Source: Candidatus Baltobacteraceae bacterium
GTDB lineage: Bacteria > Vulcanimicrobiota > Vulcanimicrobiia > Vulcanimicrobiales > Vulcanimicrobiaceae
DNA length: 58,127 bases
Direction: 5' to 3'
Assembly: GCA_035502855.1 (NCBI GenBank)
Contig: DATJTX010000032.1
Coordinates: 1 to 58,127 of the forward strand
Shown here: positions 1 through 58,127 of the stretch, one piece after another
Layout of the letters: the number at the start of each line of letters is the position of its first letter
Numbering within the stretch: the first letter of the stretch is position 1
The notes under the pieces: model-generated
Told to the model about the DNA's origin: nothing
Seen by the model: only the letters and a program-made list of their open reading frames with translations
Database searches by the model: none
Program-made: the position numbers and the translations under genes

Positions 1-114
1 CGCTGCGGGTTTTCGACCCATGCGGACGTCAACGCGGCGCTGGAGATCCGCCGGCGAGCGCAGTTGGCGCTCTCAAGACTCCCGGATACCGGTGCGGAGC
101 CGGTTGCAGCGTAG
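1..114 (+). CDS. tnpB: TnpB-type RNA-guided nuclease, C-terminal end (5' part outside window)
   Basis: The first 37 codons of the window read in frame 1 to a TAG at 112-114. The peptide begins RCGFSTHADVNAALEIRRRA. This is the typical end of IS200/IS605-family OrfB/TnpB: the last cysteine of the zinc ribbon (CxxCG), the conserved HADVNAA block with the RuvC III aspartate, and a trailing I-R helix. TnpB is an RNA-guided endonuclease that helps retain its transposon; its guide RNA normally overlaps the 3' end of the gene and runs past the right end of the element. Only this fragment is inside the window, so whether the nuclease is intact cannot be judged. It faces the broken hydrolase gene at 140-301. 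Confidence 0.85.
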   Translation, partial: RCGFSTHADVNAALEIRRRAQLALSRLPDTGAEPVAA

Positions 115-141
115 GATGCGTTGCAAGGCAGTCACAACGAA
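1..141 (+). mobile_element. Right end of an IS200/IS605-like (TnpB) element
   Basis: Downstream of the tnpB stop there are only about 27 bases (115 to about 141) before sequence that reads, on the other strand, as the middle of an alpha/beta-hydrolase. The right boundary is therefore placed near 139-143 by loss of hydrolase-like sequence, not by a recognised terminus. IS605-type elements have subterminal hairpins rather than long inverted repeats and make no target duplication, which fits the absence of any such signature here. The left end lies outside the window. Confidence 0.55.
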
Positions 142-301
142 AGAAGAGCGCCGGGATCAGGACGAGCGGTACTCCCGCCGGATTGCCGAACCGTTCGACC
201 CGCAGGATGCCGGCGGTGAAGGTCTCGCGCGGCGCGACCTGGCGCTGCGCGACCGCGCCCAGCAGCGGCAGCGCGAGGAGGAAGAGAGGGGCGATCTTCA
301 T
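140..301 (-). pseudogene. Alpha/beta-hydrolase N-terminus, interrupted by the TnpB element
   Basis: ATG at 301 opens a frame with a Sec-type signal peptide (MKIAPLFLLALPLLGAVAQ) followed by an alpha/beta-hydrolase opening, in which FGNPAGVPLVLIPALF matches the beta3/oxyanion region of the fold. After about residue 54 the expected G-x-W/oxyanion continuation is missing; the frame instead runs through antisense tnpB sequence to a stop at 29. The nucleophile elbow and the rest of the fold are absent, so the product cannot be a working hydrolase unless the element is precisely excised. It lies 16 bases downstream of the 130-aa secreted protein and may have been co-transcribed with it. Confidence 0.6.
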
Positions 302-317
302 ACCGCCCGGTTACTCG

Positions 318-710
318 CTACCGGCGCGCCGACCTTGCGATGCGCCGTGCGCGCGTGCAGCGCAGATCGCGCTCGGCGTGCGCGCGCCGGTACACTCGGA
401 CCAGGCGGTCGACGAACCCATGAATCCACGGGTCGTCGGGATAGTGCCGGTACCAATCCTCGATCGTGACTTCGAGGGTATCGATGCCGCGCAGATTGCG
501 CGCGAGGTCGCGGTTGGTATCCCGTTCGAAAGCGACCAAGCGATTGCGGATCTCCAGCACGCTCTCTTTGAACGGGCCGAAATACTCGTCGGCGGGCGCA
601 GGACCGCCCGCCTGCGCGGCGAGCGGAGCGAGCGCACAGACGAATGCGAGAATAACGGCGAAGCTGCGAAGCGGCGGCACTGTACTCCGGTTATCGGAGC
701 GCAATGCCAT
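318..710 (-). CDS. Secreted hypothetical protein, 130 aa
   Basis: The product starts with a signal peptide: a basic n-region (MALRSDNRS), a hydrophobic core around residues 16-30 and an AQA cleavage-like site near 34. The mature part is about 95 residues, helical and charged, with the segment IEDWYRHYPDDPWIHGF near 82-98. I recognise no family. It follows the isocitrate dehydrogenase gene by 16 bases and precedes the broken hydrolase, so it is probably the penultimate gene of that transcript. The only in-frame Met near the signal sequence is the one chosen as start. Confidence 0.6.
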   Translation of the reverse strand: MALRSDNRSTVPPLRSFAVILAFVCALAPLAAQAGGPAPADEYFGPFKESVLEIRNRLVAFERDTNRDLARNLRGIDTLEVTIEDWYRHYPDDPWIHGFVDRLVRVYRRAHAERDLRCTRARRIARSARR

Positions 711-726
711 GGCTTACACTTGCTTG

Positions 727-2184
727 CTACTGACCTTGCGCCAGCGAGTACCCGCGCTCGCCGTTGAAGGTGAAGAGCCCCTCGGTCTTGATCACGTCCA
801 GACCCACGCGATCGGCTGCTGCGAGCAGTTGGATCACGTGCTCCGCCGTGAACAGATCGTCGCCGTCGGCTTCGAAACGGCATTGCCAGTGATCGCTCCA
901 GTACGTGTCGGGATTGCCGTTCGGCCACACCTTCGTACCGCGATTGCTGATCACCGTGAGTTTGGTGCCCGCGACGTTGAACTTTTCCATCAACGCGGCG
1001 ATCTGGTCCGGATTTCCGTCGCGCCGGTCGATGAAGAGATCCACCCCGACCCGAATCTTCATCGGCGGTTTGCCGGCCGGCCGGATCGCGAGGTTCATAT
1101 GAACGTCCTTCGCGTATTCCGCGCGTTTGAGTTGCTGCGGCGCTTGCCCGAGTCGCGCGATGACCGCGTCGCCGAACTCCTTGGTTCCAACCTTCTCTTT
1201 CGAGACACCCGCTTTGTAGATGTCGTAGGTGTGGATCCCGTCTTCGATGGTGCGCAGCCACGCATTGTGCACGCGCTCCGCGACGTCGGCCTGAGCGATG
1301 TGCACGAGCATGAGAATCGCGCCGTGCAGCAACCCGGAGGGATTGGCGAGGTTCTGGCCGGCGCGGCGCGGCGCCGAACCGTGAATCGCTTCGAACATCG
1401 AGCCGTGATCGCCGATGTTGGCCGAACCCGCCAGACCGACCGAGCCGGTGATCTGGGCGGCGACGTCGGAGAGCACGTCACCGTAGAGATTGGGCATCAC
1501 GATCACGTCGAACGCTTCGGGCGTGTCCGCCAACTTGGCCGCGCCGATGTCGACGATCCAGTGCTCGTGTTCGATCTCCGGATATTCCTTGGCGATCTCT
1601 TCGAACGTCCGGTGGAACAGCCCGTCCGTGATCTTCATGATGTTGTCTTTGGTGAAGCACGTGACTTTTTGGCGCTTGTTTGCGCGCGCGTATTCGAAGG
1701 CGTAACGGATGATGCGCTTGCTGCCGGGCCGGGAGATCAGTTTGAGGCACTGCGCGACCTGATTGGTCTGGCGATGCTCGATGCCGCCGTACACGTCCTC
1801 CTCGTTCTCGCGCACGATCACGATGTCCATGTTCGGATGTTTCGTTGCCACGAATGGGTACAGTGAGGCGCATGGCCGCACGTTGGCGTACATGCCCAGC
1901 GTCTTGCGGACGGTCACGTTGAGGCTCTTGAAACCGCCGCCTTGCGGCGTCGTGATCGGGGCCTTGAGAAAGACCTTGGTCCGCCGGAGCGACTCCCATG
2001 CCGACGGCTCGATTCCGCTGTCCAAGCCCTTTTCGTAGATCGATTCACCGATCGTGATGCGCTCGACGTCGAGTGCGGCGCCGCCCGCCTCGATGATGCG
2101 CAGCGTCGCGTCCATGATTTCGGGTCCGATGCCGTCGCCGTACGCGACGGTCACCGCAACCTTGGTTCTCGTTGTCGTGGTCAC
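727..2184 (-). CDS. icd: NADP-dependent isocitrate dehydrogenase, long (Thermus/rickettsial) type
   Basis: The 485-aa protein belongs to the isocitrate/isopropylmalate dehydrogenase family and should convert isocitrate to 2-oxoglutarate and CO2 in the TCA cycle. Visible motifs are YGDGIGPEIM near residue 15, the substrate-phosphate loop SLNVTVRKTL with conserved arginines, ENEEDVYGGIEHR, the metal-binding stretch DVIVMPNLYGDVLSDVAAQ, and EAIHGSAPRRAG near the nucleotide site. About 140 residues follow the catalytic core, the extra C-terminal domain seen in the 480-500 residue IDH class of Thermus and many alphaproteobacteria. The start is GTG at 2184, chosen because AAGGAG lies 7 bases upstream. 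It follows the binding-protein gene by 21 bases. Confidence 0.92.
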   Translation of the reverse strand: MTTTTRTKVAVTVAYGDGIGPEIMDATLRIIEAGGAALDVERITIGESIYEKGLDSGIEPSAWESLRRTKVFLKAPITTPQGGGFKSLNVTVRKTLGMYANVRPCASLYPFVATKHPNMDIVIVRENEEDVYGGIEHRQTNQVAQCLKLISRPGSKRIIRYAFEYARANKRQKVTCFTKDNIMKITDGLFHRTFEEIAKEYPEIEHEHWIVDIGAAKLADTPEAFDVIVMPNLYGDVLSDVAAQITGSVGLAGSANIGDHGSMFEAIHGSAPRRAGQNLANPSGLLHGAILMLVHIAQADVAERVHNAWLRTIEDGIHTYDIYKAGVSKEKVGTKEFGDAVIARLGQAPQQLKRAEYAKDVHMNLAIRPAGKPPMKIRVGVDLFIDRRDGNPDQIAALMEKFNVAGTKLTVISNRGTKVWPNGNPDTYWSDHWQCRFEADGDDLFTAEHVIQLLAAADRVGLDVIKTEGLFTFNGERGYSLAQGQ

Positions 2185-2205
2185 CGGAGGCTCCTTAGGA
2201 AGTGG

Positions 2206-3810
2206 TTATGGGGAAGATAACGTCCACTGCGAAGCGTTCCACGCCTCGCCGATGCCGTTCGGTTCGAAATTACGCAGAGCCGGCGTAAACGCATAGCGCT
2301 GCTTTTGGTAGAAGAGGAAGATCGCCGGCACGTCGTTCACGAGCAGCCGTTCGATCTGCGCGGACGCGCGCTTGCGTACCGCGACGTCGAAGGTCGAGAG
2401 CGCGAGGCGCTGCGCAGCGTCCATCTGGGGCGAGATATAGCGGTCGACGTTGTTGCCGGCCGGCGGTATCTCGGTGCTGAGCCACTGCGAGGAATCGTCG
2501 GGATCGCCGCCCGAGATCCAGGCGTAGAACCCAACGTCGAACTTCCCGCCGTAGAACACGCCGCCGTCCGCCGCGGGAGCGTAGAGCGATGCGTAGGGAT
2601 AGCTCTTCGGTTGGATGTCGACGCCGACGGCGCGCCACATCTGCTGGATCTCCACGATGACGTTGCGGGCGATGTCGCTGCCCTGCGGGTACACGAAGAG
2701 CAGCGAAAGCTTCGTTCCGTTCTTGGCGCGGATGCCGCCGGGACCGGGAATCCAGCCGTCGGCCTGTAGTAGTGCCTTCGCCTTGGCGGGATCGTAGGGC
2801 TGGGCTTTCAGGTTCGGATCGTAGGCCCAATAAAAGGGAGAGAGATCGCCGACGCCGATGCTCGCCTCGCCAAACTCGTTGTCGTGCATGATCGAGGCGC
2901 GATCGGTCGCGTACGCGAGCGCGACGCGCACCGTCTTATCGTCGAGCGGCGCGTGCGCCAGGTTGAACATGAACGCGTCGTAGACCGGCGCCTCGACGGG
3001 CAGCAGTTTCACGTTGGGGTCGTTCTCGAGCGAGTGATAGGAGGGGCCCGACATCGTGATCGCGAGTTGCGACTCACCGGTTCGCATCTGTGCCGCCGTC
3101 GTGTTCGAGTCCGGGATCAGTTTGATGTCGAGTTCTCGGATCGTGGGCGCGCCGCCGAAGTAGTCGTCGTTCGCGGTGAGCACGATCCGGTCGCCGCGAA
3201 CCCAGCGCGCGAACCGGTACGGTCCGTCGCTTACGCTGGGCTCGGCGTTGAACGGTGCCGTATTCAAGTTGGTGACGTGTTCGAGCACGTGCGCGGGAAG
3301 AATGTCGTACGGATCGTCGCTCTCACCGAAAAAATAATCGACGATCGGCGGAAAGACGCGTTTCATGTGGAGGACGACGGTGTAGGGATCGGGCGTATCG
3401 AGAGAGCGGATCATGTCGAAGCCGTGGCGCGAGACCACGTTGTTGTTCGGGTTCATGATCTGCTCGTAGGTGTACTTGACGTCGGCGCTGGTGACCGGCT
3501 GACCGTCGGTCCACTTCGCGTTCTTGCGGAGGCGGTAGGTGATCGTGAGGCCGTCGCGGCTGATGCCGCCGTTGGCAAGACTCGGAACGACCGCCGCCAG
3601 ATCCGGAACGTGGTGTTGATGCGCGTCGAGCGTGACCAGCTTGGCGAAGAGCAGATCGTCTACCAAGCCTTCGATGTTCTCGGTCGCGAGGATCGGGTTG
3701 AGCGTGTTCGGGACGATCGGTACGGCGATGGTCAGCGAAGCGTTCGAAACGTTCGAAACGCCGGCCCGCGTGCACGCCGCGAGCAGAAGGACCGCGATTA
3801 GGCGACGCAG
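2206..3810 (-). CDS. Family 5 extracellular solute-binding lipoprotein (peptide/nickel type)
   Basis: The product is a periplasmic or surface-anchored binding protein of the SBP_bac_5 family, which feeds oligopeptides or similar solutes to an ABC importer. A short lipoprotein signal with lipobox LLAAC is followed by the family pattern: LTIAVPIVPNTLNPI, an early segment DGLTITYRLRKNAKWTDGQP, and the central SDGPYRFARW. No permease or ATPase genes adjoin it, so the transporter is orphaned here or encoded elsewhere. The start is uncertain. No ATG or GTG fits just before the signal; CTG at 3810 would give MRRLIAVLLLAAC and a 13-base overlap with the end of egtB. A longer frame reaches 4041 but would put the signal peptide about 75 residues in. 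Confidence 0.8.
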   Translation of the reverse strand: MRRLIAVLLLAACTRAGVSNVSNASLTIAVPIVPNTLNPILATENIEGLVDDLLFAKLVTLDAHQHHVPDLAAVVPSLANGGISRDGLTITYRLRKNAKWTDGQPVTSADVKYTYEQIMNPNNNVVSRHGFDMIRSLDTPDPYTVVLHMKRVFPPIVDYFFGESDDPYDILPAHVLEHVTNLNTAPFNAEPSVSDGPYRFARWVRGDRIVLTANDDYFGGAPTIRELDIKLIPDSNTTAAQMRTGESQLAITMSGPSYHSLENDPNVKLLPVEAPVYDAFMFNLAHAPLDDKTVRVALAYATDRASIMHDNEFGEASIGVGDLSPFYWAYDPNLKAQPYDPAKAKALLQADGWIPGPGGIRAKNGTKLSLLFVYPQGSDIARNVIVEIQQMWRAVGVDIQPKSYPYASLYAPAADGGVFYGGKFDVGFYAWISGGDPDDSSQWLSTEIPPAGNNVDRYISPQMDAAQRLALSTFDVAVRKRASAQIERLLVNDVPAIFLFYQKQRYAFTPALRNFEPNGIGEAWNASQWTLSSP

Positions 3811-5060
3811 CGGAACTTCGCGTACATGAAGGGATAGTCGCCGTAGAACCAGTTGCGGAAGGAAGGCCGAATCAACTCTCGCGCCGTGACCGGCGAAGCG
3901 CCTTTCATGACGTAATGCCGGCCGTCGAAGAAATCGGCCGAGTACTCGGGATAGGAAGCCATCGGCACGAATCCCGGAAACGGTCCGAAAACGGTCGAAG
4001 TCCATTCCCATCCATTTCCGATCAAGTCCTCGATTTCCCACGCGCTGGCACCGGCCGGATGCGCGTCCACCGGTTCGGGGTCGAACCGTTCGAAGTCGAA
4101 ATTGCCGTCCATCGAATCCGGCGGCGCGTCACCCCATGGATAGCTGCGTTCTTCACCATAGGGCGTGCCGTACGCCGCGCGATGGAACTCCGCTTCGGTC
4201 GGCAGACGCATTCCGACCCATGTCGCATAGGCCTGCGCTTGATCGTGGCTGACGTAGACCGGCCAGGAACGCGGAAGCGGTAGCTCTTCGAAAACCCCAC
4301 GGAGGAAGAATTCGCCGTCGCGCTCGATCCAGAAGTGTGGAACCGGGCCGCCGTCGGCGACGAAGCGCAGCCAATCGCCGTTGGTCACCGGATAGCGCGC
4401 CATTGCAAAACGCGGAACGGCGACCTCGTGCGCCGGAAATTCGTTGTCCCAACCGAAAACGGCCGTGTCGGGATCGGCACCGAGCCGCGCGATTCCGGCG
4501 GACACGGTTTGCATCGGATTCTCGGCGCGTGCATGGTCGTGGTGCTCCTGCGCGATGCGGCCTTTGTAGCGATAGTCGAGCTGATGGATGATGTAGAGCA
4601 ACGTTTCGTGGTGCATCGGCTCGTGCTCGAGGATCGTGTACGCCGCTTGGCCGCGCCGCAGCCGCGGAACCGCGGGATCGACGAGGGTGGCGTTGGCCAG
4701 CGCGTCCAGTACGCGCTCATCGCATTCACGGGCGAAGCGCTCGACCTGCGCGCGGGAGGGCCAGTCCTCCCGCTCGTGCGAACGCGCCGCGTCCGGCGAT
4801 GAAGGATCGATGCCGCGCTGGAAGAGACGTTCGAGCGCCGGGTCGAGCGGTGTCTGTCCGAGTGCGCGCTCGTTGAGCGTGAGGAAACTGAACGCAGGCA
4901 AGTGTCCTTCGTAAAAGATGAAGGGATGACGCAGCGGGATCGGGCGCTGCAGGAACGCGCTTTCATCGACCAGCGCGAAGATCTGCGCCGAACGCTCGCG
5001 ATTTCGGCGATACCAATCGGAGAGAGCGCGGCGGTCCAAGCCCGGTGTCGTCGAAATCAT
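3798..5060 (-). CDS. egtB: EgtB-type iron(II)-dependent sulfoxide synthase (ergothioneine pathway)
   Basis: The 420-aa protein has a DinB-like helical domain (about 15-170) fused to an FGE-sulfatase domain (about 185-420). The iron ligands are recognisable as His53 in EGHLP and the H-x3-H-x-E motif HEPMHHE at 146-152. The end, KFRCVA, is the usual C-terminus of EgtB enzymes. EgtB joins hercynine to a thiol (gamma-glutamylcysteine or cysteine) with oxygen. The partner methyltransferase EgtD is not in this window; it may be elsewhere, or the enzyme may serve a related thiol-histidine product such as ovothiol (OvoA-like), which I cannot exclude from sequence alone. AAGGAA precedes the ATG. Confidence 0.85.
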   Translation of the reverse strand: MISTTPGLDRRALSDWYRRNRERSAQIFALVDESAFLQRPIPLRHPFIFYEGHLPAFSFLTLNERALGQTPLDPALERLFQRGIDPSSPDAARSHEREDWPSRAQVERFARECDERVLDALANATLVDPAVPRLRRGQAAYTILEHEPMHHETLLYIIHQLDYRYKGRIAQEHHDHARAENPMQTVSAGIARLGADPDTAVFGWDNEFPAHEVAVPRFAMARYPVTNGDWLRFVADGGPVPHFWIERDGEFFLRGVFEELPLPRSWPVYVSHDQAQAYATWVGMRLPTEAEFHRAAYGTPYGEERSYPWGDAPPDSMDGNFDFERFDPEPVDAHPAGASAWEIEDLIGNGWEWTSTVFGPFPGFVPMASYPEYSADFFDGRHYVMKGASPVTARELIRPSFRNWFYGDYPFMYAKFRCVA

Positions 5061-5071
5061 CGCTTGTTCCT

Positions 5072-7585
5072 TTACCCCGATACGGCGCGCGCATCGCGCC
5101 GGCGCTGAACGAACTCTTCGAACTCGGCCGCCGGGAGCGGCGGTGCGATCGCGTAGCCCTGGACTAAGTCGCAGCCGTTTTCGGTGAGGAATGCCAGTTG
5201 TCCCAGCGTTTCGACGCCTTCGGCAACGACCTCGAGGCCGAGGCTGTGCGCCATGCCGATCACCGTCTTCACGATCGTTTCATCGAAAACTTCGTGCCCG
5301 ACGCCGACCACGAACGACCCATCGATCTTCAAGACGTCGAGCGAAAACCGGCGCAGGTAGGCGAGCGATGAGTAGCCGGTGCCGAAATCGTCGACCGCGA
5401 GCCTGATGCCCAGTGCCTTGAGATCGCGCACGATGCCGACGGTCTGCGCCGCGTCCGACATCGCGACGCTCTCGGTGATCTCCACCTCCAAGAATTCCGG
5501 TTCGAGATGCGCGCTCTCGATCGCGTGCAGCACCCGGCGGCGAAGATCGCGCTGATGGAACTGGCGACCGGAGAGATTGACCGCCAGCCGCAGCGGCGCT
5601 AGTTCTTCACGCCAGAGATGAACCTGTTTGGCGGCGGTTTCGAGCACCCAATCGCCGAGCGGTACGATCAATCCCGAAATCTCGGCGCTGGGAATGAAGT
5701 GCGAGGGTTCGATCAAGCCGCTCTTGGGATGGTTCCAGCGCACCAGCGCTTCGACGCTAACCACCTCGCCGGTACGCAGATCGAGCTGCGGCTGATAGTA
5801 GACGACGAATTGATCGTACTCGAGCGCGCGCCGCAAGAGTTTCTCCTGCGAGAGGCGCATGTGAATCGGCGCTTCGAGCGTGGGATTGTAAAAATAGTAG
5901 CCGTTGCGCCCGCGGTCCTTGGCGCGGTACATGGCGATGTCCGCGTTCTTGATCAAGGTCTGGTCGTCGCGACCGTCCTCGGGATAGACGGCGACGCCGA
6001 TACTGGTCGAAATGTACTGTTCGTATTCGTCGAGCGAAAACGGTTCGCTGACGATCGCGATGATGCGCTCGCCGACGTCGCGCACGTGGTCCGCGTCGCG
6101 GCAATCGGTCATGAGCACGACGAACTCGTCGCCGCCCATGCGGGCGATCGTCGCATCGTCGCCGAGCTCCTTGACCAAACGTTGCGCCACCATTTGCAGT
6201 AGCCGGTCGCCGCGCGCATGTCCGAGCGTGTCGTTCACGTCTTTGAAGCGGTCCAAATCGAGGAAGAGCACGGCGACGCGGCCCAGCCGCGACTGCGCTA
6301 CCTCGATCGCGTCCCGCAGTTTTTCGGCGAGAAAAACGCGGTTGGGCAACCCGGTGAGGGCGTCGAAGTACGCCATCGCGCGCAGGCGCGCCCGCTGGCG
6401 GCTGCGATCGATCGTTCCCGCGATGAGCGTTGCGATCAATCCCAGCAGGTCGGCGTCGGTCGAGGAGAACTCGCGAATCGCGCCGTGCGGATCCGCGAAG
6501 ACGAGCGCGCCGTAAGGGTCACCCGCGACGTCGAGCCGCATCGCGATCCCGTTGCGGAACGGCACGGGAATCGCGGCGCCGGGAAGCGCGGCAACTTCCT
6601 GCGCCATGACGTTGATCGCATCGTCGGAGATCGTATCCGCGCCCGGTTCGCGGTAGACGGCCTCGATGCGCGGGCCGCCGCGCGCGATCTCGACGACGGC
6701 GCCGAGGGTGAGATCGCACGCATGGCAGCCCATTTCGAGCGAGGCGCGCATGCGAACGTCGGGGTAGTCGCCGCTCGCTGCAATGAAATACAAGTTCCGG
6801 ATGCGCAGGCTTTGCATCTCGGCGCGGCGTTCGGCCGCCCGGCGCTCGGTGATGTCCTGCAGGACGCCGTAGATGCCGACGCGTTCACCGTCTTTGTATT
6901 GCGGGATCAGCGTGACTTCCAATTCGTAGGGCGTGCGGTCGGCACGCACCGACTCGACGGTGATCGTGACCGGCTCGCCGTCCAACGCGCGATTGAACGC
7001 CGCAGCCGCGCGATAATGCTCGCGCTCGGGAAGGAACTCGTCGAAGTGCCGGCCGATCACGGCTTCGCGCTCGAAGCCGCCGGTGCGCATCGTCGCCTCG
7101 TTGATATCGAGGATGATGCCGTCGCGGCCGACCTCGATGATGCCGGCGGGGTTGTTCTCGAAAAGCGAACGGAAGCGTTCTTCGCTTTCGGCGAGCGCGT
7201 TTTGCGCGGAGAGGGCGTCGGTGAGATCCTCCGCGTACGAAAGCGCATGGTACGTGCTGCTGTCCTGTACGGCGAACGTCGTCCAGCGGCAGGTACGAAT
7301 CTCTCCGTTTGCGCGATGATTGCGGTTGACGTTGACGAGCGTGCGGATCGTATCGAGCCCGTCGAGCCGCTGCTGGACTTCCCGCACGATCGGTTTGTCG
7401 GCAGGTGCGACGAAATCGAAGTCGTCGATCGTCTTTCCGACGACCTCCGACCAACTGTAGCCGAACATGTCGGCCGCGCGTGCCGACCAGTAGGTTATGC
7501 GATAGCCGGCATCCCACGCGATGATTGCGAGCGGAGAACGCGAGAGCAGATCGTCGAGGAGCCGAAGGTCGCGTTCGCCGAGCAT
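5072..7585 (-). CDS. PAS-PAS-(GAF-like)-GGDEF-EAL cyclic-di-GMP signalling protein
   Basis: The 837-aa soluble protein has two PAS domains (about 1-120 and 125-250), a GAF-like segment (about 265-400), a GGDEF diguanylate cyclase domain with an intact GGDEF signature near 480, and an EAL phosphodiesterase domain with VEALVRW near 610 and DFGTGYSSLAYL further on. Both output domains keep their signature residues, so it could make or break c-di-GMP depending on the signal bound by the PAS/GAF part. No membrane segment is visible. The start is ATG 7585, 13 bases downstream of the aldehyde dehydrogenase stop; a longer open frame upstream lies inside that gene and is rejected. Confidence 0.88.
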   Translation of the reverse strand: MLGERDLRLLDDLLSRSPLAIIAWDAGYRITYWSARAADMFGYSWSEVVGKTIDDFDFVAPADKPIVREVQQRLDGLDTIRTLVNVNRNHRANGEIRTCRWTTFAVQDSSTYHALSYAEDLTDALSAQNALAESEERFRSLFENNPAGIIEVGRDGIILDINEATMRTGGFEREAVIGRHFDEFLPEREHYRAAAAFNRALDGEPVTITVESVRADRTPYELEVTLIPQYKDGERVGIYGVLQDITERRAAERRAEMQSLRIRNLYFIAASGDYPDVRMRASLEMGCHACDLTLGAVVEIARGGPRIEAVYREPGADTISDDAINVMAQEVAALPGAAIPVPFRNGIAMRLDVAGDPYGALVFADPHGAIREFSSTDADLLGLIATLIAGTIDRSRQRARLRAMAYFDALTGLPNRVFLAEKLRDAIEVAQSRLGRVAVLFLDLDRFKDVNDTLGHARGDRLLQMVAQRLVKELGDDATIARMGGDEFVVLMTDCRDADHVRDVGERIIAIVSEPFSLDEYEQYISTSIGVAVYPEDGRDDQTLIKNADIAMYRAKDRGRNGYYFYNPTLEAPIHMRLSQEKLLRRALEYDQFVVYYQPQLDLRTGEVVSVEALVRWNHPKSGLIEPSHFIPSAEISGLIVPLGDWVLETAAKQVHLWREELAPLRLAVNLSGRQFHQRDLRRRVLHAIESAHLEPEFLEVEITESVAMSDAAQTVGIVRDLKALGIRLAVDDFGTGYSSLAYLRRFSLDVLKIDGSFVVGVGHEVFDETIVKTVIGMAHSLGLEVVAEGVETLGQLAFLTENGCDLVQGYAIAPPLPAAEFEEFVQRRRDARAVSG

Positions 7586-7598
7586 CGTCCCAGAGCTC

Positions 7599-9038
7599 TT
7601 AGTGGTGGGCCAGGTACTCGTAGAGCCCGTGGACGCCGCCTTCGCGGCCGAATCCGGATTCGCGGAACCCGCCGAAGGGCGAACTGGGATCGAATTGGTT
7701 GAAGGTGTTACACCACACCACGCCCGCACGCAGGCGCTGTGCCACCCACATGTTCTTGCTTCCCTTGTCGGTCCAGACGCCCGCCGAGAGCCCGTACGGC
7801 GTATTGTTCGCCTTCTCGACCGCCTCGTCGGGCGTGCGGAAGGTGAGAATCGAGAGCACGGGGCCGAAGATTTCCTCGCGCGCGATGCGATGCGATTGGT
7901 GCACGTTGGTGAAAAAGGAGGCCGGAAAGAAAAATCCGCGCGCCGGCAGGTCGCACTGCTGCTGGACGAGCGTCGCTCCCTGCTCGACGCCGCTGCGCAC
8001 CAGTTCTTCGATCTTATCGAGCTGCGCGCGCGAGTTGATCGCACCGATATCGGTATTCTTATCGAGCGGATCGCCCAAGCGCAGCGTCTGCAGCCGCTCG
8101 GTCAACCGCACGACGATCTCGTCGTGCACCCGTTCCTCGACGAGCAGCCGCGAGCCGGCGCAGCAGACGTGACCTTGATTGAAATAGATTCCGTTGACCA
8201 CGCCTTCGATCGCCTGGTCCATCGGGGCGTCGGCGAAGACGATGTGGGCCGCCTTGCCGCCGAGTTCGAGCGTGAGGCGCTTGTCGCTTCCGCTCAAGCG
8301 TCGCGCGATCGCCTTGCCGACTTCGGTGGACCCGGTGAAGGCGATTTTGTCCACGTCGGGATGTTCGACCAGCGCCGCTCCGGTCGCGCCGTCACCGGTC
8401 ACGACGTTGACCACGCCGGGCGGAAGATCGGCTTCTTCGATGATCTGCGCGAGGGCGAGCGCGGTCAAGGGTGTGGTCTCGGCAGGCTTGAGCACGACGG
8501 TGTTGCCGCAGGCAAGCGCGGGCGCGAGTTTCCACGCCGCCATCAGGAGCGGAAAATTCCACGGCACGATCTGGCCGCAGACGCCGAGCGATTGCGGCTC
8601 GCGACCGGCGCGCATCACCCACTCGAGCTTGTCGGCCCAGCCCGCATAATAGAAGAAGTGCGCCGCCGAAGTCGGGACGTCGAAGTCACGCGACTCCTTG
8701 ATCGGCTTGCCGCCGTCCATCGTTTCGAGGACCGCAAGTTCGCGTGAGCGCTCGGTGATCGACCGCGCGATGCGATAGATGTACTTTGCCCGGTCGGCGT
8801 TCTTGAGCTTGCGCCAGTATTTATCGTACGCCTTGCGCGCGGCGCGAACCGCACGGTCGACGTCGGCGTCATTCGCGTAGGCGACGCGAGCGAGGGTGGT
8901 CTCGCTTGCCGGATTGACGGTATCGAAATACGTCTCGCTCGCGGGCGGCGTCCAGCGTCCGTCGATGAACAGCCCGTAGTCTTCGCGAATCTGTGGCCGC
9001 ACGCTTTCGGGCGCCGGCGCGTAATCGAAGATCGCCAT
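7599..9038 (-). CDS. NAD(P)-dependent aldehyde dehydrogenase
   Basis: The 479-aa enzyme is a classical ALDH-superfamily member that oxidises an aldehyde to its acid. It shows IVPWNFPLLMAAWKLAPALA at the cofactor fold, FTGSTEVGKAI, the general-base glutamate in LELGGK near 256, and the nucleophile in GHVCCAGSR near 293. It sits 15 bases downstream of deoC. Deoxyribose-phosphate aldolase releases acetaldehyde, so oxidation of acetaldehyde is a natural role, inferred from position. Substrate specificity in this family cannot be read from sequence. Confidence 0.9.
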   Translation of the reverse strand: MAIFDYAPAPESVRPQIREDYGLFIDGRWTPPASETYFDTVNPASETTLARVAYANDADVDRAVRAARKAYDKYWRKLKNADRAKYIYRIARSITERSRELAVLETMDGGKPIKESRDFDVPTSAAHFFYYAGWADKLEWVMRAGREPQSLGVCGQIVPWNFPLLMAAWKLAPALACGNTVVLKPAETTPLTALALAQIIEEADLPPGVVNVVTGDGATGAALVEHPDVDKIAFTGSTEVGKAIARRLSGSDKRLTLELGGKAAHIVFADAPMDQAIEGVVNGIYFNQGHVCCAGSRLLVEERVHDEIVVRLTERLQTLRLGDPLDKNTDIGAINSRAQLDKIEELVRSGVEQGATLVQQQCDLPARGFFFPASFFTNVHQSHRIAREEIFGPVLSILTFRTPDEAVEKANNTPYGLSAGVWTDKGSKNMWVAQRLRAGVVWCNTFNQFDPSSPFGGFRESGFGREGGVHGLYEYLAHH

Positions 9039-9053
9039 CCTCTTGCCAGGCTC

Positions 9054-9950
9054 CTAGTCCTTTGGTATGTAGTCGGTTCCCGCGTAGTGACCCGTTTCTT
9101 CTTTTTCCAGTTGCATCAGCAAATCGTCGAGCAACGCGCTCGCGCCGATACGAAATCGGTCCGGTCCCAACCACGTATCGCCGAGCGTCTCTTTGACGAT
9201 GACCAGATAGGTCAGAGCTTGTTTGGTCGTGCGCACGCCGCCCGCGACTTTGAGGCCGCGCCGTTCGCCCGTGCGGCGCGCGAAATCGCGAATTGCCTCG
9301 CACATCACCAGCGCCGTGGGGAAGGTCGCGTTGGTGCCGGCCTTTCCGGTCGAGGTCTTGATCACGTCTGCGCCTGCTTCCAGTGCGAGATCGCTTGCGC
9401 GGCGGGTGTTGTCGTAGGTCCCGAGTTCGCCCGTCTCAAGAATGACTTTGAGATGCGCGTCGCCGCAGAGCTGCTTGACCGCGGCGATCTCTTCGAAGAC
9501 CGCGCGCTCGTCGCCGGAGAGAAATGCGCCCCGATCGATCACCATGTCGATCTCGTCCGCGCCGGCTGCGAGCGCCGCGGCGGCGTCGGCGAGCTTGACC
9601 TCGAGATTCGAGAGTCCGCTCGGAAACGCGGTTGCAACCGAAGCAACTTTGACCGAGGTGCCGCGCAGCGCGTCTTTGGCGGCGGGAACCAGATTCGGGT
9701 AAACGCAGACCGCGGCGACGCTCGGAACGTTGGGCCAGCCCGGCCGCGGGTTCACCGCTTTCGCGCAGAGCGAGCGAACGCGCCCGTTGGAATCCTTCCC
9801 TTCGAGCGTGGTGAGATCGATGCAGCGGATCGCGAGCGTGATACCCTCGAGCTTGGCGGAGGTTTTGATCGACCGTTTCGCAAGCGAGGCCGCGCGCGAC
9901 TCGAGCATGACCGCGTCGACGGGAATGTTCGGGCTGAGCAGGGCCGGCAT
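9054..9950 (-). CDS. deoC: Deoxyribose-phosphate aldolase
   Basis: This class I aldolase cleaves 2-deoxyribose 5-phosphate to glyceraldehyde 3-phosphate and acetaldehyde in deoxynucleoside catabolism. The sequence shows CVYPNLV, the EIDMVID barrel strand, LKVILETGEL, and the Schiff-base lysine in VIKTSTGKAG near residue 197, then LKVAGGVRT. At 298 aa from ATG 9950 it is near the length of the longer DeoC proteins; an open frame upstream to 10016 adds 22 unconvincing residues. It is followed by an aldehyde dehydrogenase gene, so the two probably form a unit handling both aldolase products. Confidence 0.9.
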   Translation of the reverse strand: MPALLSPNIPVDAVMLESRAASLAKRSIKTSAKLEGITLAIRCIDLTTLEGKDSNGRVRSLCAKAVNPRPGWPNVPSVAAVCVYPNLVPAAKDALRGTSVKVASVATAFPSGLSNLEVKLADAAAALAAGADEIDMVIDRGAFLSGDERAVFEEIAAVKQLCGDAHLKVILETGELGTYDNTRRASDLALEAGADVIKTSTGKAGTNATFPTALVMCEAIRDFARRTGERRGLKVAGGVRTTKQALTYLVIVKETLGDTWLGPDRFRIGASALLDDLLMQLEKEETGHYAGTDYIPKD

Positions 9951-10000
9951 AGGACCCCGAAGCTTCGTTGACCGCAGTCCCAATCCCCGGCATGCGTCGT

Positions 10001-10774
10001 CTACGGCGATCTCCACGTGACCGCGCCGGTCGCGTTGTAGTTCGTAAAGCCGCTCGTACCATCGGTGTATTCGCCCGCGTAGACGCGCTCGGTTCCGTTG
10101 TTGTCGAAGAGCTTGAGCAGCGAGCCGCCGGTACCCGAGACGCCGATCACGCCGCGTTCTTTGCCGTCTGACTGGTTGAACTGGAGAAAGGGCGTGGCTT
10201 GTCCTTCGAGGCTGACCACCTGTTGCGAGGTCGTCGCGAACATTCGCAGCAGACCGTCTTCCTGATCGGTCTGTCCGAGATCCACCACCTCATGGCCGTC
10301 CTTGGCAAACATGCGCAGCAGATCACCGTTCCCGCTGCTCATGCCCAGATACAGCCGCTCGGTGTTGGATGAGTCGTAAATTTTTTCGCTCGGATAGTCG
10401 CTGGCGGCGATCTCGATGAGGTCTTTGCCGTTGGCGCCGGCCATGTCGATGTAGGGATTGTTGTGATAGCCGACCCACATGCGCTGTGCGCCGGTTTCGT
10501 CGTAAAAAGCGAGAACCGGAGTTTCCGCCGAAGAAGGACCTAGGACGAGCTGCGTGGTGCCCTTGGCGTCGAAGAGATGAAAGCCTTGGGCATCGATGCG
10601 GACGCGCACGTTGCCGGCTGCATCGGAAAAGGTGAGGTCCTTTTGCTGCGCCTGCGTGGTGGCGATCGTTGCGGCGAGTGCAAAGAGGACCACCATGAGA
10701 ATCAACATGCGCCGCAGGGACGTCGTTTTGCGTTCGAGAGCGTCCAACCGTTGCTGAAATGAAAGATCGGACAT
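10001..10774 (-). CDS. Membrane-anchored hypothetical protein with a beta-rich exterior
   Basis: The 257-aa protein has an N-terminal predicted coiled coil (residues 5-22), one membrane segment (about 23-43, MLILMVVLFALAATIATT) and an outer part made of repeated short beta motifs such as VRIDAQGFHLFD, DLLRMFAKDGHEVV, GLLRMFATTSQQVV and SLLKLFDNNGTERV. The repeat unit, roughly 'GxLLRMFxxxGxxVxxL', suggests a beta-propeller or beta-helix-like stack. I recognise no enzymatic signature. Its Shine-Dalgarno sequence GGGAGG sits inside a hairpin (10776-10814). Confidence 0.65.
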   Translation of the reverse strand: MSDLSFQQRLDALERKTTSLRRMLILMVVLFALAATIATTQAQQKDLTFSDAAGNVRVRIDAQGFHLFDAKGTTQLVLGPSSAETPVLAFYDETGAQRMWVGYHNNPYIDMAGANGKDLIEIAASDYPSEKIYDSSNTERLYLGMSSGNGDLLRMFAKDGHEVVDLGQTDQEDGLLRMFATTSQQVVSLEGQATPFLQFNQSDGKERGVIGVSGTGGSLLKLFDNNGTERVYAGEYTDGTSGFTNYNATGAVTWRSP

Positions 10775-10775
10775 G

Positions 10776-10814
10776 AGAGAACCTCCCAGTGCCAGAGTGT
10801 GACTGGGGTTCTCT
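10776..10814 (-). promoter_or_regulatory. Hairpin covering the ribosome binding site of the 257-aa gene / terminator of hpd
   Basis: Two arms pair over 13 bases with a two-base bulge: AGAGAACC and CCAGT on one side with GGTTCTCT and ACTGG on the other, around an 11-base loop (10791-10801). On the minus strand the downstream arm contains GGGAGG, 7 bases before the ATG at 10774. The same structure lies directly after the hpd stop codon (10818), so it may be a terminator, a translation-control hairpin, or both. The plus-strand side is followed by a T-rich stretch. Confidence 0.5.
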
Positions 10815-10817
10815 TTC

Positions 10818-11933
10818 TTACAAGGTTCCGCGCTTCTCCTGTTCTTTTTCGATCGACACGAAGAGCGCCTTGAAATTGCCCTTCCCGAACGAGAGGCTGC
10901 CCTTGCGCTGGATGATCTCGAAGAACACCGTGGGCCGGTCCTGAAGCGGTTTGGTGAAGATTTGAAGCATGTACCCGAGATCGTCGCGATCGACCAGGAT
11001 CCGGCGTTGGCGCAGCACGTCGAGCGATTCGTCGATCGTTCCCACGCGCTCGCCGAGAAGCTCGTAATAGCTATCGGGCGTGTCCAAGAACTCGACCCCG
11101 TTGTAGCGCAGCGCGTCGATCGTCGCCACGATGTCGTCGGTGCGGATCGCGATGTGCTGCACGCCCGAGCCTTTATAGAATTCGAGATACTCCTCGATCT
11201 GCGATTTCTTCTTGCCGTGCGCCGGTTCGTTGATCGGGAACTTCACTTGATGGCGCGGATCGGTCATCACCTTGGACTTGAGCGCGGTGTATTCGGTCGA
11301 GATATCCTTATCGTCGAACGAGACGAGCTGCGAGAAGCCGAAGACGTTGGCGTAAAAATCGCCCCAAGCGTCCATTTCTCCCCACCCGACGTTGCCGACG
11401 CAATGGTCGATGAACCGCAAACCGGGCTTCTTGCTGCCCGGGAGACTCCGGCGCGCTTCGACATAGCCCGGCATGAAGGCGCCCCGATATCCGTCGCGCT
11501 GCACGAATGTGTGCACGGTATCGCCGTAGGCGGCAATCGTCGCGCGCACGATGCGTCCGCTCGCATCCGAGGATTCGGCCGGAGCGGCGAGCGATTTCGC
11601 GCCGCCGGCGATCGCGCGAGCATACGCAGCGCGGACGTCTTCCACCAAAATCGCGACGTCCTTGACGCCGTCGCCGTGAAGCAGCACGTGTTGGGCGATC
11701 TCGCCGTCGCTGCGCAGGCTGGCCGTGATCACGAAGCGGAGCGCGTTTTGTTCGAGCACGTAGCTGCAGCGGTCTTTGATGCCGGTTTCAGGACCGGCGT
11801 ACGCGACTTGATCGAAGCCGAACGCCGACATATAGTAGTGAGCGGCCTGCTTTGCGTTGCCGACGTAAAACTCGACGTAGTCCCAGTCGATTCTCGCCAG
11901 CGGATTACTGCGCGCTTCGGTGCTCGTGCTCAT
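10818..11933 (-). CDS. hpd: 4-hydroxyphenylpyruvate dioxygenase
   Basis: The 371-aa non-heme iron enzyme turns 4-hydroxyphenylpyruvate into homogentisate. It has the two-VOC-domain architecture of HPPDs, with the iron triad visible as IDHCVGNV (His, about 176), HIAIRTDDIV (His, about 258) and FEIIQRKG (Glu, about 338). The start MSTSTEARSN at 11933 was preferred because the upstream extension would run into the divergent gene. It is divergent from the 290-aa gene and fahA, with 52 bases between starts, so the pathway is probably controlled from a shared divergent promoter. Confidence 0.95.
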   Translation of the reverse strand: MSTSTEARSNPLARIDWDYVEFYVGNAKQAAHYYMSAFGFDQVAYAGPETGIKDRCSYVLEQNALRFVITASLRSDGEIAQHVLLHGDGVKDVAILVEDVRAAYARAIAGGAKSLAAPAESSDASGRIVRATIAAYGDTVHTFVQRDGYRGAFMPGYVEARRSLPGSKKPGLRFIDHCVGNVGWGEMDAWGDFYANVFGFSQLVSFDDKDISTEYTALKSKVMTDPRHQVKFPINEPAHGKKKSQIEEYLEFYKGSGVQHIAIRTDDIVATIDALRYNGVEFLDTPDSYYELLGERVGTIDESLDVLRQRRILVDRDDLGYMLQIFTKPLQDRPTVFFEIIQRKGSLSFGKGNFKALFVSIEKEQEKRGTL

Positions 11934-11985
11934 GATGGCAGGGCTTGGCGAAGCGTCGGGAGGGGCCCTGTCGAAAGAGAAAACG

Positions 11986-12858
11986 ATGACTACGACCGTC
12001 CCGACCCACGCGGTTCGCGCCGCCTTCGAGCACCTCATCGACTACGCCGGGCTCTTTCCCCCGGCGCTGCTTGCGGTGGAGGAGGCCTTAGAAGAATACG
12101 ACCGGGCGCGCGCCGGCGCGCAGGCGTGGATGCTCGGCCGGTTCGTGATTCCGGTCTCGCGGTTGGCGGAGATCCGCGACCTTCTCGCCGGGCGCGAACG
12201 GGTCGCACTTTCGGTGATCGCCGCGCCCGAGGCGTTCGAGCTCGTGGCGGAAGCGCGTAACGAGAACTGGGCCGAGATCGCAGCGCTCGAGGTGCCGCTG
12301 GGGGACCTGACGATCGCGGAGTGCGCGGCGCGGGCAAAGCGCGCCGGCTTGCGCGAGCTGCCGTCCTACGTCGAACTGCCGCGCGGCGCCGGCACCGAAG
12401 AACTCACGAACGCGATGGAGGCGCTAGCCGCGTGGCGCCTCGGGGCCAAACTTCGCTGCGGCGGAGTCGAACCGGAGGCCTATCCGAGTATTGCCGACGT
12501 TGCCGCGTTTCTCGTTGCGACCCAGGAGGCCGGGACCCGCTTCAAGGCGACGGCCGGCCTGCATCACCCGGTACGGCACTTCAACCGCGAGATCGGCGTG
12601 AGCATGCACGGCTTCCTCAACCTGCTCGCTGCGGCCGCCTTCGCACCGCACGTCGACCGTTCCACCCTCGAGGCAATCGTGGGCGAAGAGGACCCCGACG
12701 CATTCGAGTTGGGAAGCTCGCTGCGTTGGCGCGATCAGGAGATCGGCGCGGGCGAACTGGCGGTGATGCGCAGCACGCGTTTCGTCGGATACGGCAGTTG
12801 CAGCTTCACCGAGCCGGTCGAGGATCTGCGCGCGCTCGAAATCTTGCCGCCCGGCTAG
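11986..12858 (+). CDS. Unrecognised 290-aa protein in the homogentisate cluster
   Basis: I do not recognise a named family. The protein is soluble, with alternating helices and strands that look barrel-like: FVIPVSRLAEI, LSVIAAPEAFEL, LPSYVELPRG, LGAKLRCGGV, and the most striking block FKATAGLHHPVRHFN near 193-207, which holds two adjacent histidines and two basic residues like a phosphate or carboxylate site. It is followed 9 bases later by fahA and is divergent from hpd. The pathway step between HmgA and FahA (maleylacetoacetate isomerase) has no recognisable gene here. A role in that step is a guess from position only. Start: ATG 11986; an in-frame ATG at 11920 would overlap hpd. Confidence 0.7.
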   Translation: MTTTVPTHAVRAAFEHLIDYAGLFPPALLAVEEALEEYDRARAGAQAWMLGRFVIPVSRLAEIRDLLAGRERVALSVIAAPEAFELVAEARNENWAEIAALEVPLGDLTIAECAARAKRAGLRELPSYVELPRGAGTEELTNAMEALAAWRLGAKLRCGGVEPEAYPSIADVAAFLVATQEAGTRFKATAGLHHPVRHFNREIGVSMHGFLNLLAAAAFAPHVDRSTLEAIVGEEDPDAFELGSSLRWRDQEIGAGELAVMRSTRFVGYGSCSFTEPVEDLRALEILPPG

Positions 12859-12867
12859 GCTTCGAAG

Positions 12868-14136
12868 GTGCCGCACATCGATTCGTGGATTCCCGTTCCG
12901 CCGGGGAGCGACTTCACGATCTACAACCTGCCCTACGGCGCCTTCGAGCGCGGCGGGCGTGCCCATCTCGGTGTCGCGATCGGCACGCAGATTCTCGATC
13001 TGCACGCGCTCGCGGATTCGGGCCTGGTCGAGGGCATCTGCGAACCCGAACTGCTGACCGCGCCGCGGCTCAATCCGTTCCTCGCCGCCGGCCCGCCGGT
13101 TTGGAAGCGGCTGCGTCTGCACCTGGCGGCCTTGCTTCGCGGCGACGATCGCGGCAACGCCGCACTACGCGACCGAAATCCGGACGCATTTTTCGTCGAG
13201 CAGCGCGACGCGCGTATGCTCGTGCCGATCGAGATCGGGGATTACGTCGACTTCTACTCATCGCTGGAACACGCGACGAATTTGGGGAAGCTCTTTCGCC
13301 CGAACACGGATCCGCTGCTGCCGAATTGGCGTCATCTTCCGGTAGGCTACCATGGACGGGCGAGCACGATCGTGATCGACGATACGCCGATCGTGCGTCC
13401 GAACGGCCAGCGCAAACCTGCGGGCAGTGACGTTCCGGCGTTCGGGCCGAGCCAGCGTCTGGACATCGAACTCGAGGTCGGTTTCGTCACCGGTCCGGGA
13501 AATCGGCTGGGCGAACCGATCCCGATCGGGCGAGCGCGCGAGCACGTCTTCGGTCTGGTGCTGGTGAACGATTGGAGCGCACGCGATATTCAGGCATGGG
13601 AATATCAGCCGCTCGGACCGTTTCTCGGAAAATCGTTCGCAACGACGATCTCGCCCTGGATTGTCACGCTCGATGCGCTCGAGCCCTTTCGGACGCTCGG
13701 TCCGCCGCAAGATCCGGCACCGCTGAACTACTTGCGGGGGTCCGAGCGTTCGGCATACGACATCAAGCTCGTAATCGATCTTTCGACGGCGCAGATGCGC
13801 GCACGCGGTACCGCGCCGGTCACGCTCGCGCGTACGAACTTCAAGACGCTCTACTGGAGCATCGCACAACAGCTTGCGCACATTACGTCGAACGGAACGC
13901 AGATCCGGCCCGGCGATTTGTACGCGTCGGGAACGATCAGCGGGAGCGAGCCGGAATCCCAAGGCAGCCTGATCGAGTTGACGTGGAACGCCACCAAGCC
14001 GATCCACCTTCCGGACGGCGAGGTGCGCGGGTTCCTTCAGGACGGCGACGAGATTACGCTGCGCGGCTGGTGCGAACAAGGCGAGTTTCGCATCGGCTTC
14101 GGCAGGGCGCGGGGAATGATTCGACCGGCCCGTTAA
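12868..14136 (+). CDS. fahA: Fumarylacetoacetase
   Basis: The 422-aa enzyme hydrolyses fumarylacetoacetate to fumarate and acetoacetate, the last step of tyrosine degradation. It has the small N-terminal domain and the FAH fold with DYVDFYSSLEHATNLGKLFR, YHGRASTIV, the metal ligands in LDIELEVGFV, and LVNDWSARDIQAWEYQPLGP. Length and motif order match the family. It begins with GTG at 12868, 9 bases after the 290-aa gene, and ends convergently with hmgA, overlapping it by 4 bases. Confidence 0.95.
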   Translation: MPHIDSWIPVPPGSDFTIYNLPYGAFERGGRAHLGVAIGTQILDLHALADSGLVEGICEPELLTAPRLNPFLAAGPPVWKRLRLHLAALLRGDDRGNAALRDRNPDAFFVEQRDARMLVPIEIGDYVDFYSSLEHATNLGKLFRPNTDPLLPNWRHLPVGYHGRASTIVIDDTPIVRPNGQRKPAGSDVPAFGPSQRLDIELEVGFVTGPGNRLGEPIPIGRAREHVFGLVLVNDWSARDIQAWEYQPLGPFLGKSFATTISPWIVTLDALEPFRTLGPPQDPAPLNYLRGSERSAYDIKLVIDLSTAQMRARGTAPVTLARTNFKTLYWSIAQQLAHITSNGTQIRPGDLYASGTISGSEPESQGSLIELTWNATKPIHLPDGEVRGFLQDGDEITLRGWCEQGEFRIGFGRARGMIRPAR

Positions 14137-15302
14137 CGCGTCGGAGCGGGTTCTTCCACCCAAGAGCGGTAGTACTGCTCGTCTTCGACCTCGAGCGCCG
14201 ACGGCGCGAGATGCAGCGGTTTGAAGGTGTCGACCATGACCGCGATCTCGTCGGTCGACTTGGCGCCGAGGCTCGCCTCGACGGCTCCCGGCTGCGGCCC
14301 GTGCGGCGCACCCGCGGCGTGCAGCGTGACCGATCCCGCTTCGACGCCGCGCCGGCTCATGAAGTTGCCGCTCACGTAGAAGATCACTTCGTCGCAATCG
14401 ACGCTCGAGTGATTGTACGGAACGGGAATCGCCAGCGGATGATAGTCGAAGAGGCGCGGCACGAACGCGCAGAATGCGGCTCCGGGCGCCTCGAACGTCG
14501 CGTGCGCCGGCGGCGGCTGATGCAGCTTGCCGGTGATCGGCGCGAACTCTTCGAGATTGAACGCGTACGGATAGCAATAGCCGTCCCAACCGACGACGTC
14601 GCACGGGTGATTCTGCACGACGTAGATCGCGTGGCGCCCGGCGTTGCTCACGCGCACCTCGTACTCGCCGCGCGCATCGACGGGTGCCTTGAGCACCGGT
14701 GCGCGAAAGTCGCGCTCGTAATAGGGAGCGTGTTCTTCGAGCTGACCGAACTCATTGCGGTAGCGGCGTGGGATCGTCACCATGCCGCGTGACTCGTGCA
14801 CGAGTATTCGCGCCGGCGATGCGGGCAGCACGCGGTAGGTGGTGCCGGTCGGAATCACCACGTAGTCGTGGGCGCGAAATGCAAGCTCGCCGAAGGGCGT
14901 CTCGATCACGCCCGCACCTTCGTGGATGAAGAGCAACTCGTCGCCGCCGGTATTCCGATACCAATACTCCATCGGGCGATCGGCCTGCGCGATCGCGATC
15001 GTGATGTCGTCGTTGCCCAAAACCGGGCGGCGCGATTCGATCGCGTCGCCGCCGGTGTGCACGCGCGCCGTCTTGAAGTGACGATTGCGGAGCGGTTCGT
15101 TCGGCACGAAGTGCGAGGCGGGGCGGTCCCACTGGCGCACTTCGAGCGTGGCGGTCGGCGGCCGCAGATGGTAGAGCAGCGAATAGACGCTTTCGAAGCC
15201 CTTGGTGGAGAAGAGCTCCTCCGCGTAGAGTCCGCCGTCGGGGCGCCGAAATTGGATGTGGCGCTTGTGAGGGAGGGAGCCGGCGCGAACGTACGAGGGC
15301 AT
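14133..15302 (-). CDS. hmgA: Homogentisate 1,2-dioxygenase
   Basis: The 389-aa iron enzyme opens the homogentisate ring to maleylacetoacetate. It is a cupin-fold protein; the C-terminal half shows the ligand region, with VVQNHPCDVVGWDGYCYPYA, YNHSSVDCDEVIFYVSGNF and LHAAGAPHGPQPG containing the conserved His and Glu. It is somewhat shorter than the eukaryotic enzyme (about 440 aa), as usual for many bacterial forms. It is probably transcribed after the PEBP and CDGSH genes (9-base gap to the latter) and converges on fahA. Confidence 0.93.
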   Translation of the reverse strand: MPSYVRAGSLPHKRHIQFRRPDGGLYAEELFSTKGFESVYSLLYHLRPPTATLEVRQWDRPASHFVPNEPLRNRHFKTARVHTGGDAIESRRPVLGNDDITIAIAQADRPMEYWYRNTGGDELLFIHEGAGVIETPFGELAFRAHDYVVIPTGTTYRVLPASPARILVHESRGMVTIPRRYRNEFGQLEEHAPYYERDFRAPVLKAPVDARGEYEVRVSNAGRHAIYVVQNHPCDVVGWDGYCYPYAFNLEEFAPITGKLHQPPPAHATFEAPGAAFCAFVPRLFDYHPLAIPVPYNHSSVDCDEVIFYVSGNFMSRRGVEAGSVTLHAAGAPHGPQPGAVEASLGAKSTDEIAVMVDTFKPLHLAPSALEVEDEQYYRSWVEEPAPTR

Positions 15303-15311
15303 TGATTACTC

Positions 15312-15515
15312 CTATTGCGGGGCGCGCTGCATGGCTTCGAAGCCGTTGGTGCGGTGCGTGCCGTCGCAGAACGGCTTGTTCGCCGATCCGCCGCAGCGGC
15401 ACAAGACGAAGTTCTCTTCGACCGTGTACTCGGTGCCCTCGGCATCGGTCAACCGCACGCGGCCGGTCACCAGATACGGGCCATTTTCGCGGACTTTGAT
15501 CGTGACGTCTTCCAT
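15312..15515 (-). CDS. CDGSH-type iron-sulfur protein
   Basis: The 67-aa protein carries one CDGSH cluster motif, CRCGGSANKPFCDGTH at about 39-54, with the three cysteines and one histidine that bind a labile 2Fe-2S cluster. Such small proteins are thought to act in redox or iron handling; the partner here is unknown. It lies between the PEBP-family gene and hmgA with 3- and 9-base gaps, suggesting one transcript. Confidence 0.9.
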   Translation of the reverse strand: MEDVTIKVRENGPYLVTGRVRLTDAEGTEYTVEENFVLCRCGGSANKPFCDGTHRTNGFEAMQRAPQ

Positions 15516-15518
15516 CGG

Positions 15519-16001
15519 TCAGTCTCTCCTCGTTCGTTGCAGCACGGCAACCAATTCGGTTTGGGCGAGAATGTGCCCGCGCATTCGTTGCTGGAGTTCT
15601 TCCGCGTCCAACGGCTGCATGCTGCGTACCGCTACGTCGAGGGCATAGAGGGTCAGGTGGTAGTGATGGAGCTTGCCGGGCGGCGGGCAGGGGCCGAAGT
15701 AGCCGATGCTGCCGGAGTCGTTGCGGCCCGAGCGCGATGCAGGAATCGGCGCCGCGGCCGCGAGTTCGCCGCTGCGGGGCGGGAGATCGTAGACGACCCA
15801 ATGATAGAAGCCGCCGGGATGCGGCGCGTCGGGATCGTGGAGAACGAGCGCAAGACTGCGCGTGCCGGATGGAACGCCGCTCCACCGAAGCTGCGGCGAG
15901 AGGTTGGACCCGCCGCAGGGCAATGCGATCATCGCTTGCGGAACGGTTGCTCCCGAAGCGAACGTTGCACTGAAAAGCACCAAGGCAAGCAGGGCGTTCA
16001 C
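15519..16001 (-). CDS. YbhB/YbcL-type phosphatidylethanolamine-binding-like protein, secreted
   Basis: The 160-aa protein has a signal peptide (MNALLALVLFSATFASG) and a PEBP fold. Motifs are LSPQLRWSGVPSGTRSLALV, DPDAP (ligand pocket), FYHWVVYDLP and GYFGPCPPPGKLHHY, in the order of bacterial Raf-kinase-inhibitor-like proteins. The biochemical role of bacterial members is poorly defined. It is the first gene of a likely three-gene unit with the CDGSH gene and hmgA, and diverges from the SRP RNA gene. Confidence 0.9.
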   Translation of the reverse strand: MNALLALVLFSATFASGATVPQAMIALPCGGSNLSPQLRWSGVPSGTRSLALVLHDPDAPHPGGFYHWVVYDLPPRSGELAAAAPIPASRSGRNDSGSIGYFGPCPPPGKLHHYHLTLYALDVAVRSMQPLDAEELQQRMRGHILAQTELVAVLQRTRRD

Positions 16002-16041
16002 GCGTGTGACCTCCTCGGCAACGGCGGCCGAGGCCCTATGG

Positions 16042-16047
16042 TATCAT
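16042..16047 (+). promoter_or_regulatory. -10 element of the SRP RNA promoter
   Basis: TATCAT lies 10-15 bases before the expected 5' end of the SRP RNA. A matching -35 hexamer is not obvious in the GC-rich sequence 17 bases upstream. Confidence 0.4.
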
Positions 16048-16059
16048 GGCGGGGCCATG

Positions 16060-16166
<107 letters not shown>

Positions 16167-16206
16167 CGTGGTTCCTTATTGTGCTGCTCCGACTCCGTAC
16201 TGTGCT

Positions 16207-16644
16207 ATGCCGACATTGACGATCTACGCTGCGCTCGCAGCCTTCGCCGCGGCCCTGGCCGCGCTCATCATCTATCATCTGGCCGTCGTCGCGCCGGCGC
16301 TGCGCCGCGCCCATGCGCTGGCGGATACCGAAGGGACCCTGGGAGCCGAACAGGCGACCCTCAAAAGGGTCGTCCAGCAGGTAAGCGAACTCGAAGGCCT
16401 GGCTCGTACGGACCTCTCGCGGGTCGGGTTCGTCCGCTACGACGCCTTTGAGGATACCGGTTCGGAACTCTCCTACGCGCTGGCTCTGCTCAATCGTGAG
16501 GGAGACGGCGTCGTGATCTCGAGTATCTATTCGCGTACCGACACACGCACGTACGGCAAAGCCGTTCACGGATACAAACCGGCAGTCAACGCTTCGGAAG
16601 AAGAACTTCGTGCGATCGAACGGGCGCGATCAGCGCAGGCATGA
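16207..16644 (+). CDS. DUF4446-family membrane protein
   Basis: The 145-aa protein has one N-terminal membrane segment (MPTLTIYAALAAFAAALAAL), a coiled-coil-like stretch (about 37-65) and then the conserved DUF4446 core VGFVRYDAFEDTGSELSYAL and IYSRTDTRTYGKAV. The function of this family is unknown. The start at 16207 gives the usual length; a Met 13 codons upstream is possible but weaker. It overlaps the M23 peptidase gene by 4 bases, so the two are co-translated. Confidence 0.85.
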   Translation: MPTLTIYAALAAFAAALAALIIYHLAVVAPALRRAHALADTEGTLGAEQATLKRVVQQVSELEGLARTDLSRVGFVRYDAFEDTGSELSYALALLNREGDGVVISSIYSRTDTRTYGKAVHGYKPAVNASEEELRAIERARSAQA

Positions 16645-17552
16645 TAACCGATCGATATTATGTGAAAATCGTCCCCGAACGGGGCGAGACGGTTCATCGC
16701 TTTCAAATACGGCGCCGGCATGTCGCCGCGGTGTTGAGCGCGCTTGCGCTCGTGATCCTCGGATCAATCGGTTTCGCGTTTGCCGAGGTCGTGCACGCGC
16801 GCATGCAGGTTGCGCACTTGGCCGCGCAGGCCGCGGCGCAGCAGGCAACGCTCCGGCAGATCGACCGGCAGACCGAGACGTTGTGCAAAGCGCTGCAGCA
16901 CGTGCAGCGGCAAAATACCGAGATCCGTCAGCTGATCGGCGCGCCGCCGTCTGCGCCGGTGCGCAGAAAAACGTCCTGGGTGAGAGGAGCCACGCTGCAG
17001 GCGGCGGCGGCGCGCATGCGTATCCTGAGCGCCGAGAGCGACGCGCTCGCCCACGAGTCCGACGCGGACCGGACGCTGGCGATGCGCGTGCTCAACATCC
17101 GCCACATCCGCGATCTGGCGCGGGCGCAGATGATCGCGGCGATTCCGTCGATCAATCCCGTCGGTGACGCACCGATCATCGGTTGCTATTGCTATCGCAC
17201 CTATCCCGACGTCGAGTTCCATCCCGGCGTGGATTTAGGCGCGGATTACGGCACGACGGTTCACGCGGCGGCGGCCGGCGTCGTGGTCGCCAACGGCTAC
17301 GACGGCGGATACGGCATCAAGATCGACATCGATCACGGCAACGGGTACCACACCTGGTACGCACACCTCTCGCGCGTCCTCGTTTCCGTCGGGACGCACG
17401 TGTATAAGGGCGAAGCGATCGGCCTGGTCGGCGCGACGGGCTTTGCAACCGGACCACACCTGCACTACCAGATCATGTACGATGGCTCGCCGGTCAATCC
17501 GACGCCGTATCTCCACGGCGTACCGGCAAATGTCTTAGCCAAGCTACCGTAG
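16641..17552 (+). CDS. Membrane-anchored M23-family peptidoglycan peptidase-like protein
   Basis: The 303-aa protein has one membrane segment (about 30-50), a periplasmic coiled coil (about 55-100) and a C-terminal LytM/M23 domain. Zinc ligands are visible in HPGVDLG near 194 and HLHYQI near 273. Intact ligands suggest an active endopeptidase; the coiled coil recalls cell-division regulators such as EnvC and M23 proteins of that type. It lies between the DUF4446 gene (4-base overlap) and a YggT gene, a setting that suggests envelope or division work. Confidence 0.9.
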   Translation: MITDRYYVKIVPERGETVHRFQIRRRHVAAVLSALALVILGSIGFAFAEVVHARMQVAHLAAQAAAQQATLRQIDRQTETLCKALQHVQRQNTEIRQLIGAPPSAPVRRKTSWVRGATLQAAAARMRILSAESDALAHESDADRTLAMRVLNIRHIRDLARAQMIAAIPSINPVGDAPIIGCYCYRTYPDVEFHPGVDLGADYGTTVHAAAAGVVVANGYDGGYGIKIDIDHGNGYHTWYAHLSRVLVSVGTHVYKGEAIGLVGATGFATGPHLHYQIMYDGSPVNPTPYLHGVPANVLAKLP

Positions 17553-17565
17553 AAGCTGGAACATC

Positions 17566-17841
17566 GTGTTCATGTGCCAACTCGATCAACTGATCGTCTG
17601 GGTCTTTCGCGCCTACTCGGTGCTGCTCTTCGTCTATGCCATCTTGTCGTGGATCCCGGATCTGCGCGGACCATGGGTGCGCTACCTTGCCGCGGTGGTC
17701 GAGCCGGTGCTTGCGCCGATTCGTCGAATCATACCGCCGCTCGGCGGTCTCGACATGGCGTTTCTCGTGCTGATCGTCCTGATCAACTTTGTGATCGTGC
17801 CGATTCTCCAGCGAGCGGTGTACAGCGCTTGCTACTTCTAG
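17566..17841 (+). CDS. YggT-family membrane protein
   Basis: The 91-aa protein has two membrane segments, about 8-27 and 60-82, with the family's intervening block [10 protein letters not shown] and [20 protein letters not shown]. YggT proteins are found near division genes and are linked to envelope integrity. The start is GTG 17566, or ATG two codons later. LepA begins one base after the stop. Confidence 0.9.
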
Positions 17842-17842
17842 G

Positions 17843-19672
17843 ATGAGCATCAAAGCCGAAAATCCCCATCGGATCGAAATTGCGGCGAATGTCCGCAATT
17901 TTTGTATCATCGCGCACATCGATCACGGGAAAACGACGCTCTCCGATCGCCTCCTCGAATTGACCCGCACGGTCGCCGCCCGCGACATGGAAGAGCAGGC
18001 GCTCGACGCGATGGATCTGGAGCGCGAGCGCGGGATCACGATTCGCATGCATCCCGTCACGCTGAACTACAAGGCGCGCAACGGCGAGACGTATCAGCTC
18101 AACCTGATCGACACGCCGGGTCATGTGGATTTTTCGTATGAAGTCTCTCGCTCGCTGGCCGCGTGCGAGGGCGCCTTGCTGATCATCGACGCGGCCCAGG
18201 GTATCGAGGCACAGACGCTGGCGAACTATCACCTCGCGCTCGAGCATGACCTCACGATCATTCCGGTGATCAATAAAATCGATCTGCCGGCGGCGGATCC
18301 GGAGCGCGTGATGGGCGAGGTCGAGGAGCTGCTGATCATCGAGCGCAGCGAGTGCATCCTTGCCAGCGCCAAGAACGGCGTCGGCATCGACGAGATCCTC
18401 GAAGCAATCGTCAGCCGTATTCCGCCGCCCAAAGGTCATCGCGATCTTTTGCGTGGTCTCGTGTTCAACGCGCAGTTCGACACCTATCGCGGCGTCGTCT
18501 CGTACGTGCGGGTCGTCGACGGGGAGCTGAAGGCGGGAAGCCGCTTTATGTCGATGGCGCATCAAAAAGTCTACGAGTGTACCGAAGTCGGCGTCTTTAG
18601 CCCGCAGATGGTGCCGACGAAGACGCTCACGCTGGGCAGTGTCGGCTACGTGATCGCGAACATCAAGTCTCTGGGTGACATCGACGTCGGCGACACGCTC
18701 ACCGAGGCGGCCAAACCGGCGCACGTGGCGCTGGCAGGCTATCGCAAAGCCGTGCCGATGGTCTACTGCGGCCTCTATCCGAACGAAGGCGCGGAGTACG
18801 GAGATCTGCGCGACGCGCTCGAAAAAATGAAACTCAACGACGCCGCGCTCTCGTACGAGCCGGAAACGTCGGTAGCCCTCGGGTTCGGTTTCCGTTGTGG
18901 CTTTTTGGGCCTCTTGCACATGGAGATCGTGCAAGAGCGCCTCGAGCGCGACTTTAGCATCGACCTGATCGCGACCTCGCCGTCAGTGGTCTTTCGCGTG
19001 ACCCGGACCGACGGCACGGTAGAAATGATCGACAACCCATCCAAGCTGCCGGTGAGCAACGTGATCGAGACCATCGAGGAACCGTTCGTGAAAGCGACGA
19101 TCATTACGCCGCCGGATTACGTCGGCTCGATCATGGATATCACGATCTCACGGCGCGGCTCGCTGCTCAACATGGAATACCTCCACGACGGGCGGGTGAT
19201 CTTGACCTTCGAGATGCCGCTCATCGAAGTGATCGTGGACTACTTCGATCAGCTCAAATCGCGCACGAAGGGTTACGCCTCGCTCGACTACGAGGTGATC
19301 GGCTATCGCGAAGGCGATTTGGTCAAGCTCGAAATCTTGCTCAACGCCGAACCGGTCGACGCGCTCTCGTTCATCGTCGCGCGGGAGAAGGCAGCCGCCC
19401 GCGGACGTGCGCTCACCGAAAAATTGAAAGAGCTGATCCCGCGGCAGATGTTCGACGTGCCGATCCAGGCCGCGATTGGCGGCAAGATCGTCGCACGCGA
19501 GACGGTGAGCGCCCAGCGAAAGAACGTGCTCGCAAAGTGCTACGGCGGTGACATCACCCGCAAGCGCAAGCTGCTCGAGAAGCAGAAGGCCGGCAAGGAA
19601 CGAATGAAGCGCGTCGGCCGCGTTGAGCTGCCGCAAGAAGCGTTCATGGCCGTCCTCAAGCTCGAGGAGTAA
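17843..19672 (+). CDS. lepA: Elongation factor 4 (back-translocating ribosomal GTPase)
   Basis: The 609-aa GTPase acts on stalled or mis-translocated ribosomes. G motifs are [11 protein letters not shown] near 24-33, [12 protein letters not shown] near 90, and NKIDLPAA near 145. The domain order, ending with the LepA-specific C-terminal domain ([37 protein letters not shown]), is complete. It is the fourth gene of the plus-strand unit DUF4446-M23-YggT-lepA-rdgB-GNAT. Confidence 0.97.
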
Positions 19673-19683
19673 TCACCTCGTTT

Positions 19684-20277
19684 GTGATCACCTACCTTGC
19701 GAGTAAGAACGAAGGAAAGCTCGCGGAGATTCGTACGATGCTGGCCGGCTCACCGCTCGTGCTCGAAACGTTCCCCGATTATCGCGATCCCGAAGAAGGC
19801 CACGAAAGCTACGTCGACAACGCGCTGCTCAAAGCACGCGCGCTGCGTTCGCAATTGCGCGCGGCGGGAATCGCCGATGCGGCGGTGCTGGCCGACGATT
19901 CGGGGATCGAACTCGACGCGCTCGGCGGGGGACCGGGCGTCGACTCGGCGATCTACGCCGGGGCACGGACGAGCTGGCCGGATCGCCTCGCGACGATGAT
20001 GCGCGAGGTTGCCGTGCGTGGGGGCGCGGCGCGCGGCGCGCGGTTCGTCTGCGTGATGGCGCTCATTCTACCGGACGGCCGCGAGGTCGTCGTGCGCGGC
20101 GACGTCCGCGGTGAAATCGCTCCCGAGCTGCGCGGCACGAACGGCTTCGGATACGACCCGCTCTTCTACTATCCGCCGATCGGCAAGACGTTCGGTCAGA
20201 TTCCCGAAGCGGAAAAAAATGAGCTCAGCCACCGCGGACGGGCCGCGCGCGCATTGATCCAGGCGGTCGCGACTTGA
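19684..20277 (+). CDS. rdgB: dITP/XTP pyrophosphatase (HAM1 family)
   Basis: The 197-aa enzyme removes deaminated purine triphosphates such as ITP and XTP from the pool. It shows the family's opening TYLASKNEGKLAEI, the catalytic ADDSGIELDALGGGPGVDS, and GTNGFGYDPLF. The start is GTG 19684, 11 bases after the lepA stop. Its TGA overlaps the TTG start of the GNAT gene. Confidence 0.95.
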   Translation: MITYLASKNEGKLAEIRTMLAGSPLVLETFPDYRDPEEGHESYVDNALLKARALRSQLRAAGIADAAVLADDSGIELDALGGGPGVDSAIYAGARTSWPDRLATMMREVAVRGGAARGARFVCVMALILPDGREVVVRGDVRGEIAPELRGTNGFGYDPLFYYPPIGKTFGQIPEAEKNELSHRGRAARALIQAVAT

Positions 20278-21131
20278 GCGAACCGCAGATCGCCGCTGCC
20301 AAAGAGGCCGACGTCCGCGCGCTCGCTGCGCGGCGCTGGCCTGACGAAAGCAGCCGCCGTCTCTATGTGAGTCTGGCCGAGAACGCGCCGCGCGGAGCAT
20401 TCGTTGCGCGTGACGAGGGTACACCGATCGCGATCGCATTCGCGCACGAACTCGCGAACGAGTGGTTCGTAAGCGAGCTGTACGTCGAGCCGTCGTTTCG
20501 CGGCGCGGGCCTGGGATGGAAACTGTTGCGCTCCGCGACGGATGAATCGGGTGACGTCTCGCTTGCCGGCGTGATCGAGGCGAACGATACGGCGTCGCTT
20601 GCGTTCTTTCTGCGCCGCGGGATGGGATTGCACGTGCCGCTGCTTCGCGTCGCCGGCGAGATTCCAAAGGAAGAGGAGTTGTTGCCGATGGCGGCGGGCG
20701 ACTACCGCTTCGTGACGATGCCGATCGATGCGAGCGCGCATTCGCATGTGATCGGCACGCTCGATCGCGAAACGCGTGGAACCGCGCGGCCGGAGGATCA
20801 CGTCCGGTTCGCGCAGGCCGCAATGGGGACGTTGTTTCTGCTCAACGACGAGCTGGTGGGCTACGCGTACGTGTGGCCGGACGGCCGGATCGGTCCGATG
20901 GTCGCGGCGTCGGCCGCGTATCTCACCCAGTTCTTCGGCTTCGCGCTCGTGTCGCTGCGGCGCACGTATGGTGCGTCGTGGTGCACCGCGCTCGTCCCCG
21001 GAAGCAACGTGCGCGTGATGCGCGCCGCGGTGCGCATCGGGTTGGTTTTGGACGAAGTGCGCATCTTCGCGACCGATCTCCCGCTGATCGATTTCTCGCG
21101 CTACGTCGGATTTCACGCACTCGATTTCTGA
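20274..21131 (+). CDS. GNAT-family N-acetyltransferase-like protein
   Basis: The 285-aa protein has a GNAT domain in its first half: FVSELYVEPSFRGAGLGWKL contains the acetyl-CoA-binding R-x-x-G-x-G-x pattern, followed by IEANDTASLAFFLRRGMG. The second half (about 150-285) looks like a degenerate second GNAT-like domain. The substrate is unknown. The start is TTG at 20274, overlapping the rdgB stop by 4 bases. Confidence 0.8.
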   Translation: MSEPQIAAAKEADVRALAARRWPDESSRRLYVSLAENAPRGAFVARDEGTPIAIAFAHELANEWFVSELYVEPSFRGAGLGWKLLRSATDESGDVSLAGVIEANDTASLAFFLRRGMGLHVPLLRVAGEIPKEEELLPMAAGDYRFVTMPIDASAHSHVIGTLDRETRGTARPEDHVRFAQAAMGTLFLLNDELVGYAYVWPDGRIGPMVAASAAYLTQFFGFALVSLRRTYGASWCTALVPGSNVRVMRAAVRIGLVLDEVRIFATDLPLIDFSRYVGFHALDF

Positions 21132-21189
21132 CGCTTCACGACCGGGAGAGGAGACTGCTTGACCTGGGCTGGTATAAATGGATGGTCGG

Positions 21190-21266
21190 CGGGGCGTAGC
21201 TCAGCTTGGTAGAGCGCTTCGTTTGGGACGAAGAGGCCGCGTGTTCGAATCGCGTCGCCCCGACCA
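21190..21266 (+). tRNA. tRNA-Pro (TGG)
   Basis: The acceptor arms CGGGGCG (21190-21196) and CGCCCCG (21256-21262) pair fully. The anticodon loop is TTTGGGA, giving anticodon TGG, and the T loop is GTTCGAATC. CCA is encoded (21264-21266). A TATAAA at about 21172 is a possible -10 element. Confidence 0.95.
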
Positions 21267-21317
21267 CTTGCGAGAGCGTGGTATCCTAGCCAGGGTACCC
21301 GCCCTCGGCCTTTTTTG

Positions 21318-21391
<74 letters not shown>

Positions 21392-21414
21392 AAGCATCGG
21401 CCCCGGCAAATGCG

Positions 21415-21491
21415 GTGACTGTAGCTCAGTTGGTTAGAGCGCCGGTCTGTGGATCCGGAGGTCGGGGGTTCGACCCCCCTCAGTCACCCCA
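21415..21491 (+). tRNA. tRNA-His (GTG)
   Basis: Acceptor arms GTGACTG and CAGTCAC pair, and the base before the gene (21414) is G opposite C73, the G-1:C73 pair typical of tRNA-His. The anticodon loop CTGTGGA gives GTG. CCA is encoded. Confidence 0.95.
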
Positions 21492-21499
21492 CGTGATCG

Positions 21500-21535
21500 A
21501 AGAGCCCGTCCGAAGTTATTCGCAGGCGGGCTCTT
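21500..21535 (+). terminator. Hairpin after the Pro-Arg-His tRNA cluster
   Basis: AAGAGCCCG and CGGGCTCTT form a perfect 9-base stem around an 18-base loop, starting 8 bases after tRNA-His. There is no long T-run afterwards (TGCCATTC), so it is a likely but weak intrinsic terminator or a processing stem. Confidence 0.55.
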
Positions 21536-21560
21536 GCCATTCGAGAATTCCTTTCATTCA

Positions 21561-24353
21561 ATGACGCGCGAAGCTAGCCGGCGGCCTCGCTTCAGTGACG
21601 CGCTTGGCATCCTTATTACGGTGCTTGCAGCGCTCGTGCTCAGCTTCGTGCTCGTGCAGATTCTCAGCCTCGGCCGCGAAGCCGGGCTCGACCGTGCCAG
21701 CCTGACACGCGAACGCGTCGGCGTTGCCGAAGTCGGCCCCGTTCTCGCCACCATCGACGCACTCGACGCGTACCGCTACGCCTTGATGCTGCGTACCCCG
21801 CAGATCGCACGGGCGCGCGCGCTCGCGCAGGCCCGGATCACGGCGTTGCGCGGAGACTTCACGCGCGGACGCGCGGCGATACTGGGCCTGCGCAACGCCT
21901 GGAAGCCGATCGACCGTGAATGGGCGCGCGCACGCGCGCTCCCGGCCGGTCCGCAAGCACTCCCGAAGATGGGTTGGCTGATGAACTCGATGGGCGGTCT
22001 GCTCGACGAGCTGCAGGACAACTCGGGCCTCAGTTACGATCCGAGCGTCACCGCGCAGAATCTCGCGGACATCTTCATGCAGAGCACGCCGTTCGCGATC
22101 TCCGGGACGCGGCGGCTCCGCGCCGTCGTCGATCTCGCCGCGCAGCAGGGTGGTTTGAGCCTCTCGCAGCGTCTCGACGCGGCGGGCAACCTCATGAATT
22201 TGCGTGAGACCTATGATTTCTCGCGCGATCAAGTGCCGCATATCGCGCAGGCGATGGTTCAACTCGCGCCGCAGGGCCGCGCACAGTGGGAGCGTCTGCC
22301 GGCACTCGCTTCGCAACTCAACGCGGCCGGCAGTTCCTTCGCCAACCTCGTTGTGAACCGGGTGATGCTCACGCCCCGCCCCGCCGTCTCCGCCGGCCTC
22401 TTGCATCGCAGTGCGTACGCTACGATCGGCCTGGCCCGGCGGCTCAATGCGCTCGCGGGGCGCGCGCTCGATGCGAACCTGGTTGCGCGCGGCGCGATCC
22501 AGCGGGAGCGCAATCGCTACGTGTACCTCGCTTTCGTGATCGGCGCGCTCGGTATCGTGGGCATTATGATCGCAATCGTCCAGGTGGTCGCTCGCCGCGG
22601 ACGGCAGCTCTTGCGCGAAGCGCTGCGCGAAGCGGACCGCTTGCAGGCCGAGCTCGCCCGCACCGAGGCCGAGGAAGCACTCCGTCTTACCGAGGCGCAG
22701 TTCCGCGCGGTCTTCGACGGCGCTGCGATCGGAATCGCGGTCGTCGACCGAATGGGAAGCGTGCTCGATTCGAACGACGTCTATCGGTCGATGTTCGGCG
22801 AGACGATCGAGACGGCGATCGAAGGGCACCGTGAGGAATTCGACTCGCTCTGGTCGGACGGTTCGGAAACCTTCGAATTCGAGCAGCACGTGCGCGCGCC
22901 TGACGGCCGAGAAATCTGGGCCGATGCGACGGTTTCGATCGTGACCGACCTCGAAAAGAGCGCGCGCTTTGCGATCGTGATGTTCCGCGACAAGACGGCG
23001 CTCAAACACAGCGAGCGGCGTATCCAGCACAGCCGGACGCACGACGATTTGACCGGTCTGCCGAACCGCGCGCTCTTCGACGAGCATCTGCGCCGGCGGT
23101 TCGAGGAAGCCGGTGCGCTCTTGGACTCGTTCTTTGCGGTGTTGTTCGTCGATCTCGAGCACTTCCGCGAGATCAACGAGTCGCTGGGGCATGGCGCCGG
23201 TGACCTCGTGCTCACGCAGATCGCAGGCCGATTGCGCTCGTCGGTCGATGCGCGTGATGTGGTCGCGCGCCTTGGCGGCGACGAGTTTGCCGTGCTGCTG
23301 CAGTCGCTCGGCGACATTTTGCACGTCGAATCGATCGCGCGACGCATCCTCAACACGCTCTCGAAGACGATCACGGTCGGCTCGCGCTCGGTGTTTTTGG
23401 GAGCCAGCGTCGGGATCGCGATCGGATCTTCGAACTACGAGCGGGCGGAAGACGTGGTGCGCGACGCGGAGACGGCGATGCAGCATGCCAAAGCCGGCGG
23501 CGGCGCGCGCTACGCACTCTTCGATTCGACGATGCACGACCGCGCGCAGAAGCGGCTGCTGCTGATCAGCGACCTGCGTCTGGCGATCGAACGGCACGAG
23601 TTCCGGATGGTCTATCAGCCGATCGTTTCGCTTTCCGACGGGGCGCCGATCGGTTCCGAGGCGCTCATTCGCTGGGATCATCCGACCGAGGGCATCATCG
23701 GTCCGAGCGAATTCATCCCGCTGGCCGAGCAGACGGGCCTGGCGCAGGCGCTCGGGCGGTTCGCCGTGGCGACGGCCTGCGAACAGCTCGCGGTATGGCG
23801 CCGTAACCGGGGCGGGACGCTCGACTTCAACATGAACGTGAACGTCTCGGCGACCGAGCTGAGCGACCCGGATTTCGAACGCACGCTAGTGCAGACGGTC
23901 GAGCATCATGGTCTGCGCCCGGCGGATTTCACGCTCGAGATCACCGAGAGCGTGGTCTTGGACGCGGGGACACGTGCGAACACGACGATCGAGCGCGTAC
24001 GCAATCGCGGGTTCAATATTTGCATCGATGACTTCGGGACGGGCTACTCCTCGCTGCGTTACCTGCAGCAATTCCAAGTCGACTCGATCAAGATCGACCG
24101 TTCGTTCGTCTCGGGCACCGATGGGCAGCTCGCAAGTGAGCCGATCGTCCGCACGCTGATTACGCTGGCGGAAGCGTATAACGTCCGCGTCGTGGCCGAG
24201 GGTGTGGAAACCAGCGAGCAGTGTGAGATGTTGCGCAACGCGGGATGTCGCCTCGCGCAAGGCTTTCTTTTCGCGCACCCGCTCGCACCGGCGGAACTCG
24301 CGGAGCGGTATCCCAGGGTTCTCGGCCGCATCGCGCGCCCCGCCTCGGCGTAA
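21561..24353 (+). CDS. Membrane-bound PAS-GGDEF-EAL cyclic-di-GMP signalling protein
   Basis: The 930-aa protein has two membrane segments (about 14-35 and 318-343) enclosing a periplasmic, mostly helical sensor of about 280 residues, then a coiled-coil linker, one PAS domain (about 375-490), a GGDEF domain with RLGGDEFAVL near 570, and an EAL domain with EALIRWDHP near 700 and DFGTGYSSLRYL. The catalytic signatures are kept. In the GGDEF domain the usual DxDxFKxIND reads DLEHFREINE. It lies between two tRNA clusters and is distinct from the soluble homologue at 5072-7585. The start ATG 21561 is preferred over one 9 codons upstream inside the terminator region. Confidence 0.9.
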   Translation: MTREASRRPRFSDALGILITVLAALVLSFVLVQILSLGREAGLDRASLTRERVGVAEVGPVLATIDALDAYRYALMLRTPQIARARALAQARITALRGDFTRGRAAILGLRNAWKPIDREWARARALPAGPQALPKMGWLMNSMGGLLDELQDNSGLSYDPSVTAQNLADIFMQSTPFAISGTRRLRAVVDLAAQQGGLSLSQRLDAAGNLMNLRETYDFSRDQVPHIAQAMVQLAPQGRAQWERLPALASQLNAAGSSFANLVVNRVMLTPRPAVSAGLLHRSAYATIGLARRLNALAGRALDANLVARGAIQRERNRYVYLAFVIGALGIVGIMIAIVQVVARRGRQLLREALREADRLQAELARTEAEEALRLTEAQFRAVFDGAAIGIAVVDRMGSVLDSNDVYRSMFGETIETAIEGHREEFDSLWSDGSETFEFEQHVRAPDGREIWADATVSIVTDLEKSARFAIVMFRDKTALKHSERRIQHSRTHDDLTGLPNRALFDEHLRRRFEEAGALLDSFFAVLFVDLEHFREINESLGHGAGDLVLTQIAGRLRSSVDARDVVARLGGDEFAVLLQSLGDILHVESIARRILNTLSKTITVGSRSVFLGASVGIAIGSSNYERAEDVVRDAETAMQHAKAGGGARYALFDSTMHDRAQKRLLLISDLRLAIERHEFRMVYQPIVSLSDGAPIGSEALIRWDHPTEGIIGPSEFIPLAEQTGLAQALGRFAVATACEQLAVWRRNRGGTLDFNMNVNVSATELSDPDFERTLVQTVEHHGLRPADFTLEITESVVLDAGTRANTTIERVRNRGFNICIDDFGTGYSSLRYLQQFQVDSIKIDRSFVSGTDGQLASEPIVRTLITLAEAYNVRVVAEGVETSEQCEMLRNAGCRLAQGFLFAHPLAPAELAERYPRVLGRIARPASA

Positions 24354-24357
24354 GGGC

Positions 24358-24386
24358 TTGCCAACCTCCACTGCGAAGGCTACAAT
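24358..24386 (+). promoter_or_regulatory. Sigma-70-type promoter of the tRNA-Lys pair
   Basis: TTGCCA (24358-24363) and TACAAT (24381-24386) are separated by exactly 17 bases. This is the best -35/-10 pair seen in the window. It gives a leader of about 95 bases before tRNA-Lys(TTT), containing short GC-rich hairpins. Confidence 0.75.
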
Positions 24387-24487
24387 ACGTCGAGCCCGAA
24401 CCGAGCGGCCGAGCGGGTTCCCGCAGGATGCGAGAACAGTTTGGAGCACAGGATGTGCGATCGAGCGCGAAGCGCGAGACCAAACAC

Positions 24488-24560
24488 GCGCCTTTAGCTC
24501 AGTCGGTAGAGCAGCGGACTTTTAATCCGTTGGTCCCGGGTTCGAGTCCCGGAGGGCGCA
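24488..24560 (+). tRNA. tRNA-Lys (TTT)
   Basis: Acceptor arms GCGCCTT and AGGGCGC pair with one G-T. The anticodon loop CTTTTAA gives TTT. The T loop is GGTTCGAGTCC. CCA is not encoded. Confidence 0.95.
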
Positions 24561-24566
24561 AAACAC

Positions 24567-24638
<72 letters not shown>

Positions 24639-24645
24639 CGAGCTT

Positions 24646-24675
24646 CAAGACCCGGGCAGCGATGCCCGGGTCTTG
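24646..24675 (+). terminator. Strong hairpin after the tRNA-Lys pair
   Basis: CAAGACCCGGGCA and its exact complement form a 13-base stem with a GCGA tetraloop. The position 7 bases after the second tRNA-Lys fits a terminator, though the following bases (CACGTTCTTCC) are only mildly T-rich. Confidence 0.7.
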
Positions 24676-24739
24676 CACGTTCTTCCCGCGTGGGAACGAA
24701 CGAGGGATTCGGCGCGTTTGGTTCGTCAGGAGGTCAACC

Positions 24740-24832
24740 ATGATGCTTCGCTTGGTGTGCGCGGCGTTGATCGCGCCGTTCGAGATCTGGTACGATCGCA
24801 ACGCAAAGTCTTGTAAGATGCAGGTGTTCTGA
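24740..24832 (+). CDS. 30-aa ORF with a strong ribosome binding site, coupled to the next gene
   Basis: An AGGAGG Shine-Dalgarno at 24728-24733 precedes ATG ATG. The 30-residue product begins MMLRLVCAALIAP, which resembles the start of the next protein (MIYRMICAALIAP), then diverges and ends after EIWYDRNAKSCKMQVF. The TGA stop shares its A with the ATG of the next gene. It is either the relic of a duplicated signal-peptide gene or a leader ORF that delivers ribosomes to the gene behind it. Confidence 0.5.
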   Translation: MMLRLVCAALIAPFEIWYDRNAKSCKMQVF

Positions 24833-25152
24833 TGATCTACCGAATGATATGCGCGGCGCTCATCGCGCCCTTGCTGATCGGCGTCGCAAGTGCGGCCGCA
24901 ACACGCACGGTGCGCGTGCAGAACGAGACGCCGGCGCTGATCGACGTCGGCTGGCTCCAGCCGCCAAGCTCCACCACGCTTTCGAGGTACGGCACATTGC
25001 TCGCGAACACCGCGCAACCGTTCAAGCTCGACGAGGGTGAGGCCAAGGTCGTCGTGAAGTCGAGTGCATGCCACGGGTCCTCCTCCATGCTGGTGCCGCA
25101 GCGGGCCACCACCGTCATCGTCGAGAGTGGGTGCAACCTCCTCGTCAGATGA
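24832..25152 (+). CDS. Secreted hypothetical protein, 106 aa
   Basis: The product has a signal peptide (ICAALIAPLLIGVASAAA) and a mature part of about 83 residues that is beta-rich, with two cysteines (CHGSSSM and SGCNLLVR) that could form a disulphide. I recognise no family. It overlaps the preceding small ORF by one base and the following gene by four bases, so the three are translationally coupled. Confidence 0.65.
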   Translation: MIYRMICAALIAPLLIGVASAAATRTVRVQNETPALIDVGWLQPPSSTTLSRYGTLLANTAQPFKLDEGEAKVVVKSSACHGSSSMLVPQRATTVIVESGCNLLVR

Positions 25153-26087
25153 GGAGTGCCGCGCTCGTGCTCTGCGCCGTCGCCGCAGCGCTCTCGTTCG
25201 CGCCGGCTCGCGCCGCGGCACCCGATCCGTACGCGATCTTCGCCGACGCGCGGGCGTATTGGCTGCAGCAAGTCTATCCACAGCGGCTCGAGTACGACGT
25301 CGCGATCGACGTCACTCAAGGCGGCAGAGAAAAAGTCGAGCGTTACCTGGCGGATTACGACGCGGTGCGCGACGTCATCGCGGTCGATCCGATCAGCGAC
25401 TACCAGCTCGCTCATCCGACGATTCCGAAGGGGGTGGACCTCAGTATTCTCGGCTTGCGCTTGAACAAGCCGCTGCCGCCGATCGATTTTCTCGGTGTTC
25501 CCCGTCTGGCGCCGACCTATTCGTTCGGCATGGCGCCGTTCGTGCCGGCGCCCACGCCGACGCCCTTCAACTCGGCCGCGCTCGTGGCCCAGATCCGCCA
25601 AGAGTTTCACGATCCGAATCCGCGCGAGCGCGCAAGCGCCTCGCCATCGCCCGGCAGCAGCCTGCAAGAGATTGCGACGGTAGTCGCGCGCAACCGCGAC
25701 TACACGATCGCTCTTCTCGGCACCGACACGATCGACGGACATCCGTGCTATCATCTCGGGCTCACGCCGACGCGCGATCCGGGACGCTTTCGTATCCGGC
25801 AGGCATGGATCGACGAGCACACCTTCGCACCCTGGCAATTGCAGGATGCGTTGAACTTCGTGAGCGGGCCGGGGACGAACGTCGCCTGGATGATCCATTT
25901 CGCCGAAATCGGCGGCGCGCATTACGTCAGCGAAGAGGACGCGCAAGCGCCAATGGCGACCGGCGGCGAAATCTACACTAAGACCGCGATTCGTTTCGAA
26001 AACATTCACGCGGTCGCGGATTCGTCGCTACCTCAAGCGCTGGTTGATAGCGTTGGGACGGCCCTGGAAGAACCATCCTGGCCGTAA
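25149..26087 (+). CDS. Secreted hypothetical protein, 312 aa
   Basis: The product has a signal peptide (MRSAALVLCAVAAALSFAPARA) and a mature domain containing DPYAIFADARAYWLQQVYPQ, a proline-rich linker (VPAPTPTPF) and, in the second half, a beta-rich region with IDGHPCYHLGLTPTRDPGRF and RQAWIDEHTFAPWQLQ. That half is reminiscent of periplasmic lipoprotein-sorting-like folds but not assignable. It starts at ATG 25149, overlapping the previous stop by four bases. Its last 25 codons have a diverged copy at 28238-28315. Confidence 0.7.
   Translation: MRSAALVLCAVAAALSFAPARAAAPDPYAIFADARAYWLQQVYPQRLEYDVAIDVTQGGREKVERYLADYDAVRDVIAVDPISDYQLAHPTIPKGVDLSILGLRLNKPLPPIDFLGVPRLAPTYSFGMAPFVPAPTPTPFNSAALVAQIRQEFHDPNPRERASASPSPGSSLQEIATVVARNRDYTIALLGTDTIDGHPCYHLGLTPTRDPGRFRIRQAWIDEHTFAPWQLQDALNFVSGPGTNVAWMIHFAEIGGAHYVSEEDAQAPMATGGEIYTKTAIRFENIHAVADSSLPQALVDSVGTALEEPSWP
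26010..26087 (+). repeat. Direct repeat, copy 1 (3' end of the 312-aa gene)
   Basis: These 78 bases encode the last 25 codons plus stop of the 312-aa secreted protein. Aligned without gaps to 28238-28315, 62 of 78 bases and 19 of 25 residues are identical, with most differences at third codon positions. The two copies bracket the lipoprotein gene at 26136-28055. Confidence 0.85.
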
Positions 26088-26135
26088 ACGGGAGAGCCGG
26101 CTATTAGCCGGCTCCCCAGACTCATGTGCCCTTGC

Positions 26136-28055
26136 TCAGGGGAACATTACGACACCCGTGTCGGAGGGCAGGGACGCCGGCGCGGGCGTTCCCGCGGTGC
26201 TGACCACAGGAGCGTACGATCCGGTATCCGTCACACCGCCGCCGCTGAGCGAAAGCGTGTGCGTGTAGTCACCAGCCAATGTGTTCGTCACTGTCGACGC
26301 AGTGGGGTTCACGGCGACGGCGCACGGTCCGACGTAATTCCCTGCATAATAGCAGCGCGCGAACTGCCGCTCGTAAGCATCACCACTAGCCGGTTGGAAC
26401 CCGCCGACCCCTGTCGGCTCGGGCGACGGCGAGACTGCGTCTTGCACCACCAACTGCGATTCCGGCATGACTTCGAGCCCCGAGCTGGTCAAGAACTCTT
26501 CCCAGAGTGCGCTCGTCGACGGCGAGTTCGTCGTATCGTAGGTGAGCAAGAAAGAGGCGGTCACATATAATCGGTCCTGGATCGCCGTCCATGCGTCCAT
26601 GCCACTTTCCAAGTCCGTCGACGCCACGCATACGAACATCGGATGAATCCCGTTCCCATTTCTAATCGTTGCCGCATAGAGCTCGGCATCTGCCGGGAAC
26701 AACCAATTATCCGACGCATTGTCGGTTACCATGCCGTCTTCGTCGTGGTAGCAGTCGTCGAATCGGCCACCCACGTCTGCCGTATTTCCGCCGAAGAGCC
26801 CAAATGCCGGCGATATGGGTGAGGTGTCCGTCACCCCCTGCGACAGGCCGTTAAAAATCGTGGGAACGGAGTCATTGCTGTTTAAGTATTCTTCCATCGC
26901 AACCTCGCGAGGAATCCAGGTCGACTCCGAATATGAGGATCCGTTGTAACAAGGCAGGCCCGGCTGATAATTGCTGAGCCCGTAATCATCAAGCGGTCCC
27001 GCGTCGTCCTCCATGACGGCACTCCAATTCGACGTCATCTCCGAGCCCTTATTGTGTTGGACCCACCCCACGTACTCGCTCTGCAACGTAGAAGAACCTG
27101 GATCGATCTGATACTCCGTGGTTCCGTCGTAGTCGAACTCTACCTGAGTCGACGAATTCTGCTCAGTGCAAGAGTCATATGAAAAGGCGCTAGGATAATT
27201 TTCGAGCCAGTCCGTGTAAAGGTCACCGGAAACGCGATTGATGTCGACATACAGAGCGACATCCATAGGGGGTTCCGCATTCAGAAAACTCTGCTGATAG
27301 CTTCCGGTTCCGGCGCCCGAGGTCTGAACCCAACTGACGTATGGCGCTGCTGAGCTCGCACTTCCGGCGTAATAACCCGGCGCCGAAGTAGATGCCGCCA
27401 GAGCTTCGATCCAGGTCGTGACGTGGTTTGCGTCCGCCGGCAACGGTGTCGGAGTCGCAGCGACGTTGATGCTGGTCGCGTGAATATCGCGACCGAGGCT
27501 GCCATACCCCGCCAGGGATACCGCGGCTTCCAGCGGCGGAACCGTCGTCCCATCGTCTTCGGAGTTCAGGACGACCGTGCTTTGCGTCGAACCGGTGAGG
27601 AGCGTGAAGGTATAACCGCTCGACCCCTGGGCAATGACGTAACCCGAAGCGGTCACTTGCGGTACAGGCGACGAATACGTGCTAACGTAAGCCGTGCTCG
27701 CAACGGATTGCGGACAGCCTCCAGACACCGTTCCCGTTCCGGTGACCTGAATGTATTGACCGCTAGTGGGTAGCGGCGATGGGTCAAACGTTGTTGAGTT
27801 TGAGTAATATGCGTTGATGTATCCGCAGGGGTTGCCGGACTCGAAGTTGATGACCTCCGAGCTCGTATTAATTCCGTAGACTTGGCCTCCGATGGTAAAC
27901 GAACCACTTGGAACATCCATCATCACGCGCACGCGTTGGCCGGGACCGTTCACAACCGATGTCGTTTTTGGAATCGATCCGGAATCGCCACCATTACATG
28001 CAACAAGAACGCCGGCTGCTAAGCCGACAATGAGAAAAGCAAATCGCGCACGCAT
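26136..28055 (-). CDS. Large lipoprotein with glycoside-hydrolase-like architecture, lower GC
   Basis: The 639-aa protein has a lipoprotein signal ending LVACNGG, a beta-rich N-terminal region (about 30-190) resembling the OB-like DUF5666 fold, a central part with barrel-like features (VALYVDINRVSG, WSAVMEDDAGPLD, CYHDEDGMVTD, GIHPMFVCVAST) and a C-terminal beta-sandwich. The last part parallels the C-terminus of the lipoprotein at 51233-52777, which is a clearer GHL15-type putative glycosidase; the acidic pairs are candidate catalytic residues. The start ATG 28055 is set by AGGAGGTG 6 bases upstream; two earlier ATGs lie before that site. Codon third positions are much less GC-rich than in neighbours, suggesting transfer. 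A stem before a T-run lies upstream (28101-28132). Confidence 0.7.
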   Translation of the reverse strand: MRARFAFLIVGLAAGVLVACNGGDSGSIPKTTSVVNGPGQRVRVMMDVPSGSFTIGGQVYGINTSSEVINFESGNPCGYINAYYSNSTTFDPSPLPTSGQYIQVTGTGTVSGGCPQSVASTAYVSTYSSPVPQVTASGYVIAQGSSGYTFTLLTGSTQSTVVLNSEDDGTTVPPLEAAVSLAGYGSLGRDIHATSINVAATPTPLPADANHVTTWIEALAASTSAPGYYAGSASSAAPYVSWVQTSGAGTGSYQQSFLNAEPPMDVALYVDINRVSGDLYTDWLENYPSAFSYDSCTEQNSSTQVEFDYDGTTEYQIDPGSSTLQSEYVGWVQHNKGSEMTSNWSAVMEDDAGPLDDYGLSNYQPGLPCYNGSSYSESTWIPREVAMEEYLNSNDSVPTIFNGLSQGVTDTSPISPAFGLFGGNTADVGGRFDDCYHDEDGMVTDNASDNWLFPADAELYAATIRNGNGIHPMFVCVASTDLESGMDAWTAIQDRLYVTASFLLTYDTTNSPSTSALWEEFLTSSGLEVMPESQLVVQDAVSPSPEPTGVGGFQPASGDAYERQFARCYYAGNYVGPCAVAVNPTASTVTNTLAGDYTHTLSLSGGGVTDTGSYAPVVSTAGTPAPASLPSDTGVVMFP

Positions 28056-28100
28056 CGCCCACACCTCCTGCATCATAGGTAGCGCGTCGACCGTAATCGC

Positions 28101-28132
28101 AAAAAGGGCCGAAAGTCCCTGACATAAGGCCC
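28101..28132 (-). terminator. Possible terminator for the glycosyltransferase transcript
   Basis: On the minus strand GGGCC and GGCCC form a 5-base stem around a long loop and are followed by TTTTT (28105-28101). It lies about 130 bases after the glycosyltransferase stop and just before the lipoprotein gene. The short stem makes the call tentative. Confidence 0.35.
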
Positions 28133-28237
28133 ATTAGGGGTCTTGACTCGAGGGTTGTCGTAGCCGCCGCCGCCGGACGGTAAGCGCATGCTCAGAATTG
28201 ACATCACCACGCTAGCCGTAAAGAGAAATCGCGACCC

Positions 28238-28315
28238 GCGGTTACGGATTCGTTGCTGCCTCAGGCGCTGGTTGAGAGCGCGGGGAGCGCGCTGGAAGAG
28301 CCGTCGTTGCCGTAG
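28238..28315 (+). pseudogene. Remnant 3' end of a paralogue of the 312-aa secreted protein
   Basis: The plus strand reads AVTDSLLPQALVESAGSALE and ends LP plus TAG, matching 19 of the last 25 residues of the 312-aa protein and stopping at the same codon. The frame upstream loses clear similarity within about 10 codons and has no start or signal peptide. It is therefore the tail of a former tandem paralogue, cut off when the lipoprotein gene arrived or by a deletion. It overlaps, antisense, the last codons of the glycosyltransferase gene. Confidence 0.75.
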
Positions 28316-29463
28316 CGGCCGGCGACGATGTCGCGGTAGATTTCATCATATGCGCGCGCGTTGACGCGCCAGGTCAGGTGTTCGCGGGCAAAGGTGTATG
28401 CCGCGCGTTCGAATCGTTCGCGAATCGGTTGCCCGGCCAGTACGCGGCGCAGGCGATCGGTGAGCGCGTCCGCGTCGCGAGGCGGAATGAGGTACCCGGT
28501 CTCACCGTCCCGAACGATTTCCGGAATGCCGCCCACGTTGGTCGCGACCACCGCGCGTCCCGAACACATCGCCTCGCAAACCAATAGCGGTAACCCCTCG
28601 GCATAGCTTGGAAGCGTAACGACATCCGCCGCCGCGTACAATGTGGCAAGTTTCTCGTGTCCCACCACGCCCGGAAAGAGCGCATCGATCTTTGCCGCCC
28701 GCAACGTACGCTCGATTTCCGGCTGCATCGCGTTCCCGCCGGCGAAGATGAATTGCGGCTGCATCTCACGCAGCGCGAGCGCAGCCGCTTGCAACTCGGC
28801 CATGCCTTTTTGCGCGAGCATGTGACCGGCGTACATCACCGTGGGCCGATTCGGATGGAGCCCGAGCTCGAGACGCGCCGCCACGCGATCACGCGGGAAG
28901 AAGATATCTTCGTCCGCCCCATTGAAGATCACCCGCGGATCGCGCGCGCCGAGCATGCGAAGCTTCCCCGCGACGAAGTCCGAGACGCCGACACAGAAGG
29001 CCGCGCGAGTGACGATCTCGTGAGAGAGTGCTCGCAGCGAATCGCGCAGGAACGGTGTCTTGTATGTCTCGGTGCCGTGCCCGGTCAAGACGTACGGTAC
29101 CGGCGAGTCGAGCGCCATGACACCGGCCGGAATCAACCCGTGAACCTGCACGACGTCAGGAGTAAACGCGGCGATCTCTCGCGCGATCGCCCCTTGCCGC
29201 TGCCGGCGGATGCTCCCGATCGCCAGGTTCGCCGGTCCGATCAGCACGCGCAACGTCCTGACCCGAAAGCCGTCATACTCGTACGCGTCCGGGATGCTAC
29301 GATAGCGCTTCCATTGCTTGCGCAACGGCGGCGCCCACGGCGCCCAACGCAGGACGCAAATCTCATGTCCAAGCTCACGCAGTGCGCGGAGATGCAACAG
29401 GTTGAAGGTGCCGTCGATGCTTTGTGGCCAGGGAAAGTTGTTGACCATCACCAGGATACGCAC
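28261..29463 (-). CDS. GT4-family glycosyltransferase
   Basis: The 400-aa protein is a GT-B fold glycosyltransferase of family 4: N-terminal opening MRILVMVNNFPWPQSIDGTF, PTVMYAGHMLAQKGM at the start of the donor domain, and the E-x7-E donor motif in SYAEGLPLLVCEAMCSGRAV. It transfers an activated sugar, probably to a surface glycan. The last 18 residues (RYGNDGSSSALPALSTSA) are read antisense through a remnant of another gene, so the native C-terminus has probably been replaced. It diverges from the deacetylase-like gene at 29502 (38-base gap). Confidence 0.9.
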   Translation of the reverse strand: MRILVMVNNFPWPQSIDGTFNLLHLRALRELGHEICVLRWAPWAPPLRKQWKRYRSIPDAYEYDGFRVRTLRVLIGPANLAIGSIRRQRQGAIAREIAAFTPDVVQVHGLIPAGVMALDSPVPYVLTGHGTETYKTPFLRDSLRALSHEIVTRAAFCVGVSDFVAGKLRMLGARDPRVIFNGADEDIFFPRDRVAARLELGLHPNRPTVMYAGHMLAQKGMAELQAAALALREMQPQFIFAGGNAMQPEIERTLRAAKIDALFPGVVGHEKLATLYAAADVVTLPSYAEGLPLLVCEAMCSGRAVVATNVGGIPEIVRDGETGYLIPPRDADALTDRLRRVLAGQPIRERFERAAYTFAREHLTWRVNARAYDEIYRDIVAGRYGNDGSSSALPALSTSA

Positions 29464-29501
29464 GCGATAATCTCCTGGCTATCTGGGAACAGTCGTAAGC
29501 G

Positions 29502-30887
29502 ATGCTCACGCAGGTGCGAGTTACCAGTGTCAACGCGCTGCTTTACGCGCTGCGGGAGCTCGGCCGTCGGGCCGGTGCCGGCGCGCGGGAGGTGCGACGC
29601 TGGCGCGTTGCGGTCGAAGCCGATCGCACGGTGCTCTTCCCCGACCCGAACTCGCAGCGGCGCATCGTCTTTCCGGTCGATCGCTCCAAGCCCGAGCGCA
29701 TTGGCGCTTTGTGCGCGCACGAGCCCTCGCGCTACGAACCGGACATCGTGGTGCCGTTCGAAGAGCGAACCGCCGGAGGGCCGCTCTTTGTGGCCTGCGC
29801 TCCCGACGAGATCGAGTGCCGAGGCGACATTCTCACGGCGACGTTGTGGACGCTTGCGCGGGTTGAGGAGCGCGGTGCCGGCACGCTCGATGAACACGGC
29901 CGATTTCGCGCCGCCGCCTCGATAGCCGCGCGCTGTGAATGCCTCGAGCGTCCGATCGTCGACGAATACGGCCTTGCATTTGGGCAGGCATTGACCGCGC
30001 TCATGCCCGGTTGGAAGCCGGCGCCGCGGTGCTTGCGGGTCAAGCTCAGCCACGACATCGACCGCATCGGTTATCCCCGCCGGCTGCGTTCGACCGGAGC
30101 CCTGCTGTTGCGTTATCGTAACCTGCCGGCGTTCGTCCGCGAACTGATCTCGTTTACCGGAGCGGCTCGCCCGGCGTACCTCGAAGCGGTCTTGCAAACC
30201 GCAGCGATCTCGGCGCAGCGTCGCTTGGATTCGGCCTTTTATTTCAAGGCGGCCTTGCGGACGACGCAGTGGGATACCGGCTACGACCTCCTCCAGCCGC
30301 CGATCCGTCGCGTGATCGAGCATCTCGTCGAAGGCGGTTGCGAAATCGGACTGCACCCCGGTTACGACACCTTTCATTCGCAGACGATGCTCGATGCCGA
30401 GGTCTCGCATCTGCGTGGTCTCGTCGGCGGTGTGCCGATCGGCGGGCGTCAGCATTATCTGCGTTGGGATTGCTCGACTTGGCTCGCATGGGAACGCGCC
30501 GGTCTGGCATACGACAGTACGCTGGGATATGCAGAGGCGATGGGGTTCCGTGCCGGCACGTCGATCCCGTACCATCCCTGGTCGATCGAAGAGGACCGGG
30601 AACTCGCGCTCTTGGAGGTCCCGCTGATCGTGATGGACTGTACGCCGATCGACTACATGCGCCTCGAGCCCGAGCGAGCGCTGGCGCGTATCTCTGCGAT
30701 CGTGGAGCGCACGGCGGCGGTCGGCGGCGTGTTCACCTTGCTCTGGCACAACGCGAGCGTGATCGAACCGCCGTACGCGAAGTTGTATCCACGCATCCTC
30801 GACTTGCTCGGCGCGGCGCAAAACTATGACTGGAGGAGCGAAGGTGAACTCCCGCCGCTCCCGCTCCTCACGCACGGAGCATCATAA
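29502..30887 (+). CDS. Polysaccharide deacetylase-like (NodB-fold) protein
   Basis: The 461-aa protein has an N-terminal domain of about 170 residues (DRTVLFPDPNSQRRIVFP, DEIECRGDILTATLWTLAR) and a NodB-like carbohydrate esterase domain. The family's first motif appears as KLSHDIDRIG (H-D-x-D) near 180, then EIGLHPGYDTF and RQHYLRWDCSTW, and near the C-terminus TLLWHNASV. The usual TFDDG and HSxxH forms are replaced by these variants, as in capsule-locus members of the fold; metal-dependent deacetylation of a surface glycan is likely but not certain. It converges on the PHP gene with a 20-base overlap. Confidence 0.8.
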   Translation: MLTQVRVTSVNALLYALRELGRRAGAGAREVRRWRVAVEADRTVLFPDPNSQRRIVFPVDRSKPERIGALCAHEPSRYEPDIVVPFEERTAGGPLFVACAPDEIECRGDILTATLWTLARVEERGAGTLDEHGRFRAAASIAARCECLERPIVDEYGLAFGQALTALMPGWKPAPRCLRVKLSHDIDRIGYPRRLRSTGALLLRYRNLPAFVRELISFTGAARPAYLEAVLQTAAISAQRRLDSAFYFKAALRTTQWDTGYDLLQPPIRRVIEHLVEGGCEIGLHPGYDTFHSQTMLDAEVSHLRGLVGGVPIGGRQHYLRWDCSTWLAWERAGLAYDSTLGYAEAMGFRAGTSIPYHPWSIEEDRELALLEVPLIVMDCTPIDYMRLEPERALARISAIVERTAAVGGVFTLLWHNASVIEPPYAKLYPRILDLLGAAQNYDWRSEGELPPLPLLTHGAS

Positions 30888-31623
30888 TCCGGCGCAGCGT
30901 CTTCCACGGAAGAGAAAGCAACAGCGGAGCGAGTTTGCGGTATTGCCGGCGCTTGGCGGCCTTGATGACGGCTCCCATGCGCAGTCCCGTGCGGCGCGGA
31001 AGCTCGCCGCGCACGCTGGCGTACAACATGGCCTCGCGGCTTTGCGCGAGCAGTGAGGCGGGGTTGCGTGGAAGTTCCGGAAAGACCGCGCGGAACAGTC
31101 CGATTTCCCAAGGGAAGTGGGCGTCGCTGCCACAGAGCGCGCGTTCGATCCCGAGCCGGGCAAATGACGCCTCGGCCTGCACAAATTCGCCTTCGTCATA
31201 GCGGCCGTTATACAGCTCGCAGAAATCGATCCCAGGGTTATCGGCGAAGATCGCGGGGAAGCGCGCTGTGCCGAACGTGCGGATCGGGTGCGGTAAATAG
31301 GCGATTCCGCCTTGTTCGTGAATCTCGGCGATGACGTCGGCGAAGGCGCGGCTGCGAATTTCTCGCGTCACGTAGAGACCAATGATATCGCCCAGGTCGC
31401 TCTTGACCTCAATACCGGGAATCACGAGGAAGTCGCGGTATCGATTCGCTTCCATCGTGATCAGCGCGCCGCGGACCGTGTCATGATCGGTCACGGCAAT
31501 ACCGGAGAGGCCGCGGCGGCGAGCGATCTCAATGGCGAGCTTGGGCGGCGTGAGCGAATCGAACGACGCGGCGGTGTGCACGTGGAAATCGATAGCGTGC
31601 CCGCGCGTGCCGTTGCTGGACAT
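30868..31623 (-). CDS. PHP-domain phosphoesterase
   Basis: The 251-aa protein starts with the PHP metal site: DFHVHTAASFDS (first His-x-His), GIAVTDHDTVRGA, IPGIEVKSD, and further on YLPHPIRTFG and GSDAHFPWEIG. All PHP metal-binding blocks are present, so it should be an active phosphatase or phosphoesterase of the TrpH/YciV type. The substrate in this glycan locus is unknown. Its ATG overlaps the stop of the ATP-grasp gene (TAATG), which ties the two together. Confidence 0.88.
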   Translation of the reverse strand: MSSNGTRGHAIDFHVHTAASFDSLTPPKLAIEIARRRGLSGIAVTDHDTVRGALITMEANRYRDFLVIPGIEVKSDLGDIIGLYVTREIRSRAFADVIAEIHEQGGIAYLPHPIRTFGTARFPAIFADNPGIDFCELYNGRYDEGEFVQAEASFARLGIERALCGSDAHFPWEIGLFRAVFPELPRNPASLLAQSREAMLYASVRGELPRRTGLRMGAVIKAAKRRQYRKLAPLLLSLPWKTLRRIMMLRA

Positions 31624-32720
31624 TATTTCGTGAGGCTTCCGGCCATCGCCAACAATCCCGCGGCCGTCGGCAACGGATCGAACAAACTTAGATCGGTGCG
31701 CACGTCACGCGAGAAGACGTTTCGTACGAACCGCACGCGGAATTCGGGATAGCGGACGAAGCTTTTCAGCCCGACGGGAATCACCCATTGATACGTGAGG
31801 CCTTCCCGGTAGCCGCTGTCGAGGGGCGCCTGCGCGCCCATCAGGCGCTGCGCAATCCACACCGGAAAATTGCACCCGGCTTGGATCGCCAAATCGAGCG
31901 ATCCCCACAGTTTCGGGTTGACCTCGATCAGGTAGTATTCGCCGTCGCGATCGCTGCGCTTGAACTCCACCATCGCGACACCATGCCAACGCATCGACTC
32001 GAGCAGCGAGCGCCCCAGTTCGCGCAGGTGGGGATCGCGAATCGATCGAGCGATTACGCTGGGACCGCCTTCCTTCGGATATTGCACTAAGCGCTCGTGC
32101 ATGAAGTAGCCGACTTCCCGCCCCTCGTCGAACAATGCAAAATAACCAAAGCCGTTTTCGCCCGGTACGAATTCCTGCGCGAGATAATCTCGGATCGACT
32201 CGCCCAGGCCGAGCGCATAGGACGAGGCTTCGCGCGCGTTGCGGGCCACGTGGGCGCCGGCGCGCGGATGTTTGAATACGAGGGGTGGTTCGATCTCTCG
32301 CCAATCCTGCGCCGCGAGGGTCTTTGGGATCGGAATTCGCGCATGCGCAGCGTGTTCGAAGGTACGCCGCTTGTCTGCCGCGATTGCGAAGCTTTCGGCG
32401 GACGGCAACAGGAGCGGCGCGTTGAATTGCAGGCGATTGCGCACGAACAGCTCGACCATGTCGAGTCCAACCGGAATAACCGCATCGTAGCGTAGTTCGT
32501 TGAAGTGCGCGCGCAGCGCAGCGACGGTCGACTCGACCGATATGTTGGGATCCGGATAGCGGAATGTTTGCGCGCAGTGCCGCGACCAGAACCCCCCCAC
32601 CGTCGAGGGCGGTATCGAGCCCCGCTCGCCGACTGTCACGCGAAAGCCCGCGCTGCCCAGCGCACGAACGGCCGCGAGGGCATTTCGATAGGACCCGTCA
32701 GTGACGAACACGCGGTGCAT
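31623..32720 (-). CDS. ATP-grasp ligase-like protein
   Basis: The 365-aa protein has a PreATP-grasp N-terminus (VFVTDGSYRNALAAVRALGS) and an ATP-grasp domain, with PPLVFKHPRAGAH as the ATP-binding lysine strand, IRDYLAQEFVPGENGFGYFA, and the metal-binding GEYYLIEVNPKLWGSLDLAI. Such enzymes join a carboxylate to an amine or other acceptor with ATP; in a glycan locus this may attach an amino acid or modify a sugar acid. It is overlapped by the PHP gene and follows a glycosyltransferase gene with a 9-base gap. Confidence 0.87.
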   Translation of the reverse strand: MHRVFVTDGSYRNALAAVRALGSAGFRVTVGERGSIPPSTVGGFWSRHCAQTFRYPDPNISVESTVAALRAHFNELRYDAVIPVGLDMVELFVRNRLQFNAPLLLPSAESFAIAADKRRTFEHAAHARIPIPKTLAAQDWREIEPPLVFKHPRAGAHVARNAREASSYALGLGESIRDYLAQEFVPGENGFGYFALFDEGREVGYFMHERLVQYPKEGGPSVIARSIRDPHLRELGRSLLESMRWHGVAMVEFKRSDRDGEYYLIEVNPKLWGSLDLAIQAGCNFPVWIAQRLMGAQAPLDSGYREGLTYQWVIPVGLKSFVRYPEFRVRFVRNVFSRDVRTDLSLFDPLPTAAGLLAMAGSLTK

Positions 32721-32729
32721 GGCGCTATC

Positions 32730-33941
32730 CTAGGCCGATGACGAAGAACGCCGTAGGGGCCCCGGGGTGCGCGCCGTTGGGAACGTTGGCCTAGCGCTGT
32801 CCGTGATGTGTTCGTAGAGTGCCGTAAGGCGTGTGAGCTCGCCATGGAAGCTGTAGCGCGCACCCGCAGCGGCGCAGTTTGCCGCGAACGACGCGCGCAA
32901 CCCCTCGTCCCTCGCAAGACGCAAGAGTGCTTCGCCGTGTGCGTTCGCGTCCTCCGGGGGTACCACGATGCCTGCTCCCGACGCTTTGATGATCGCGGCG
33001 ATGTTGCCGAGATCCATGCCGACGAGCGGCAGGCCGAACATGAGATTTTCGAAGAGCTTGTTCGGCATGCCGCGCGCGTTGTTCTCGACGTCGATCAGCG
33101 GCATGTACCCGATCGCTGCGTGCGCGACATACGACCAGGCCGTTTCCTGCGTTACCAGACCCACGTTTCGCACGTCGGCGCGCTGTGCGCGATCGAGGAG
33201 ATCCGCGGTCCCTTCGCCGTAGGGCGATAGGTCGATCGGGCCAAGGTTGACGATCGGCCAGGAGCAACCGCGGGCCCGCAGGTATTCGGCCGCCGCGACC
33301 ATCGTATGAAATGCGCGCAGCCGCGAGGCGCCGCCGGTGTGGAGAATATACGGCGTTCCGCCGAGCGGATGCGCGCTCGCTCGAATGGCGGCCATCTCGG
33401 CCGGTGAGATATAAGGAAAGTTGCGCACGAGCGCCACGCGATCGTCGCCGACGAGTTCGCGGTAGCGCTCTCGCATGGCTTCGGCGACGATGACCACGCC
33501 CGCGAACCGCCGTAAGGCGAGGCGTTCCAGAACATCATAGACCCGCGAGAGCGCGCGGCGCAGAGGCCGGGGGATCCATTCCGAGTCGGCGATGCGTTCG
33601 AGATAGAATTCGTGGACGTCGTAGACCAGCGTGCGCCCGAGGTAGGCGGGCACCAAGGCTGCGAGCAGCAATTCGGGATCGTGGATGTGAAGAATGCTGT
33701 TCGGATGCGCGAGCATGACCAGCATCGCCCGCAGATCGCGGCCCAGACGTTTCCAGCGCGGTCCGCCGCGATTGCCGAGCGGGAGGATTCGCACGCCGTC
33801 GTGCTCCCCAATCGTCGCCTGGGTTCCCGCAATTCCGACGTGAAAGCCCGCATCGTGCAGGCTGCGAACTTCCTTGTAATAGATTCGCCCGTCCAGTGGA
33901 CCGTGGACCGTCGAAATATGCAGGATCTGCGGCTCGCTCAT
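32730..33941 (-). CDS. Glycosyltransferase, GT-B fold
   Basis: The 403-aa protein begins MSEPQILHISTVHGPLDGRI and shows VRSLHDAGFHVGIAG, LHIHDPELL, LVYDVHEFYLERI and, in the C-terminal half, PYILHTGGASRLRAF and FENLMFGLPLVGMDLGNIAA. This is the pattern of GT4-like enzymes of exopolysaccharide loci. The start at 33941 overlaps the acyltransferase stop by 4 bases (ATGA); the open frame upstream is antisense-like and rejected. Confidence 0.86.
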   Translation of the reverse strand: MSEPQILHISTVHGPLDGRIYYKEVRSLHDAGFHVGIAGTQATIGEHDGVRILPLGNRGGPRWKRLGRDLRAMLVMLAHPNSILHIHDPELLLAALVPAYLGRTLVYDVHEFYLERIADSEWIPRPLRRALSRVYDVLERLALRRFAGVVIVAEAMRERYRELVGDDRVALVRNFPYISPAEMAAIRASAHPLGGTPYILHTGGASRLRAFHTMVAAAEYLRARGCSWPIVNLGPIDLSPYGEGTADLLDRAQRADVRNVGLVTQETAWSYVAHAAIGYMPLIDVENNARGMPNKLFENLMFGLPLVGMDLGNIAAIIKASGAGIVVPPEDANAHGEALLRLARDEGLRASFAANCAAAGARYSFHGELTRLTALYEHITDSARPTFPTARTPGPLRRSSSSA

Positions 33942-34948
33942 CCAGCCCTCTGCGAGGTCAGTTGCGAACGCAGCGGCTTGCGGCGCGCGTTGGGTTGAAA
34001 GTCCTCGCGTGCGACGCGAATACCGTAGCGTCGCAGGAAGCTGCGGAAATCGGCGAGATAGGGCCGGTCCTCGACCACGATCAGACGGCCGCTCGGGTGA
34101 TCGAGAATGTTCACACCGCGTTCGAGCAATGCGTCGCGCTCTTCGAGTTCGAGTGGCCGGTTGACGACCATCAGCAGGTTCCCGCGGCCCAACTCGCGCC
34201 CGTCGTCGACCTTGATCTGTGCGCGGGCGCCGGGCATCCCGCGCTCGCCGTAGGCAGCCAGCATGCGCTCCGCGCGGTGCAGGCGTTCGGTCTCGCCCAC
34301 CGCCGGCATCGCCGGCTCGCTCACCGTCTTGGCCGGCATTCCCGCTGCGAAGACGTTGGGCGGGACGTTCTTCGTGATCACCGCGCCAACCGCGATGATC
34401 GAATCGTGACCGATCGTCACGTTGGCCTGCACGGTCACGCGCCAGGCAATCCACACGCGGTCCTCGATGACGACCGGGCCGTAGTTCCACGGGCTCCCGC
34501 AGAGGTAATCGGACCACGAGCCATGCGTGAAGATGAACGTGTGCCCGCCGATGCCGACCTGGTCTCCGACGGTAATCCCTTCGCCGGGTTCGATCCAGCA
34601 AAAATTTGCGATCGACGAGTGATTACCGATCGCAAAACGCGACGACTCGATCAGCTCGCCGTAGATGACCGCGAACGAAGCGACGCGCGTGTAGGAGCCG
34701 ATCCGAATCGCGTTCGCTTTCATGATCGTCAGCGGATTGACGTTGCTGTGCGCCCCGATCTCGAGCGTGCGGGCATGAACCACGGCCGCGGGTCCGATAC
34801 GCGATCCCTCGCCCATCCGCAGATCGCGTACGGCAAGCACCGTGCCGAACCGAATGCGCGCGCCGCGCCCGATTCGCGCGCCCATCAGCCGGCGCACCGC
34901 CACGTGCAGCGGTGATGGGAGCAGGGAGAGGAGCACGGCTAGGAACAT
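33938..34948 (-). CDS. Left-handed beta-helix acyltransferase (hexapeptide repeat family)
   Basis: The 336-aa protein has a hydrophobic N-terminus (MFLAVLLSLLPSPLHV) and a run of hexapeptide repeats from about 30 to 190, including RIGRGARIRFGT, LEIGAHSNVNPL and ITVGDQVGIGGHTFIFTHGS, with the catalytic-type histidine in HTFIFTHG. The C-terminal 130 residues form an extra domain of unknown role. It probably O-acetylates a sugar of the glycan. It overlaps both neighbours (10 and 4 bases). The start was placed at ATG 34948; the longer frame is antisense-like. Confidence 0.85.
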   Translation of the reverse strand: MFLAVLLSLLPSPLHVAVRRLMGARIGRGARIRFGTVLAVRDLRMGEGSRIGPAAVVHARTLEIGAHSNVNPLTIMKANAIRIGSYTRVASFAVIYGELIESSRFAIGNHSSIANFCWIEPGEGITVGDQVGIGGHTFIFTHGSWSDYLCGSPWNYGPVVIEDRVWIAWRVTVQANVTIGHDSIIAVGAVITKNVPPNVFAAGMPAKTVSEPAMPAVGETERLHRAERMLAAYGERGMPGARAQIKVDDGRELGRGNLLMVVNRPLELEERDALLERGVNILDHPSGRLIVVEDRPYLADFRSFLRRYGIRVAREDFQPNARRKPLRSQLTSQRAG

Positions 34949-36342
34949 ACTGCGGGTTCTCCTTCGAAGGCTTGCTCGAGCGAGTGTCGGCGCGCGTTGA
35001 CGGCGGCGATCGCGGTCGTCCAGCGCTGCGCGGGCCGCGGCAATTCCCAGTAGAGCGCACCGACTCGACCCGGGAGCTGCGCGCCCTCGAAAACCGTGTT
35101 GTGCCACAGCACGCTTGCTGCGCCGCCGGGAAACGCATCGATCATGTCCAACACCCGGCTGCACAGCATACGCGGATGGACTCGCGCCGCGCGCGCGTGC
35201 GTGCGCAGCGCACCGTCCATAATTGCCAGCGGCAACTCGTAAAACGAGTATGGGCGCTCACTCGCGAATCGATACGGCCGATAAACGAACGACGCGCCCG
35301 AACGGAAGCCGACGCGTTCGGCGAAGCACACGGTGGTGTCGTACTTCACGTCGCCGACCTGTTCGATCGCCTCGAAGAGATTGCCGCCGGCGTAACGGAT
35401 CCAGTGCGCGCGAACGCCCTCCACGCGAAAGCCGCTCGCCCGAAGCGCGCGTACTTCATCGCCAAGGGTGCCGTCCGGAAGACTCATATAACTCACGTGG
35501 ACGCCGAGCTCGCCGCCCGAACCCTGCAGCTGCTGCAGCGTGCGCTGGATTCGCGGGTCGCTAAGGGTGTAGTTCGCATCGCGCGCGCAGCCATTGCGGC
35601 AGATGACGTATGACGTTGAAGCGATCTCGCGCCGTGCTTCCCTGACGAGCATCGTAGGAATGCAATCCAGCGGCGAACGCCCGCGCAGCATGCCGCGAAG
35701 TCCGGCCAGGACGATCTGCGCCGCAAGCGCGGGATCGCGATCGACGAGCATCGCGATCGCGACGTTTTTGAGCAAGCGGCGCGCGTTCCCAAGCGCGCTC
35801 GTCGGTAGGTAGTCCAGATCGTGCGACGCCGCGATCAGGCTCGGCCCCGAAGGCAGCTCGAGTCCCAGCGAACGTGCCAGCTCGAGCATGGCGATGCTTG
35901 CGTACGGAATCGTCGGATCGAGGCCGTAGCGGCCGTGCAGCGACGCCGCGAACGGAACCCGCCCGACATCGTCGCGTTCGGTCACGCTGTACTCGTCGGC
36001 GTGCGAGATCCATTCGAAGATTTCACCGAGCCAGTCGACGCTGCGCGCATCAGCGTGGAAGACCGGTGTGGCCCGCAGGCCGAGGCGATCGTAGATCGCG
36101 TGCGCGGCGAGCGCCACCGTCTTCGGAGGGGGCGCCGGTTCCGACGGCGGGCGCGCAACGTAGAGCGCGGGCAACACGACTTCGCCCTCGCGCCGCTCTC
36201 CTTGGCCGCCGTAGTACAAGCGCAGCGTGGGGCGCAATCCGTAGATCGCGCAGAACGTTCGGAACGCGTAGTCGATGCGCGCGCGAGTCGTAGGTGAAAC
36301 ATCGCGGCCGAACCGCAGCGACGCCGGACCGGGTTCGCCCAT
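34939..36342 (-). CDS. Second polysaccharide deacetylase-like (NodB-fold) protein
   Basis: The 467-aa protein parallels the one at 29502-30887: an N-terminal domain containing EIFEWISHADEYSV and YGLDPTIPYASIAMLELA, then the H-D-x-D motif in IAASHDLDYLP, GGELGVHVSYMS, and SVLWHNTVFEG near the end. Sequence similarity between the two is modest, so they probably act on different substrates. The start at 36342 overlaps the reductase stop (TGATG); the acyltransferase gene starts within its last codons. Confidence 0.78.
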   Translation of the reverse strand: MGEPGPASLRFGRDVSPTTRARIDYAFRTFCAIYGLRPTLRLYYGGQGERREGEVVLPALYVARPPSEPAPPPKTVALAAHAIYDRLGLRATPVFHADARSVDWLGEIFEWISHADEYSVTERDDVGRVPFAASLHGRYGLDPTIPYASIAMLELARSLGLELPSGPSLIAASHDLDYLPTSALGNARRLLKNVAIAMLVDRDPALAAQIVLAGLRGMLRGRSPLDCIPTMLVREARREIASTSYVICRNGCARDANYTLSDPRIQRTLQQLQGSGGELGVHVSYMSLPDGTLGDEVRALRASGFRVEGVRAHWIRYAGGNLFEAIEQVGDVKYDTTVCFAERVGFRSGASFVYRPYRFASERPYSFYELPLAIMDGALRTHARAARVHPRMLCSRVLDMIDAFPGGAASVLWHNTVFEGAQLPGRVGALYWELPRPAQRWTTAIAAVNARRHSLEQAFEGEPAVCS

Positions 36343-37154
36343 CAGGCCATGGCCAGGCCGCCGTTCACGTGGAGAACGGCGCCGGTGATATAGGCGGAAT
36401 CGTCTTCGCACAGGAAGCGGACGACCCGTGCGATCTCCTCGGGCCGGCCCAGGCGTTTGACCGGAATCTTCTCGACCACCTTCGCGAGCGCAGCTTCAGG
36501 CATCGCTTCGATCATCTCGGTTGCGATGAACCCCGGAGCGACGGCGTTGACCGTAATACCCTTGCCGGCCAACTCGAGTGCAAGCGACTTGGTGAATCCG
36601 AAGAGTCCCGCTTTCGACGCCGCGTAGTTGGCTTGCCCCACGTTGCCGGTCGAGCCGATCACGGAGCTGATGTTCACGATCCGTCCGGATCCGCGCTCGA
36701 TCATGTGCTCGAGCACGGCTTTGGTCATGTTGAACGCACCGGAGAGGTTGACCTGAACGACGTTCTGCCAATCCTCGTCCGACATCTTGCGCACGGTCCG
36801 ATCGAGCGTGATGCCGGCGTTGTTCACGAGAAAGTCGATGCGTCCGTGTTCTTCGAGCACCTCGCCGACGATGCGCCGGCAATCGCCGGCATGATCGACG
36901 CGTCCCCGATGCGTCGATATCGAGTGCCCGCCGGCGTGATGCGTCGCGGCGCAGCGCTCGGCCGCGTCGGCACGCATGCAGTAACCGGCGGCGACACGCG
37001 CACCCTCGCTCGCCAGGGCCTGCGTGATCGCAAGACCGATGCCGCGCGTTCCCCCGGTGACGAGCGCGACGCGTCCGGTGAACATGCGCGCCGCGCCCCT
37101 CGCCTTCGGTAGCGCGGCGAACCCGTTCCGAGTGATCGTTCCCGTGACCGCCAT
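36342..37154 (-). CDS. Short-chain reductase, FabG/PhaB type (3-oxoacyl-ACP or acetoacetyl-CoA reductase)
   Basis: The protein has the Rossmann motif TGGTRGIG, NNAG, and the catalytic Ser-Tyr-Lys in ISSVIGSTGNVGQANYAASK. The C-terminus (KIPVKRLGRPEEIARV, HVNGGLAMA) looks as much like PHA-type acetoacetyl-CoA reductases as like FabG, and the gene is not among fatty-acid synthesis genes but at the head of the glycan operon. A lipid-linked or 3-hydroxyacyl modification of the glycan would fit. The start is ATG 37154 (270 aa), with ATG 37085 as a shorter, family-typical alternative. Confidence 0.85.
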   Translation of the reverse strand: MAVTGTITRNGFAALPKARGAARMFTGRVALVTGGTRGIGLAITQALASEGARVAAGYCMRADAAERCAATHHAGGHSISTHRGRVDHAGDCRRIVGEVLEEHGRIDFLVNNAGITLDRTVRKMSDEDWQNVVQVNLSGAFNMTKAVLEHMIERGSGRIVNISSVIGSTGNVGQANYAASKAGLFGFTKSLALELAGKGITVNAVAPGFIATEMIEAMPEAALAKVVEKIPVKRLGRPEEIARVVRFLCEDDSAYITGAVLHVNGGLAMA

Positions 37155-37274
37155 TTCGGACCAATCGTACAACCGCGGCCGGGTGACGGCAGGGCGCAAC
37201 CCACCCACGATGTTAGGGCCATGTGGGGAATCACCGTTCGCGCGGAAGGGGGAGGAAAAGGTCCGGCCGCGTTC

Positions 37275-37280
37275 TATACT
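37275..37280 (+). promoter_or_regulatory. -10 element of the tRNA-Leu promoter
   Basis: TATACT lies 33 bases before tRNA-Leu. The -35 region is not obvious. A small hairpin (CGCCGC/GGCGG) lies between it and the tRNA. Confidence 0.45.
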
Positions 37281-37312
37281 AAGCGGTCGCCGCAAGGCGG
37301 CCTGGCAAGCCG

Positions 37313-37394
37313 GGGCAAGTGGCGGAACTGGCAGACGCGCTGGATTTAGGATCCAGTGGGGCAACCCGTCAGAGTTCGAGTCTCTGCTTGCCCA
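37313..37394 (+). tRNA. tRNA-Leu (TAG)
   Basis: Acceptor arms GGGCAAG and CTTGCCC pair; the anticodon loop TTTAGGA gives TAG; the long variable arm (TGGGGCAACCCG) marks it as a class II tRNA. CCA is not encoded. Confidence 0.95.
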
Positions 37395-37421
37395 AGGAAC
37401 TCGCTTCGCTCGTTCCTTGGG
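37391..37421 (+). repeat. Palindrome overlapping the 3' end of tRNA-Leu
   Basis: CCCAAGGAAC and GTTCCTTGGG form a perfect 10-base stem around an 11-base loop. The first three bases are the end of the tRNA acceptor arm, so folding of the hairpin and of the tRNA compete. It may terminate transcription or influence 3' processing. Confidence 0.6.
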
Positions 37422-37437
37422 AATAGGCAATTAGCGA

Positions 37438-37570
37438 GCGGTGCGATTCGTCTGGTGAGGGGCGTCTGCGCGAGGCCCGAAGCCAGGAGGGCGAAAGGGC
37501 CGAGGCAGAGAGCAGGAGCAGCGCACGATGGGCTGCGACGAGCGTCCCCGAACCAGACGAATCACAGCGC
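37438..37570. repeat. Long imperfect inverted repeat between tRNA-Leu and tRNA-Gly
   Basis: The core arms GATTCGTCTGGT (37445-37456) and ACCAGACGAATC (37552-37563) pair perfectly; pairing extends outward with two mismatches and inward through GGGG/CCCC. The enclosed bases can form further stems (TGCGC with GCGCA; GGCCC with GGGCC closing a GAAA-containing loop). No convincing ORF lies here. It could be a structured RNA or a palindromic mobile repeat. Confidence 0.6.
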
Positions 37571-37579
37571 GAACGGAAC

Positions 37580-37654
37580 GCGGAAGTAGCTCAGTGGTAG
37601 AGCATCGCCTTGCCAAGGCGAGGGTCGCGAGTTCGAATCTCGTCTTCCGCTCCA
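37580..37654 (+). tRNA. tRNA-Gly (GCC)
   Basis: Acceptor arms GCGGAAG and CTTCCGC pair; the anticodon loop TTGCCAA gives GCC; the T loop is GTTCGAATC. CCA is encoded (37652-37654). Confidence 0.95.
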
Positions 37655-37757
37655 TCTCGCTTCTTGACCAAACCAACTTTATGAGGGGCGTGGGCGGCGG
37701 CAGCGCCGAAGCGCCCCTTTCTATTCGTGGACCAGCGATACAAAGGAACTCTTTCCC

Positions 37758-39062
37758 GTGAGCAGCTCGACCTTGAATCGCCTTGCGCCGACGCAGGTGG
37801 AATTGGAAATCCCGATCACTCCCGAAGAGATGGCCGCGGCACAAGAGCGCGCGTTCCGGCGCCTGGCCAAGAACGTCAAGCTGCCGGGGTTCCGGGCGGG
37901 TAAGGTGCCGCGTAAGGTGTTCGAGCAGACGTACGGTTCCGAAACGATTGCGAGCGAAGCGCTCGAGGACGTCGTACCCGAGGTCTACGCGCGCGCGGTG
38001 CGCGAGCACGAATTGGTCCCGGTCGATCGTCCGAAGATGGAGTTGCTGCCTGCCGAGGAGGGCAAGCCCTCGCGCCTGAAGGCGACCGTCGCGGTACGCC
38101 CCGCGATCGAGCTGCACGAGTACAAGGGGATCGTGATCGAGCGCGAGGAGCCCAAAATCGGCGACGATGACGTGGAACGCAGTATTTCCGCGCTGGCCAA
38201 AGAACGCGCGACCCTCGTTCCGGTCGAACGTCCGGCGCAGCTCGGTGACGTCGTCACCGTGGATTACGAGGGCAAGATCGACGGGGTCGCATTCGAGGGC
38301 GGCAGCGCGACGGGATCGATGACCGAGCTCGACGAGAACCGCTTCATCCCGGGCTTCGCATCCGGCATCGCCGGAATGCGTGCCGGCGAAACCAAAGACG
38401 TGGAAGCGACCTTTCCGCCAGACTACGCAAACGCAGATCTTGCCGGGAAGACCGCGGTCTTTACGGTCACCGTTCACGACGTCAAGGCGCTCGAGCTTCC
38501 CGCCCTCGACGATGAATTCGCGAAGGCGATTTCCGAAAACGAGACGCTCGATGCACTGCGCAGCGACGTGCGCAAACGGCTGGAAGCGATCGCGCAATCG
38601 CGCGCACGCCGCGCCGTCGGCAACGCGCTGATGGAAAAACTGATCGGAGCGCACGATTTTCCGCTTCCCGAAGTGCTCGTCGAACGCGAGATCGATAACA
38701 TGATCAACGATCTTGCCGCTCAAGTGGCGCAGAGCGGCGCGAATTTCGATGAGTATCTCAAGGAGCAGGGGAAGAGCGCCGAAGACTTGCGGGAGACCTT
38801 TCGCACCGATGCCGAGCAGCGGGTGAAGGGAACGCTCGTGATCGAGGAGATCGCCCGCGCCGAGGGGATCAATGCGACACCGGCCGACGTGGCCGAGGAA
38901 CTCGGTGCCCTCTCACGGCAATACGGTCAGCCCGTCGAGCGGATTCGCAAAGCGCTGGGGAATAACGTGATCTCGCTGATGGAGGGGATCGTCCGCAACA
39001 AGACGCTCGAGTTCCTCGTCGACAACGCCAAGGTCGTGGGAACCGCGGGCGCAAATCCCTAG
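37758..39062 (+). CDS. tig: Trigger factor
   Basis: The 434-aa ribosome-bound chaperone has the three usual parts: an N-terminal ribosome-binding domain with the signature GFRAGKVPRKV at about 44-54, an FKBP-type prolyl isomerase domain (about 155-240, VTVDYEGKIDGVAFEGG), and the helical C-terminal cradle. The start is GTG 37758. The stop TAG (39060-39062) belongs to a CTAG that flanks the foldback element at 39063-39339. No clpP or clpX follows, as often would. Confidence 0.96.
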   Translation: MSSSTLNRLAPTQVELEIPITPEEMAAAQERAFRRLAKNVKLPGFRAGKVPRKVFEQTYGSETIASEALEDVVPEVYARAVREHELVPVDRPKMELLPAEEGKPSRLKATVAVRPAIELHEYKGIVIEREEPKIGDDDVERSISALAKERATLVPVERPAQLGDVVTVDYEGKIDGVAFEGGSATGSMTELDENRFIPGFASGIAGMRAGETKDVEATFPPDYANADLAGKTAVFTVTVHDVKALELPALDDEFAKAISENETLDALRSDVRKRLEAIAQSRARRAVGNALMEKLIGAHDFPLPEVLVEREIDNMINDLAAQVAQSGANFDEYLKEQGKSAEDLRETFRTDAEQRVKGTLVIEEIARAEGINATPADVAEELGALSRQYGQPVERIRKALGNNVISLMEGIVRNKTLEFLVDNAKVVGTAGANP

Positions 39063-39339
39063 GGAAGCTCTGAAGAAGTCGCTGTACCGATCGCAAGGAG
39101 CATTTTCGGTGCGAATCGAGGCGCATCCGAGGGAGCATAGCAACGCGCTCTGTGACCGAGGATGCAACGAAGACCCGCACCGGAAAATGCCCTTGCCCGA
39201 AGGGTTATAGCCGCGATGGCGCATCTCCATCGTCGTCGGCTCGGTCACAGAACACCCTAGCTATGCTCCCTCGCCGACTCCTCGGATCTGCGGCCATCGG
39301 GGCCATAACGATCGGTGCATGGACTTCTTCAGAGCTTCC
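39063..39339. mobile_element. 277-bp CTAG-flanked foldback element with nested inverted repeats (MITE-like)
   Basis: The ends are inverted repeats: GGAAGCTCTGAAGAAGTC at 39063-39080 and its exact complement at 39322-39339, extending with three mismatches to 31 bases (ACCGATCG included). CTAG stands on both outer sides (39059-39062 and 39340-39343), as a 4-base target duplication would. Inside, 39128-39141 pairs with 39260-39273 (14 bases), 39149-39160 with 39240-39251 (12 bases), and 39093-39113 with 39176-39196 (about 19 of 21); the last pair cannot coexist with the others. No transposase-like ORF is visible, so any mobility would depend on an enzyme from elsewhere. Confidence 0.8.
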
Positions 39340-39840
39340 CTAGAGAATCGACTTGATGTCGGCGTCGAGCTGGTCTTTCGAGAGCTGGCCGACTTCGACT
39401 TTGCGCACGACGCCGCTCTTGTCGATGAAGACGCCGACCGGCATGCCGTTGACCTGATACTGATCGCTCAACGTTCCCGAATCGACGACGGCGGGATACG
39501 CGAGCTGGTGCTGCGCGACGAACTGCTTGGCTTTGGCCGCGTTCTCTTGCACGTCGACGCCGACGACTTGCAGGCCTTGCGAGCGGAATTGCTCGTAGGC
39601 GGCATTGATCTCCGGCGCCTCGTCATTGCACGGCGGGCACCAGGTCGCAAAGAAGTCCATGAATACGGGCTTGCCGCGCAGCTGCGCCATCGTCATCGTG
39701 CCGCCGCTGACCAGCGGGTCGCTCCAATCGGGCGCAGCTTGGCCGACGTGAGCCGTGGCGCTCGCGCCGCCGCCGCTTCCGCCGCCGCAAGCCGCCAGCA
39801 GCAACACCGTCGCTGCCGCAACCATCGATCGCTTATCCAT
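39340..39840 (-). CDS. TlpA/ResA-type thioredoxin-like lipoprotein
   Basis: The 166-aa protein has a lipoprotein signal (TVLLLAACGGG, cysteine 18) and a thioredoxin fold with the active site FFATWCPPC (Cys68, Cys71) and the cis-proline region VNGMPVGVFIDKSG. It should reduce disulphides outside the cytoplasm, for example in cytochrome c maturation, but no cyt c genes adjoin it. Its stop TAG is part of the CTAG at the right edge of the foldback element. The ATG overlaps the ribF stop by 8 bases. Confidence 0.9.
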   Translation of the reverse strand: MDKRSMVAAATVLLLAACGGGSGGGASATAHVGQAAPDWSDPLVSGGTMTMAQLRGKPVFMDFFATWCPPCNDEAPEINAAYEQFRSQGLQVVGVDVQENAAKAKQFVAQHQLAYPAVVDSGTLSDQYQVNGMPVGVFIDKSGVVRKVEVGQLSKDQLDADIKSIL

Positions 39841-40741
39841 AACTAGGAAACGCCACCGCCTCCAGGTCGGTTCGCATCTGCGCCACGAGTTCGTCGACCG
39901 AGGCGAAGAGCCGCTGCTCGCGCAGGTAGCGCAGATCGCGCAGCGCCACTTCGTGCCCATAGATCGTCTCCTGAAAGTCGCGCAGCCATGCTTCGATCGT
40001 TCGCTTCTTGCCCTCGAACTGGGGATTGGTTCCGATCGAGACGAGCGCCGCGTGGTCGCGACCGTCATGCCGGGCGATGGCCGCATAGACGCCGTCCTTC
40101 GGTAGGAGCTTCTCGGGCACGGCCAGGTTGGCGGTGGGGAAATCGAGATCGTGGCCGCGCCCGAACCCTACTTCGACGACGCCGCGCAACTCGTAGCTGT
40201 GACCGAGCAGGTGGTCGGCGAGCTCGAGGTTTCCATCGGCAACCAGGGTACGAATCCGCGTGCTGGAGATCCGCTCGCCGTCGTGTGAGACGTTTTCGAG
40301 CGCGACGAACGGCCGGTCGCGTTCGGCGAAATAGGTTGCCATCATCGCGGCATCGCCGGCGCGCTTGTGCCCGAAGCGAAAGGTCGCCCCGACCGCCACG
40401 CCCTGCACGCTCATCGCGCCGAGGCGTTCGAGAAACTGGAGCGGCGTCAGCTGCGCGATCTGGTCGTCGAACGTGATGAGAAAGCACTCTTCGAAGCCGG
40501 CTCGAGCGAAGAGATCGACCCGCTCCGCCGTCGTCGTCAAGAGCGGCGGCTCCGTCCCCGGCCGCAAGAACGCTGCCGGGTGATTCGCAAAACTCAACAC
40601 GCCGACACGGTACCCCGGCTTGCGCATCCGCCTCGCCGCCTTCGCAATCTCGAGATGCCCACGATGCATCCCGTCAAAAAAACCGATCGCGAGAACGAGT
40701 GGGCGATCGTTCTCTCGAAAAAGCTCGTGGTAGATCTTCAC
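39833..40741 (-). CDS. ribF: Bifunctional riboflavin kinase / FAD synthetase
   Basis: The 302-aa enzyme makes FMN and FAD from riboflavin. The adenylyltransferase half shows GFFDGMHRGH at 20-29 and ISSTRIR; the flavokinase half begins near 185 with GVVEVGFGRGHDLDFPTANL and includes VSIGTNPQFEGKKRTIEAWL. The ATG overlaps the truB stop by 4 bases. Its place after truB is common in bacteria. Confidence 0.95.
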   Translation of the reverse strand: MKIYHELFRENDRPLVLAIGFFDGMHRGHLEIAKAARRMRKPGYRVGVLSFANHPAAFLRPGTEPPLLTTTAERVDLFARAGFEECFLITFDDQIAQLTPLQFLERLGAMSVQGVAVGATFRFGHKRAGDAAMMATYFAERDRPFVALENVSHDGERISSTRIRTLVADGNLELADHLLGHSYELRGVVEVGFGRGHDLDFPTANLAVPEKLLPKDGVYAAIARHDGRDHAALVSIGTNPQFEGKKRTIEAWLRDFQETIYGHEVALRDLRYLREQRLFASVDELVAQMRTDLEAVAFPSYG

Positions 40742-41640
40742 ACGAAGACTTTTCGCGGCGCGAGCAGCGCTCCATGCGCTTCACCCACGCCCACGAGCGT
40801 CCGCGAGTGATCGCGCACGAAGACGCGCGGCGCGGGCGCGCCGTCGGGCAGCGGCACGACGCGTCCGGCGCGAAAGTCCGCCGAGCCGCGCAGGTCGAGG
40901 ACGATCGTCGGAAACGGAATGATGTTTTCGGGCGGTGTCACCGAGCCTTGTGGATCGTCGGCAATCTCCTCGAGCATGCGGGACTCGTAAAGCACGAACG
41001 GTCCCGACGCTTCTCGCACGAGCGCACCCATGTGCGCGGGTACGCCGATCGCCGCGCCGAGATCCTCGCAAAGCGTGCGTACGTACGTCCCTTCGCTGCA
41101 CGCCACGCGAATGCGCGCGCATCCGCTGCCGCTCGAAACGGGCGCCTCGGTCCCGAGCAGCGTCAGGCCGTAAATGGTGATCGTGCGCGCTTTACGTTCT
41201 ACCGTTTTGCCGTCGCGAGCGAGTTCGTAGAGGCGCTTTCCGTCGTGATGGAGCGCCGAGAACATCGGCGGGATCTGCGTGATCTTGCCGATGAACCGCG
41301 GCAACGCGTCCTCGAGTTTGCGCTCCCAATGGGCAGGCAGTTCGCCGCGCGCGACCGTTTCCCCGAGCGCGTCCTGCGTGGTCGTCGAGCGTCCGAGCAC
41401 GAGCAGCGCGGTGTAGGCCTTGCGCTGGTCCTCGAGCAGCGGAATGAGGCGCGTCGCTTTGCCGATGGCGACCGGAAGAACGCCCGCGGCTTGCGGATCG
41501 AGCGTACCCAGGTGACCTGCGGCGATCTTGCGATCGCGGCCATAGACGCCGTAGATGCGCTTGATGCGCGCTACGATTTGAGCCGAACTATATCCCGCGG
41601 GTTTGAAAACGTTGACAAAACCGATCTCGAGCGCGCTCAA
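40738..41640 (-). CDS. truB: tRNA pseudouridine-55 synthase
   Basis: The 300-aa enzyme isomerises U55 of tRNAs. The catalytic aspartate is in HLGTLDPQAAGVLP (Asp48); KAYTALLVLG, QIPPMFSALHHDGKRLYELA and GTYVRTLCEDLG follow as expected. The C-terminal part is PUA-like. The start is TTG 41640, overlapping the nrnA stop (TTGA), with no better start nearby. Confidence 0.95.
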   Translation of the reverse strand: MSALEIGFVNVFKPAGYSSAQIVARIKRIYGVYGRDRKIAAGHLGTLDPQAAGVLPVAIGKATRLIPLLEDQRKAYTALLVLGRSTTTQDALGETVARGELPAHWERKLEDALPRFIGKITQIPPMFSALHHDGKRLYELARDGKTVERKARTITIYGLTLLGTEAPVSSGSGCARIRVACSEGTYVRTLCEDLGAAIGVPAHMGALVREASGPFVLYESRMLEEIADDPQGSVTPPENIIPFPTIVLDLRGSADFRAGRVVPLPDGAPAPRVFVRDHSRTLVGVGEAHGALLAPRKVFV

Positions 41641-42617
41641 AGTCCTTCGGCCGAGAGTGCCGCCTCGACCGCGGCGTACGCTTGGTCTCGCGAGCCATGA
41701 AGCGTCAATCCCGACGCGCGGAAATGGCCGCCGCCGCCCAGGCGCGCCGCCGCCGCCTGCACGTTGATCTTTCCGCTCGAGCGCAGACTCACCCGGATCT
41801 CGCCCTCAAACGCCTTGAAGAGCGCCGCCACCTCGACACCTTCCTGCGCGCGCAATACGTTGACCATGTCTTCGACGTCTTCGCCGTCGGCGCCGGTCTG
41901 CGCCAGCATCGCATCGTCGACGAACGAATAACAGTACCGTCCGTCGTGCGCGAAACGCATTTCGTCGATGATCCGTCCCAACAGACGCGTCGCCGCGATC
42001 CGTTTGTTGCCGAAGATCTCTTCGGTGATCAACTCTTTGTCGGCGCCGGCACGCATCAATTCCGCCGCGAGTTCGAGCGATTCGGACGACGTGTTGGAGT
42101 GCATGAAGCCGCCGGTGTCGGTCATGATCGTGGTGAGAATGCACGTCGCGATGTCGGCGTCGATCGGCGTGCCCATCTCACGCAGAATCCGCATCACCGC
42201 CGTGCCGGTCGAGCATTCGCTCGGGATCACGAAGTTCAGCGCGCCAAAGTGCTTGTTGCCGAGATGATGATCGATGTCGAGCATGTTCGCCCGGTCGATC
42301 TTCGGCAAGAACTCTCCCGCACGCGCCGGATCGCTCATGTCGCCGAAAACGTACAGTGTGTCGGGCGGGAAATCGGCCGGAATCCGGCGCGACACGAATT
42401 CGGTTTCCGGCAAGAAGCGCAGATTGCGCGGCACGGCGTCTTGCTGGAAGTACGCGACCCGTTTGCCGATCCGCTTGAGCGCGATCCCAAGCGCCAAACC
42501 CGCTCCGAGCGTGTCGCCGTCGGGCTTCACGTGGCTTACCATCACGAACGCCGGCCGGCGCCGAAGCTCTGCAACGATCTCGGCTTCGGTCGACGACTGC
42601 AGTGAATCTTCGATCAT
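41637..42617 (-). CDS. nrnA: Bifunctional oligoribonuclease / pAp phosphatase (DHH family)
   Basis: The 326-aa DHH-DHHA1 phosphoesterase degrades nano-RNAs and 3'-phosphoadenosine 5'-phosphate. It has SHVKPDGDTLGAGLAL (metal ligands), FGDMSD, the DHH motif in LDIDHHLGNK (115-118), ATCILTTIMTDTGGF and the glycine-rich RLGGGGHFRASG of DHHA1. It starts at ATG 42617, overlapping rbfA by 4 bases, in the usual rbfA-nrnA-truB order. Confidence 0.94.
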   Translation of the reverse strand: MIEDSLQSSTEAEIVAELRRRPAFVMVSHVKPDGDTLGAGLALGIALKRIGKRVAYFQQDAVPRNLRFLPETEFVSRRIPADFPPDTLYVFGDMSDPARAGEFLPKIDRANMLDIDHHLGNKHFGALNFVIPSECSTGTAVMRILREMGTPIDADIATCILTTIMTDTGGFMHSNTSSESLELAAELMRAGADKELITEEIFGNKRIAATRLLGRIIDEMRFAHDGRYCYSFVDDAMLAQTGADGEDVEDMVNVLRAQEGVEVAALFKAFEGEIRVSLRSSGKINVQAAAARLGGGGHFRASGLTLHGSRDQAYAAVEAALSAEGL

Positions 42618-42982
42618 GAGTACCCTTCTTCGGGAGCGTGGCGCGCTGCGTCCTCGCGCAGCGTCTTGGCAAGCGCGATGGCCCGTTCGGTCGAGCGGTC
42701 TTCGACGAAAACCAGCTCGGGCGTGTGACGCAGGTCGATCCGGTGGCCGAGCTCGCCACGCAAGAAGCGCGCCGCCGAGTGGAGCGCTTCGAGCGATTGG
42801 TGCGCCTGATGGCGATCGCCGATCACCGAGACGAAAACCTTGCACGAGCGTAGATCGTCGCTTACTTCGGTCCGCGTTACCGTGACGAAACCCAGACGCG
42901 GATCCTTCAGCTCTTGGCTGATCAACATCCCGAGAACGCGCTGTACCTCGTGATCGATCCGCGCTAGCCTCTGCGCCTTCAC
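42614..42982 (-). CDS. rbfA: 30S ribosome-binding factor A
   Basis: The 122-aa protein matures the 16S rRNA 5' end region. It is typical in length and carries VLGMLISQELKDPRLGFVTVT and VFVSVIGD, with a KH-like fold. The start is GTG 42982, chosen because GGAGG lies 7 bases upstream and the extended frame before it is not protein-like. It follows infB by 55 bases. Confidence 0.92.
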   Translation of the reverse strand: MKAQRLARIDHEVQRVLGMLISQELKDPRLGFVTVTRTEVSDDLRSCKVFVSVIGDRHQAHQSLEALHSAARFLRGELGHRIDLRHTPELVFVEDRSTERAIALAKTLREDAARHAPEEGYS

Positions 42983-43037
42983 TCGCCGCCTCCCCTCTGC
43001 TCTCCCTCGACGTGTGCCGTTTCCCGGGGAAACGCCG

Positions 43038-45713
43038 TCATGCGGTGACGAGCTCCGCTGCGACGTGTTCGGTCGTGTAGGCTTCGATGACGTCACCGAT
43101 TTTGAGGTCCTGGAACTTTGCGACTTGGATGCCGCACTCAAAGCCTTCCGCGACCTCGCGTACGTCGTCCTTGAAGCGGCGCAGGCTCTCGAGTTCGCCG
43201 GTGAAGACGACCGCCGAGTCGCGCAAGACGCGCACCTTGGAGTTGCGCACGATCTTGCCGTCTTTGACATAGCAGCCGACGATCGTTCCGACCTTGCTGA
43301 CCTTGAAGACCTCGCGCACTTCGGCGCGTCCCAGCGTCACCTCGCGTTCGACCGGCGCGAGCATGCCGGTCATGGCCTTGCGCAGGTCGTCTTCGACTTC
43401 GTAGATCACTTGGTAGAAGCGCAGATCGACGCCTTCGTTATCGGCCAGACGCTTCGCCGTCTCGTCGGGGCGGATGTTGAAGCCGATGAGCACGGCATTC
43501 GATGCGCTGGCGAGGTTGACGTCGTTGGGCGTGATCGCACCGACGCCGCCGTGAATGACGCGAACGTCGACGTCGCTCGTCGAGAGCGACTCCATCCGCG
43601 CGCGCAACGCTTCCAGCGAACCCTGCCCGTCGGCTTTGATGATGAGGTTGAGCGTTTTCTTGCCTTCGGCCGGCATCGACATGAAGGTTTCGAGCGAGAC
43701 GCGCTGCGAGCCGGTCCCGGCGATGCGCACGTCGCGGCGGCGCACCGCACGCTTCTCGGCGGTTTCGCGTGCGACGCGTTCGTCGGAGACGACCATCAGC
43801 GTGTCGCCGGCGGCGGGAACGTCTTGCAGACCCATCACCTCGACCGGAATCGACGGGCCGGCCTTCTTCACTTGTTTGCCCTTGTCGTCGATGAGCGCAC
43901 GCACCTTACCGAACGTGCCGCCGACCACCACGATGTCGCCGACCCGCAAGGTGCCGTTCTGGACCAATACCGTCGCCACCGCGCCACGCCCGCGCGAGAG
44001 TTGCGATTCGATGACCACGCCGGTCGCGCGCCGGTTCTTGTTCGCTTTGAGTTCTTTGATATCGGCTTCCAGCAACACCGTCTCGAGCAGTTGGTCGATG
44101 CCCGTGCCGGCCTTTGCGGAAACCGGCACCATCTCGATGTTGCCGCCCCAGTCGACCGGCTGCAAACCTTCTTCGACGAGCTGTTGCTTCACGCGATCGG
44201 GCTGCGCGTCGGCCTTGTCCATTTTGTTGACCGCAACCACGATCGGCACGCCCGCAGCTTTCGCATGCGCGATCGCTTCCTTCGTCTGCGGCATGACGCC
44301 GTCGTCGGCAGCGACGACGAGAACCGCCACGTCGGTGACCTTCGCGCCGCGGGCACGCATCGCCGTGAACGCTTCGTGACCCGGCGTGTCGATGAAGGTG
44401 ATCTTGCGATCGTTCTTCTCGACGGTGTACGCGCCGATCTTCTGCGTGATGCCGCCCGCCTCGCCTGCGGCGACGTTGGCGCTACGGATCTTGTCGAGCA
44501 ACGACGTCTTGCCGTGGTCGACGTGACCGAGCACGGTGACCACCGGCGGACGCGCCGTCATCATCTCCGGTTTGTCTTCTTCTTGCTCGACGGTGACTTC
44601 TTCACCGGCCTCTTTGACGACCGCGTTGAAGCCGAACTTCTTGGCGACGGCGATGGCGATGTCGCTCGAGATGTTTTGATTGATCGTCGCCATGGTGCCG
44701 GTCTTGATGAGCTCGGTGATGACGTCTTTGACCGGCACGATCATCGAGGTCGCGAGCTCTTGCACGGTGAGCAAGTCGGGAATCTCGATTGCTTCCAGCG
44801 CGCGCGGCGGCGCAGCGGCTGCCGCTTCGACGCCCTTCTTCTTGCGCTGGCGGTCCTTTTCGAGCAGCAGCTCTTTCTCGCGATCTTTTTTCGCGGCGGC
44901 CTTGTCCTCGTGGCTGCGCGTGCGCTCGCCCGGGCGGCCACCGGCCGAGGGCGCCGGGGCCTCGGTTGAGGGTGTGGCCGGGCGTGGCCCGACGGGTCGT
45001 GCTCCCGGCGCGAGCGGACGGAACGGACCGTTGCCCGCGGGGCGGCGTTGCGGCGGCGTCAGCGGCCCGTTGCCGCGAGGTGCCGGCGTGACCGGGCCCT
45101 TCCCGCCCTGGCCCGGCAAGGCTTGACCCGGACGCGGTGCAACGCCGGGACGCCCGGGGACCCCCGTCGAGGGACCCGGAGAAGCGGAAGCGGTCGTCGT
45201 CGGCGCGGGCGGACGCCGGGCAATGGAATTCTGTCCCTGCGGTACGGGCTGCAGACGCGGAATCGGCGCCTCCGGTGGGCGGGGGCGTGCGGGGCGCGGG
45301 GCCGCCGGCGCCGGCGGCGGCGCGGCGGCCACCGGTGCGGCGGGTTCGATCTCGGGTTTGGCGGCGGGTGCCTTCGGCGCGCGCGGAGCCGAGCTGGGCG
45401 CAACCGGACGCAGACGAGGAACGGGCGCGGCCTCGACCGGGGGCGCGGCCGGCTTGGGCGCAGCCGCCTTCGGCGGGGCTTTGCGGGCGGGCGGGGCAGC
45501 AGCTTCTTTGGCGGGGGCTTTGGCCGCCGGCGCCGGTTTGAGCACGCTGCGAACCAGATCCGCGATATTGTCGGGAACGACGCTAAGCTGATTCTTGGCC
45601 TCGAAAACGCCGCCAAGACGCTCGTTGAAGAGCGCGATCAGCTCTTTGGACGTGAGCCCCACTTCTTTGGCGAGCTCGAAAATACGTACTTTACTACCGG
45701 TTGCTGCTGCCAT
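43038..45713 (-). CDS. infB: Translation initiation factor IF-2
   Basis: The 891-aa protein has a small N-terminal IF2_N domain (SKVRIFELAKEVGLTSKELI), a very long low-complexity linker rich in Pro and Ala (about 60-270), a charged coil (KKDREKELLLEKDRQRKKKG), a second IF2_N and then the GTPase core with LGHVDHGKTSLLDKIR near 393-406, DTPGHEAFTAMRARG and NKMDKADA. The C-terminal domains are complete. The start is ATG 45713. Two direct repeats precede it at 45782-45898. Confidence 0.97.
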   Translation of the reverse strand: MAAATGSKVRIFELAKEVGLTSKELIALFNERLGGVFEAKNQLSVVPDNIADLVRSVLKPAPAAKAPAKEAAAPPARKAPPKAAAPKPAAPPVEAAPVPRLRPVAPSSAPRAPKAPAAKPEIEPAAPVAAAPPPAPAAPRPARPRPPEAPIPRLQPVPQGQNSIARRPPAPTTTASASPGPSTGVPGRPGVAPRPGQALPGQGGKGPVTPAPRGNGPLTPPQRRPAGNGPFRPLAPGARPVGPRPATPSTEAPAPSAGGRPGERTRSHEDKAAAKKDREKELLLEKDRQRKKKGVEAAAAAPPRALEAIEIPDLLTVQELATSMIVPVKDVITELIKTGTMATINQNISSDIAIAVAKKFGFNAVVKEAGEEVTVEQEEDKPEMMTARPPVVTVLGHVDHGKTSLLDKIRSANVAAGEAGGITQKIGAYTVEKNDRKITFIDTPGHEAFTAMRARGAKVTDVAVLVVAADDGVMPQTKEAIAHAKAAGVPIVVAVNKMDKADAQPDRVKQQLVEEGLQPVDWGGNIEMVPVSAKAGTGIDQLLETVLLEADIKELKANKNRRATGVVIESQLSRGRGAVATVLVQNGTLRVGDIVVVGGTFGKVRALIDDKGKQVKKAGPSIPVEVMGLQDVPAAGDTLMVVSDERVARETAEKRAVRRRDVRIAGTGSQRVSLETFMSMPAEGKKTLNLIIKADGQGSLEALRARMESLSTSDVDVRVIHGGVGAITPNDVNLASASNAVLIGFNIRPDETAKRLADNEGVDLRFYQVIYEVEDDLRKAMTGMLAPVEREVTLGRAEVREVFKVSKVGTIVGCYVKDGKIVRNSKVRVLRDSAVVFTGELESLRRFKDDVREVAEGFECGIQVAKFQDLKIGDVIEAYTTEHVAAELVTA

Positions 45714-45781
45714 GTATCCCCTTGTGAGCGCAACCCACACGGGGCGCCCACGGCGCTAGGTCGTCAATTGACCGCCCTCGA

Positions 45782-45898
45782 CAGTTCGGCCGCCCATCGG
45801 GGCGGACGCGCATCCCGCGCTCCGAACCTTCAGCCACGTCGTGTCGCTGCCAGTTCGGCCCGCCCATCGGGACGGACGAACCTTCAGCCACGTCGTGT
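45782..45898 (-). repeat. Two direct repeats in the ylxR-infB spacer
   Basis: A unit consisting of CAGTTCGGC, a hairpin of the type CCGCCC-ATCG-GGGCGG and a tail occurs twice. The tail, 22 bases long, is identical at 45823-45844 and 45877-45898. The copies differ by a 14-base insertion and a few bases in the hairpin (the second has one mismatch). The surrounding 206-base spacer between ylxR and infB has no convincing ORF. It may shape the infB leader or be a small repeat family. Confidence 0.75.
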
Positions 45899-45919
45899 GG
45901 CTAGATGAGAGCATTGTAT

Positions 45920-46183
45920 CTATCGATCATTGCGAATCTGGTTGTTCATCGAACTACTTATTAAACCATATTTTGCGGCCGCCGATGCAAGCCCCGGGTA
46001 GCGCCGGTTCTTCGCGGCCCGCTGCGCGCACTCCGCAGAGCAGAGGTAGGCGCCCCGGCCGGCCCGGCGCTTGCCGCCGGGCGGATCGGCGCTCCAGCCG
46101 TCCGGCACGCGAACGAACCGGGTCAAGGCCGGCTGCGCCATGCGCTTGCGGCACCCCACGCAGGTTCGGAGTGGAGTCGCTAT
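45920..46183 (-). CDS. ylxR: YlxR-family (DUF448) RNA-binding protein, apparent AUA start
   Basis: The 87-aa product begins in the family's usual place, just before ATPLRTCVGCRKRM (compare IPLRKCVVTGEM in B. subtilis YlxR), and includes GKRRAGRGAYLCS with a CxxC-type pair. The gene lies between nusA and infB, as elsewhere. No ATG, GTG, TTG or CTG exists in this frame for more than 50 codons before the conserved region. An ATA 46183-46181 does, overlapping the nusA stop as ATAG with GGAGG 7 bases upstream, and is taken as the start. The C-terminus (SSSMNNQIRNDR) is unusually AT-rich. Confidence 0.75.
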   Translation of the reverse strand: MATPLRTCVGCRKRMAQPALTRFVRVPDGWSADPPGGKRRAGRGAYLCSAECAQRAAKNRRYPGLASAAAKYGLISSSMNNQIRNDR

Positions 46184-47397
46184 TGCTCGCCTCCGAGGCG
46201 CTCGCGGCGGAACTCTTCCAGCTTGCGGACCAGCTCCTCGTCGACGCCTGCAGCCGCCGCCGGCGCTTGCACTTCCTCGACCTCGCCGGCTTCCTCGACG
46301 ACCTCTTCGCCGCCGGCGCGTTCCGCGCGCTCCGCCAGATAGCGCTCGCGCGCCTCGTCGGCCTCGCTCTCGCTTGCGATGTCCAACCGCCAGCCCGTCA
46401 ATCGCGCGGCCAAGCGCACGTTCTGACCGTCGCGGCCGATGGCGAGCGAGAGTTGATAGTCGGGCACGACGACGAGTGCGACGCCGTCGTCGTCGAAGAG
46501 TTCGACGCTGATGACTTTCGCCGGGGCGAGCGCGTTCATGATGAACGCTTGCGGGTCGGCGTCGTAGCGGATCACGTCGATCTTCTCGCCGCGTAGATTG
46601 TCGGAGACGTTGGCGATGCGGCTCGATTTCGGCCCCAGGCATGCGCCGATGGGATCCACCTCGGCGCGCAGACTGCGCACGGCGACTTTCGAACGGCTGC
46701 CGGCTTCGCGCGCGATCGCCATGATCTCGACGATGCCGTCGGCAATCTCCGGCACTTCGAGCTCGAGCAGTCGCTGCACGAGCCCTTCAGCGGCGCGCGA
46801 GAGCACGACCTGCGGGCCTTTCGGCGACTTTCGCACGTCCACCACGTAGCCGCGAATGAAGTCGTTGATACGGAACGTTTCACCCGGCACTTGCTCGGAG
46901 AGCGGCAGAATCGCCTCGTCGCGGCCTTCGAGCAGCACGTACATGTTGCGTTGCTCGTAGCGCTGCACCGTGCCCGTTACGAGGTCGTTGAGCTTGCGCG
47001 CGTACTTGTTGTAAACGGTGTCGCGTTCGGCCTCACGGATACGCTGCACGATGACTTGCTTTGCCGTCTGGGCGGCGATGCGGCCGAACTCCTTCGGCGT
47101 CACCTCTTCATCGTAAAAGTCGCCCGGCTGATACGGGGAGCCCGCCTGTTTGACCGAGATTTCGAGCTTGGGATCTTCGACGCTCTCGACCACCGTGCGG
47201 CGATGGTAGACGCGGTACTCGCCGGTGCCGCGGTCGACCATCACGATTGCGTTTGCTTCGCTGCCGTAGTGCCGCTTGTATGCGGTGAGTAACGCTGCTT
47301 CGAGCGCCTCGAGCAACATCTCGAACGGGATGTTGCGTTCCTTCGAGATGAACTGTAAGACGTCGATGAGTTTTTCTTCAGCTGCCGATTCTGCCAT
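46180..47397 (-). CDS. nusA: Transcription termination/antitermination factor NusA
   Basis: The 405-aa protein has the NusA N-terminal domain (LIDVLQFISKERNIPFEMLL, ALEAALLTAYKRHYG), an S1 domain (about 135-200), and KH domains with the KH1 signature GACLGPKSSRIANVSDNL and the KH2 region LSLAIGRDGQNVRLAARLTG. An acidic C-terminal tail ends at GGEQ, without the extra AR repeats of gammaproteobacteria. The start is ATG 47397, within the end of rimP (20-base overlap), with GGAAGG upstream. Confidence 0.95.
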   Translation of the reverse strand: MAESAAEEKLIDVLQFISKERNIPFEMLLEALEAALLTAYKRHYGSEANAIVMVDRGTGEYRVYHRRTVVESVEDPKLEISVKQAGSPYQPGDFYDEEVTPKEFGRIAAQTAKQVIVQRIREAERDTVYNKYARKLNDLVTGTVQRYEQRNMYVLLEGRDEAILPLSEQVPGETFRINDFIRGYVVDVRKSPKGPQVVLSRAAEGLVQRLLELEVPEIADGIVEIMAIAREAGSRSKVAVRSLRAEVDPIGACLGPKSSRIANVSDNLRGEKIDVIRYDADPQAFIMNALAPAKVISVELFDDDGVALVVVPDYQLSLAIGRDGQNVRLAARLTGWRLDIASESEADEARERYLAERAERAGGEEVVEEAGEVEEVQAPAAAAGVDEELVRKLEEFRRERLGGEQ

Positions 47398-47992
47398 GTG
47401 CCTTCCGTTCACGTTTGTCGCGTTGTAGATCGGCGCGTGGATCGTACTCCAAGTTCGCCGATTTGATGGTTGCGAGCGGGAGCGGCAACTCGCCGTTCTC
47501 GGTCGCAAGGATGACCGTCTCGCCGCGCAGGCCCGCCAGCGTCCCGCGATGCGTCTTTCCCCCGGCGATCGAGAGCGATGTCACGATGCGCACGCGCTTG
47601 CCGGAGAAGCGTTCGTAGTCGCCGGGCCGCAAGAGCGGCCGTTCGAGCCCCGCGGACTCGACCTCGAGCGAGTAGGGCGCATCGATCGCCTCGAGCGCGC
47701 GGTTGATGCGCGCCGCGATTCGTTCGCAGGCGGCCAAATCGACGCCGCCGTCTTTGTCGATGGTCACGCTCAGCGCCGTCATGCCGCGCCGCGCGTGCGC
47801 GCTATGCGCCACGATTTCGACGCCTGACGAACGCCCCTCGTGCGCGATCGCGTCGATCTCACGCTCGAACATATCCGTCAAAGTGCTTCGCACTTCGGGA
47901 ACCCCCGAAGTTCCAACAGGCGCATCGCCCTTCGATTCGCTCGAGGCTGCGCGCCCCCCAAACGCCGAGCGTTTGGGTCCCCCGGACTTCAT
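47378..47992 (-). CDS. rimP: Ribosome maturation factor RimP with a palindrome-rich N-terminal extension
   Basis: From Met41 the protein is a normal RimP of about 164 aa (MFEREIDAIAHEGRSSGVEI, LSVTIDKDGGVDLAACERI, YSLEVESAGLERPLLRPGDY). The first 40 residues (MKSGGPKRSAFGGRAASSES and following) are not part of the family and are encoded by a DNA stretch with several hairpins (47881-47895 and 47957-47977). AGGAG lies 8 bases before the ATG at 47992, whereas Met41 has no good ribosome site, so the long form is given as the start. It heads the nusA-infB operon. Confidence 0.85.
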   Translation of the reverse strand: MKSGGPKRSAFGGRAASSESKGDAPVGTSGVPEVRSTLTDMFEREIDAIAHEGRSSGVEIVAHSAHARRGMTALSVTIDKDGGVDLAACERIAARINRALEAIDAPYSLEVESAGLERPLLRPGDYERFSGKRVRIVTSLSIAGGKTHRGTLAGLRGETVILATENGELPLPLATIKSANLEYDPRADLQRDKRERKAHGRIGS

Positions 47993-48333
47993 CTCTTTGC
48001 TCCTGACAACAACGAAGCGCGGGACCTGCCCACGCTTACTCGATCAAACCACCCACCATACTACCCTAGAATGACGACGGGCCGCAAGCCCACGTGGCTT
48101 GAACGGCCCCCCGTACGAAACGTCCTATGCGAACTTTGCGCTGATAGCCGGCAACGTCCAGCTTGCGTGGCGCGTTTGCGCCTTTACGAGTGCGCGTGTT
48201 CGCCGGCCATATGGCCCGGTGGACTTTGCAGCTCCAAGAGCCGCCCTCCCTTTGAGGTCAAGCTTGCGCATCGAGATGATGCACCTTCATTCTAGTCCCG
48301 GAAAAGTCGCTCAACAAGCGGGAATACGCCCAG
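47993..48333. other. Non-coding stretch upstream of rimP with a strong hairpin
   Basis: No confident gene is seen in these 341 bases. A hairpin (GCCGCAAGCC ... GGCTTGAACGGC, 48079-48108) lies near the rimP side and could end the transcript of the TonB-like gene. A basic 48-codon frame on the minus strand (48271 to 48125, starting MRKLDLKGRAALGAAK) is open but lacks the codon bias of the neighbours and a clear ribosome site, so it is not called. The rimP operon promoter probably lies here. Confidence 0.5.
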
Positions 48334-49713
48334 CTACGGCGACGGTGAGGACGCCGCAAACGGGACCAGAGCGCGCGCGGTACATTCCACTTCCGCCCGT
48401 TGCTCGACGATCGGCGCAAGCACGCCGCCGGCAGCGCTCCCGCCCACGTTCGTGCTGATCTCGATGCCGCCCGAGACCGGATGCGTCATCGTCCCTTCCC
48501 GAAACGCGGGTTGCGAGGCTTGCGGATAGCGTACCAGCCAGCCGCTGCACATCAGCGCCGGACCGACACGTCGCGTGCCGGTCACCCACATCTTGATCCG
48601 CGCGTCACTCCCTGAACCGCGCTCTTCGTAGAGGAACTTCGTTCGCGCGAGCACCGACGGCGGCGGCGTCGGATCCATCGACTGATTGACCGCTACGTCG
48701 TAGGCATGTTCGGTTTGCGAGTAGGTGACGGCGTTGTGCGGCAAGAGCCCGCGCAGCTTGGCGTTGATGTCGGCGCCGGGGCCCGCGCTCCCGGCGCCGG
48801 CGATCTGTGCCGGCTGCGGTTTGGGCGTCGGTGGGACGCGCACCGGCGCGGGTGCACCCTTGACGCTGCCGCCTGCGCCCGGCTTCGGGCCGGGCGATTG
48901 TTCGCTCTTGGGTCCCGGTGAGGGCGCAGCGCCCGCCGTCGTGGCGAGCTTCGCCCCTTGCGTCGGGCTCGGGCTCGGCACGCCGGGATTCGCCGCCGGA
49001 GCGTTGCTCGGGCGGCCGGCCGGCTTGGGTGATGCGCTCGGCACGGTGCTGGCGTTTGCGACGACCGTCGCCGTCGTCGGCAAGGCCGTCGGTCTGACGC
49101 TGGGGAGCGGCTTCGGCGTCGCGGGCTTCGCGGTCGGCGCGGCAGTCGGCGCCGGCGGACGCGGCGTCGGCTTTGCCGTCGGCGCGACCGACGGCACCGG
49201 CGTCGGCGCCGCGGTGGGTGGCGGCCGGATTGCAACCTGTTCGAGCGGCGCAGAGGGGACCGACGTCGGAACCGTCGGCAGCCCCGTCGAGGGATTGACT
49301 TCGTAGACCGGCGTCGTCGGTTGCACGTTGGGCTGCAGGGAGGCTTGCGGGAGCGGCGTCGGGTTCGGCGGCGCACTGGGCGCGAAGGTCGAGAGCTCTT
49401 GATGCTGCGGCGGAATCGGTCGCGTCTTCGCTTCGACGAGCGGCGCGTGATGAACGACGGGAGCGACGTGCGGAACGTGCGGGATCGGCGCCGCTTGTTG
49501 CGCGGGCACCGCTGCGACCGCGACGACCGGCGCGCGTTGCTCGAGCGTCACGACCGTTCCGCCGGCGACCGATTCGCTCGCGCCTTCCTGAGAAGAACTC
49601 GTTGCAAGCGTAAAGACCAACGCAGCCATGATCGCATGCAGAATCAGGGATAAGAGGTAGCTCCCCGTGAGTCGCTCGCGTCGTCGAGGGTCGAGCGGAT
49701 CGCGCTTGAGCAT
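48334..49713 (-). CDS. TonB-like, proline-rich membrane-anchored protein
   Basis: The 459-aa protein has a cytoplasmic basic N-terminus (MLKRDPLDPRRRERLTG), one membrane segment of the TonB type (YLLSLILHAIMAALVFTLA) and a Pro/Ala/Thr-rich periplasmic spacer of nearly 280 residues, followed by a folded C-terminal domain of about 120 residues (LLPHNAVTYSQTEHAYDVAV, RVGPALMCSGWLVRYPQ). The C-terminus is not a recognisable TonB domain but has the same overall shape, so an energy-transducing or envelope-spanning role is possible. It is divergent from pyk. Confidence 0.7.
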   Translation of the reverse strand: MLKRDPLDPRRRERLTGSYLLSLILHAIMAALVFTLATSSSQEGASESVAGGTVVTLEQRAPVVAVAAVPAQQAAPIPHVPHVAPVVHHAPLVEAKTRPIPPQHQELSTFAPSAPPNPTPLPQASLQPNVQPTTPVYEVNPSTGLPTVPTSVPSAPLEQVAIRPPPTAAPTPVPSVAPTAKPTPRPPAPTAAPTAKPATPKPLPSVRPTALPTTATVVANASTVPSASPKPAGRPSNAPAANPGVPSPSPTQGAKLATTAGAAPSPGPKSEQSPGPKPGAGGSVKGAPAPVRVPPTPKPQPAQIAGAGSAGPGADINAKLRGLLPHNAVTYSQTEHAYDVAVNQSMDPTPPPSVLARTKFLYEERGSGSDARIKMWVTGTRRVGPALMCSGWLVRYPQASQPAFREGTMTHPVSGGIEISTNVGGSAAGGVLAPIVEQRAEVECTARALVPFAASSPSP

Positions 49714-49780
49714 GCGCCGACAATATGCGCTTAACCAAGCGCAGGAGCCTGCAAGCGGCGGCGCGCATGTCGTCGCTTTC

Positions 49781-51214
49781 ATGGAACAACTCTTGCAAAA
49801 GCGCACCAAAATCGTGGCGACCATCGGACCGGCGTCGCGCGAGCGGAACGTGATGCGTTCGCTCTTCGCTTCGGGTACCAACGTCGCACGATTGAACTTC
49901 TCTCACGGAACACCACAAGATCACGCCGAGGTCATCGCGATCGTGCGCGATATCGCAAAGGAACTCGATATCCACATCGCGATTTTGCAGGATCTCCCAG
50001 GACCAAAGGTGCGCACTGGAAAGCTGCGCGACGACCTTGCAAGCGTGCGGTTGGAAAGCGGGTCGCCGTTCGTATTGACGACCGACGACGTGCCGGGCGA
50101 TTCGGCGCGCATCAGCGTGCAGTACAAGGATCTGCCCAATGACGTCGCGGTCGGAAACCGCATCTATCTGCAAGACGGCCAGATCACGCTACGCATCACG
50201 GGCAAGACCGCGACCGAAATCGAGACCACGGTCGAGTACGGCGGAGATCTCCGCTCGACGCAAGGAATCAACTATCCCGACGGTTCGCTCAACATCCCGT
50301 CGGTCACCGACCGCGACTTCGAGTTCCTCGCCTTCGGGCTCGAACAGCAGGTGGACTACGTTGCGGTCTCGTTCGTTCGGTCAGCCGACGACATCGTTCG
50401 CGTGAAGTCGTTCATGGCCGAACGCGGGCACGACATCCCGGTAATCGCAAAGATCGAAAAACACGAAGCGCTCGAGGATCTCGACAATATCGTCGACACC
50501 GCCGACGGCGTCATGGTCGCGCGCGGCGACCTCGGCATCGAGATTCCACTCGAACAGGTTCCGCTCGTGCAAAAGGCGATCATCGCCAAGTGCAACCGGG
50601 CGAGCAAACCCGTGATCACGGCGACACAAATGCTCGAATCGATGACGTTCAGCTCGAAGCCTACTCGTGCCGAAGTCGCCGACGTAGCAAATGCGATACT
50701 CGACGGGACCGACGCGGTGATGCTTTCCGGCGAGACCGCGCGCGGTCAGTATCCGACCGAGGCGGTGAGGACGATGGCCGAGATCGCACGCGAAGTCGAG
50801 AAAAGCTATCCGCATGCGATGCTGCGCGAACGCCGGCTCGCAGGCATGAGCCCAACGGTTGCGACCTCGATTGCCGAAGCGGCGACGCGCGCGGCCGACG
50901 AGCTCTACGTCCAATTCATCGCAACCGGCACGACTACGGGCAACACGGCGCATCACATTGCCGCCTTCCGCCCGCGCGCGCGCATCATCGCGCTGACGCC
51001 CTCGCCCGAAGTCGCGCGTCGCCTCGCGCTGCTATGGGGAACCGAAGCGCTGCTGATCGAGCGCTACAATTCGTTCGACGTGTTGCTCTTCATGACCGAG
51101 CAGCGGATGCTCCAAGCGGGCATCGTGCGCTCGAAAGACCTCATCGCCTTCACCACCGGCATGCCGGTCGGCTCCGGTGGCACCAATCTCTTGAAGATCC
51201 ACGAGATCCCCTGA
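49781..51214 (+). CDS. pyk: Pyruvate kinase
   Basis: The 477-aa glycolytic enzyme converts phosphoenolpyruvate and ADP to pyruvate and ATP. It shows KIVATIGPAS, RLNFSHGTPQDH, LQDLPGPKVRTGKL, the catalytic lysine region VIAKIEKHEAL, DGVMVARGDLGIEI and TQMLESM, then the C-terminal allosteric domain. The start is ATG 49781; the upstream frame overlaps the divergent TonB-like gene. It converges on the lipoprotein gene at 51233 with an 18-base gap. Confidence 0.96.
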   Translation: MEQLLQKRTKIVATIGPASRERNVMRSLFASGTNVARLNFSHGTPQDHAEVIAIVRDIAKELDIHIAILQDLPGPKVRTGKLRDDLASVRLESGSPFVLTTDDVPGDSARISVQYKDLPNDVAVGNRIYLQDGQITLRITGKTATEIETTVEYGGDLRSTQGINYPDGSLNIPSVTDRDFEFLAFGLEQQVDYVAVSFVRSADDIVRVKSFMAERGHDIPVIAKIEKHEALEDLDNIVDTADGVMVARGDLGIEIPLEQVPLVQKAIIAKCNRASKPVITATQMLESMTFSSKPTRAEVADVANAILDGTDAVMLSGETARGQYPTEAVRTMAEIAREVEKSYPHAMLRERRLAGMSPTVATSIAEAATRAADELYVQFIATGTTTGNTAHHIAAFRPRARIIALTPSPEVARRLALLWGTEALLIERYNSFDVLLFMTEQRMLQAGIVRSKDLIAFTTGMPVGSGGTNLLKIHEIP

Positions 51215-51232
51215 TCTCTTCGCAGGCCCGCG

Positions 51233-52777
51233 CTACGTGCAGCCGTTTCCGCCCGGCGTCGTCAGGACCCATGCGTCGTTAGACGCAACCGGAAGCGGGT
51301 TGGTTACCGCACGCCCTTCGAGATCGGTGTAGGTGTGGTCCGACGGCAGCGTCGCGTTTTCGGTTCCGTCGCCCCCTGAGTTCACCACGACCATGCCGTT
51401 CTGAAAGCGCCGGTAGTAGATTTGCTGGTTGACGCTGTCCTCGTACATCGCGCTGCACGGCGGCCCGAGCGCCGTCGCGTACTCTTGATGATAGTTCTCG
51501 ACGCCGTATCCGTAGGTCGAGCCGTTGTTCGCCGCGGCGAAGAGGTCGGCGTTGCCTTCGTTCCCCATCATATAGGTCCCGATCGCGTACTCGAGCTGAT
51601 CGCTCGTGACGCTGGTCTGCCCGTTGAGCGTGAAGCGATCGATGTCGATGAAGGCGACGCCCTGCGCCTCGACCCACTCCATGTACTTGTATGTGCTCAT
51701 GAAGAATGAGGCGAGCGACGAGGACTGATAGTTGCCGTAGTCCGAGAAGCCGTCTTCATCGACTTCGCCGTCGACGTTGCTTATCAGCGCCTGTTCGTTT
51801 TGGCTGCTCGTGCTGCCGATCGGATGATTCGCGATCACGGCAAGACCCGCGGACGACGCTGCTTGCTTGGCGTCCGCGACCCAATTCAAGATGTCTTGCG
51901 TCCATGTCGGGTCGCTCGGCCCCGAGTAGACGGTGTTGAACGTTCCGTCGTCATTCCACGTCCCGCACGCATACTCGCCCGTGTTCTCGGTTTGGCCTAA
52001 CTCCGGATTCCCCCCGACCATGAAGTCATCGAAGATTACTTCGTCGAGCGCGAGCGCATTGTAATCGTTGGCCTGCGCATACGAGATCAGGCTTTGAACC
52101 TGATACTGCACGACGTCGGGGTCGTGAAAATTCAGCGGAACGTCGGCATATGAGTCGCTCGGCACGTAGGCGTAATCGTGGGTTGGCGTCCCGTTCGACG
52201 AGCAGGCGTAGAGGATCCAATCGGGATGATTTTGCTGCCACCATTGCAAGTTGTGGCCGGAGACCATGATGTTGTCTTCTTCGATGATGTAATAGCGGGA
52301 AATCAGCGCCTGCGGATTGGCCGATTGCCATGCCTGCGGCGAGAAGGACGCCCACACCAGATCGTAGCGGCTTGCGTCCGAGGCAATCTGCGAGCTGCTC
52401 ATCTCTGCGCCGGTGCTCGGAAAGTAGTCGAAGATCTGCGCGAGACCGACGCGCCCGTAGGTGCTGCGTATCTTGGACGATTTATCGGGCGGCTCGTAGT
52501 CGGTGTACGGCGTAGGCGTCGCGGTCGGATTCGCCGTCGGCGACGTAGATGGATGCACCGTCGGCGAGGCCGTCGGGTGTGACGTCGGCGAGCCCACCGG
52601 CGTCGGTGATCCTGCCGGAGTGGACGATGGCTTCCCGCTCGGCCGCGCGGAAGCGGGGGCGCTCGGCACGATCGTTGGAATTGCACCGCCGCCGCCGCCC
52701 GAGCCGCCGCCGCCTCCGCCGCACGCGACCGAGGAAAGTGTGACCAGCAAAAACGCCGCGAGTCGCGCCGGCTTCAT
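51233..52777 (-). CDS. Putative glycosidase lipoprotein, GHL15 type
   Basis: The 514-aa lipoprotein (SSVACGGGG lipobox, then a Gly stretch and a Ser/Pro/Thr linker with PTASPTVHPSTSPTANPT) carries a TIM-barrel-like domain with the pattern of hypothetical glycosyl hydrolase family 15. Examples are NLQWWQQNHPDWILYACSSN, VPLNFHDPDVVQYQVQSLI, NALALDEVIFDDF and GEVDEDGFSDYG; the aspartates and glutamates of the last two are likely catalytic. A beta-sandwich end (NGMVVVNSGGDG, HTYTDLEGRAV) follows. It resembles in layout the lipoprotein at 26136-28055. Its substrate is unknown. Confidence 0.75.
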   Translation of the reverse strand: MKPARLAAFLLVTLSSVACGGGGGGSGGGGGAIPTIVPSAPASARPSGKPSSTPAGSPTPVGSPTSHPTASPTVHPSTSPTANPTATPTPYTDYEPPDKSSKIRSTYGRVGLAQIFDYFPSTGAEMSSSQIASDASRYDLVWASFSPQAWQSANPQALISRYYIIEEDNIMVSGHNLQWWQQNHPDWILYACSSNGTPTHDYAYVPSDSYADVPLNFHDPDVVQYQVQSLISYAQANDYNALALDEVIFDDFMVGGNPELGQTENTGEYACGTWNDDGTFNTVYSGPSDPTWTQDILNWVADAKQAASSAGLAVIANHPIGSTSSQNEQALISNVDGEVDEDGFSDYGNYQSSSLASFFMSTYKYMEWVEAQGVAFIDIDRFTLNGQTSVTSDQLEYAIGTYMMGNEGNADLFAAANNGSTYGYGVENYHQEYATALGPPCSAMYEDSVNQQIYYRRFQNGMVVVNSGGDGTENATLPSDHTYTDLEGRAVTNPLPVASNDAWVLTTPGGNGCT

Positions 52778-52848
52778 GGAATGTCAGCGTAGCAATTTCG
52801 CGCGCGCCGGAATTCCGCCGATCAGGGTAACGGACGAGGAGAAAAGTC

Positions 52849-53766
52849 CTAATCCACGAGCGGAGTCAAATCGAAGCGGCCGCGTTTCGCCGCCAGCGGC
52901 TTCCACAAATCGCCGACCTTTGCGATGCGCGCCGGCATGTTACCGATGTGAAAGTCGGCGATGTCGATCCCCGCCTCGACTTCGTCCCACGAGACCGGAG
53001 CGGAAACGGTCGCGCGCGGCGTCGGCCGAACCGAATAAACGCTCGCCAGCGTCGCGCCCCAACGGTTTTGATTGTAGTCGATCAAAACTCGGTCTTTCGG
53101 GCGTCTATCCTTGTGATAGGCGACCGTCGTGAGCTCCGGCGTGTGGTGCGAGAGCGCCACGGCGAACGCTTTGGCAAAGGTCCATACCTGCTTTTGCGTC
53201 GGCCCGCGCACGATCGGGACGTACACGTGCATGCCCTTCGAGCCCGTTGTCTTCGCATAGGCCGGCATACCGAGAGCCTGCAATCCGTCGCGGACGAGCA
53301 ACGCCACCTCGCGCACCATCGCAAAACTCGATTCGCCCGGATCCAGATCGAAATGCGCGTAGTCGGGCCGATCGACGTCGTCGCAGCGCGCGTACCAAGG
53401 ATTGAGGTCGATACAGCCGAGGTTGACCATCCAGAGCAGAGCCGCCGGATCGTCGATCACCGGAAAGTCGATGACGCTGCCCGATCCGTGTTCGATCGGG
53501 CAGGTCCTCAGCCACGGAGGATGCGGTTGCGGCACGCGCTTCATGAAGAAAAACTCGCCGGCCGCGCCGTTGGGGTAGCGCTTCATGACCATGGCACGGC
53601 CGGCAATGTGCGGCAGCAAAACGCCGGCGACGTCGGCGTAATATTGCAGCAGCCGGCCCTTCGTGGCGCCGATCTCCGGAAAGAAGACTTTCCCCAGGTT
53701 GGTAAGCGCGACGCGTTTGCGCCCGACGGCGACCGTGGCGTCGTCCCGGTCGCGTGGAATCGTCAT
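52849..53766 (-). CDS. Stand-alone LigD-type DNA/RNA polymerase domain (NHEJ)
   Basis: The 305-aa protein matches the primase-polymerase (PolDom) part of bacterial LigD: LTNLGKVFFPEIGATKGRL, GEFFFMKRVPQPHPPWL, and the two metal-binding aspartates in HFDLDPGE, then TTGSKGMHVYVPI and DYNQNRWGATLASVYSVRP. LigD's ligase and nuclease domains and Ku are absent here. The gene overlaps the recN stop by 4 bases, tying a gap-filling polymerase to a double-strand-break protein. Substrate range (DNA or ribonucleotides) is not readable from sequence. Confidence 0.9.
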   Translation of the reverse strand: MTIPRDRDDATVAVGRKRVALTNLGKVFFPEIGATKGRLLQYYADVAGVLLPHIAGRAMVMKRYPNGAAGEFFFMKRVPQPHPPWLRTCPIEHGSGSVIDFPVIDDPAALLWMVNLGCIDLNPWYARCDDVDRPDYAHFDLDPGESSFAMVREVALLVRDGLQALGMPAYAKTTGSKGMHVYVPIVRGPTQKQVWTFAKAFAVALSHHTPELTTVAYHKDRRPKDRVLIDYNQNRWGATLASVYSVRPTPRATVSAPVSWDEVEAGIDIADFHIGNMPARIAKVGDLWKPLAAKRGRFDLTPLVD

Positions 53767-55394
53767 CGCGCGCGCAGCAACATGCGTGCGTGCTCGAGCG
53801 CAACCTCGTGCGATTCACCTGAAAGCATGCGCGCCAGCTCGGCCGCGCGTTCTTCCTCGTCCGAGATCTCGCGTACGGCGATCGTCGTGCCACCCGGTTT
53901 TTCTTGTTTCTCGAGCACGTAGTGGCGATCGGACCACGTCGCGAGTTGCGCGAGGTGCGTGACGCAGATCACCTGCCCCTCTTGCGCGAGCCGGCCGATG
54001 CGCACGCCCACGGCCGTCGCCGTCTGGCCGCCGATGCCGGTATCGATTTCGTCGAAGATCAGCGCGGTGCGCTCGCGCGCGCCTGCGAGCACGACGACCA
54101 GGGCCAGCAAGACGCGCGAGAGCTCACCGCCGGAGGCAAGGCGCGCGAGCGGGCGAAGCGGCTCGCCTTTGTTTGCCGCAAACGCGAACTCGATCGGATC
54201 GAACGAAACCTCGAACCGTCCCGAGCCGAGCGCAAGCGCGGAAAACTCTTTGGTGACGGCGCTTTTCAGGCGCGCGGCCGCCTCCTCGCGAACCGTACGC
54301 AGACGCGCCTCGCCCGCGGCCAGTTCCGCTTCTGCCTCGCGCGACGCAGCCGTGAGGTGCGCGAGGCGTTCGTCGCGAGAATCAAACGTCTCGACCACGG
54401 CGCGCGACGCCGCCGCCGTTGCGCAGACCGCTTCGATCGTTCCCCCGTACTTGCGTTTGAGGCGGTCGAGCACGTCGAGCCTCGCGTTGATCGTTTCGAG
54501 CTCTGAGGGATCGAACTCCGTCGCCTCGAGCGCGCGCGCGAGACGCGTCGCGAGCTCACTCGTTTCGCTTTGAAGGGCGGCCGCGGCGTCGGCCATTGCC
54601 TGCAAATCACTCGAGATGTCGGCGATGCCGGCAAGCGCGCTGCTCGCCATGCCGAGCGCATCGGCCGCGCTGCCGTCGTCACCGCCGAGCGCTTCATGAG
54701 CCGTGCGCAAGGCGTGTGCGATGCGCTCGACGTTCTCCAGATACCGTCGGCGGACGCTCAATCGCTCGTCCTCGCCGGCTTGGGGCGCTAGGCCTTCGAT
54801 CTCTTCCAGCGCAAAACGCGCGTCTTCGTACCGTTCCTGCGCCCGGCGCTCGTCACCGTGCAACGCCCGGAGCTCCTGCGCGCACGCCTCGGCGCGTCTT
54901 CGCGCCGCTTCCACGGCATCGCGCGCGGCAATCGCCTTGGCGCCTCCAAAACGATCGAGCAGCTCCAGTTGATACGCCGGCGCAAGCAAGTGCTGGGCTT
55001 CGTGCTGTCCCACCATCTCGGCAATGTGAGCGCGAATCTCGCGGACGTAGCTTGCGGTCGCGATACGCCCGCCGATGCGCACGCTCGACTTTCCGGCGTC
55101 GCTCATCTCGCGCACGATCGTTGCGTCCTCACCGGGGTCGAGTGGATAGCCGTCGTCGGTCAGGCGCGCGCGCAGCTGACTGCCGGGCTCGAACGTCAGC
55201 GTTACCGTGGCGCGTCCGGCACCACGGCGCACGACGTCGGAGCTCGCACGCTCGCCGAGCACGAAGTCGAGGGCGCCCAGGATCATCGTTTTGCCCGATC
55301 CCGTCTCGCCGGTGAAGATCGTCGCACCGGAACTGAACTCGATCGCGCCGCGGGCGATCAAGCCGTAGTTCTCGATCTCCAGCCGCGTTAGCAT
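53763..55394 (-). CDS. recN: DNA repair ATPase RecN
   Basis: The 543-aa SMC-like protein acts at double-strand breaks. It has the Walker A loop FTGETGSGKTMILGAL at about 28-43, long coiled coils (residues about 170-370), the ABC signature LASGGELSRVLLAL and Walker B LIFDEIDTGIGG, and the tail HLAQLATWSDRHYVLEK. Lengths and spacing fit the family. It is 12 bases after nadK and is followed, with overlap, by the LigD-type polymerase gene. Confidence 0.95.
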   Translation of the reverse strand: MLTRLEIENYGLIARGAIEFSSGATIFTGETGSGKTMILGALDFVLGERASSDVVRRGAGRATVTLTFEPGSQLRARLTDDGYPLDPGEDATIVREMSDAGKSSVRIGGRIATASYVREIRAHIAEMVGQHEAQHLLAPAYQLELLDRFGGAKAIAARDAVEAARRRAEACAQELRALHGDERRAQERYEDARFALEEIEGLAPQAGEDERLSVRRRYLENVERIAHALRTAHEALGGDDGSAADALGMASSALAGIADISSDLQAMADAAAALQSETSELATRLARALEATEFDPSELETINARLDVLDRLKRKYGGTIEAVCATAAASRAVVETFDSRDERLAHLTAASREAEAELAAGEARLRTVREEAAARLKSAVTKEFSALALGSGRFEVSFDPIEFAFAANKGEPLRPLARLASGGELSRVLLALVVVLAGARERTALIFDEIDTGIGGQTATAVGVRIGRLAQEGQVICVTHLAQLATWSDRHYVLEKQEKPGGTTIAVREISDEEERAAELARMLSGESHEVALEHARMLLRAR

Positions 55395-55406
55395 GTCAGG
55401 CTGACC

Positions 55407-56285
55407 TTACCGCGTTACGGCCTTGATGGAAACACCCCAGCGCATCTTGTCGGTCAGACGTTCGAAGAACCGCAACGGTGAGAGACGTGCGAAGCGGACG
55501 ACCTTCGGGTAGCGGCGCACGTGGACGATCGAGTTGGGCTCGACGTCCGCCAGCACGTCACCATCGCATTCGAGATGCGCATGGGCGGCCTCGGAGTCGC
55601 TGCCGACGCCGATCTCCGAGCTTGCCGGCACGATGAGCGGACGCGAGAAGAGCGTATGCGGCAGTAGCGGTACGATGCCGAAGGCATCGACGCGCGGTGA
55701 GATGATCGACCCGCCGGCGGAAAGGAAGTACGCCGTCGAGCCGGTCGCGGTCGCAATGCAAATGCCGTCGGCGGGAATCTCCGCGATATGCTCGTTGTCG
55801 AGCGTCAAATCGAACGGGACGATACGCGAAACCTCGCCCTTGACGACGACGACGTCGTTGAGGGCGAAGTACTTGCGATTCGCGTACTCCGCCTCGAGCG
55901 CAGCCCGCTCGTCGATCAAAAGCCCCTCGTCGACGAGCTGCGGCAGCTGCGCGATGCGCGGATCGCCGTCGTCCAGCTCGGTGAGAAAGCCCAGCCGCCC
56001 GGTGTTGACGCCCAGCAACGGCACGCTGCCGATCTCGGTCGCAAGCCGCGCGGCGCGAAGGAGCGTTCCATCGCCGCCCACGGTGATGAAGAGCGCTGCG
56101 TCCTCTGCGCGCACACCGTTACTCGCCAGATCCGCGACGGCTTGCTGACCCTTCCAGGTCGCAACCTGATAGCCGCGCGAGCGAAAGCCGGCGGCAATTC
56201 GAGCGGCGAGCGCACGCGCCGAATCACGCGCGACGTCCACGTAGAGCGCAATGATTCGCTGGCCGATCGCAAGCTTGTTCATCAC
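55407..56285 (-). CDS. nadK: NAD kinase
   Basis: The 292-aa enzyme phosphorylates NAD to NADP. It has FITVGGDGTLLRAARLA near 67-83, GVNTGRLGFL, NDVVVVKGEVSRIVPFDL and ICIATATGSTAYFLSAGGSI, all standard. It follows tlyA with a 4-base overlap, and recN comes next. This order (tlyA-nadK-recN) is common in Gram-positive and many other bacteria. Confidence 0.96.
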   Translation of the reverse strand: MMNKLAIGQRIIALYVDVARDSARALAARIAAGFRSRGYQVATWKGQQAVADLASNGVRAEDAALFITVGGDGTLLRAARLATEIGSVPLLGVNTGRLGFLTELDDGDPRIAQLPQLVDEGLLIDERAALEAEYANRKYFALNDVVVVKGEVSRIVPFDLTLDNEHIAEIPADGICIATATGSTAYFLSAGGSIISPRVDAFGIVPLLPHTLFSRPLIVPASSEIGVGSDSEAAHAHLECDGDVLADVEPNSIVHVRRYPKVVRFARLSPLRFFERLTDKMRWGVSIKAVTR

Positions 56286-57067
56286 CGGTCACTCTGGCCT
56301 TCGCCGACGACCTGGTCGATCCGCTCGTCGCCGATCGCGACGGCGTCGCGTCGCAGCTCGACGAGGAACTCGCGATTCCCGGCGGGTCCGCGTAGCGGCG
56401 ACGCAACCAGTGCCGCAACGGGGACGCCGAGCGCCCCGGCCGCATCGCATACCTCGCGAAGCACGGCCCCGTGCACGGCCGGATCGCGGACCACGCCACC
56501 GCTCCCCAGGCGTGCCCGCCCGGCCTCGAACTGGGGTTTGACCAGCGCAACGATCCGTCCGCCCGGCGCGAGATAGCCGATGCAGCGGATGAGTATCGTT
56601 CGCAGCGAGATGAACGACGCATCGACCGTGATGACGTCGAACGGCGCATCGAATGCGTCATCGGGAAGATGCCGGAAGTTGGTGCGTTCGAGCACGTTGA
56701 CACGCGGATCGTTGCGCAGCCGCCAGTCGAGTTGCCCGTAGCCGACGTCGACCGCCGTTACGCCCAACGCCCCGCGTTGCAACAAGCAGTCCGTGAAACC
56801 GCCGGTCGAGGCGCCGACGTCGAGCGCGCGCAGCCCGCGAACGTCGATGCCGAACGCGTCGAGCGCCGCTTCGAGCTTCTCGCCGCCCCGGCTGACGAAA
56901 CGCCGCGGCGCCTCCACCGTGATCTGCGCGCGTTCGTCCACCCGTTGGCCCGCTTTCGCCGCAGGCTCGCCACCCACGCGCACGCGCCCTTCCATGATGA
57001 GACTACGGGCCTGCGAGCGCGAGATGCCCGCATGCTCGGCTACGGCCTCGTCAAGTCTTCGCATCAC
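56282..57067 (-). CDS. tlyA: TlyA-family 2'-O-methyltransferase (S4 plus FtsJ-like domains)
   Basis: The 261-aa protein has an S4 RNA-binding domain (1-62, ISRSQARSLIMEGRVRVGGE), then a methyltransferase domain with the SAM loop LDVGASTGGFTDCLLQRGA, DVITVDASFISLRTIL and VALVKPQFEAGRA. TlyA methylates the sugar of cytidines in 16S or 23S rRNA. It is overlapped by xseB (17 bases) and nadK (4 bases). Confidence 0.93.
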   Translation of the reverse strand: MMRRLDEAVAEHAGISRSQARSLIMEGRVRVGGEPAAKAGQRVDERAQITVEAPRRFVSRGGEKLEAALDAFGIDVRGLRALDVGASTGGFTDCLLQRGALGVTAVDVGYGQLDWRLRNDPRVNVLERTNFRHLPDDAFDAPFDVITVDASFISLRTILIRCIGYLAPGGRIVALVKPQFEAGRARLGSGGVVRDPAVHGAVLREVCDAAGALGVPVAALVASPLRGPAGNREFLVELRRDAVAIGDERIDQVVGEGQSDR

Positions 57068-57254
57068 CCATCGCGGCGTCGATCTGCTCTTGCGCGTTCT
57101 TGAGCAGCCCCTCGCATTCCGCGGCGAGCAGCTTCCCTTCCTTGAACAACTTCACCGCGTCGTCGAGCGATGGTTCGCCGCTTTCGAGCTGCTTGACGAT
57201 CTCCTCGAGACGCGCGAGTCTGGCCTCAAAGTTGTCGGGCTGCTTATCACTCAT
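57051..57254 (-). CDS. xseB: Exodeoxyribonuclease VII small subunit
   Basis: The 67-aa protein is typical in size: FEARLARLEEIVKQLESGEP and SLDDAVKLFKEGKLLAAECE form the helical hairpin of XseB. It partners XseA in the single-strand-specific exonuclease VII. It overlaps xseA by 8 bases and tlyA by 17. Confidence 0.95.
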   Translation of the reverse strand: MSDKQPDNFEARLARLEEIVKQLESGEPSLDDAVKLFKEGKLLAAECEGLLKNAQEQIDAAMGDAKT

Positions 57255-58127
57255 CGAGATGACCTTCTACACGCGCGAGCAACCCTCCGCGCTGCACTTT
57301 TGCTTCGATGAGCGCACCGGCGGGAACGCCGGCCGCGTCGCGAACCAACTTGCCGTCCAGCGTGATCATCGCGAAGCCTTGTGCCAGTGCGAGCTCGGGA
57401 TTGCGCCCGTTCAGGTTGGCGACGGCGAGTTGCAACCGGTGGGAAGCCGCCGCGAGCACGCGTGATGCCGCTGCCGGCAGACGCGTGCGCCCCTCGGTAA
57501 GCCGTCGAGCCAGCGTGCTCAGGCGCGCGAACGGCGACTGCGCGCCCAGACGCCGCTCCCGGTTCGCGAGACGATCGCGCTGTTTCGCAATCGGGTGCGA
57601 GAGCGCGTTGATCAGTCGCTGCGCCGCTAAATCCCGCCGCTGCACGGCGCGCAAGAGATGGCGCCGGATGCGTTCGTCGAGCTGCCCTTCGAGTTCACGA
57701 AGTCGGCCGACCGCTTCGATCCAAGAACGCGCCACGGCATGCGCGGCTTGCGTGGGCGTCTCGACAGCAAGGTCGGCGACGAGGTCGGCGATGTTGCGAT
57801 TGCGGGTATGGCCGAGCGCCGTCACCACCGGTATCCCTGCTCGCCAAATTGCACGAGCCGCGACTTCCGTATTGAACGGCTGCATGTCTTCAAACGATCC
57901 GCCGCCTCGCGTGACGACCACGAGGTCGACGCGCGCGCGTTCGGCTCGCTCGATTGCATCGGCGACCTCCAGCTCCGCGCCGAAACCTTGCACCTTGCTG
58001 CGGAAGAATCGCACGTCGACGTACGGTGCGATGCGGCGAAGGATGGTGCGAAAATCTTCCGCGGCATCGGCATCGGCCGAGATCAGCCCCACCAGCGTGG
58101 GGAACGACGGGAGCGCGCGCTTGCGCG
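57247..58127 (-). CDS. xseA: Exodeoxyribonuclease VII large subunit, C-terminal part (5' end outside window)
   Basis: The open frame runs to the window edge, so only about 292 residues are seen and the OB-fold N-terminus is missing. The visible part covers SFPTLVGLISADADAAEDF, VTRGGGSFEDMQPFN (catalytic core), VVTALGHTRNRNIADLVAD and the long coiled coil that carries XseB, ending at GHLDE. The product degrades single-stranded DNA in both directions. It heads the xseA-xseB-tlyA-nadK-recN unit. Confidence 0.95.
   Translation of the reverse strand, partial: RKRALPSFPTLVGLISADADAAEDFRTILRRIAPYVDVRFFRSKVQGFGAELEVADAIERAERARVDLVVVTRGGGSFEDMQPFNTEVAARAIWRAGIPVVTALGHTRNRNIADLVADLAVETPTQAAHAVARSWIEAVGRLRELEGQLDERIRRHLLRAVQRRDLAAQRLINALSHPIAKQRDRLANRERRLGAQSPFARLSTLARRLTEGRTRLPAAASRVLAAASHRLQLAVANLNGRNPELALAQGFAMITLDGKLVRDAAGVPAGALIEAKVQRGGLLARVEGHLDE

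Follow-up and report, generated by a model that had tools for sequence, protein, structure and literature searches.

The window analysed here, a 58,127-nucleotide stretch of DNA from a Candidatus Baltobacteraceae genome, carries a gene for a 312-residue secreted protein (hereafter B312) that just reaches the threshold of the LolA_like model (PF17131; 30 bits against a cut-off of 30). Directly behind it lies a glycan-synthesis block that extends from 26088 to about 37250 and is bordered on its right by tRNA-Leu and the trigger factor gene (Table 1). The block begins with a convergent lipoprotein gene (LIPO), followed by an orphan copy of the B312 3' end and a GT4-type glycosyltransferase gene (GT). 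Among the remaining genes, the DUF7033 protein scored below the cut-off of the VimE-like deacetylase model, and no homologue of it was found at E≤1e-25 in other genomes (117 genomes of the class searched). The two neighbouring names, PHP-domain and ATP-grasp, come from Pfam. Two further reading frames were named by eye: one, from its motif, we take to be left-handed beta-helix acyltransferase-like, and the other, which has no Pfam match, is presumably deacetylase-like. An Rfam search gave nothing but tRNAs above the gathering score. Between the B312 stop codon and LIPO is a strong hairpin, probably a terminator between these two convergent genes.

Table 1. Features of the B312 locus (positions in the window; + and - denote strand)
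Feature	Position	Strand	Remark
B312	25149..26087	+	312-aa secreted protein; sits between tRNA-Lys and tRNA-Leu in relatives
Tail 1	26010..26087	+	Last 25 codons and stop of intact B312
Glycan island	26088..37250		11.2 kb; missing at the site in 12/12 relatives; right edge about 37235-37250
Strong hairpin	26090..26117		Just 3' of B312 stop; -24.1 kcal/mol, z -5.8
LIPO	26136..28055	-	Low-GC gene for a 639-aa lipoprotein; forms a long branch in a family with a putative GHL15-like hydrolase domain
LIPO upstream region	28056..28237		Joins tail 2 at 28237/28238
Tail 2	28238..28315	+	Orphan B312 3' end (25 codons plus stop)
GT	28261..29463	-	GT4-type glycosyltransferase; C-terminal 17 residues plus stop lie antisense to tail 2
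DUF7033 / VimE-like deacetylase	29502..30887	+	Below cut-off of VimE-like model
PHP-domain protein	30868..31623	-	Pfam
ATP-grasp protein	31623..32720	-	Pfam
Second GT4-type glycosyltransferase	32730..34601	-	Program-made ORF; true start internal
Program-made ORF	33938..35164	-	Named by eye only
490-aa ORF	34939..36411	-	No Pfam match
Short-chain dehydrogenase ORF	36342..37430	-	Over-long start overlaps tRNA-Leu; true start internal
tRNA-Leu(tag)	37313..37394	+	Right neighbour of island
Trigger factor	37758..39062	+	Conserved right flank

The recurrence of the B312 3' end, on which the preliminary description had centred, is borne out by our comparison. Tails 1 and 2 agree at 62 of 78 bases and 19 of 25 residues and share both frame and stop position, with the stop codons TAA and TAG aligned; in the next register, blastn matched 63 of 78 bases (E 2e-16), a value that rules out chance similarity. 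Apart from this pair, the best ungapped alignment of the tail within the whole window reaches only 41 of 78 bases. No third copy was found in the 3.33 Mb of the organism's own genome with either the whole B312 protein or the DNA of positions 26000-28330 as query, and with the tail at just these two places a dispersed repeat is also ruled out. The limits of the repeat are abrupt: the flanks of both tails show no similarity (7-11 of 30 bases identical per block), and the edge of tail 2 falls exactly at 28237/28238. Within the repeat, the longest exact run common to the two tails is 11 bases. The locus thus holds an orphan B312 3' end downstream of an intact B312, with inserted DNA between them, as would be expected of a displaced 3' end.

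Moreover, the degree of divergence bears on where the second tail came from. The tails are 0.76 identical as protein and 0.80 as DNA. Same-genus pairs of B312 orthologues gave 0.23-0.92 amino acid identity over their last 25 codons, and the window tail compared with 15 B312 genes of other genera gave 0.17-0.55. Since the value for the two tails lies within the same-genus range and above every comparison with another genus, the second tail comes from the organism's own close lineage, either from a congeneric donor or as a young duplicate. As had been noted before, the changes are mainly at third positions (1, 4, and 11 differences at codon positions 1, 2, and 3; P = 0.004 for at least 11 of the 16 at third positions), and as B312 code the tails have a dN of 0.13 and a dS of 0.59. 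However, tail 2 is also antisense to the end of GT, and in the GT frame the corresponding values are much alike (dN 0.15, dS 0.64). Here, the third positions of the B312 and GT frames face each other, so that the same bias is expected from the GT frame too, and it cannot tell divergence as B312 code from constraint on GT.

This antisense relationship marks the seam between the glycosyltransferase and B312. The NCBIfam models of the GT family stop at about residue 380 of the 400-residue window protein, and eight homologues extend 1-17 residues past the point where their alignment ends. In the window GT, residues 384-400 together with the stop are read from the antisense strand of tail 2. Judged from these alignments, GT overruns the usual end of its family and terminates within tail 2, which suggests that it was joined to a B312 stop region. 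Neither the position of tail 2 opposite the end of GT nor the absence of the stretch from 26088 to about 37250 at the site in relatives had been part of the preliminary description.

We looked for B312 relatives in two sets of genomes: of 60 near genomes, 45 gave a match at E≤0.001, and of 99 from the family, 18 gave one at E≤1e-80. Of 25 B312 regions fetched, 12 show B312 followed by tRNA-Leu(tag), tRNA-Gly(gcc), and trigger factor, and the other 13 hold B312 relatives elsewhere. In all 12 loci with B312 beside tRNA-Leu, the site is uninserted, the distance from the B312 stop to tRNA-Leu being 28-131 nt as against 11,231 nt in the window. Eleven of the 12 have a single B312, while the twelfth (G011, locus L041) has two tandem B312 genes right before tRNA-Leu, whose proteins are 64% identical. 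Beyond this pair, a search for extra B312 pieces in the 25 regions gave just a weak protein match (L053) and a 35-base DNA match (L106). The other fetched B312 loci yielded no orphan tail, and a recurrent mechanism is accordingly not shown. The one congeneric genome available for comparison (G001, 74% complete) is an assembly with neither B312 nor trigger factor. A single-sequence scan of genome contigs for the B312 locus found none, whereas an alignment scan gave seven loci, none shown to be congeneric, with Candidatus Eremiobacterota MAGs as the nearest relatives. No B312 relatives were found in viral contigs, and these genome and contig scans yielded no donor or intermediate genome.

The insertion that sets the window apart from the 12 uninserted sites is 11.2 kb long and not 2.1 kb. 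Its right edge could be located by a conserved box upstream of tRNA-Leu (AGGAAAA...GCGTTCTAT...GGTCGCC), the window copy of which is at about 37250; the edge therefore lies just before it, directly preceding the conserved GGAGGAAAA box. The repeat at a gene 3' end, closing with a stop codon, and the position of the island beside a tRNA gene recall site-specific integration by an element that supplies a substitute 3' end and leaves attL/attR-like repeats. Nevertheless, we regard this as highly improbable: no site-specific recombinase domain was found among the island ORFs run against Pfam, no tail copy lies near 37.2 kb, so that the repeat brackets just the lipoprotein unit (2.2 of the 11.2 kb), and the repeat has no identical core. 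An element bearing its own recombinase was rejected on the first two of these grounds. Wrongly joined pieces of a metagenome-assembled genome would be another way to obtain an arrangement that relatives lack, given that the assembly is in 39 contigs. We consider an error at a repeat very unlikely, however, as the tails differ at 16 of 78 positions with no exact run above 11 bases and so cannot have misled an assembler, and the codon use of the island genes other than LIPO matches the genome.

LIPO itself is the compositional exception. It lies on the strand opposite to B312 and is less GC-rich than its surroundings, as previously remarked: its GC of 0.577 compares with a mean of 0.643 (sd 0.019; z -3.5) and its GC3 of 0.647 with 0.783 (sd 0.025; z -5.4) over 54 genes of its own genome, none of which falls below it in either measure. 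The three LIPO paralogues encoded by this genome deviate less (GC 0.616-0.628). The protein begins with MRARFAFLIVGLAAGVLVAC, a lipobox-type signal, and had no match in Pfam, NCBIfam, or the PDB; searches by single sequence or by profile found no solved structure, and an AlphaFold model made without an alignment was unusable (pLDDT 32.1). An alignment of LIPO with 20 relatives nonetheless revealed a family with a lipobox-bearing signal peptide and a conserved C-terminal domain. Seven of these 21 members match GHL15 (PF14885, a putative glycosyl hydrolase), though LIPO is not among them, and at alignment position 433 LIPO has aspartate in place of the glutamate present in at least 90% of the rows. 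In a tree of 27 rows, LIPO falls inside a 15-row clade (support 99/95) in which every sequence belongs to its own taxonomic family; its branch there is very long (1.58, the median being 0.42), and its best identity is 39%. From sequence comparison, then, LIPO is a member of an Eremiobacterota family with a putative GHL15-like hydrolase domain and not a lone alien. Its odd composition goes with the fast evolution of a group-native family member and is by itself no proof of a distant donor. No significant match to its upstream region was found elsewhere in the genome or in the fetched loci, nor were conserved elements found there.

The notion of LIPO as a solitary incoming gene also fails to agree with its company in other genomes. 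The lipoprotein and GT families lie close to each other in glycan clusters elsewhere in the Eremiobacterota (L128-L134, L136, L154, L158, L159). Six of these loci (L128-L133) were fetched because both families had matches there, but among the five from other genomes that were fetched for the lipoprotein alone (L134, L136, L154, L158, L159), the GT family is present in all five. It is present in neither of the two further lipoprotein loci of the organism's own genome (L126, L127). In one cluster (L154 of G092), the two run convergently, with 3' ends at 9723 and 9705 that overlap by 19 nt, whereas in the window each gene ends against a B312 tail and not against the other. Unlike the window, the Eremiobacterota clusters have no B312 tail between or near the two genes, and a search around the 13 loci with lipoprotein relatives turned up no B312 piece. 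The preliminary description had held that such lipoprotein genes lacking a neighbouring paralogue would refute its reading. At the level of the family they do exist, though these 13 are distant homologues elsewhere in their genomes, which leaves room for a lineage-specific paralogue. Our literature search for Eremiobacterota exopolysaccharide together with glycosyltransferase found nothing.

We judge the best explanation of the locus, at roughly even chances, to be a displaced 3' end, in which incoming DNA brought a second B312 3' end and the lipoprotein gene to the 3' end of the resident B312 and displaced the old tail. The starting point would be the order B312, tRNA-Leu, tRNA-Gly, and trigger factor, as seen in the 12 relatives. 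A glycan block led by the GT gene would have been attached immediately downstream of a B312 stop codon. GT lost its original terminus, and its frame now continues for 17 codons on the antisense strand of B312, a junction visible in the sequence even if its place in the order of events is conjectural. Later, another piece of DNA may have recombined in that carried the lipoprotein gene together with a diverged B312 3' end of its own. Homology inside B312 would have anchored one side, and the other would have been joined illegitimately some 26 codons upstream of the resident stop. This would have given B312 a different 3' end (tail 1) and moved its former one (tail 2) 2.2 kb downstream. B312 would remain intact throughout, and the lipoprotein gene would bring its own upstream region. 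Tail 2 presumably survives because it supplies the C-terminus and stop of GT. In the mirror image, which is equally possible, the GT block would have brought a donor tail with it, and thus either tail could be the native one. Displacement explains both the repeat and its limits by one event.

Displaced 3' ends have been proposed for Vibrio type VI secretion system (T6SS) effector loci, and the same is cited there for Rhs genes; these ends and the accompanying orphan immunity genes are attributed to homology-facilitated illegitimate recombination (PMC5361080). The Vibrio and Rhs cases share with the window a conserved 5' part, a new 3' end with cargo, and an old 3' end pushed downstream. In contrast, the window gene encodes a LolA-like secreted protein and not a toxin, just 25 codons are displaced with a single orphan, and a convergent gene uses the orphan tail for its C-terminus.

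The reading favoured by the preliminary description, a tandem paralogue whose body was replaced, deserves to be set beside displacement, as both yield the same final sequence. According to it, a tandem duplication of B312 gave two copies that diverged, with the glycan block downstream of the second; the lipoprotein gene then took the place of all but the last 25 codons of this second copy. Part of this stands: a second B312 3' end did exist, the tails diverged mainly at third positions, the intervening gene is odd in composition, and a full tandem pair free of the lipoprotein gene is found in one of the 12 syntenic relatives (G011), its second B312 at the same place before tRNA-Leu as in the window. 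Yet in that pair both copies are full length with nothing inserted between them, and their tails resemble each other and not those of the window, for which reason the pair looks like a separate duplication event. Moreover, the other 11 relatives are single-copy, no remnant of a B312 body is detectable in the island (next-best tblastn E 0.2), and the scheme needs duplication plus replacement, one step more than displacement. Given the 11 single-copy relatives and the lack of any body trace, a replaced paralogue is possible but not the simplest account, and we rate it as somewhat unlikely.

In a Campbell-type single crossover, a circular molecule with the 3' part of B312 and the lipoprotein gene would have integrated at B312. 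Direct repeats of the common segment would then be expected on either side of exactly the inserted DNA, as is observed. In a conjugation study in E. coli, similar partial lacZ duplications of 109-950 bp are described beside DNA inserted after single crossovers (PMC3240628), an observation that also speaks for displacement. Here, though, the 2.2-kb unit contains no plasmid or replication genes, and 78 bp at 79% identity with a longest exact run of 11 make a poor substrate, even if it may once have been longer or better; such an integration seems improbable to us.

Returning to displacement, the case by itself brings no new mechanism, being a genuine recombination scar of a known kind. A bolder and improbable extension is that glycan genes are added in succession at the B312 3' end, each arriving with a B312 3' end of its own, and that the antisense of the orphan tail was overprinted as the C-terminus of GT, turning a scar into new coding sequence. 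What the locus does preserve is a convergent gene that borrows its end from a scar, and a clear fossil of surface-polysaccharide genes accumulating beside a housekeeping locus in an uncultivated phylum, with neither an integrase nor a transposon.

Among the relatives, the distance between tRNA-Lys and the gene of the 312-aa secreted protein (B312) runs from about 0.1 to 6.6 kb (loci L041, L043, L046, L048, L101, and L102), and, because the length of this interval differs, what lies on the tRNA-Lys side of B312 also seems to vary. Separately, an extra tRNA-Lys(ctt) copy lies 5' of B312 in the genus g33 genomes (L038, L103, and L104). In genome G011, two full-length B312 genes whose proteins are 64% identical stand in tandem, immediately 5' of tRNA-Leu.

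In the window, the 5' end of the 106-aa gene upstream of B312 is partly repeated just ahead of it (87% over 23 bases with blastn, E 7e-4), and the signal-peptide start of the partial copy resembles that of the gene. This stretch is a further tandem copy in truncated form at this locus.

Coordinates of the features
Feature	Position
106-aa secreted-protein gene	24832-25149
5' end of this gene	24832-24872
Partial copy	24740-24780
DUF7033/VimE-like deacetylase gene	29502-30887
Tandem B312 genes, G011	L041, 9191-10972

Within the island of glycan genes, the best candidate for recent import is the deacetylase gene (its DUF7033/VimE-like match is below the model cut-off), for which a search of 117 genomes of the class gave no relative at E<=1e-25 outside the window's own genome. 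Multiple lipoproteins with a GHL15-like domain, the family of the window's lipoprotein, occur per glycan cluster at L128, L130, L131, L133, L134, L158, and L159, with up to four family matches in one cluster at L133. Their N-terminal parts vary (DUF5666-like, laminin G-like), as if the GHL15-like lipoproteins of glycan clusters were diversifying.

Follow-up and report, generated by a model that had tools for sequence, protein, structure and literature searches.

Two convergent genes in the window, a stretch of 58,127 nucleotides from a Candidatus Baltobacteraceae bacterium, are separated by a sequence that carries the same four bases on each side, raising the question of what this sequence is and how it came to lie there. 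On the plus strand, the trigger factor gene tig (37758–39062) encodes 434 codons that matched TIGR00115 with 436 bits, above its cut-off, and contained the domains Trigger_N, FKBP_C and Trigger_C. On the minus strand, an ORF of 161 codons (39340–39825) encodes a TlpA/ResA-like thioredoxin-fold protein, with matches to AhpC-TSA (91 bits) and Redoxin; the nearest NCBIfam model was ResA, below its cut-off. Direct reading of the sequence showed that exactly 277 bp (39063–39339) lie between CTAG at 39059–39062 and CTAG at 39340–39343, and comparison among copies marked these as the left and right copies of a 4-bp target. The first-pass annotation had already described this arrangement, with the stop codon of tig in the left CTAG and that of the TlpA-like gene in the right one, and both statements were confirmed: the TAG of tig occupies 39060–39062, and the right CTAG, read on the minus strand, ends the second ORF. 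It had also proposed that a four-base duplication supplied both stops and left the proteins unaltered, which follows directly from this reading and proved general, as double stops were enriched among the element sites (see below).

We then examined the anatomy of the 277-bp sequence, which contains no gene. Its termini are inverted repeats, perfect over 18 nt and 89% identical over 38 nt, and there are two inner pairs besides, so that the inverted repeats reported earlier are real. A repeat search and comparison of copies placed the left terminal repeat GGAAGCTCTGAAGAAGTC at 39063–39080 on the plus strand, with imperfect pairing running on to about 39093, and the right one at 39322–39339 on the minus strand, with imperfect pairing from about 39309. 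The predicted fold of one strand reached −158.8 kcal/mol (z −11.5) and that of the other −169.5 kcal/mol (z −12.8), and none of the shuffled sequences folded as stably as either strand. In the predicted layout, a stem formed by the termini is followed by arm A, a long imperfect hairpin (39094–39195, plus strand), a small central hairpin CCCGAAGGG (39196–39204), which was also seen on comparison of copies, and the long arm B (39205–39308, minus strand).

The sequence recurs in the same genome (G000; 3.33 Mb in 39 contigs) in six other full-length places and in about 13 contig-end fragments, and therefore is not a chance arrangement. The further genomic copies that the first-pass annotation had proposed to search for thus exist, at seven full-length copies and roughly 20 in total, a number that is uncertain because many contig ends lie inside copies; for the same reason, we regard the element as a main cause of the fragmentation of this assembly. 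Contigs C7, C18–C23, C26–C29, C34 and C39 end within copies of the element. The copies are 94–99% identical, and these dispersed near-identical copies show that the element is mobile. Full-length copies with 69–75% identity were also found in relatives of other genera (G019, G027 and G024), and searches of PLSDB and IMG/VR returned no plasmid or viral relative. Among the full copies, three were flanked by CTAG/CTAG, including the one between tig and the TlpA-like gene, and one by TTAG/TTAG (C5); the others had the unequal flanks TTAG/CTAG (C25, L002) or flanks that have decayed, for example to CGAG/TTAG and CGAG/CTAG. The palindrome CTAG had been taken as the target; CTAG-type flanks did recur at other copies, but the target is the wider YTAR, as TTAG/TTAG illustrates. 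No relative examined has tig next to the TlpA-like gene, the usual neighbors of tig being clpP or tRNA genes; as this adjacency is not conserved among them, no empty site was found for this copy.

Reduced forms accompany the full-length ones. Five collapsed palindromes of both terminal repeats, 28–35 bp long (C20:14851, C24:141607, C24:156533, C39:115637 and C11:32433; L094–L097, L060), retain CTAG-like 4-mers on both sides, and three of the five separate convergent genes whose stop codons fall in one and the same 4-mer. We regard them as candidate minimal hairpins. In G024, the same termini enclose shrunken interiors of about 82–175 bp. A MITE family in G021 forms a size series of 223, 169, 128, 97 and 80 bp (C33:330853–331075, C1:46218–46439, C22:71028–71155 and C8:83522–83618; L489–L495), in which the 223-bp form contains an additional insertion close to the conserved hairpin tip described below and the shorter forms are without the tip. 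Such shrunken interiors match what deletion inside long hairpins would be expected to produce.

What kind of mobile element this is was deduced from its target and ends. The target of IS5 elements is Py-T-A-Pu, of which CTAG is the commonest (PMC5493358). In a relative of the same class (G047), an IS5-family transposase (NF033581, above cut-off) lies beside CTAG|GGATGCTCTGATCAATCA in a 1893-bp element with both ends present. In a relative of the same family (G009), an IS5-family transposase lies beside CTAG|GGAAACTCTGATGAAGAG; one end was seen and the other was not found, and this terminus is identical to GGAAGCTCTGAAGAAGTC at 14 of 18 positions. The first-pass annotation had also proposed a search for a transposase with matching ends: the profile search of the own assembly found neither PF05598 nor PF01609, and the 14/18-identical end in G009 is the nearest counterpart. 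A complete element combining exact GGAAGCTCTGAAGAAGTC ends with a transposase was not found, and the search for autonomous copies by terminal-repeat pattern returned MITE-sized pairs only, both for GGAAGCTCTGAAGAAGTC and for the terminus GAGGCTGTCGGAGTT of G021. G009 holds about 30 copies of a DUF772/DDE_Tnp_1 transposase on its contig C1 (L128, L134, L137, L139–L156), but the genome has no copy of the hairpin module.

The flanks could alternatively reflect another DDE family, of the IS630/Tc1-mariner type, which duplicates TA alone within CTAG. Across the flanks, the TA core varies least, and the outer bases differ in some copies, such as TTAG/CTAG at L002. However, the outer bases agree in most intact pairs. 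In G021, both TTAA/TTAA and CTAG/CTAG occur around one terminus, CAGGTTGCGG, with the same interior, which favors duplication of four bases over that of TA alone. Moreover, the sole transposases found with similar ends belong to the IS5 family, and we consider the duplication of TA alone very unlikely. From its anatomy, its YTAR target, its copies and the IS5-family transposases with similar ends in relatives, we assign the 277-bp sequence to the non-autonomous IS5-type elements (MITEs); the assignment is strong on anatomy and target, and the parent transposase is a putative one.

Next, the relationship between the target and stop codons was analyzed. Enumeration showed that CTAG, CTAA, TTAG and TTAA, which together make up YTAR, are the sole 4-mers that carry stops on both strands in this overlap. 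With stops called by a home-made gene caller, for which 800 kb of the own genome served as training data, double stops were found at 5 of 12 element sites with both flanks, compared with 4 of 331 background CTAGs (Fisher p = 2e-6). These 12 sites comprise the seven full copies and the five collapsed palindromes, the latter with a presumed origin from the element; without the palindromes, the count was 2/7 (p = 0.005). The five double-stop sites are the tig/tlpA copy, C25:43018 and the palindromes at C20:14851, C24:141607 and C24:156533. Single flanks were stops on 16 of 37 element sides and 92 of 662 background sides. Similarly, for elements with other termini in G021, which belongs to another genus, and in G028, about 15 of 26 sites, as counted by eye, lay at stops, compared with 92/469 in the background (p = 4e-5). 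The tig/tlpA case is therefore one instance of a rule. YTAR closes genes on both strands, which suggests how IS5-type elements enter compact genomes harmlessly and predicts where they accumulate.

It is possible, with slightly less than an even chance, that the double-stop locations are simply the places left over after purifying selection has purged insertions from genes, operons and promoters, an explanation compatible with the MITE assignment. Indeed, of the 159 background CTAGs located outside genes, 76 already serve as a stop on one or both strands. Nevertheless, double stops were still enriched relative to these CTAGs (5/12 versus 4/159, p = 8e-5) and when convergent sites alone were compared (5/7 versus 4/39, p = 0.002), although the numbers are small. 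Selection against harmful insertions would account for part of the stop enrichment, and targeting may add to it.

The excess at convergent sites would also fit a resident two-way terminator or insulator that the host keeps between convergent genes, with mobility being secondary and the collapsed 28-bp hairpins being its minimal form. This explanation can draw on the very stable predicted fold of both strands and on the CTAGGGAAGCTCTGAAGAGCTTCCCTAG-type palindromes at C20:14851, C24:141607 and C24:156533, which lie between convergent genes ending in the same 4-mer. For the possible two-way terminator suggested in the first-pass annotation, however, there was no T-tract signal: a search of the element ends for intrinsic terminators, in which a T-run follows a hairpin, returned one chance-level site only, outside the element. 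Furthermore, near-identical copies are dispersed also in tandem and intragenic-looking places, and a terminator would have no need of a conserved tip sequence common to other phyla. Such a host-kept terminator or insulator is therefore rather unlikely.

The most unusual part of the element, its conserved hairpin arms, was overlooked in the first-pass annotation. Its first sign was that some relatives matched positions 166–237 of the query only; the alignment of those stretches gave one conserved hairpin. Each foldback arm ends in this hairpin of ~73 nt, in which the tandem G.A mismatches are fixed and covariation is strong. In the window, the covariance model (R1) located core A, with its tandem G.A mismatches, at 39109–39180 with 69.7 bits, readable on the plus strand, and core B at 39220–39292 with 82.6 bits, readable on the minus strand. 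The consensus of the module is GAGGNG...GAGGGAGCATA-loop-TCTGTGACCGA...CGACGA. Among 111 distinct sequences, the G.A pairs at the two inner tandems were retained in 103–109 and a U.C mismatch in the helix was nearly fixed (99/111), and the Watson-Crick pairs varied on both sides (for example, C-G in 54, U-A in 39 and G-C in 14). The covariation score was 0.322, compared with 0.095 ± 0.004 for shuffled sequences (0/500), and slid structures did not exceed 0.076; this alignment was fitted to the covariance model and thus leans towards it, but a structure-free MAFFT alignment gave the same result. The 17 first-found sequences likewise scored 0.268 versus 0.088. In a background of 876 kb, the element alone scored above chance in the covariance model, save for one weak match. 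This covariation shows that the module works as a folded single strand, which may be RNA or DNA. No covariance model of Rfam 15 matched the element at E ≤ 10, and none matched the module copies in 17 loci; a description of the module was not found in the open-licence papers searched.

Of 60 relatives searched with the covariance model, 19 carried the hairpin, and G021 and G028 each had more than 40 copies. A scan of 84,980 species genomes with a 20-base pattern returned 116 stretches, where about 3 were expected by chance according to our estimate. Among the 80 of the 116 matches listed, the contigs were labeled, as given for the MAGs, Eremiobacterota, Verrucomicrobia, Planctomycetota, Clostridia, Nitrospinota, Bacteroidetes, Akkermansia and one gammaproteobacterium. 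Of 20 genomes from the scan, 19 contained model matches, with between 1 and 76 per genome; two Clostridia had 18 and 8, a Nitrospinota record had 39 and a planctomycete with megabase contigs had 50. The gammaproteobacterial record fell below the model threshold and was not relied on. In the Clostridia genome RGIG2098 (L243, 2746–3542), an M-box magnesium riboswitch (RF00380, 2856–3016) lies between two copies of the hairpin on the same strand, spaced ~740 bp apart.

The same hairpin was found within elements of at least eight different terminal repeats. Three of these occur in the own genome, namely GGAAGCTCTGAAGAAGTC, GAGCCTCCAATGATATCC (C31:203980–204400, L362) and TGTTCCGCGCC (C4:10100–10390, L363), and others in other genomes (CAGGTTGCGG, GAGGCTGTCGGAGTTGAGC, GGGCACCTCGATAAATCC, TGTCGTGTATCCCAAATAG, GGGTCTGTGCAAAAATTACTTCC and GAGCCTGTCTGAAAACTCAGAGG). 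The flanks of these module-bearing elements with varied termini were mostly of the YTAR or T-N-A type; the own-genome GAGCCTCCAATGATATCC and TGTTCCGCGCC elements likewise lie at CTAG-type sites. The module was present in none of six IS5-type loci tested in relatives. In two-arm elements, the arms face inward in 30 of 30 cases, A being on the plus and B on the minus strand at a spacing of 107–122 nt, and a CCC-GGG mini-hairpin usually separates them. Single-arm elements occur in G028, G021 and the planctomycete, and in these the orientation of the G.A strand showed no bias with respect to the upstream gene (7 codirectional and 10 opposed).

Taken together, an IS5-type MITE at YTAR double stops that carries a conserved folded hairpin module is very probably the explanation of this locus. 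A DDE transposase of the IS5 family would recognize GGAAGCTCTGAAGAAGTC in trans and insert the element at Y-T-A-R with a 4-bp duplication, as suggested by the termini, the target and the copies. Since YTAR can end a plus-strand and a minus-strand gene simultaneously, insertion at a shared stop would regenerate a stop on each side, as at tig and tlpA. Such sites would then retain the element, and its persistence there may come about because neither protein changes. Because the arms face inward, a polymerase coming from either side would read a G.A-form arm first, and a transcript or melted strand entering from either side would meet the G.A-form hairpin first, which would suit a role as RNA. 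A role as single-stranded DNA or as a cruciform is equally possible, since the orientation of single-arm elements does not follow that of the upstream gene. We do not claim a simple 3′-UTR role, given the same unbiased orientation.

MITEs are usually viewed as deletion remnants with an arbitrary filler interior. Here, the interior is the most conserved part across phyla, with compensatory changes in the stem and fixed mismatches, while the ends that face the transposase differ. This combination implies that the interior has a function and opens the identity of the factor that reads it to testing. Most likely, the module aids the persistence or spread of the element rather than serving the neighboring genes, and it might do so by shielding from read-through or through a conserved host factor that recognizes the folded strand. 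We somewhat favor the broader proposal of a transferable cargo, namely the structured single-strand module with its ~73-nt tip, stacked tandem G.A pairs and, often, an inward-facing arm pair enclosing a small central hairpin. It may have been acquired by, or have outlived changes of, many IS5-type termini while spreading through several phyla, giving these MITEs a conserved function at the RNA or ssDNA level.

Finally, we compared the element with known systems. RAYT transposases recognize folded single strands, and a REP/BIME-type repeat moved by such a Y1 tyrosine transposase, with the inverted arms as a REPIN-like dimer, would resemble the element in being palindromic, dispersed and inversely paired with a conserved folded single strand. 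Nevertheless, REPs are defined as palindromes of 20–40 bp tagged GTAG or CGTC (PMC3733652), whereas the arms here are about 100 nt long with the consensus GAGGGAGCATA..TCTGTGACCGA, no GTAG tag was seen, and the element is bounded by terminal repeats of the IS5 type within a duplicated YTAR. Y1_Tnp (PF01797) was absent from G000, and hence no RAYT was found in the genome, and from most module-bearing relatives, without correlation with the module. We thus rejected the REP/RAYT origin as highly improbable.

The MITE itself is of a known kind. Like known MITEs, it is short, non-coding and intergenic, with terminal inverted repeats, a YTAR duplication, many copies and a stable fold; it differs in its covarying, sequence-conserved hairpin module, which is common to differing termini and phyla, and in that no parent IS was found in the genome. 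With the IS5 subgroup of IS5, it shares the Py-T-A-Pu target, CTAG being the commonest (PMC5493358), and termini related to those beside the transposases of G047 and G009, but it has no transposase gene, and the tested autonomous IS5-type loci in relatives are without the module. Bacterial MITEs of the SPRITE/BOX/QMITE type have been proposed to be terminators or RNAs (reviewed in PMC10969869), and their transcripts are similarly predicted to fold strongly and to be possibly regulatory. These are unrelated, and each is known from an individual species or lineage; by contrast, the conserved inner module, which was found neither in Rfam 15 nor in the open-licence papers searched, appears to span several phyla.
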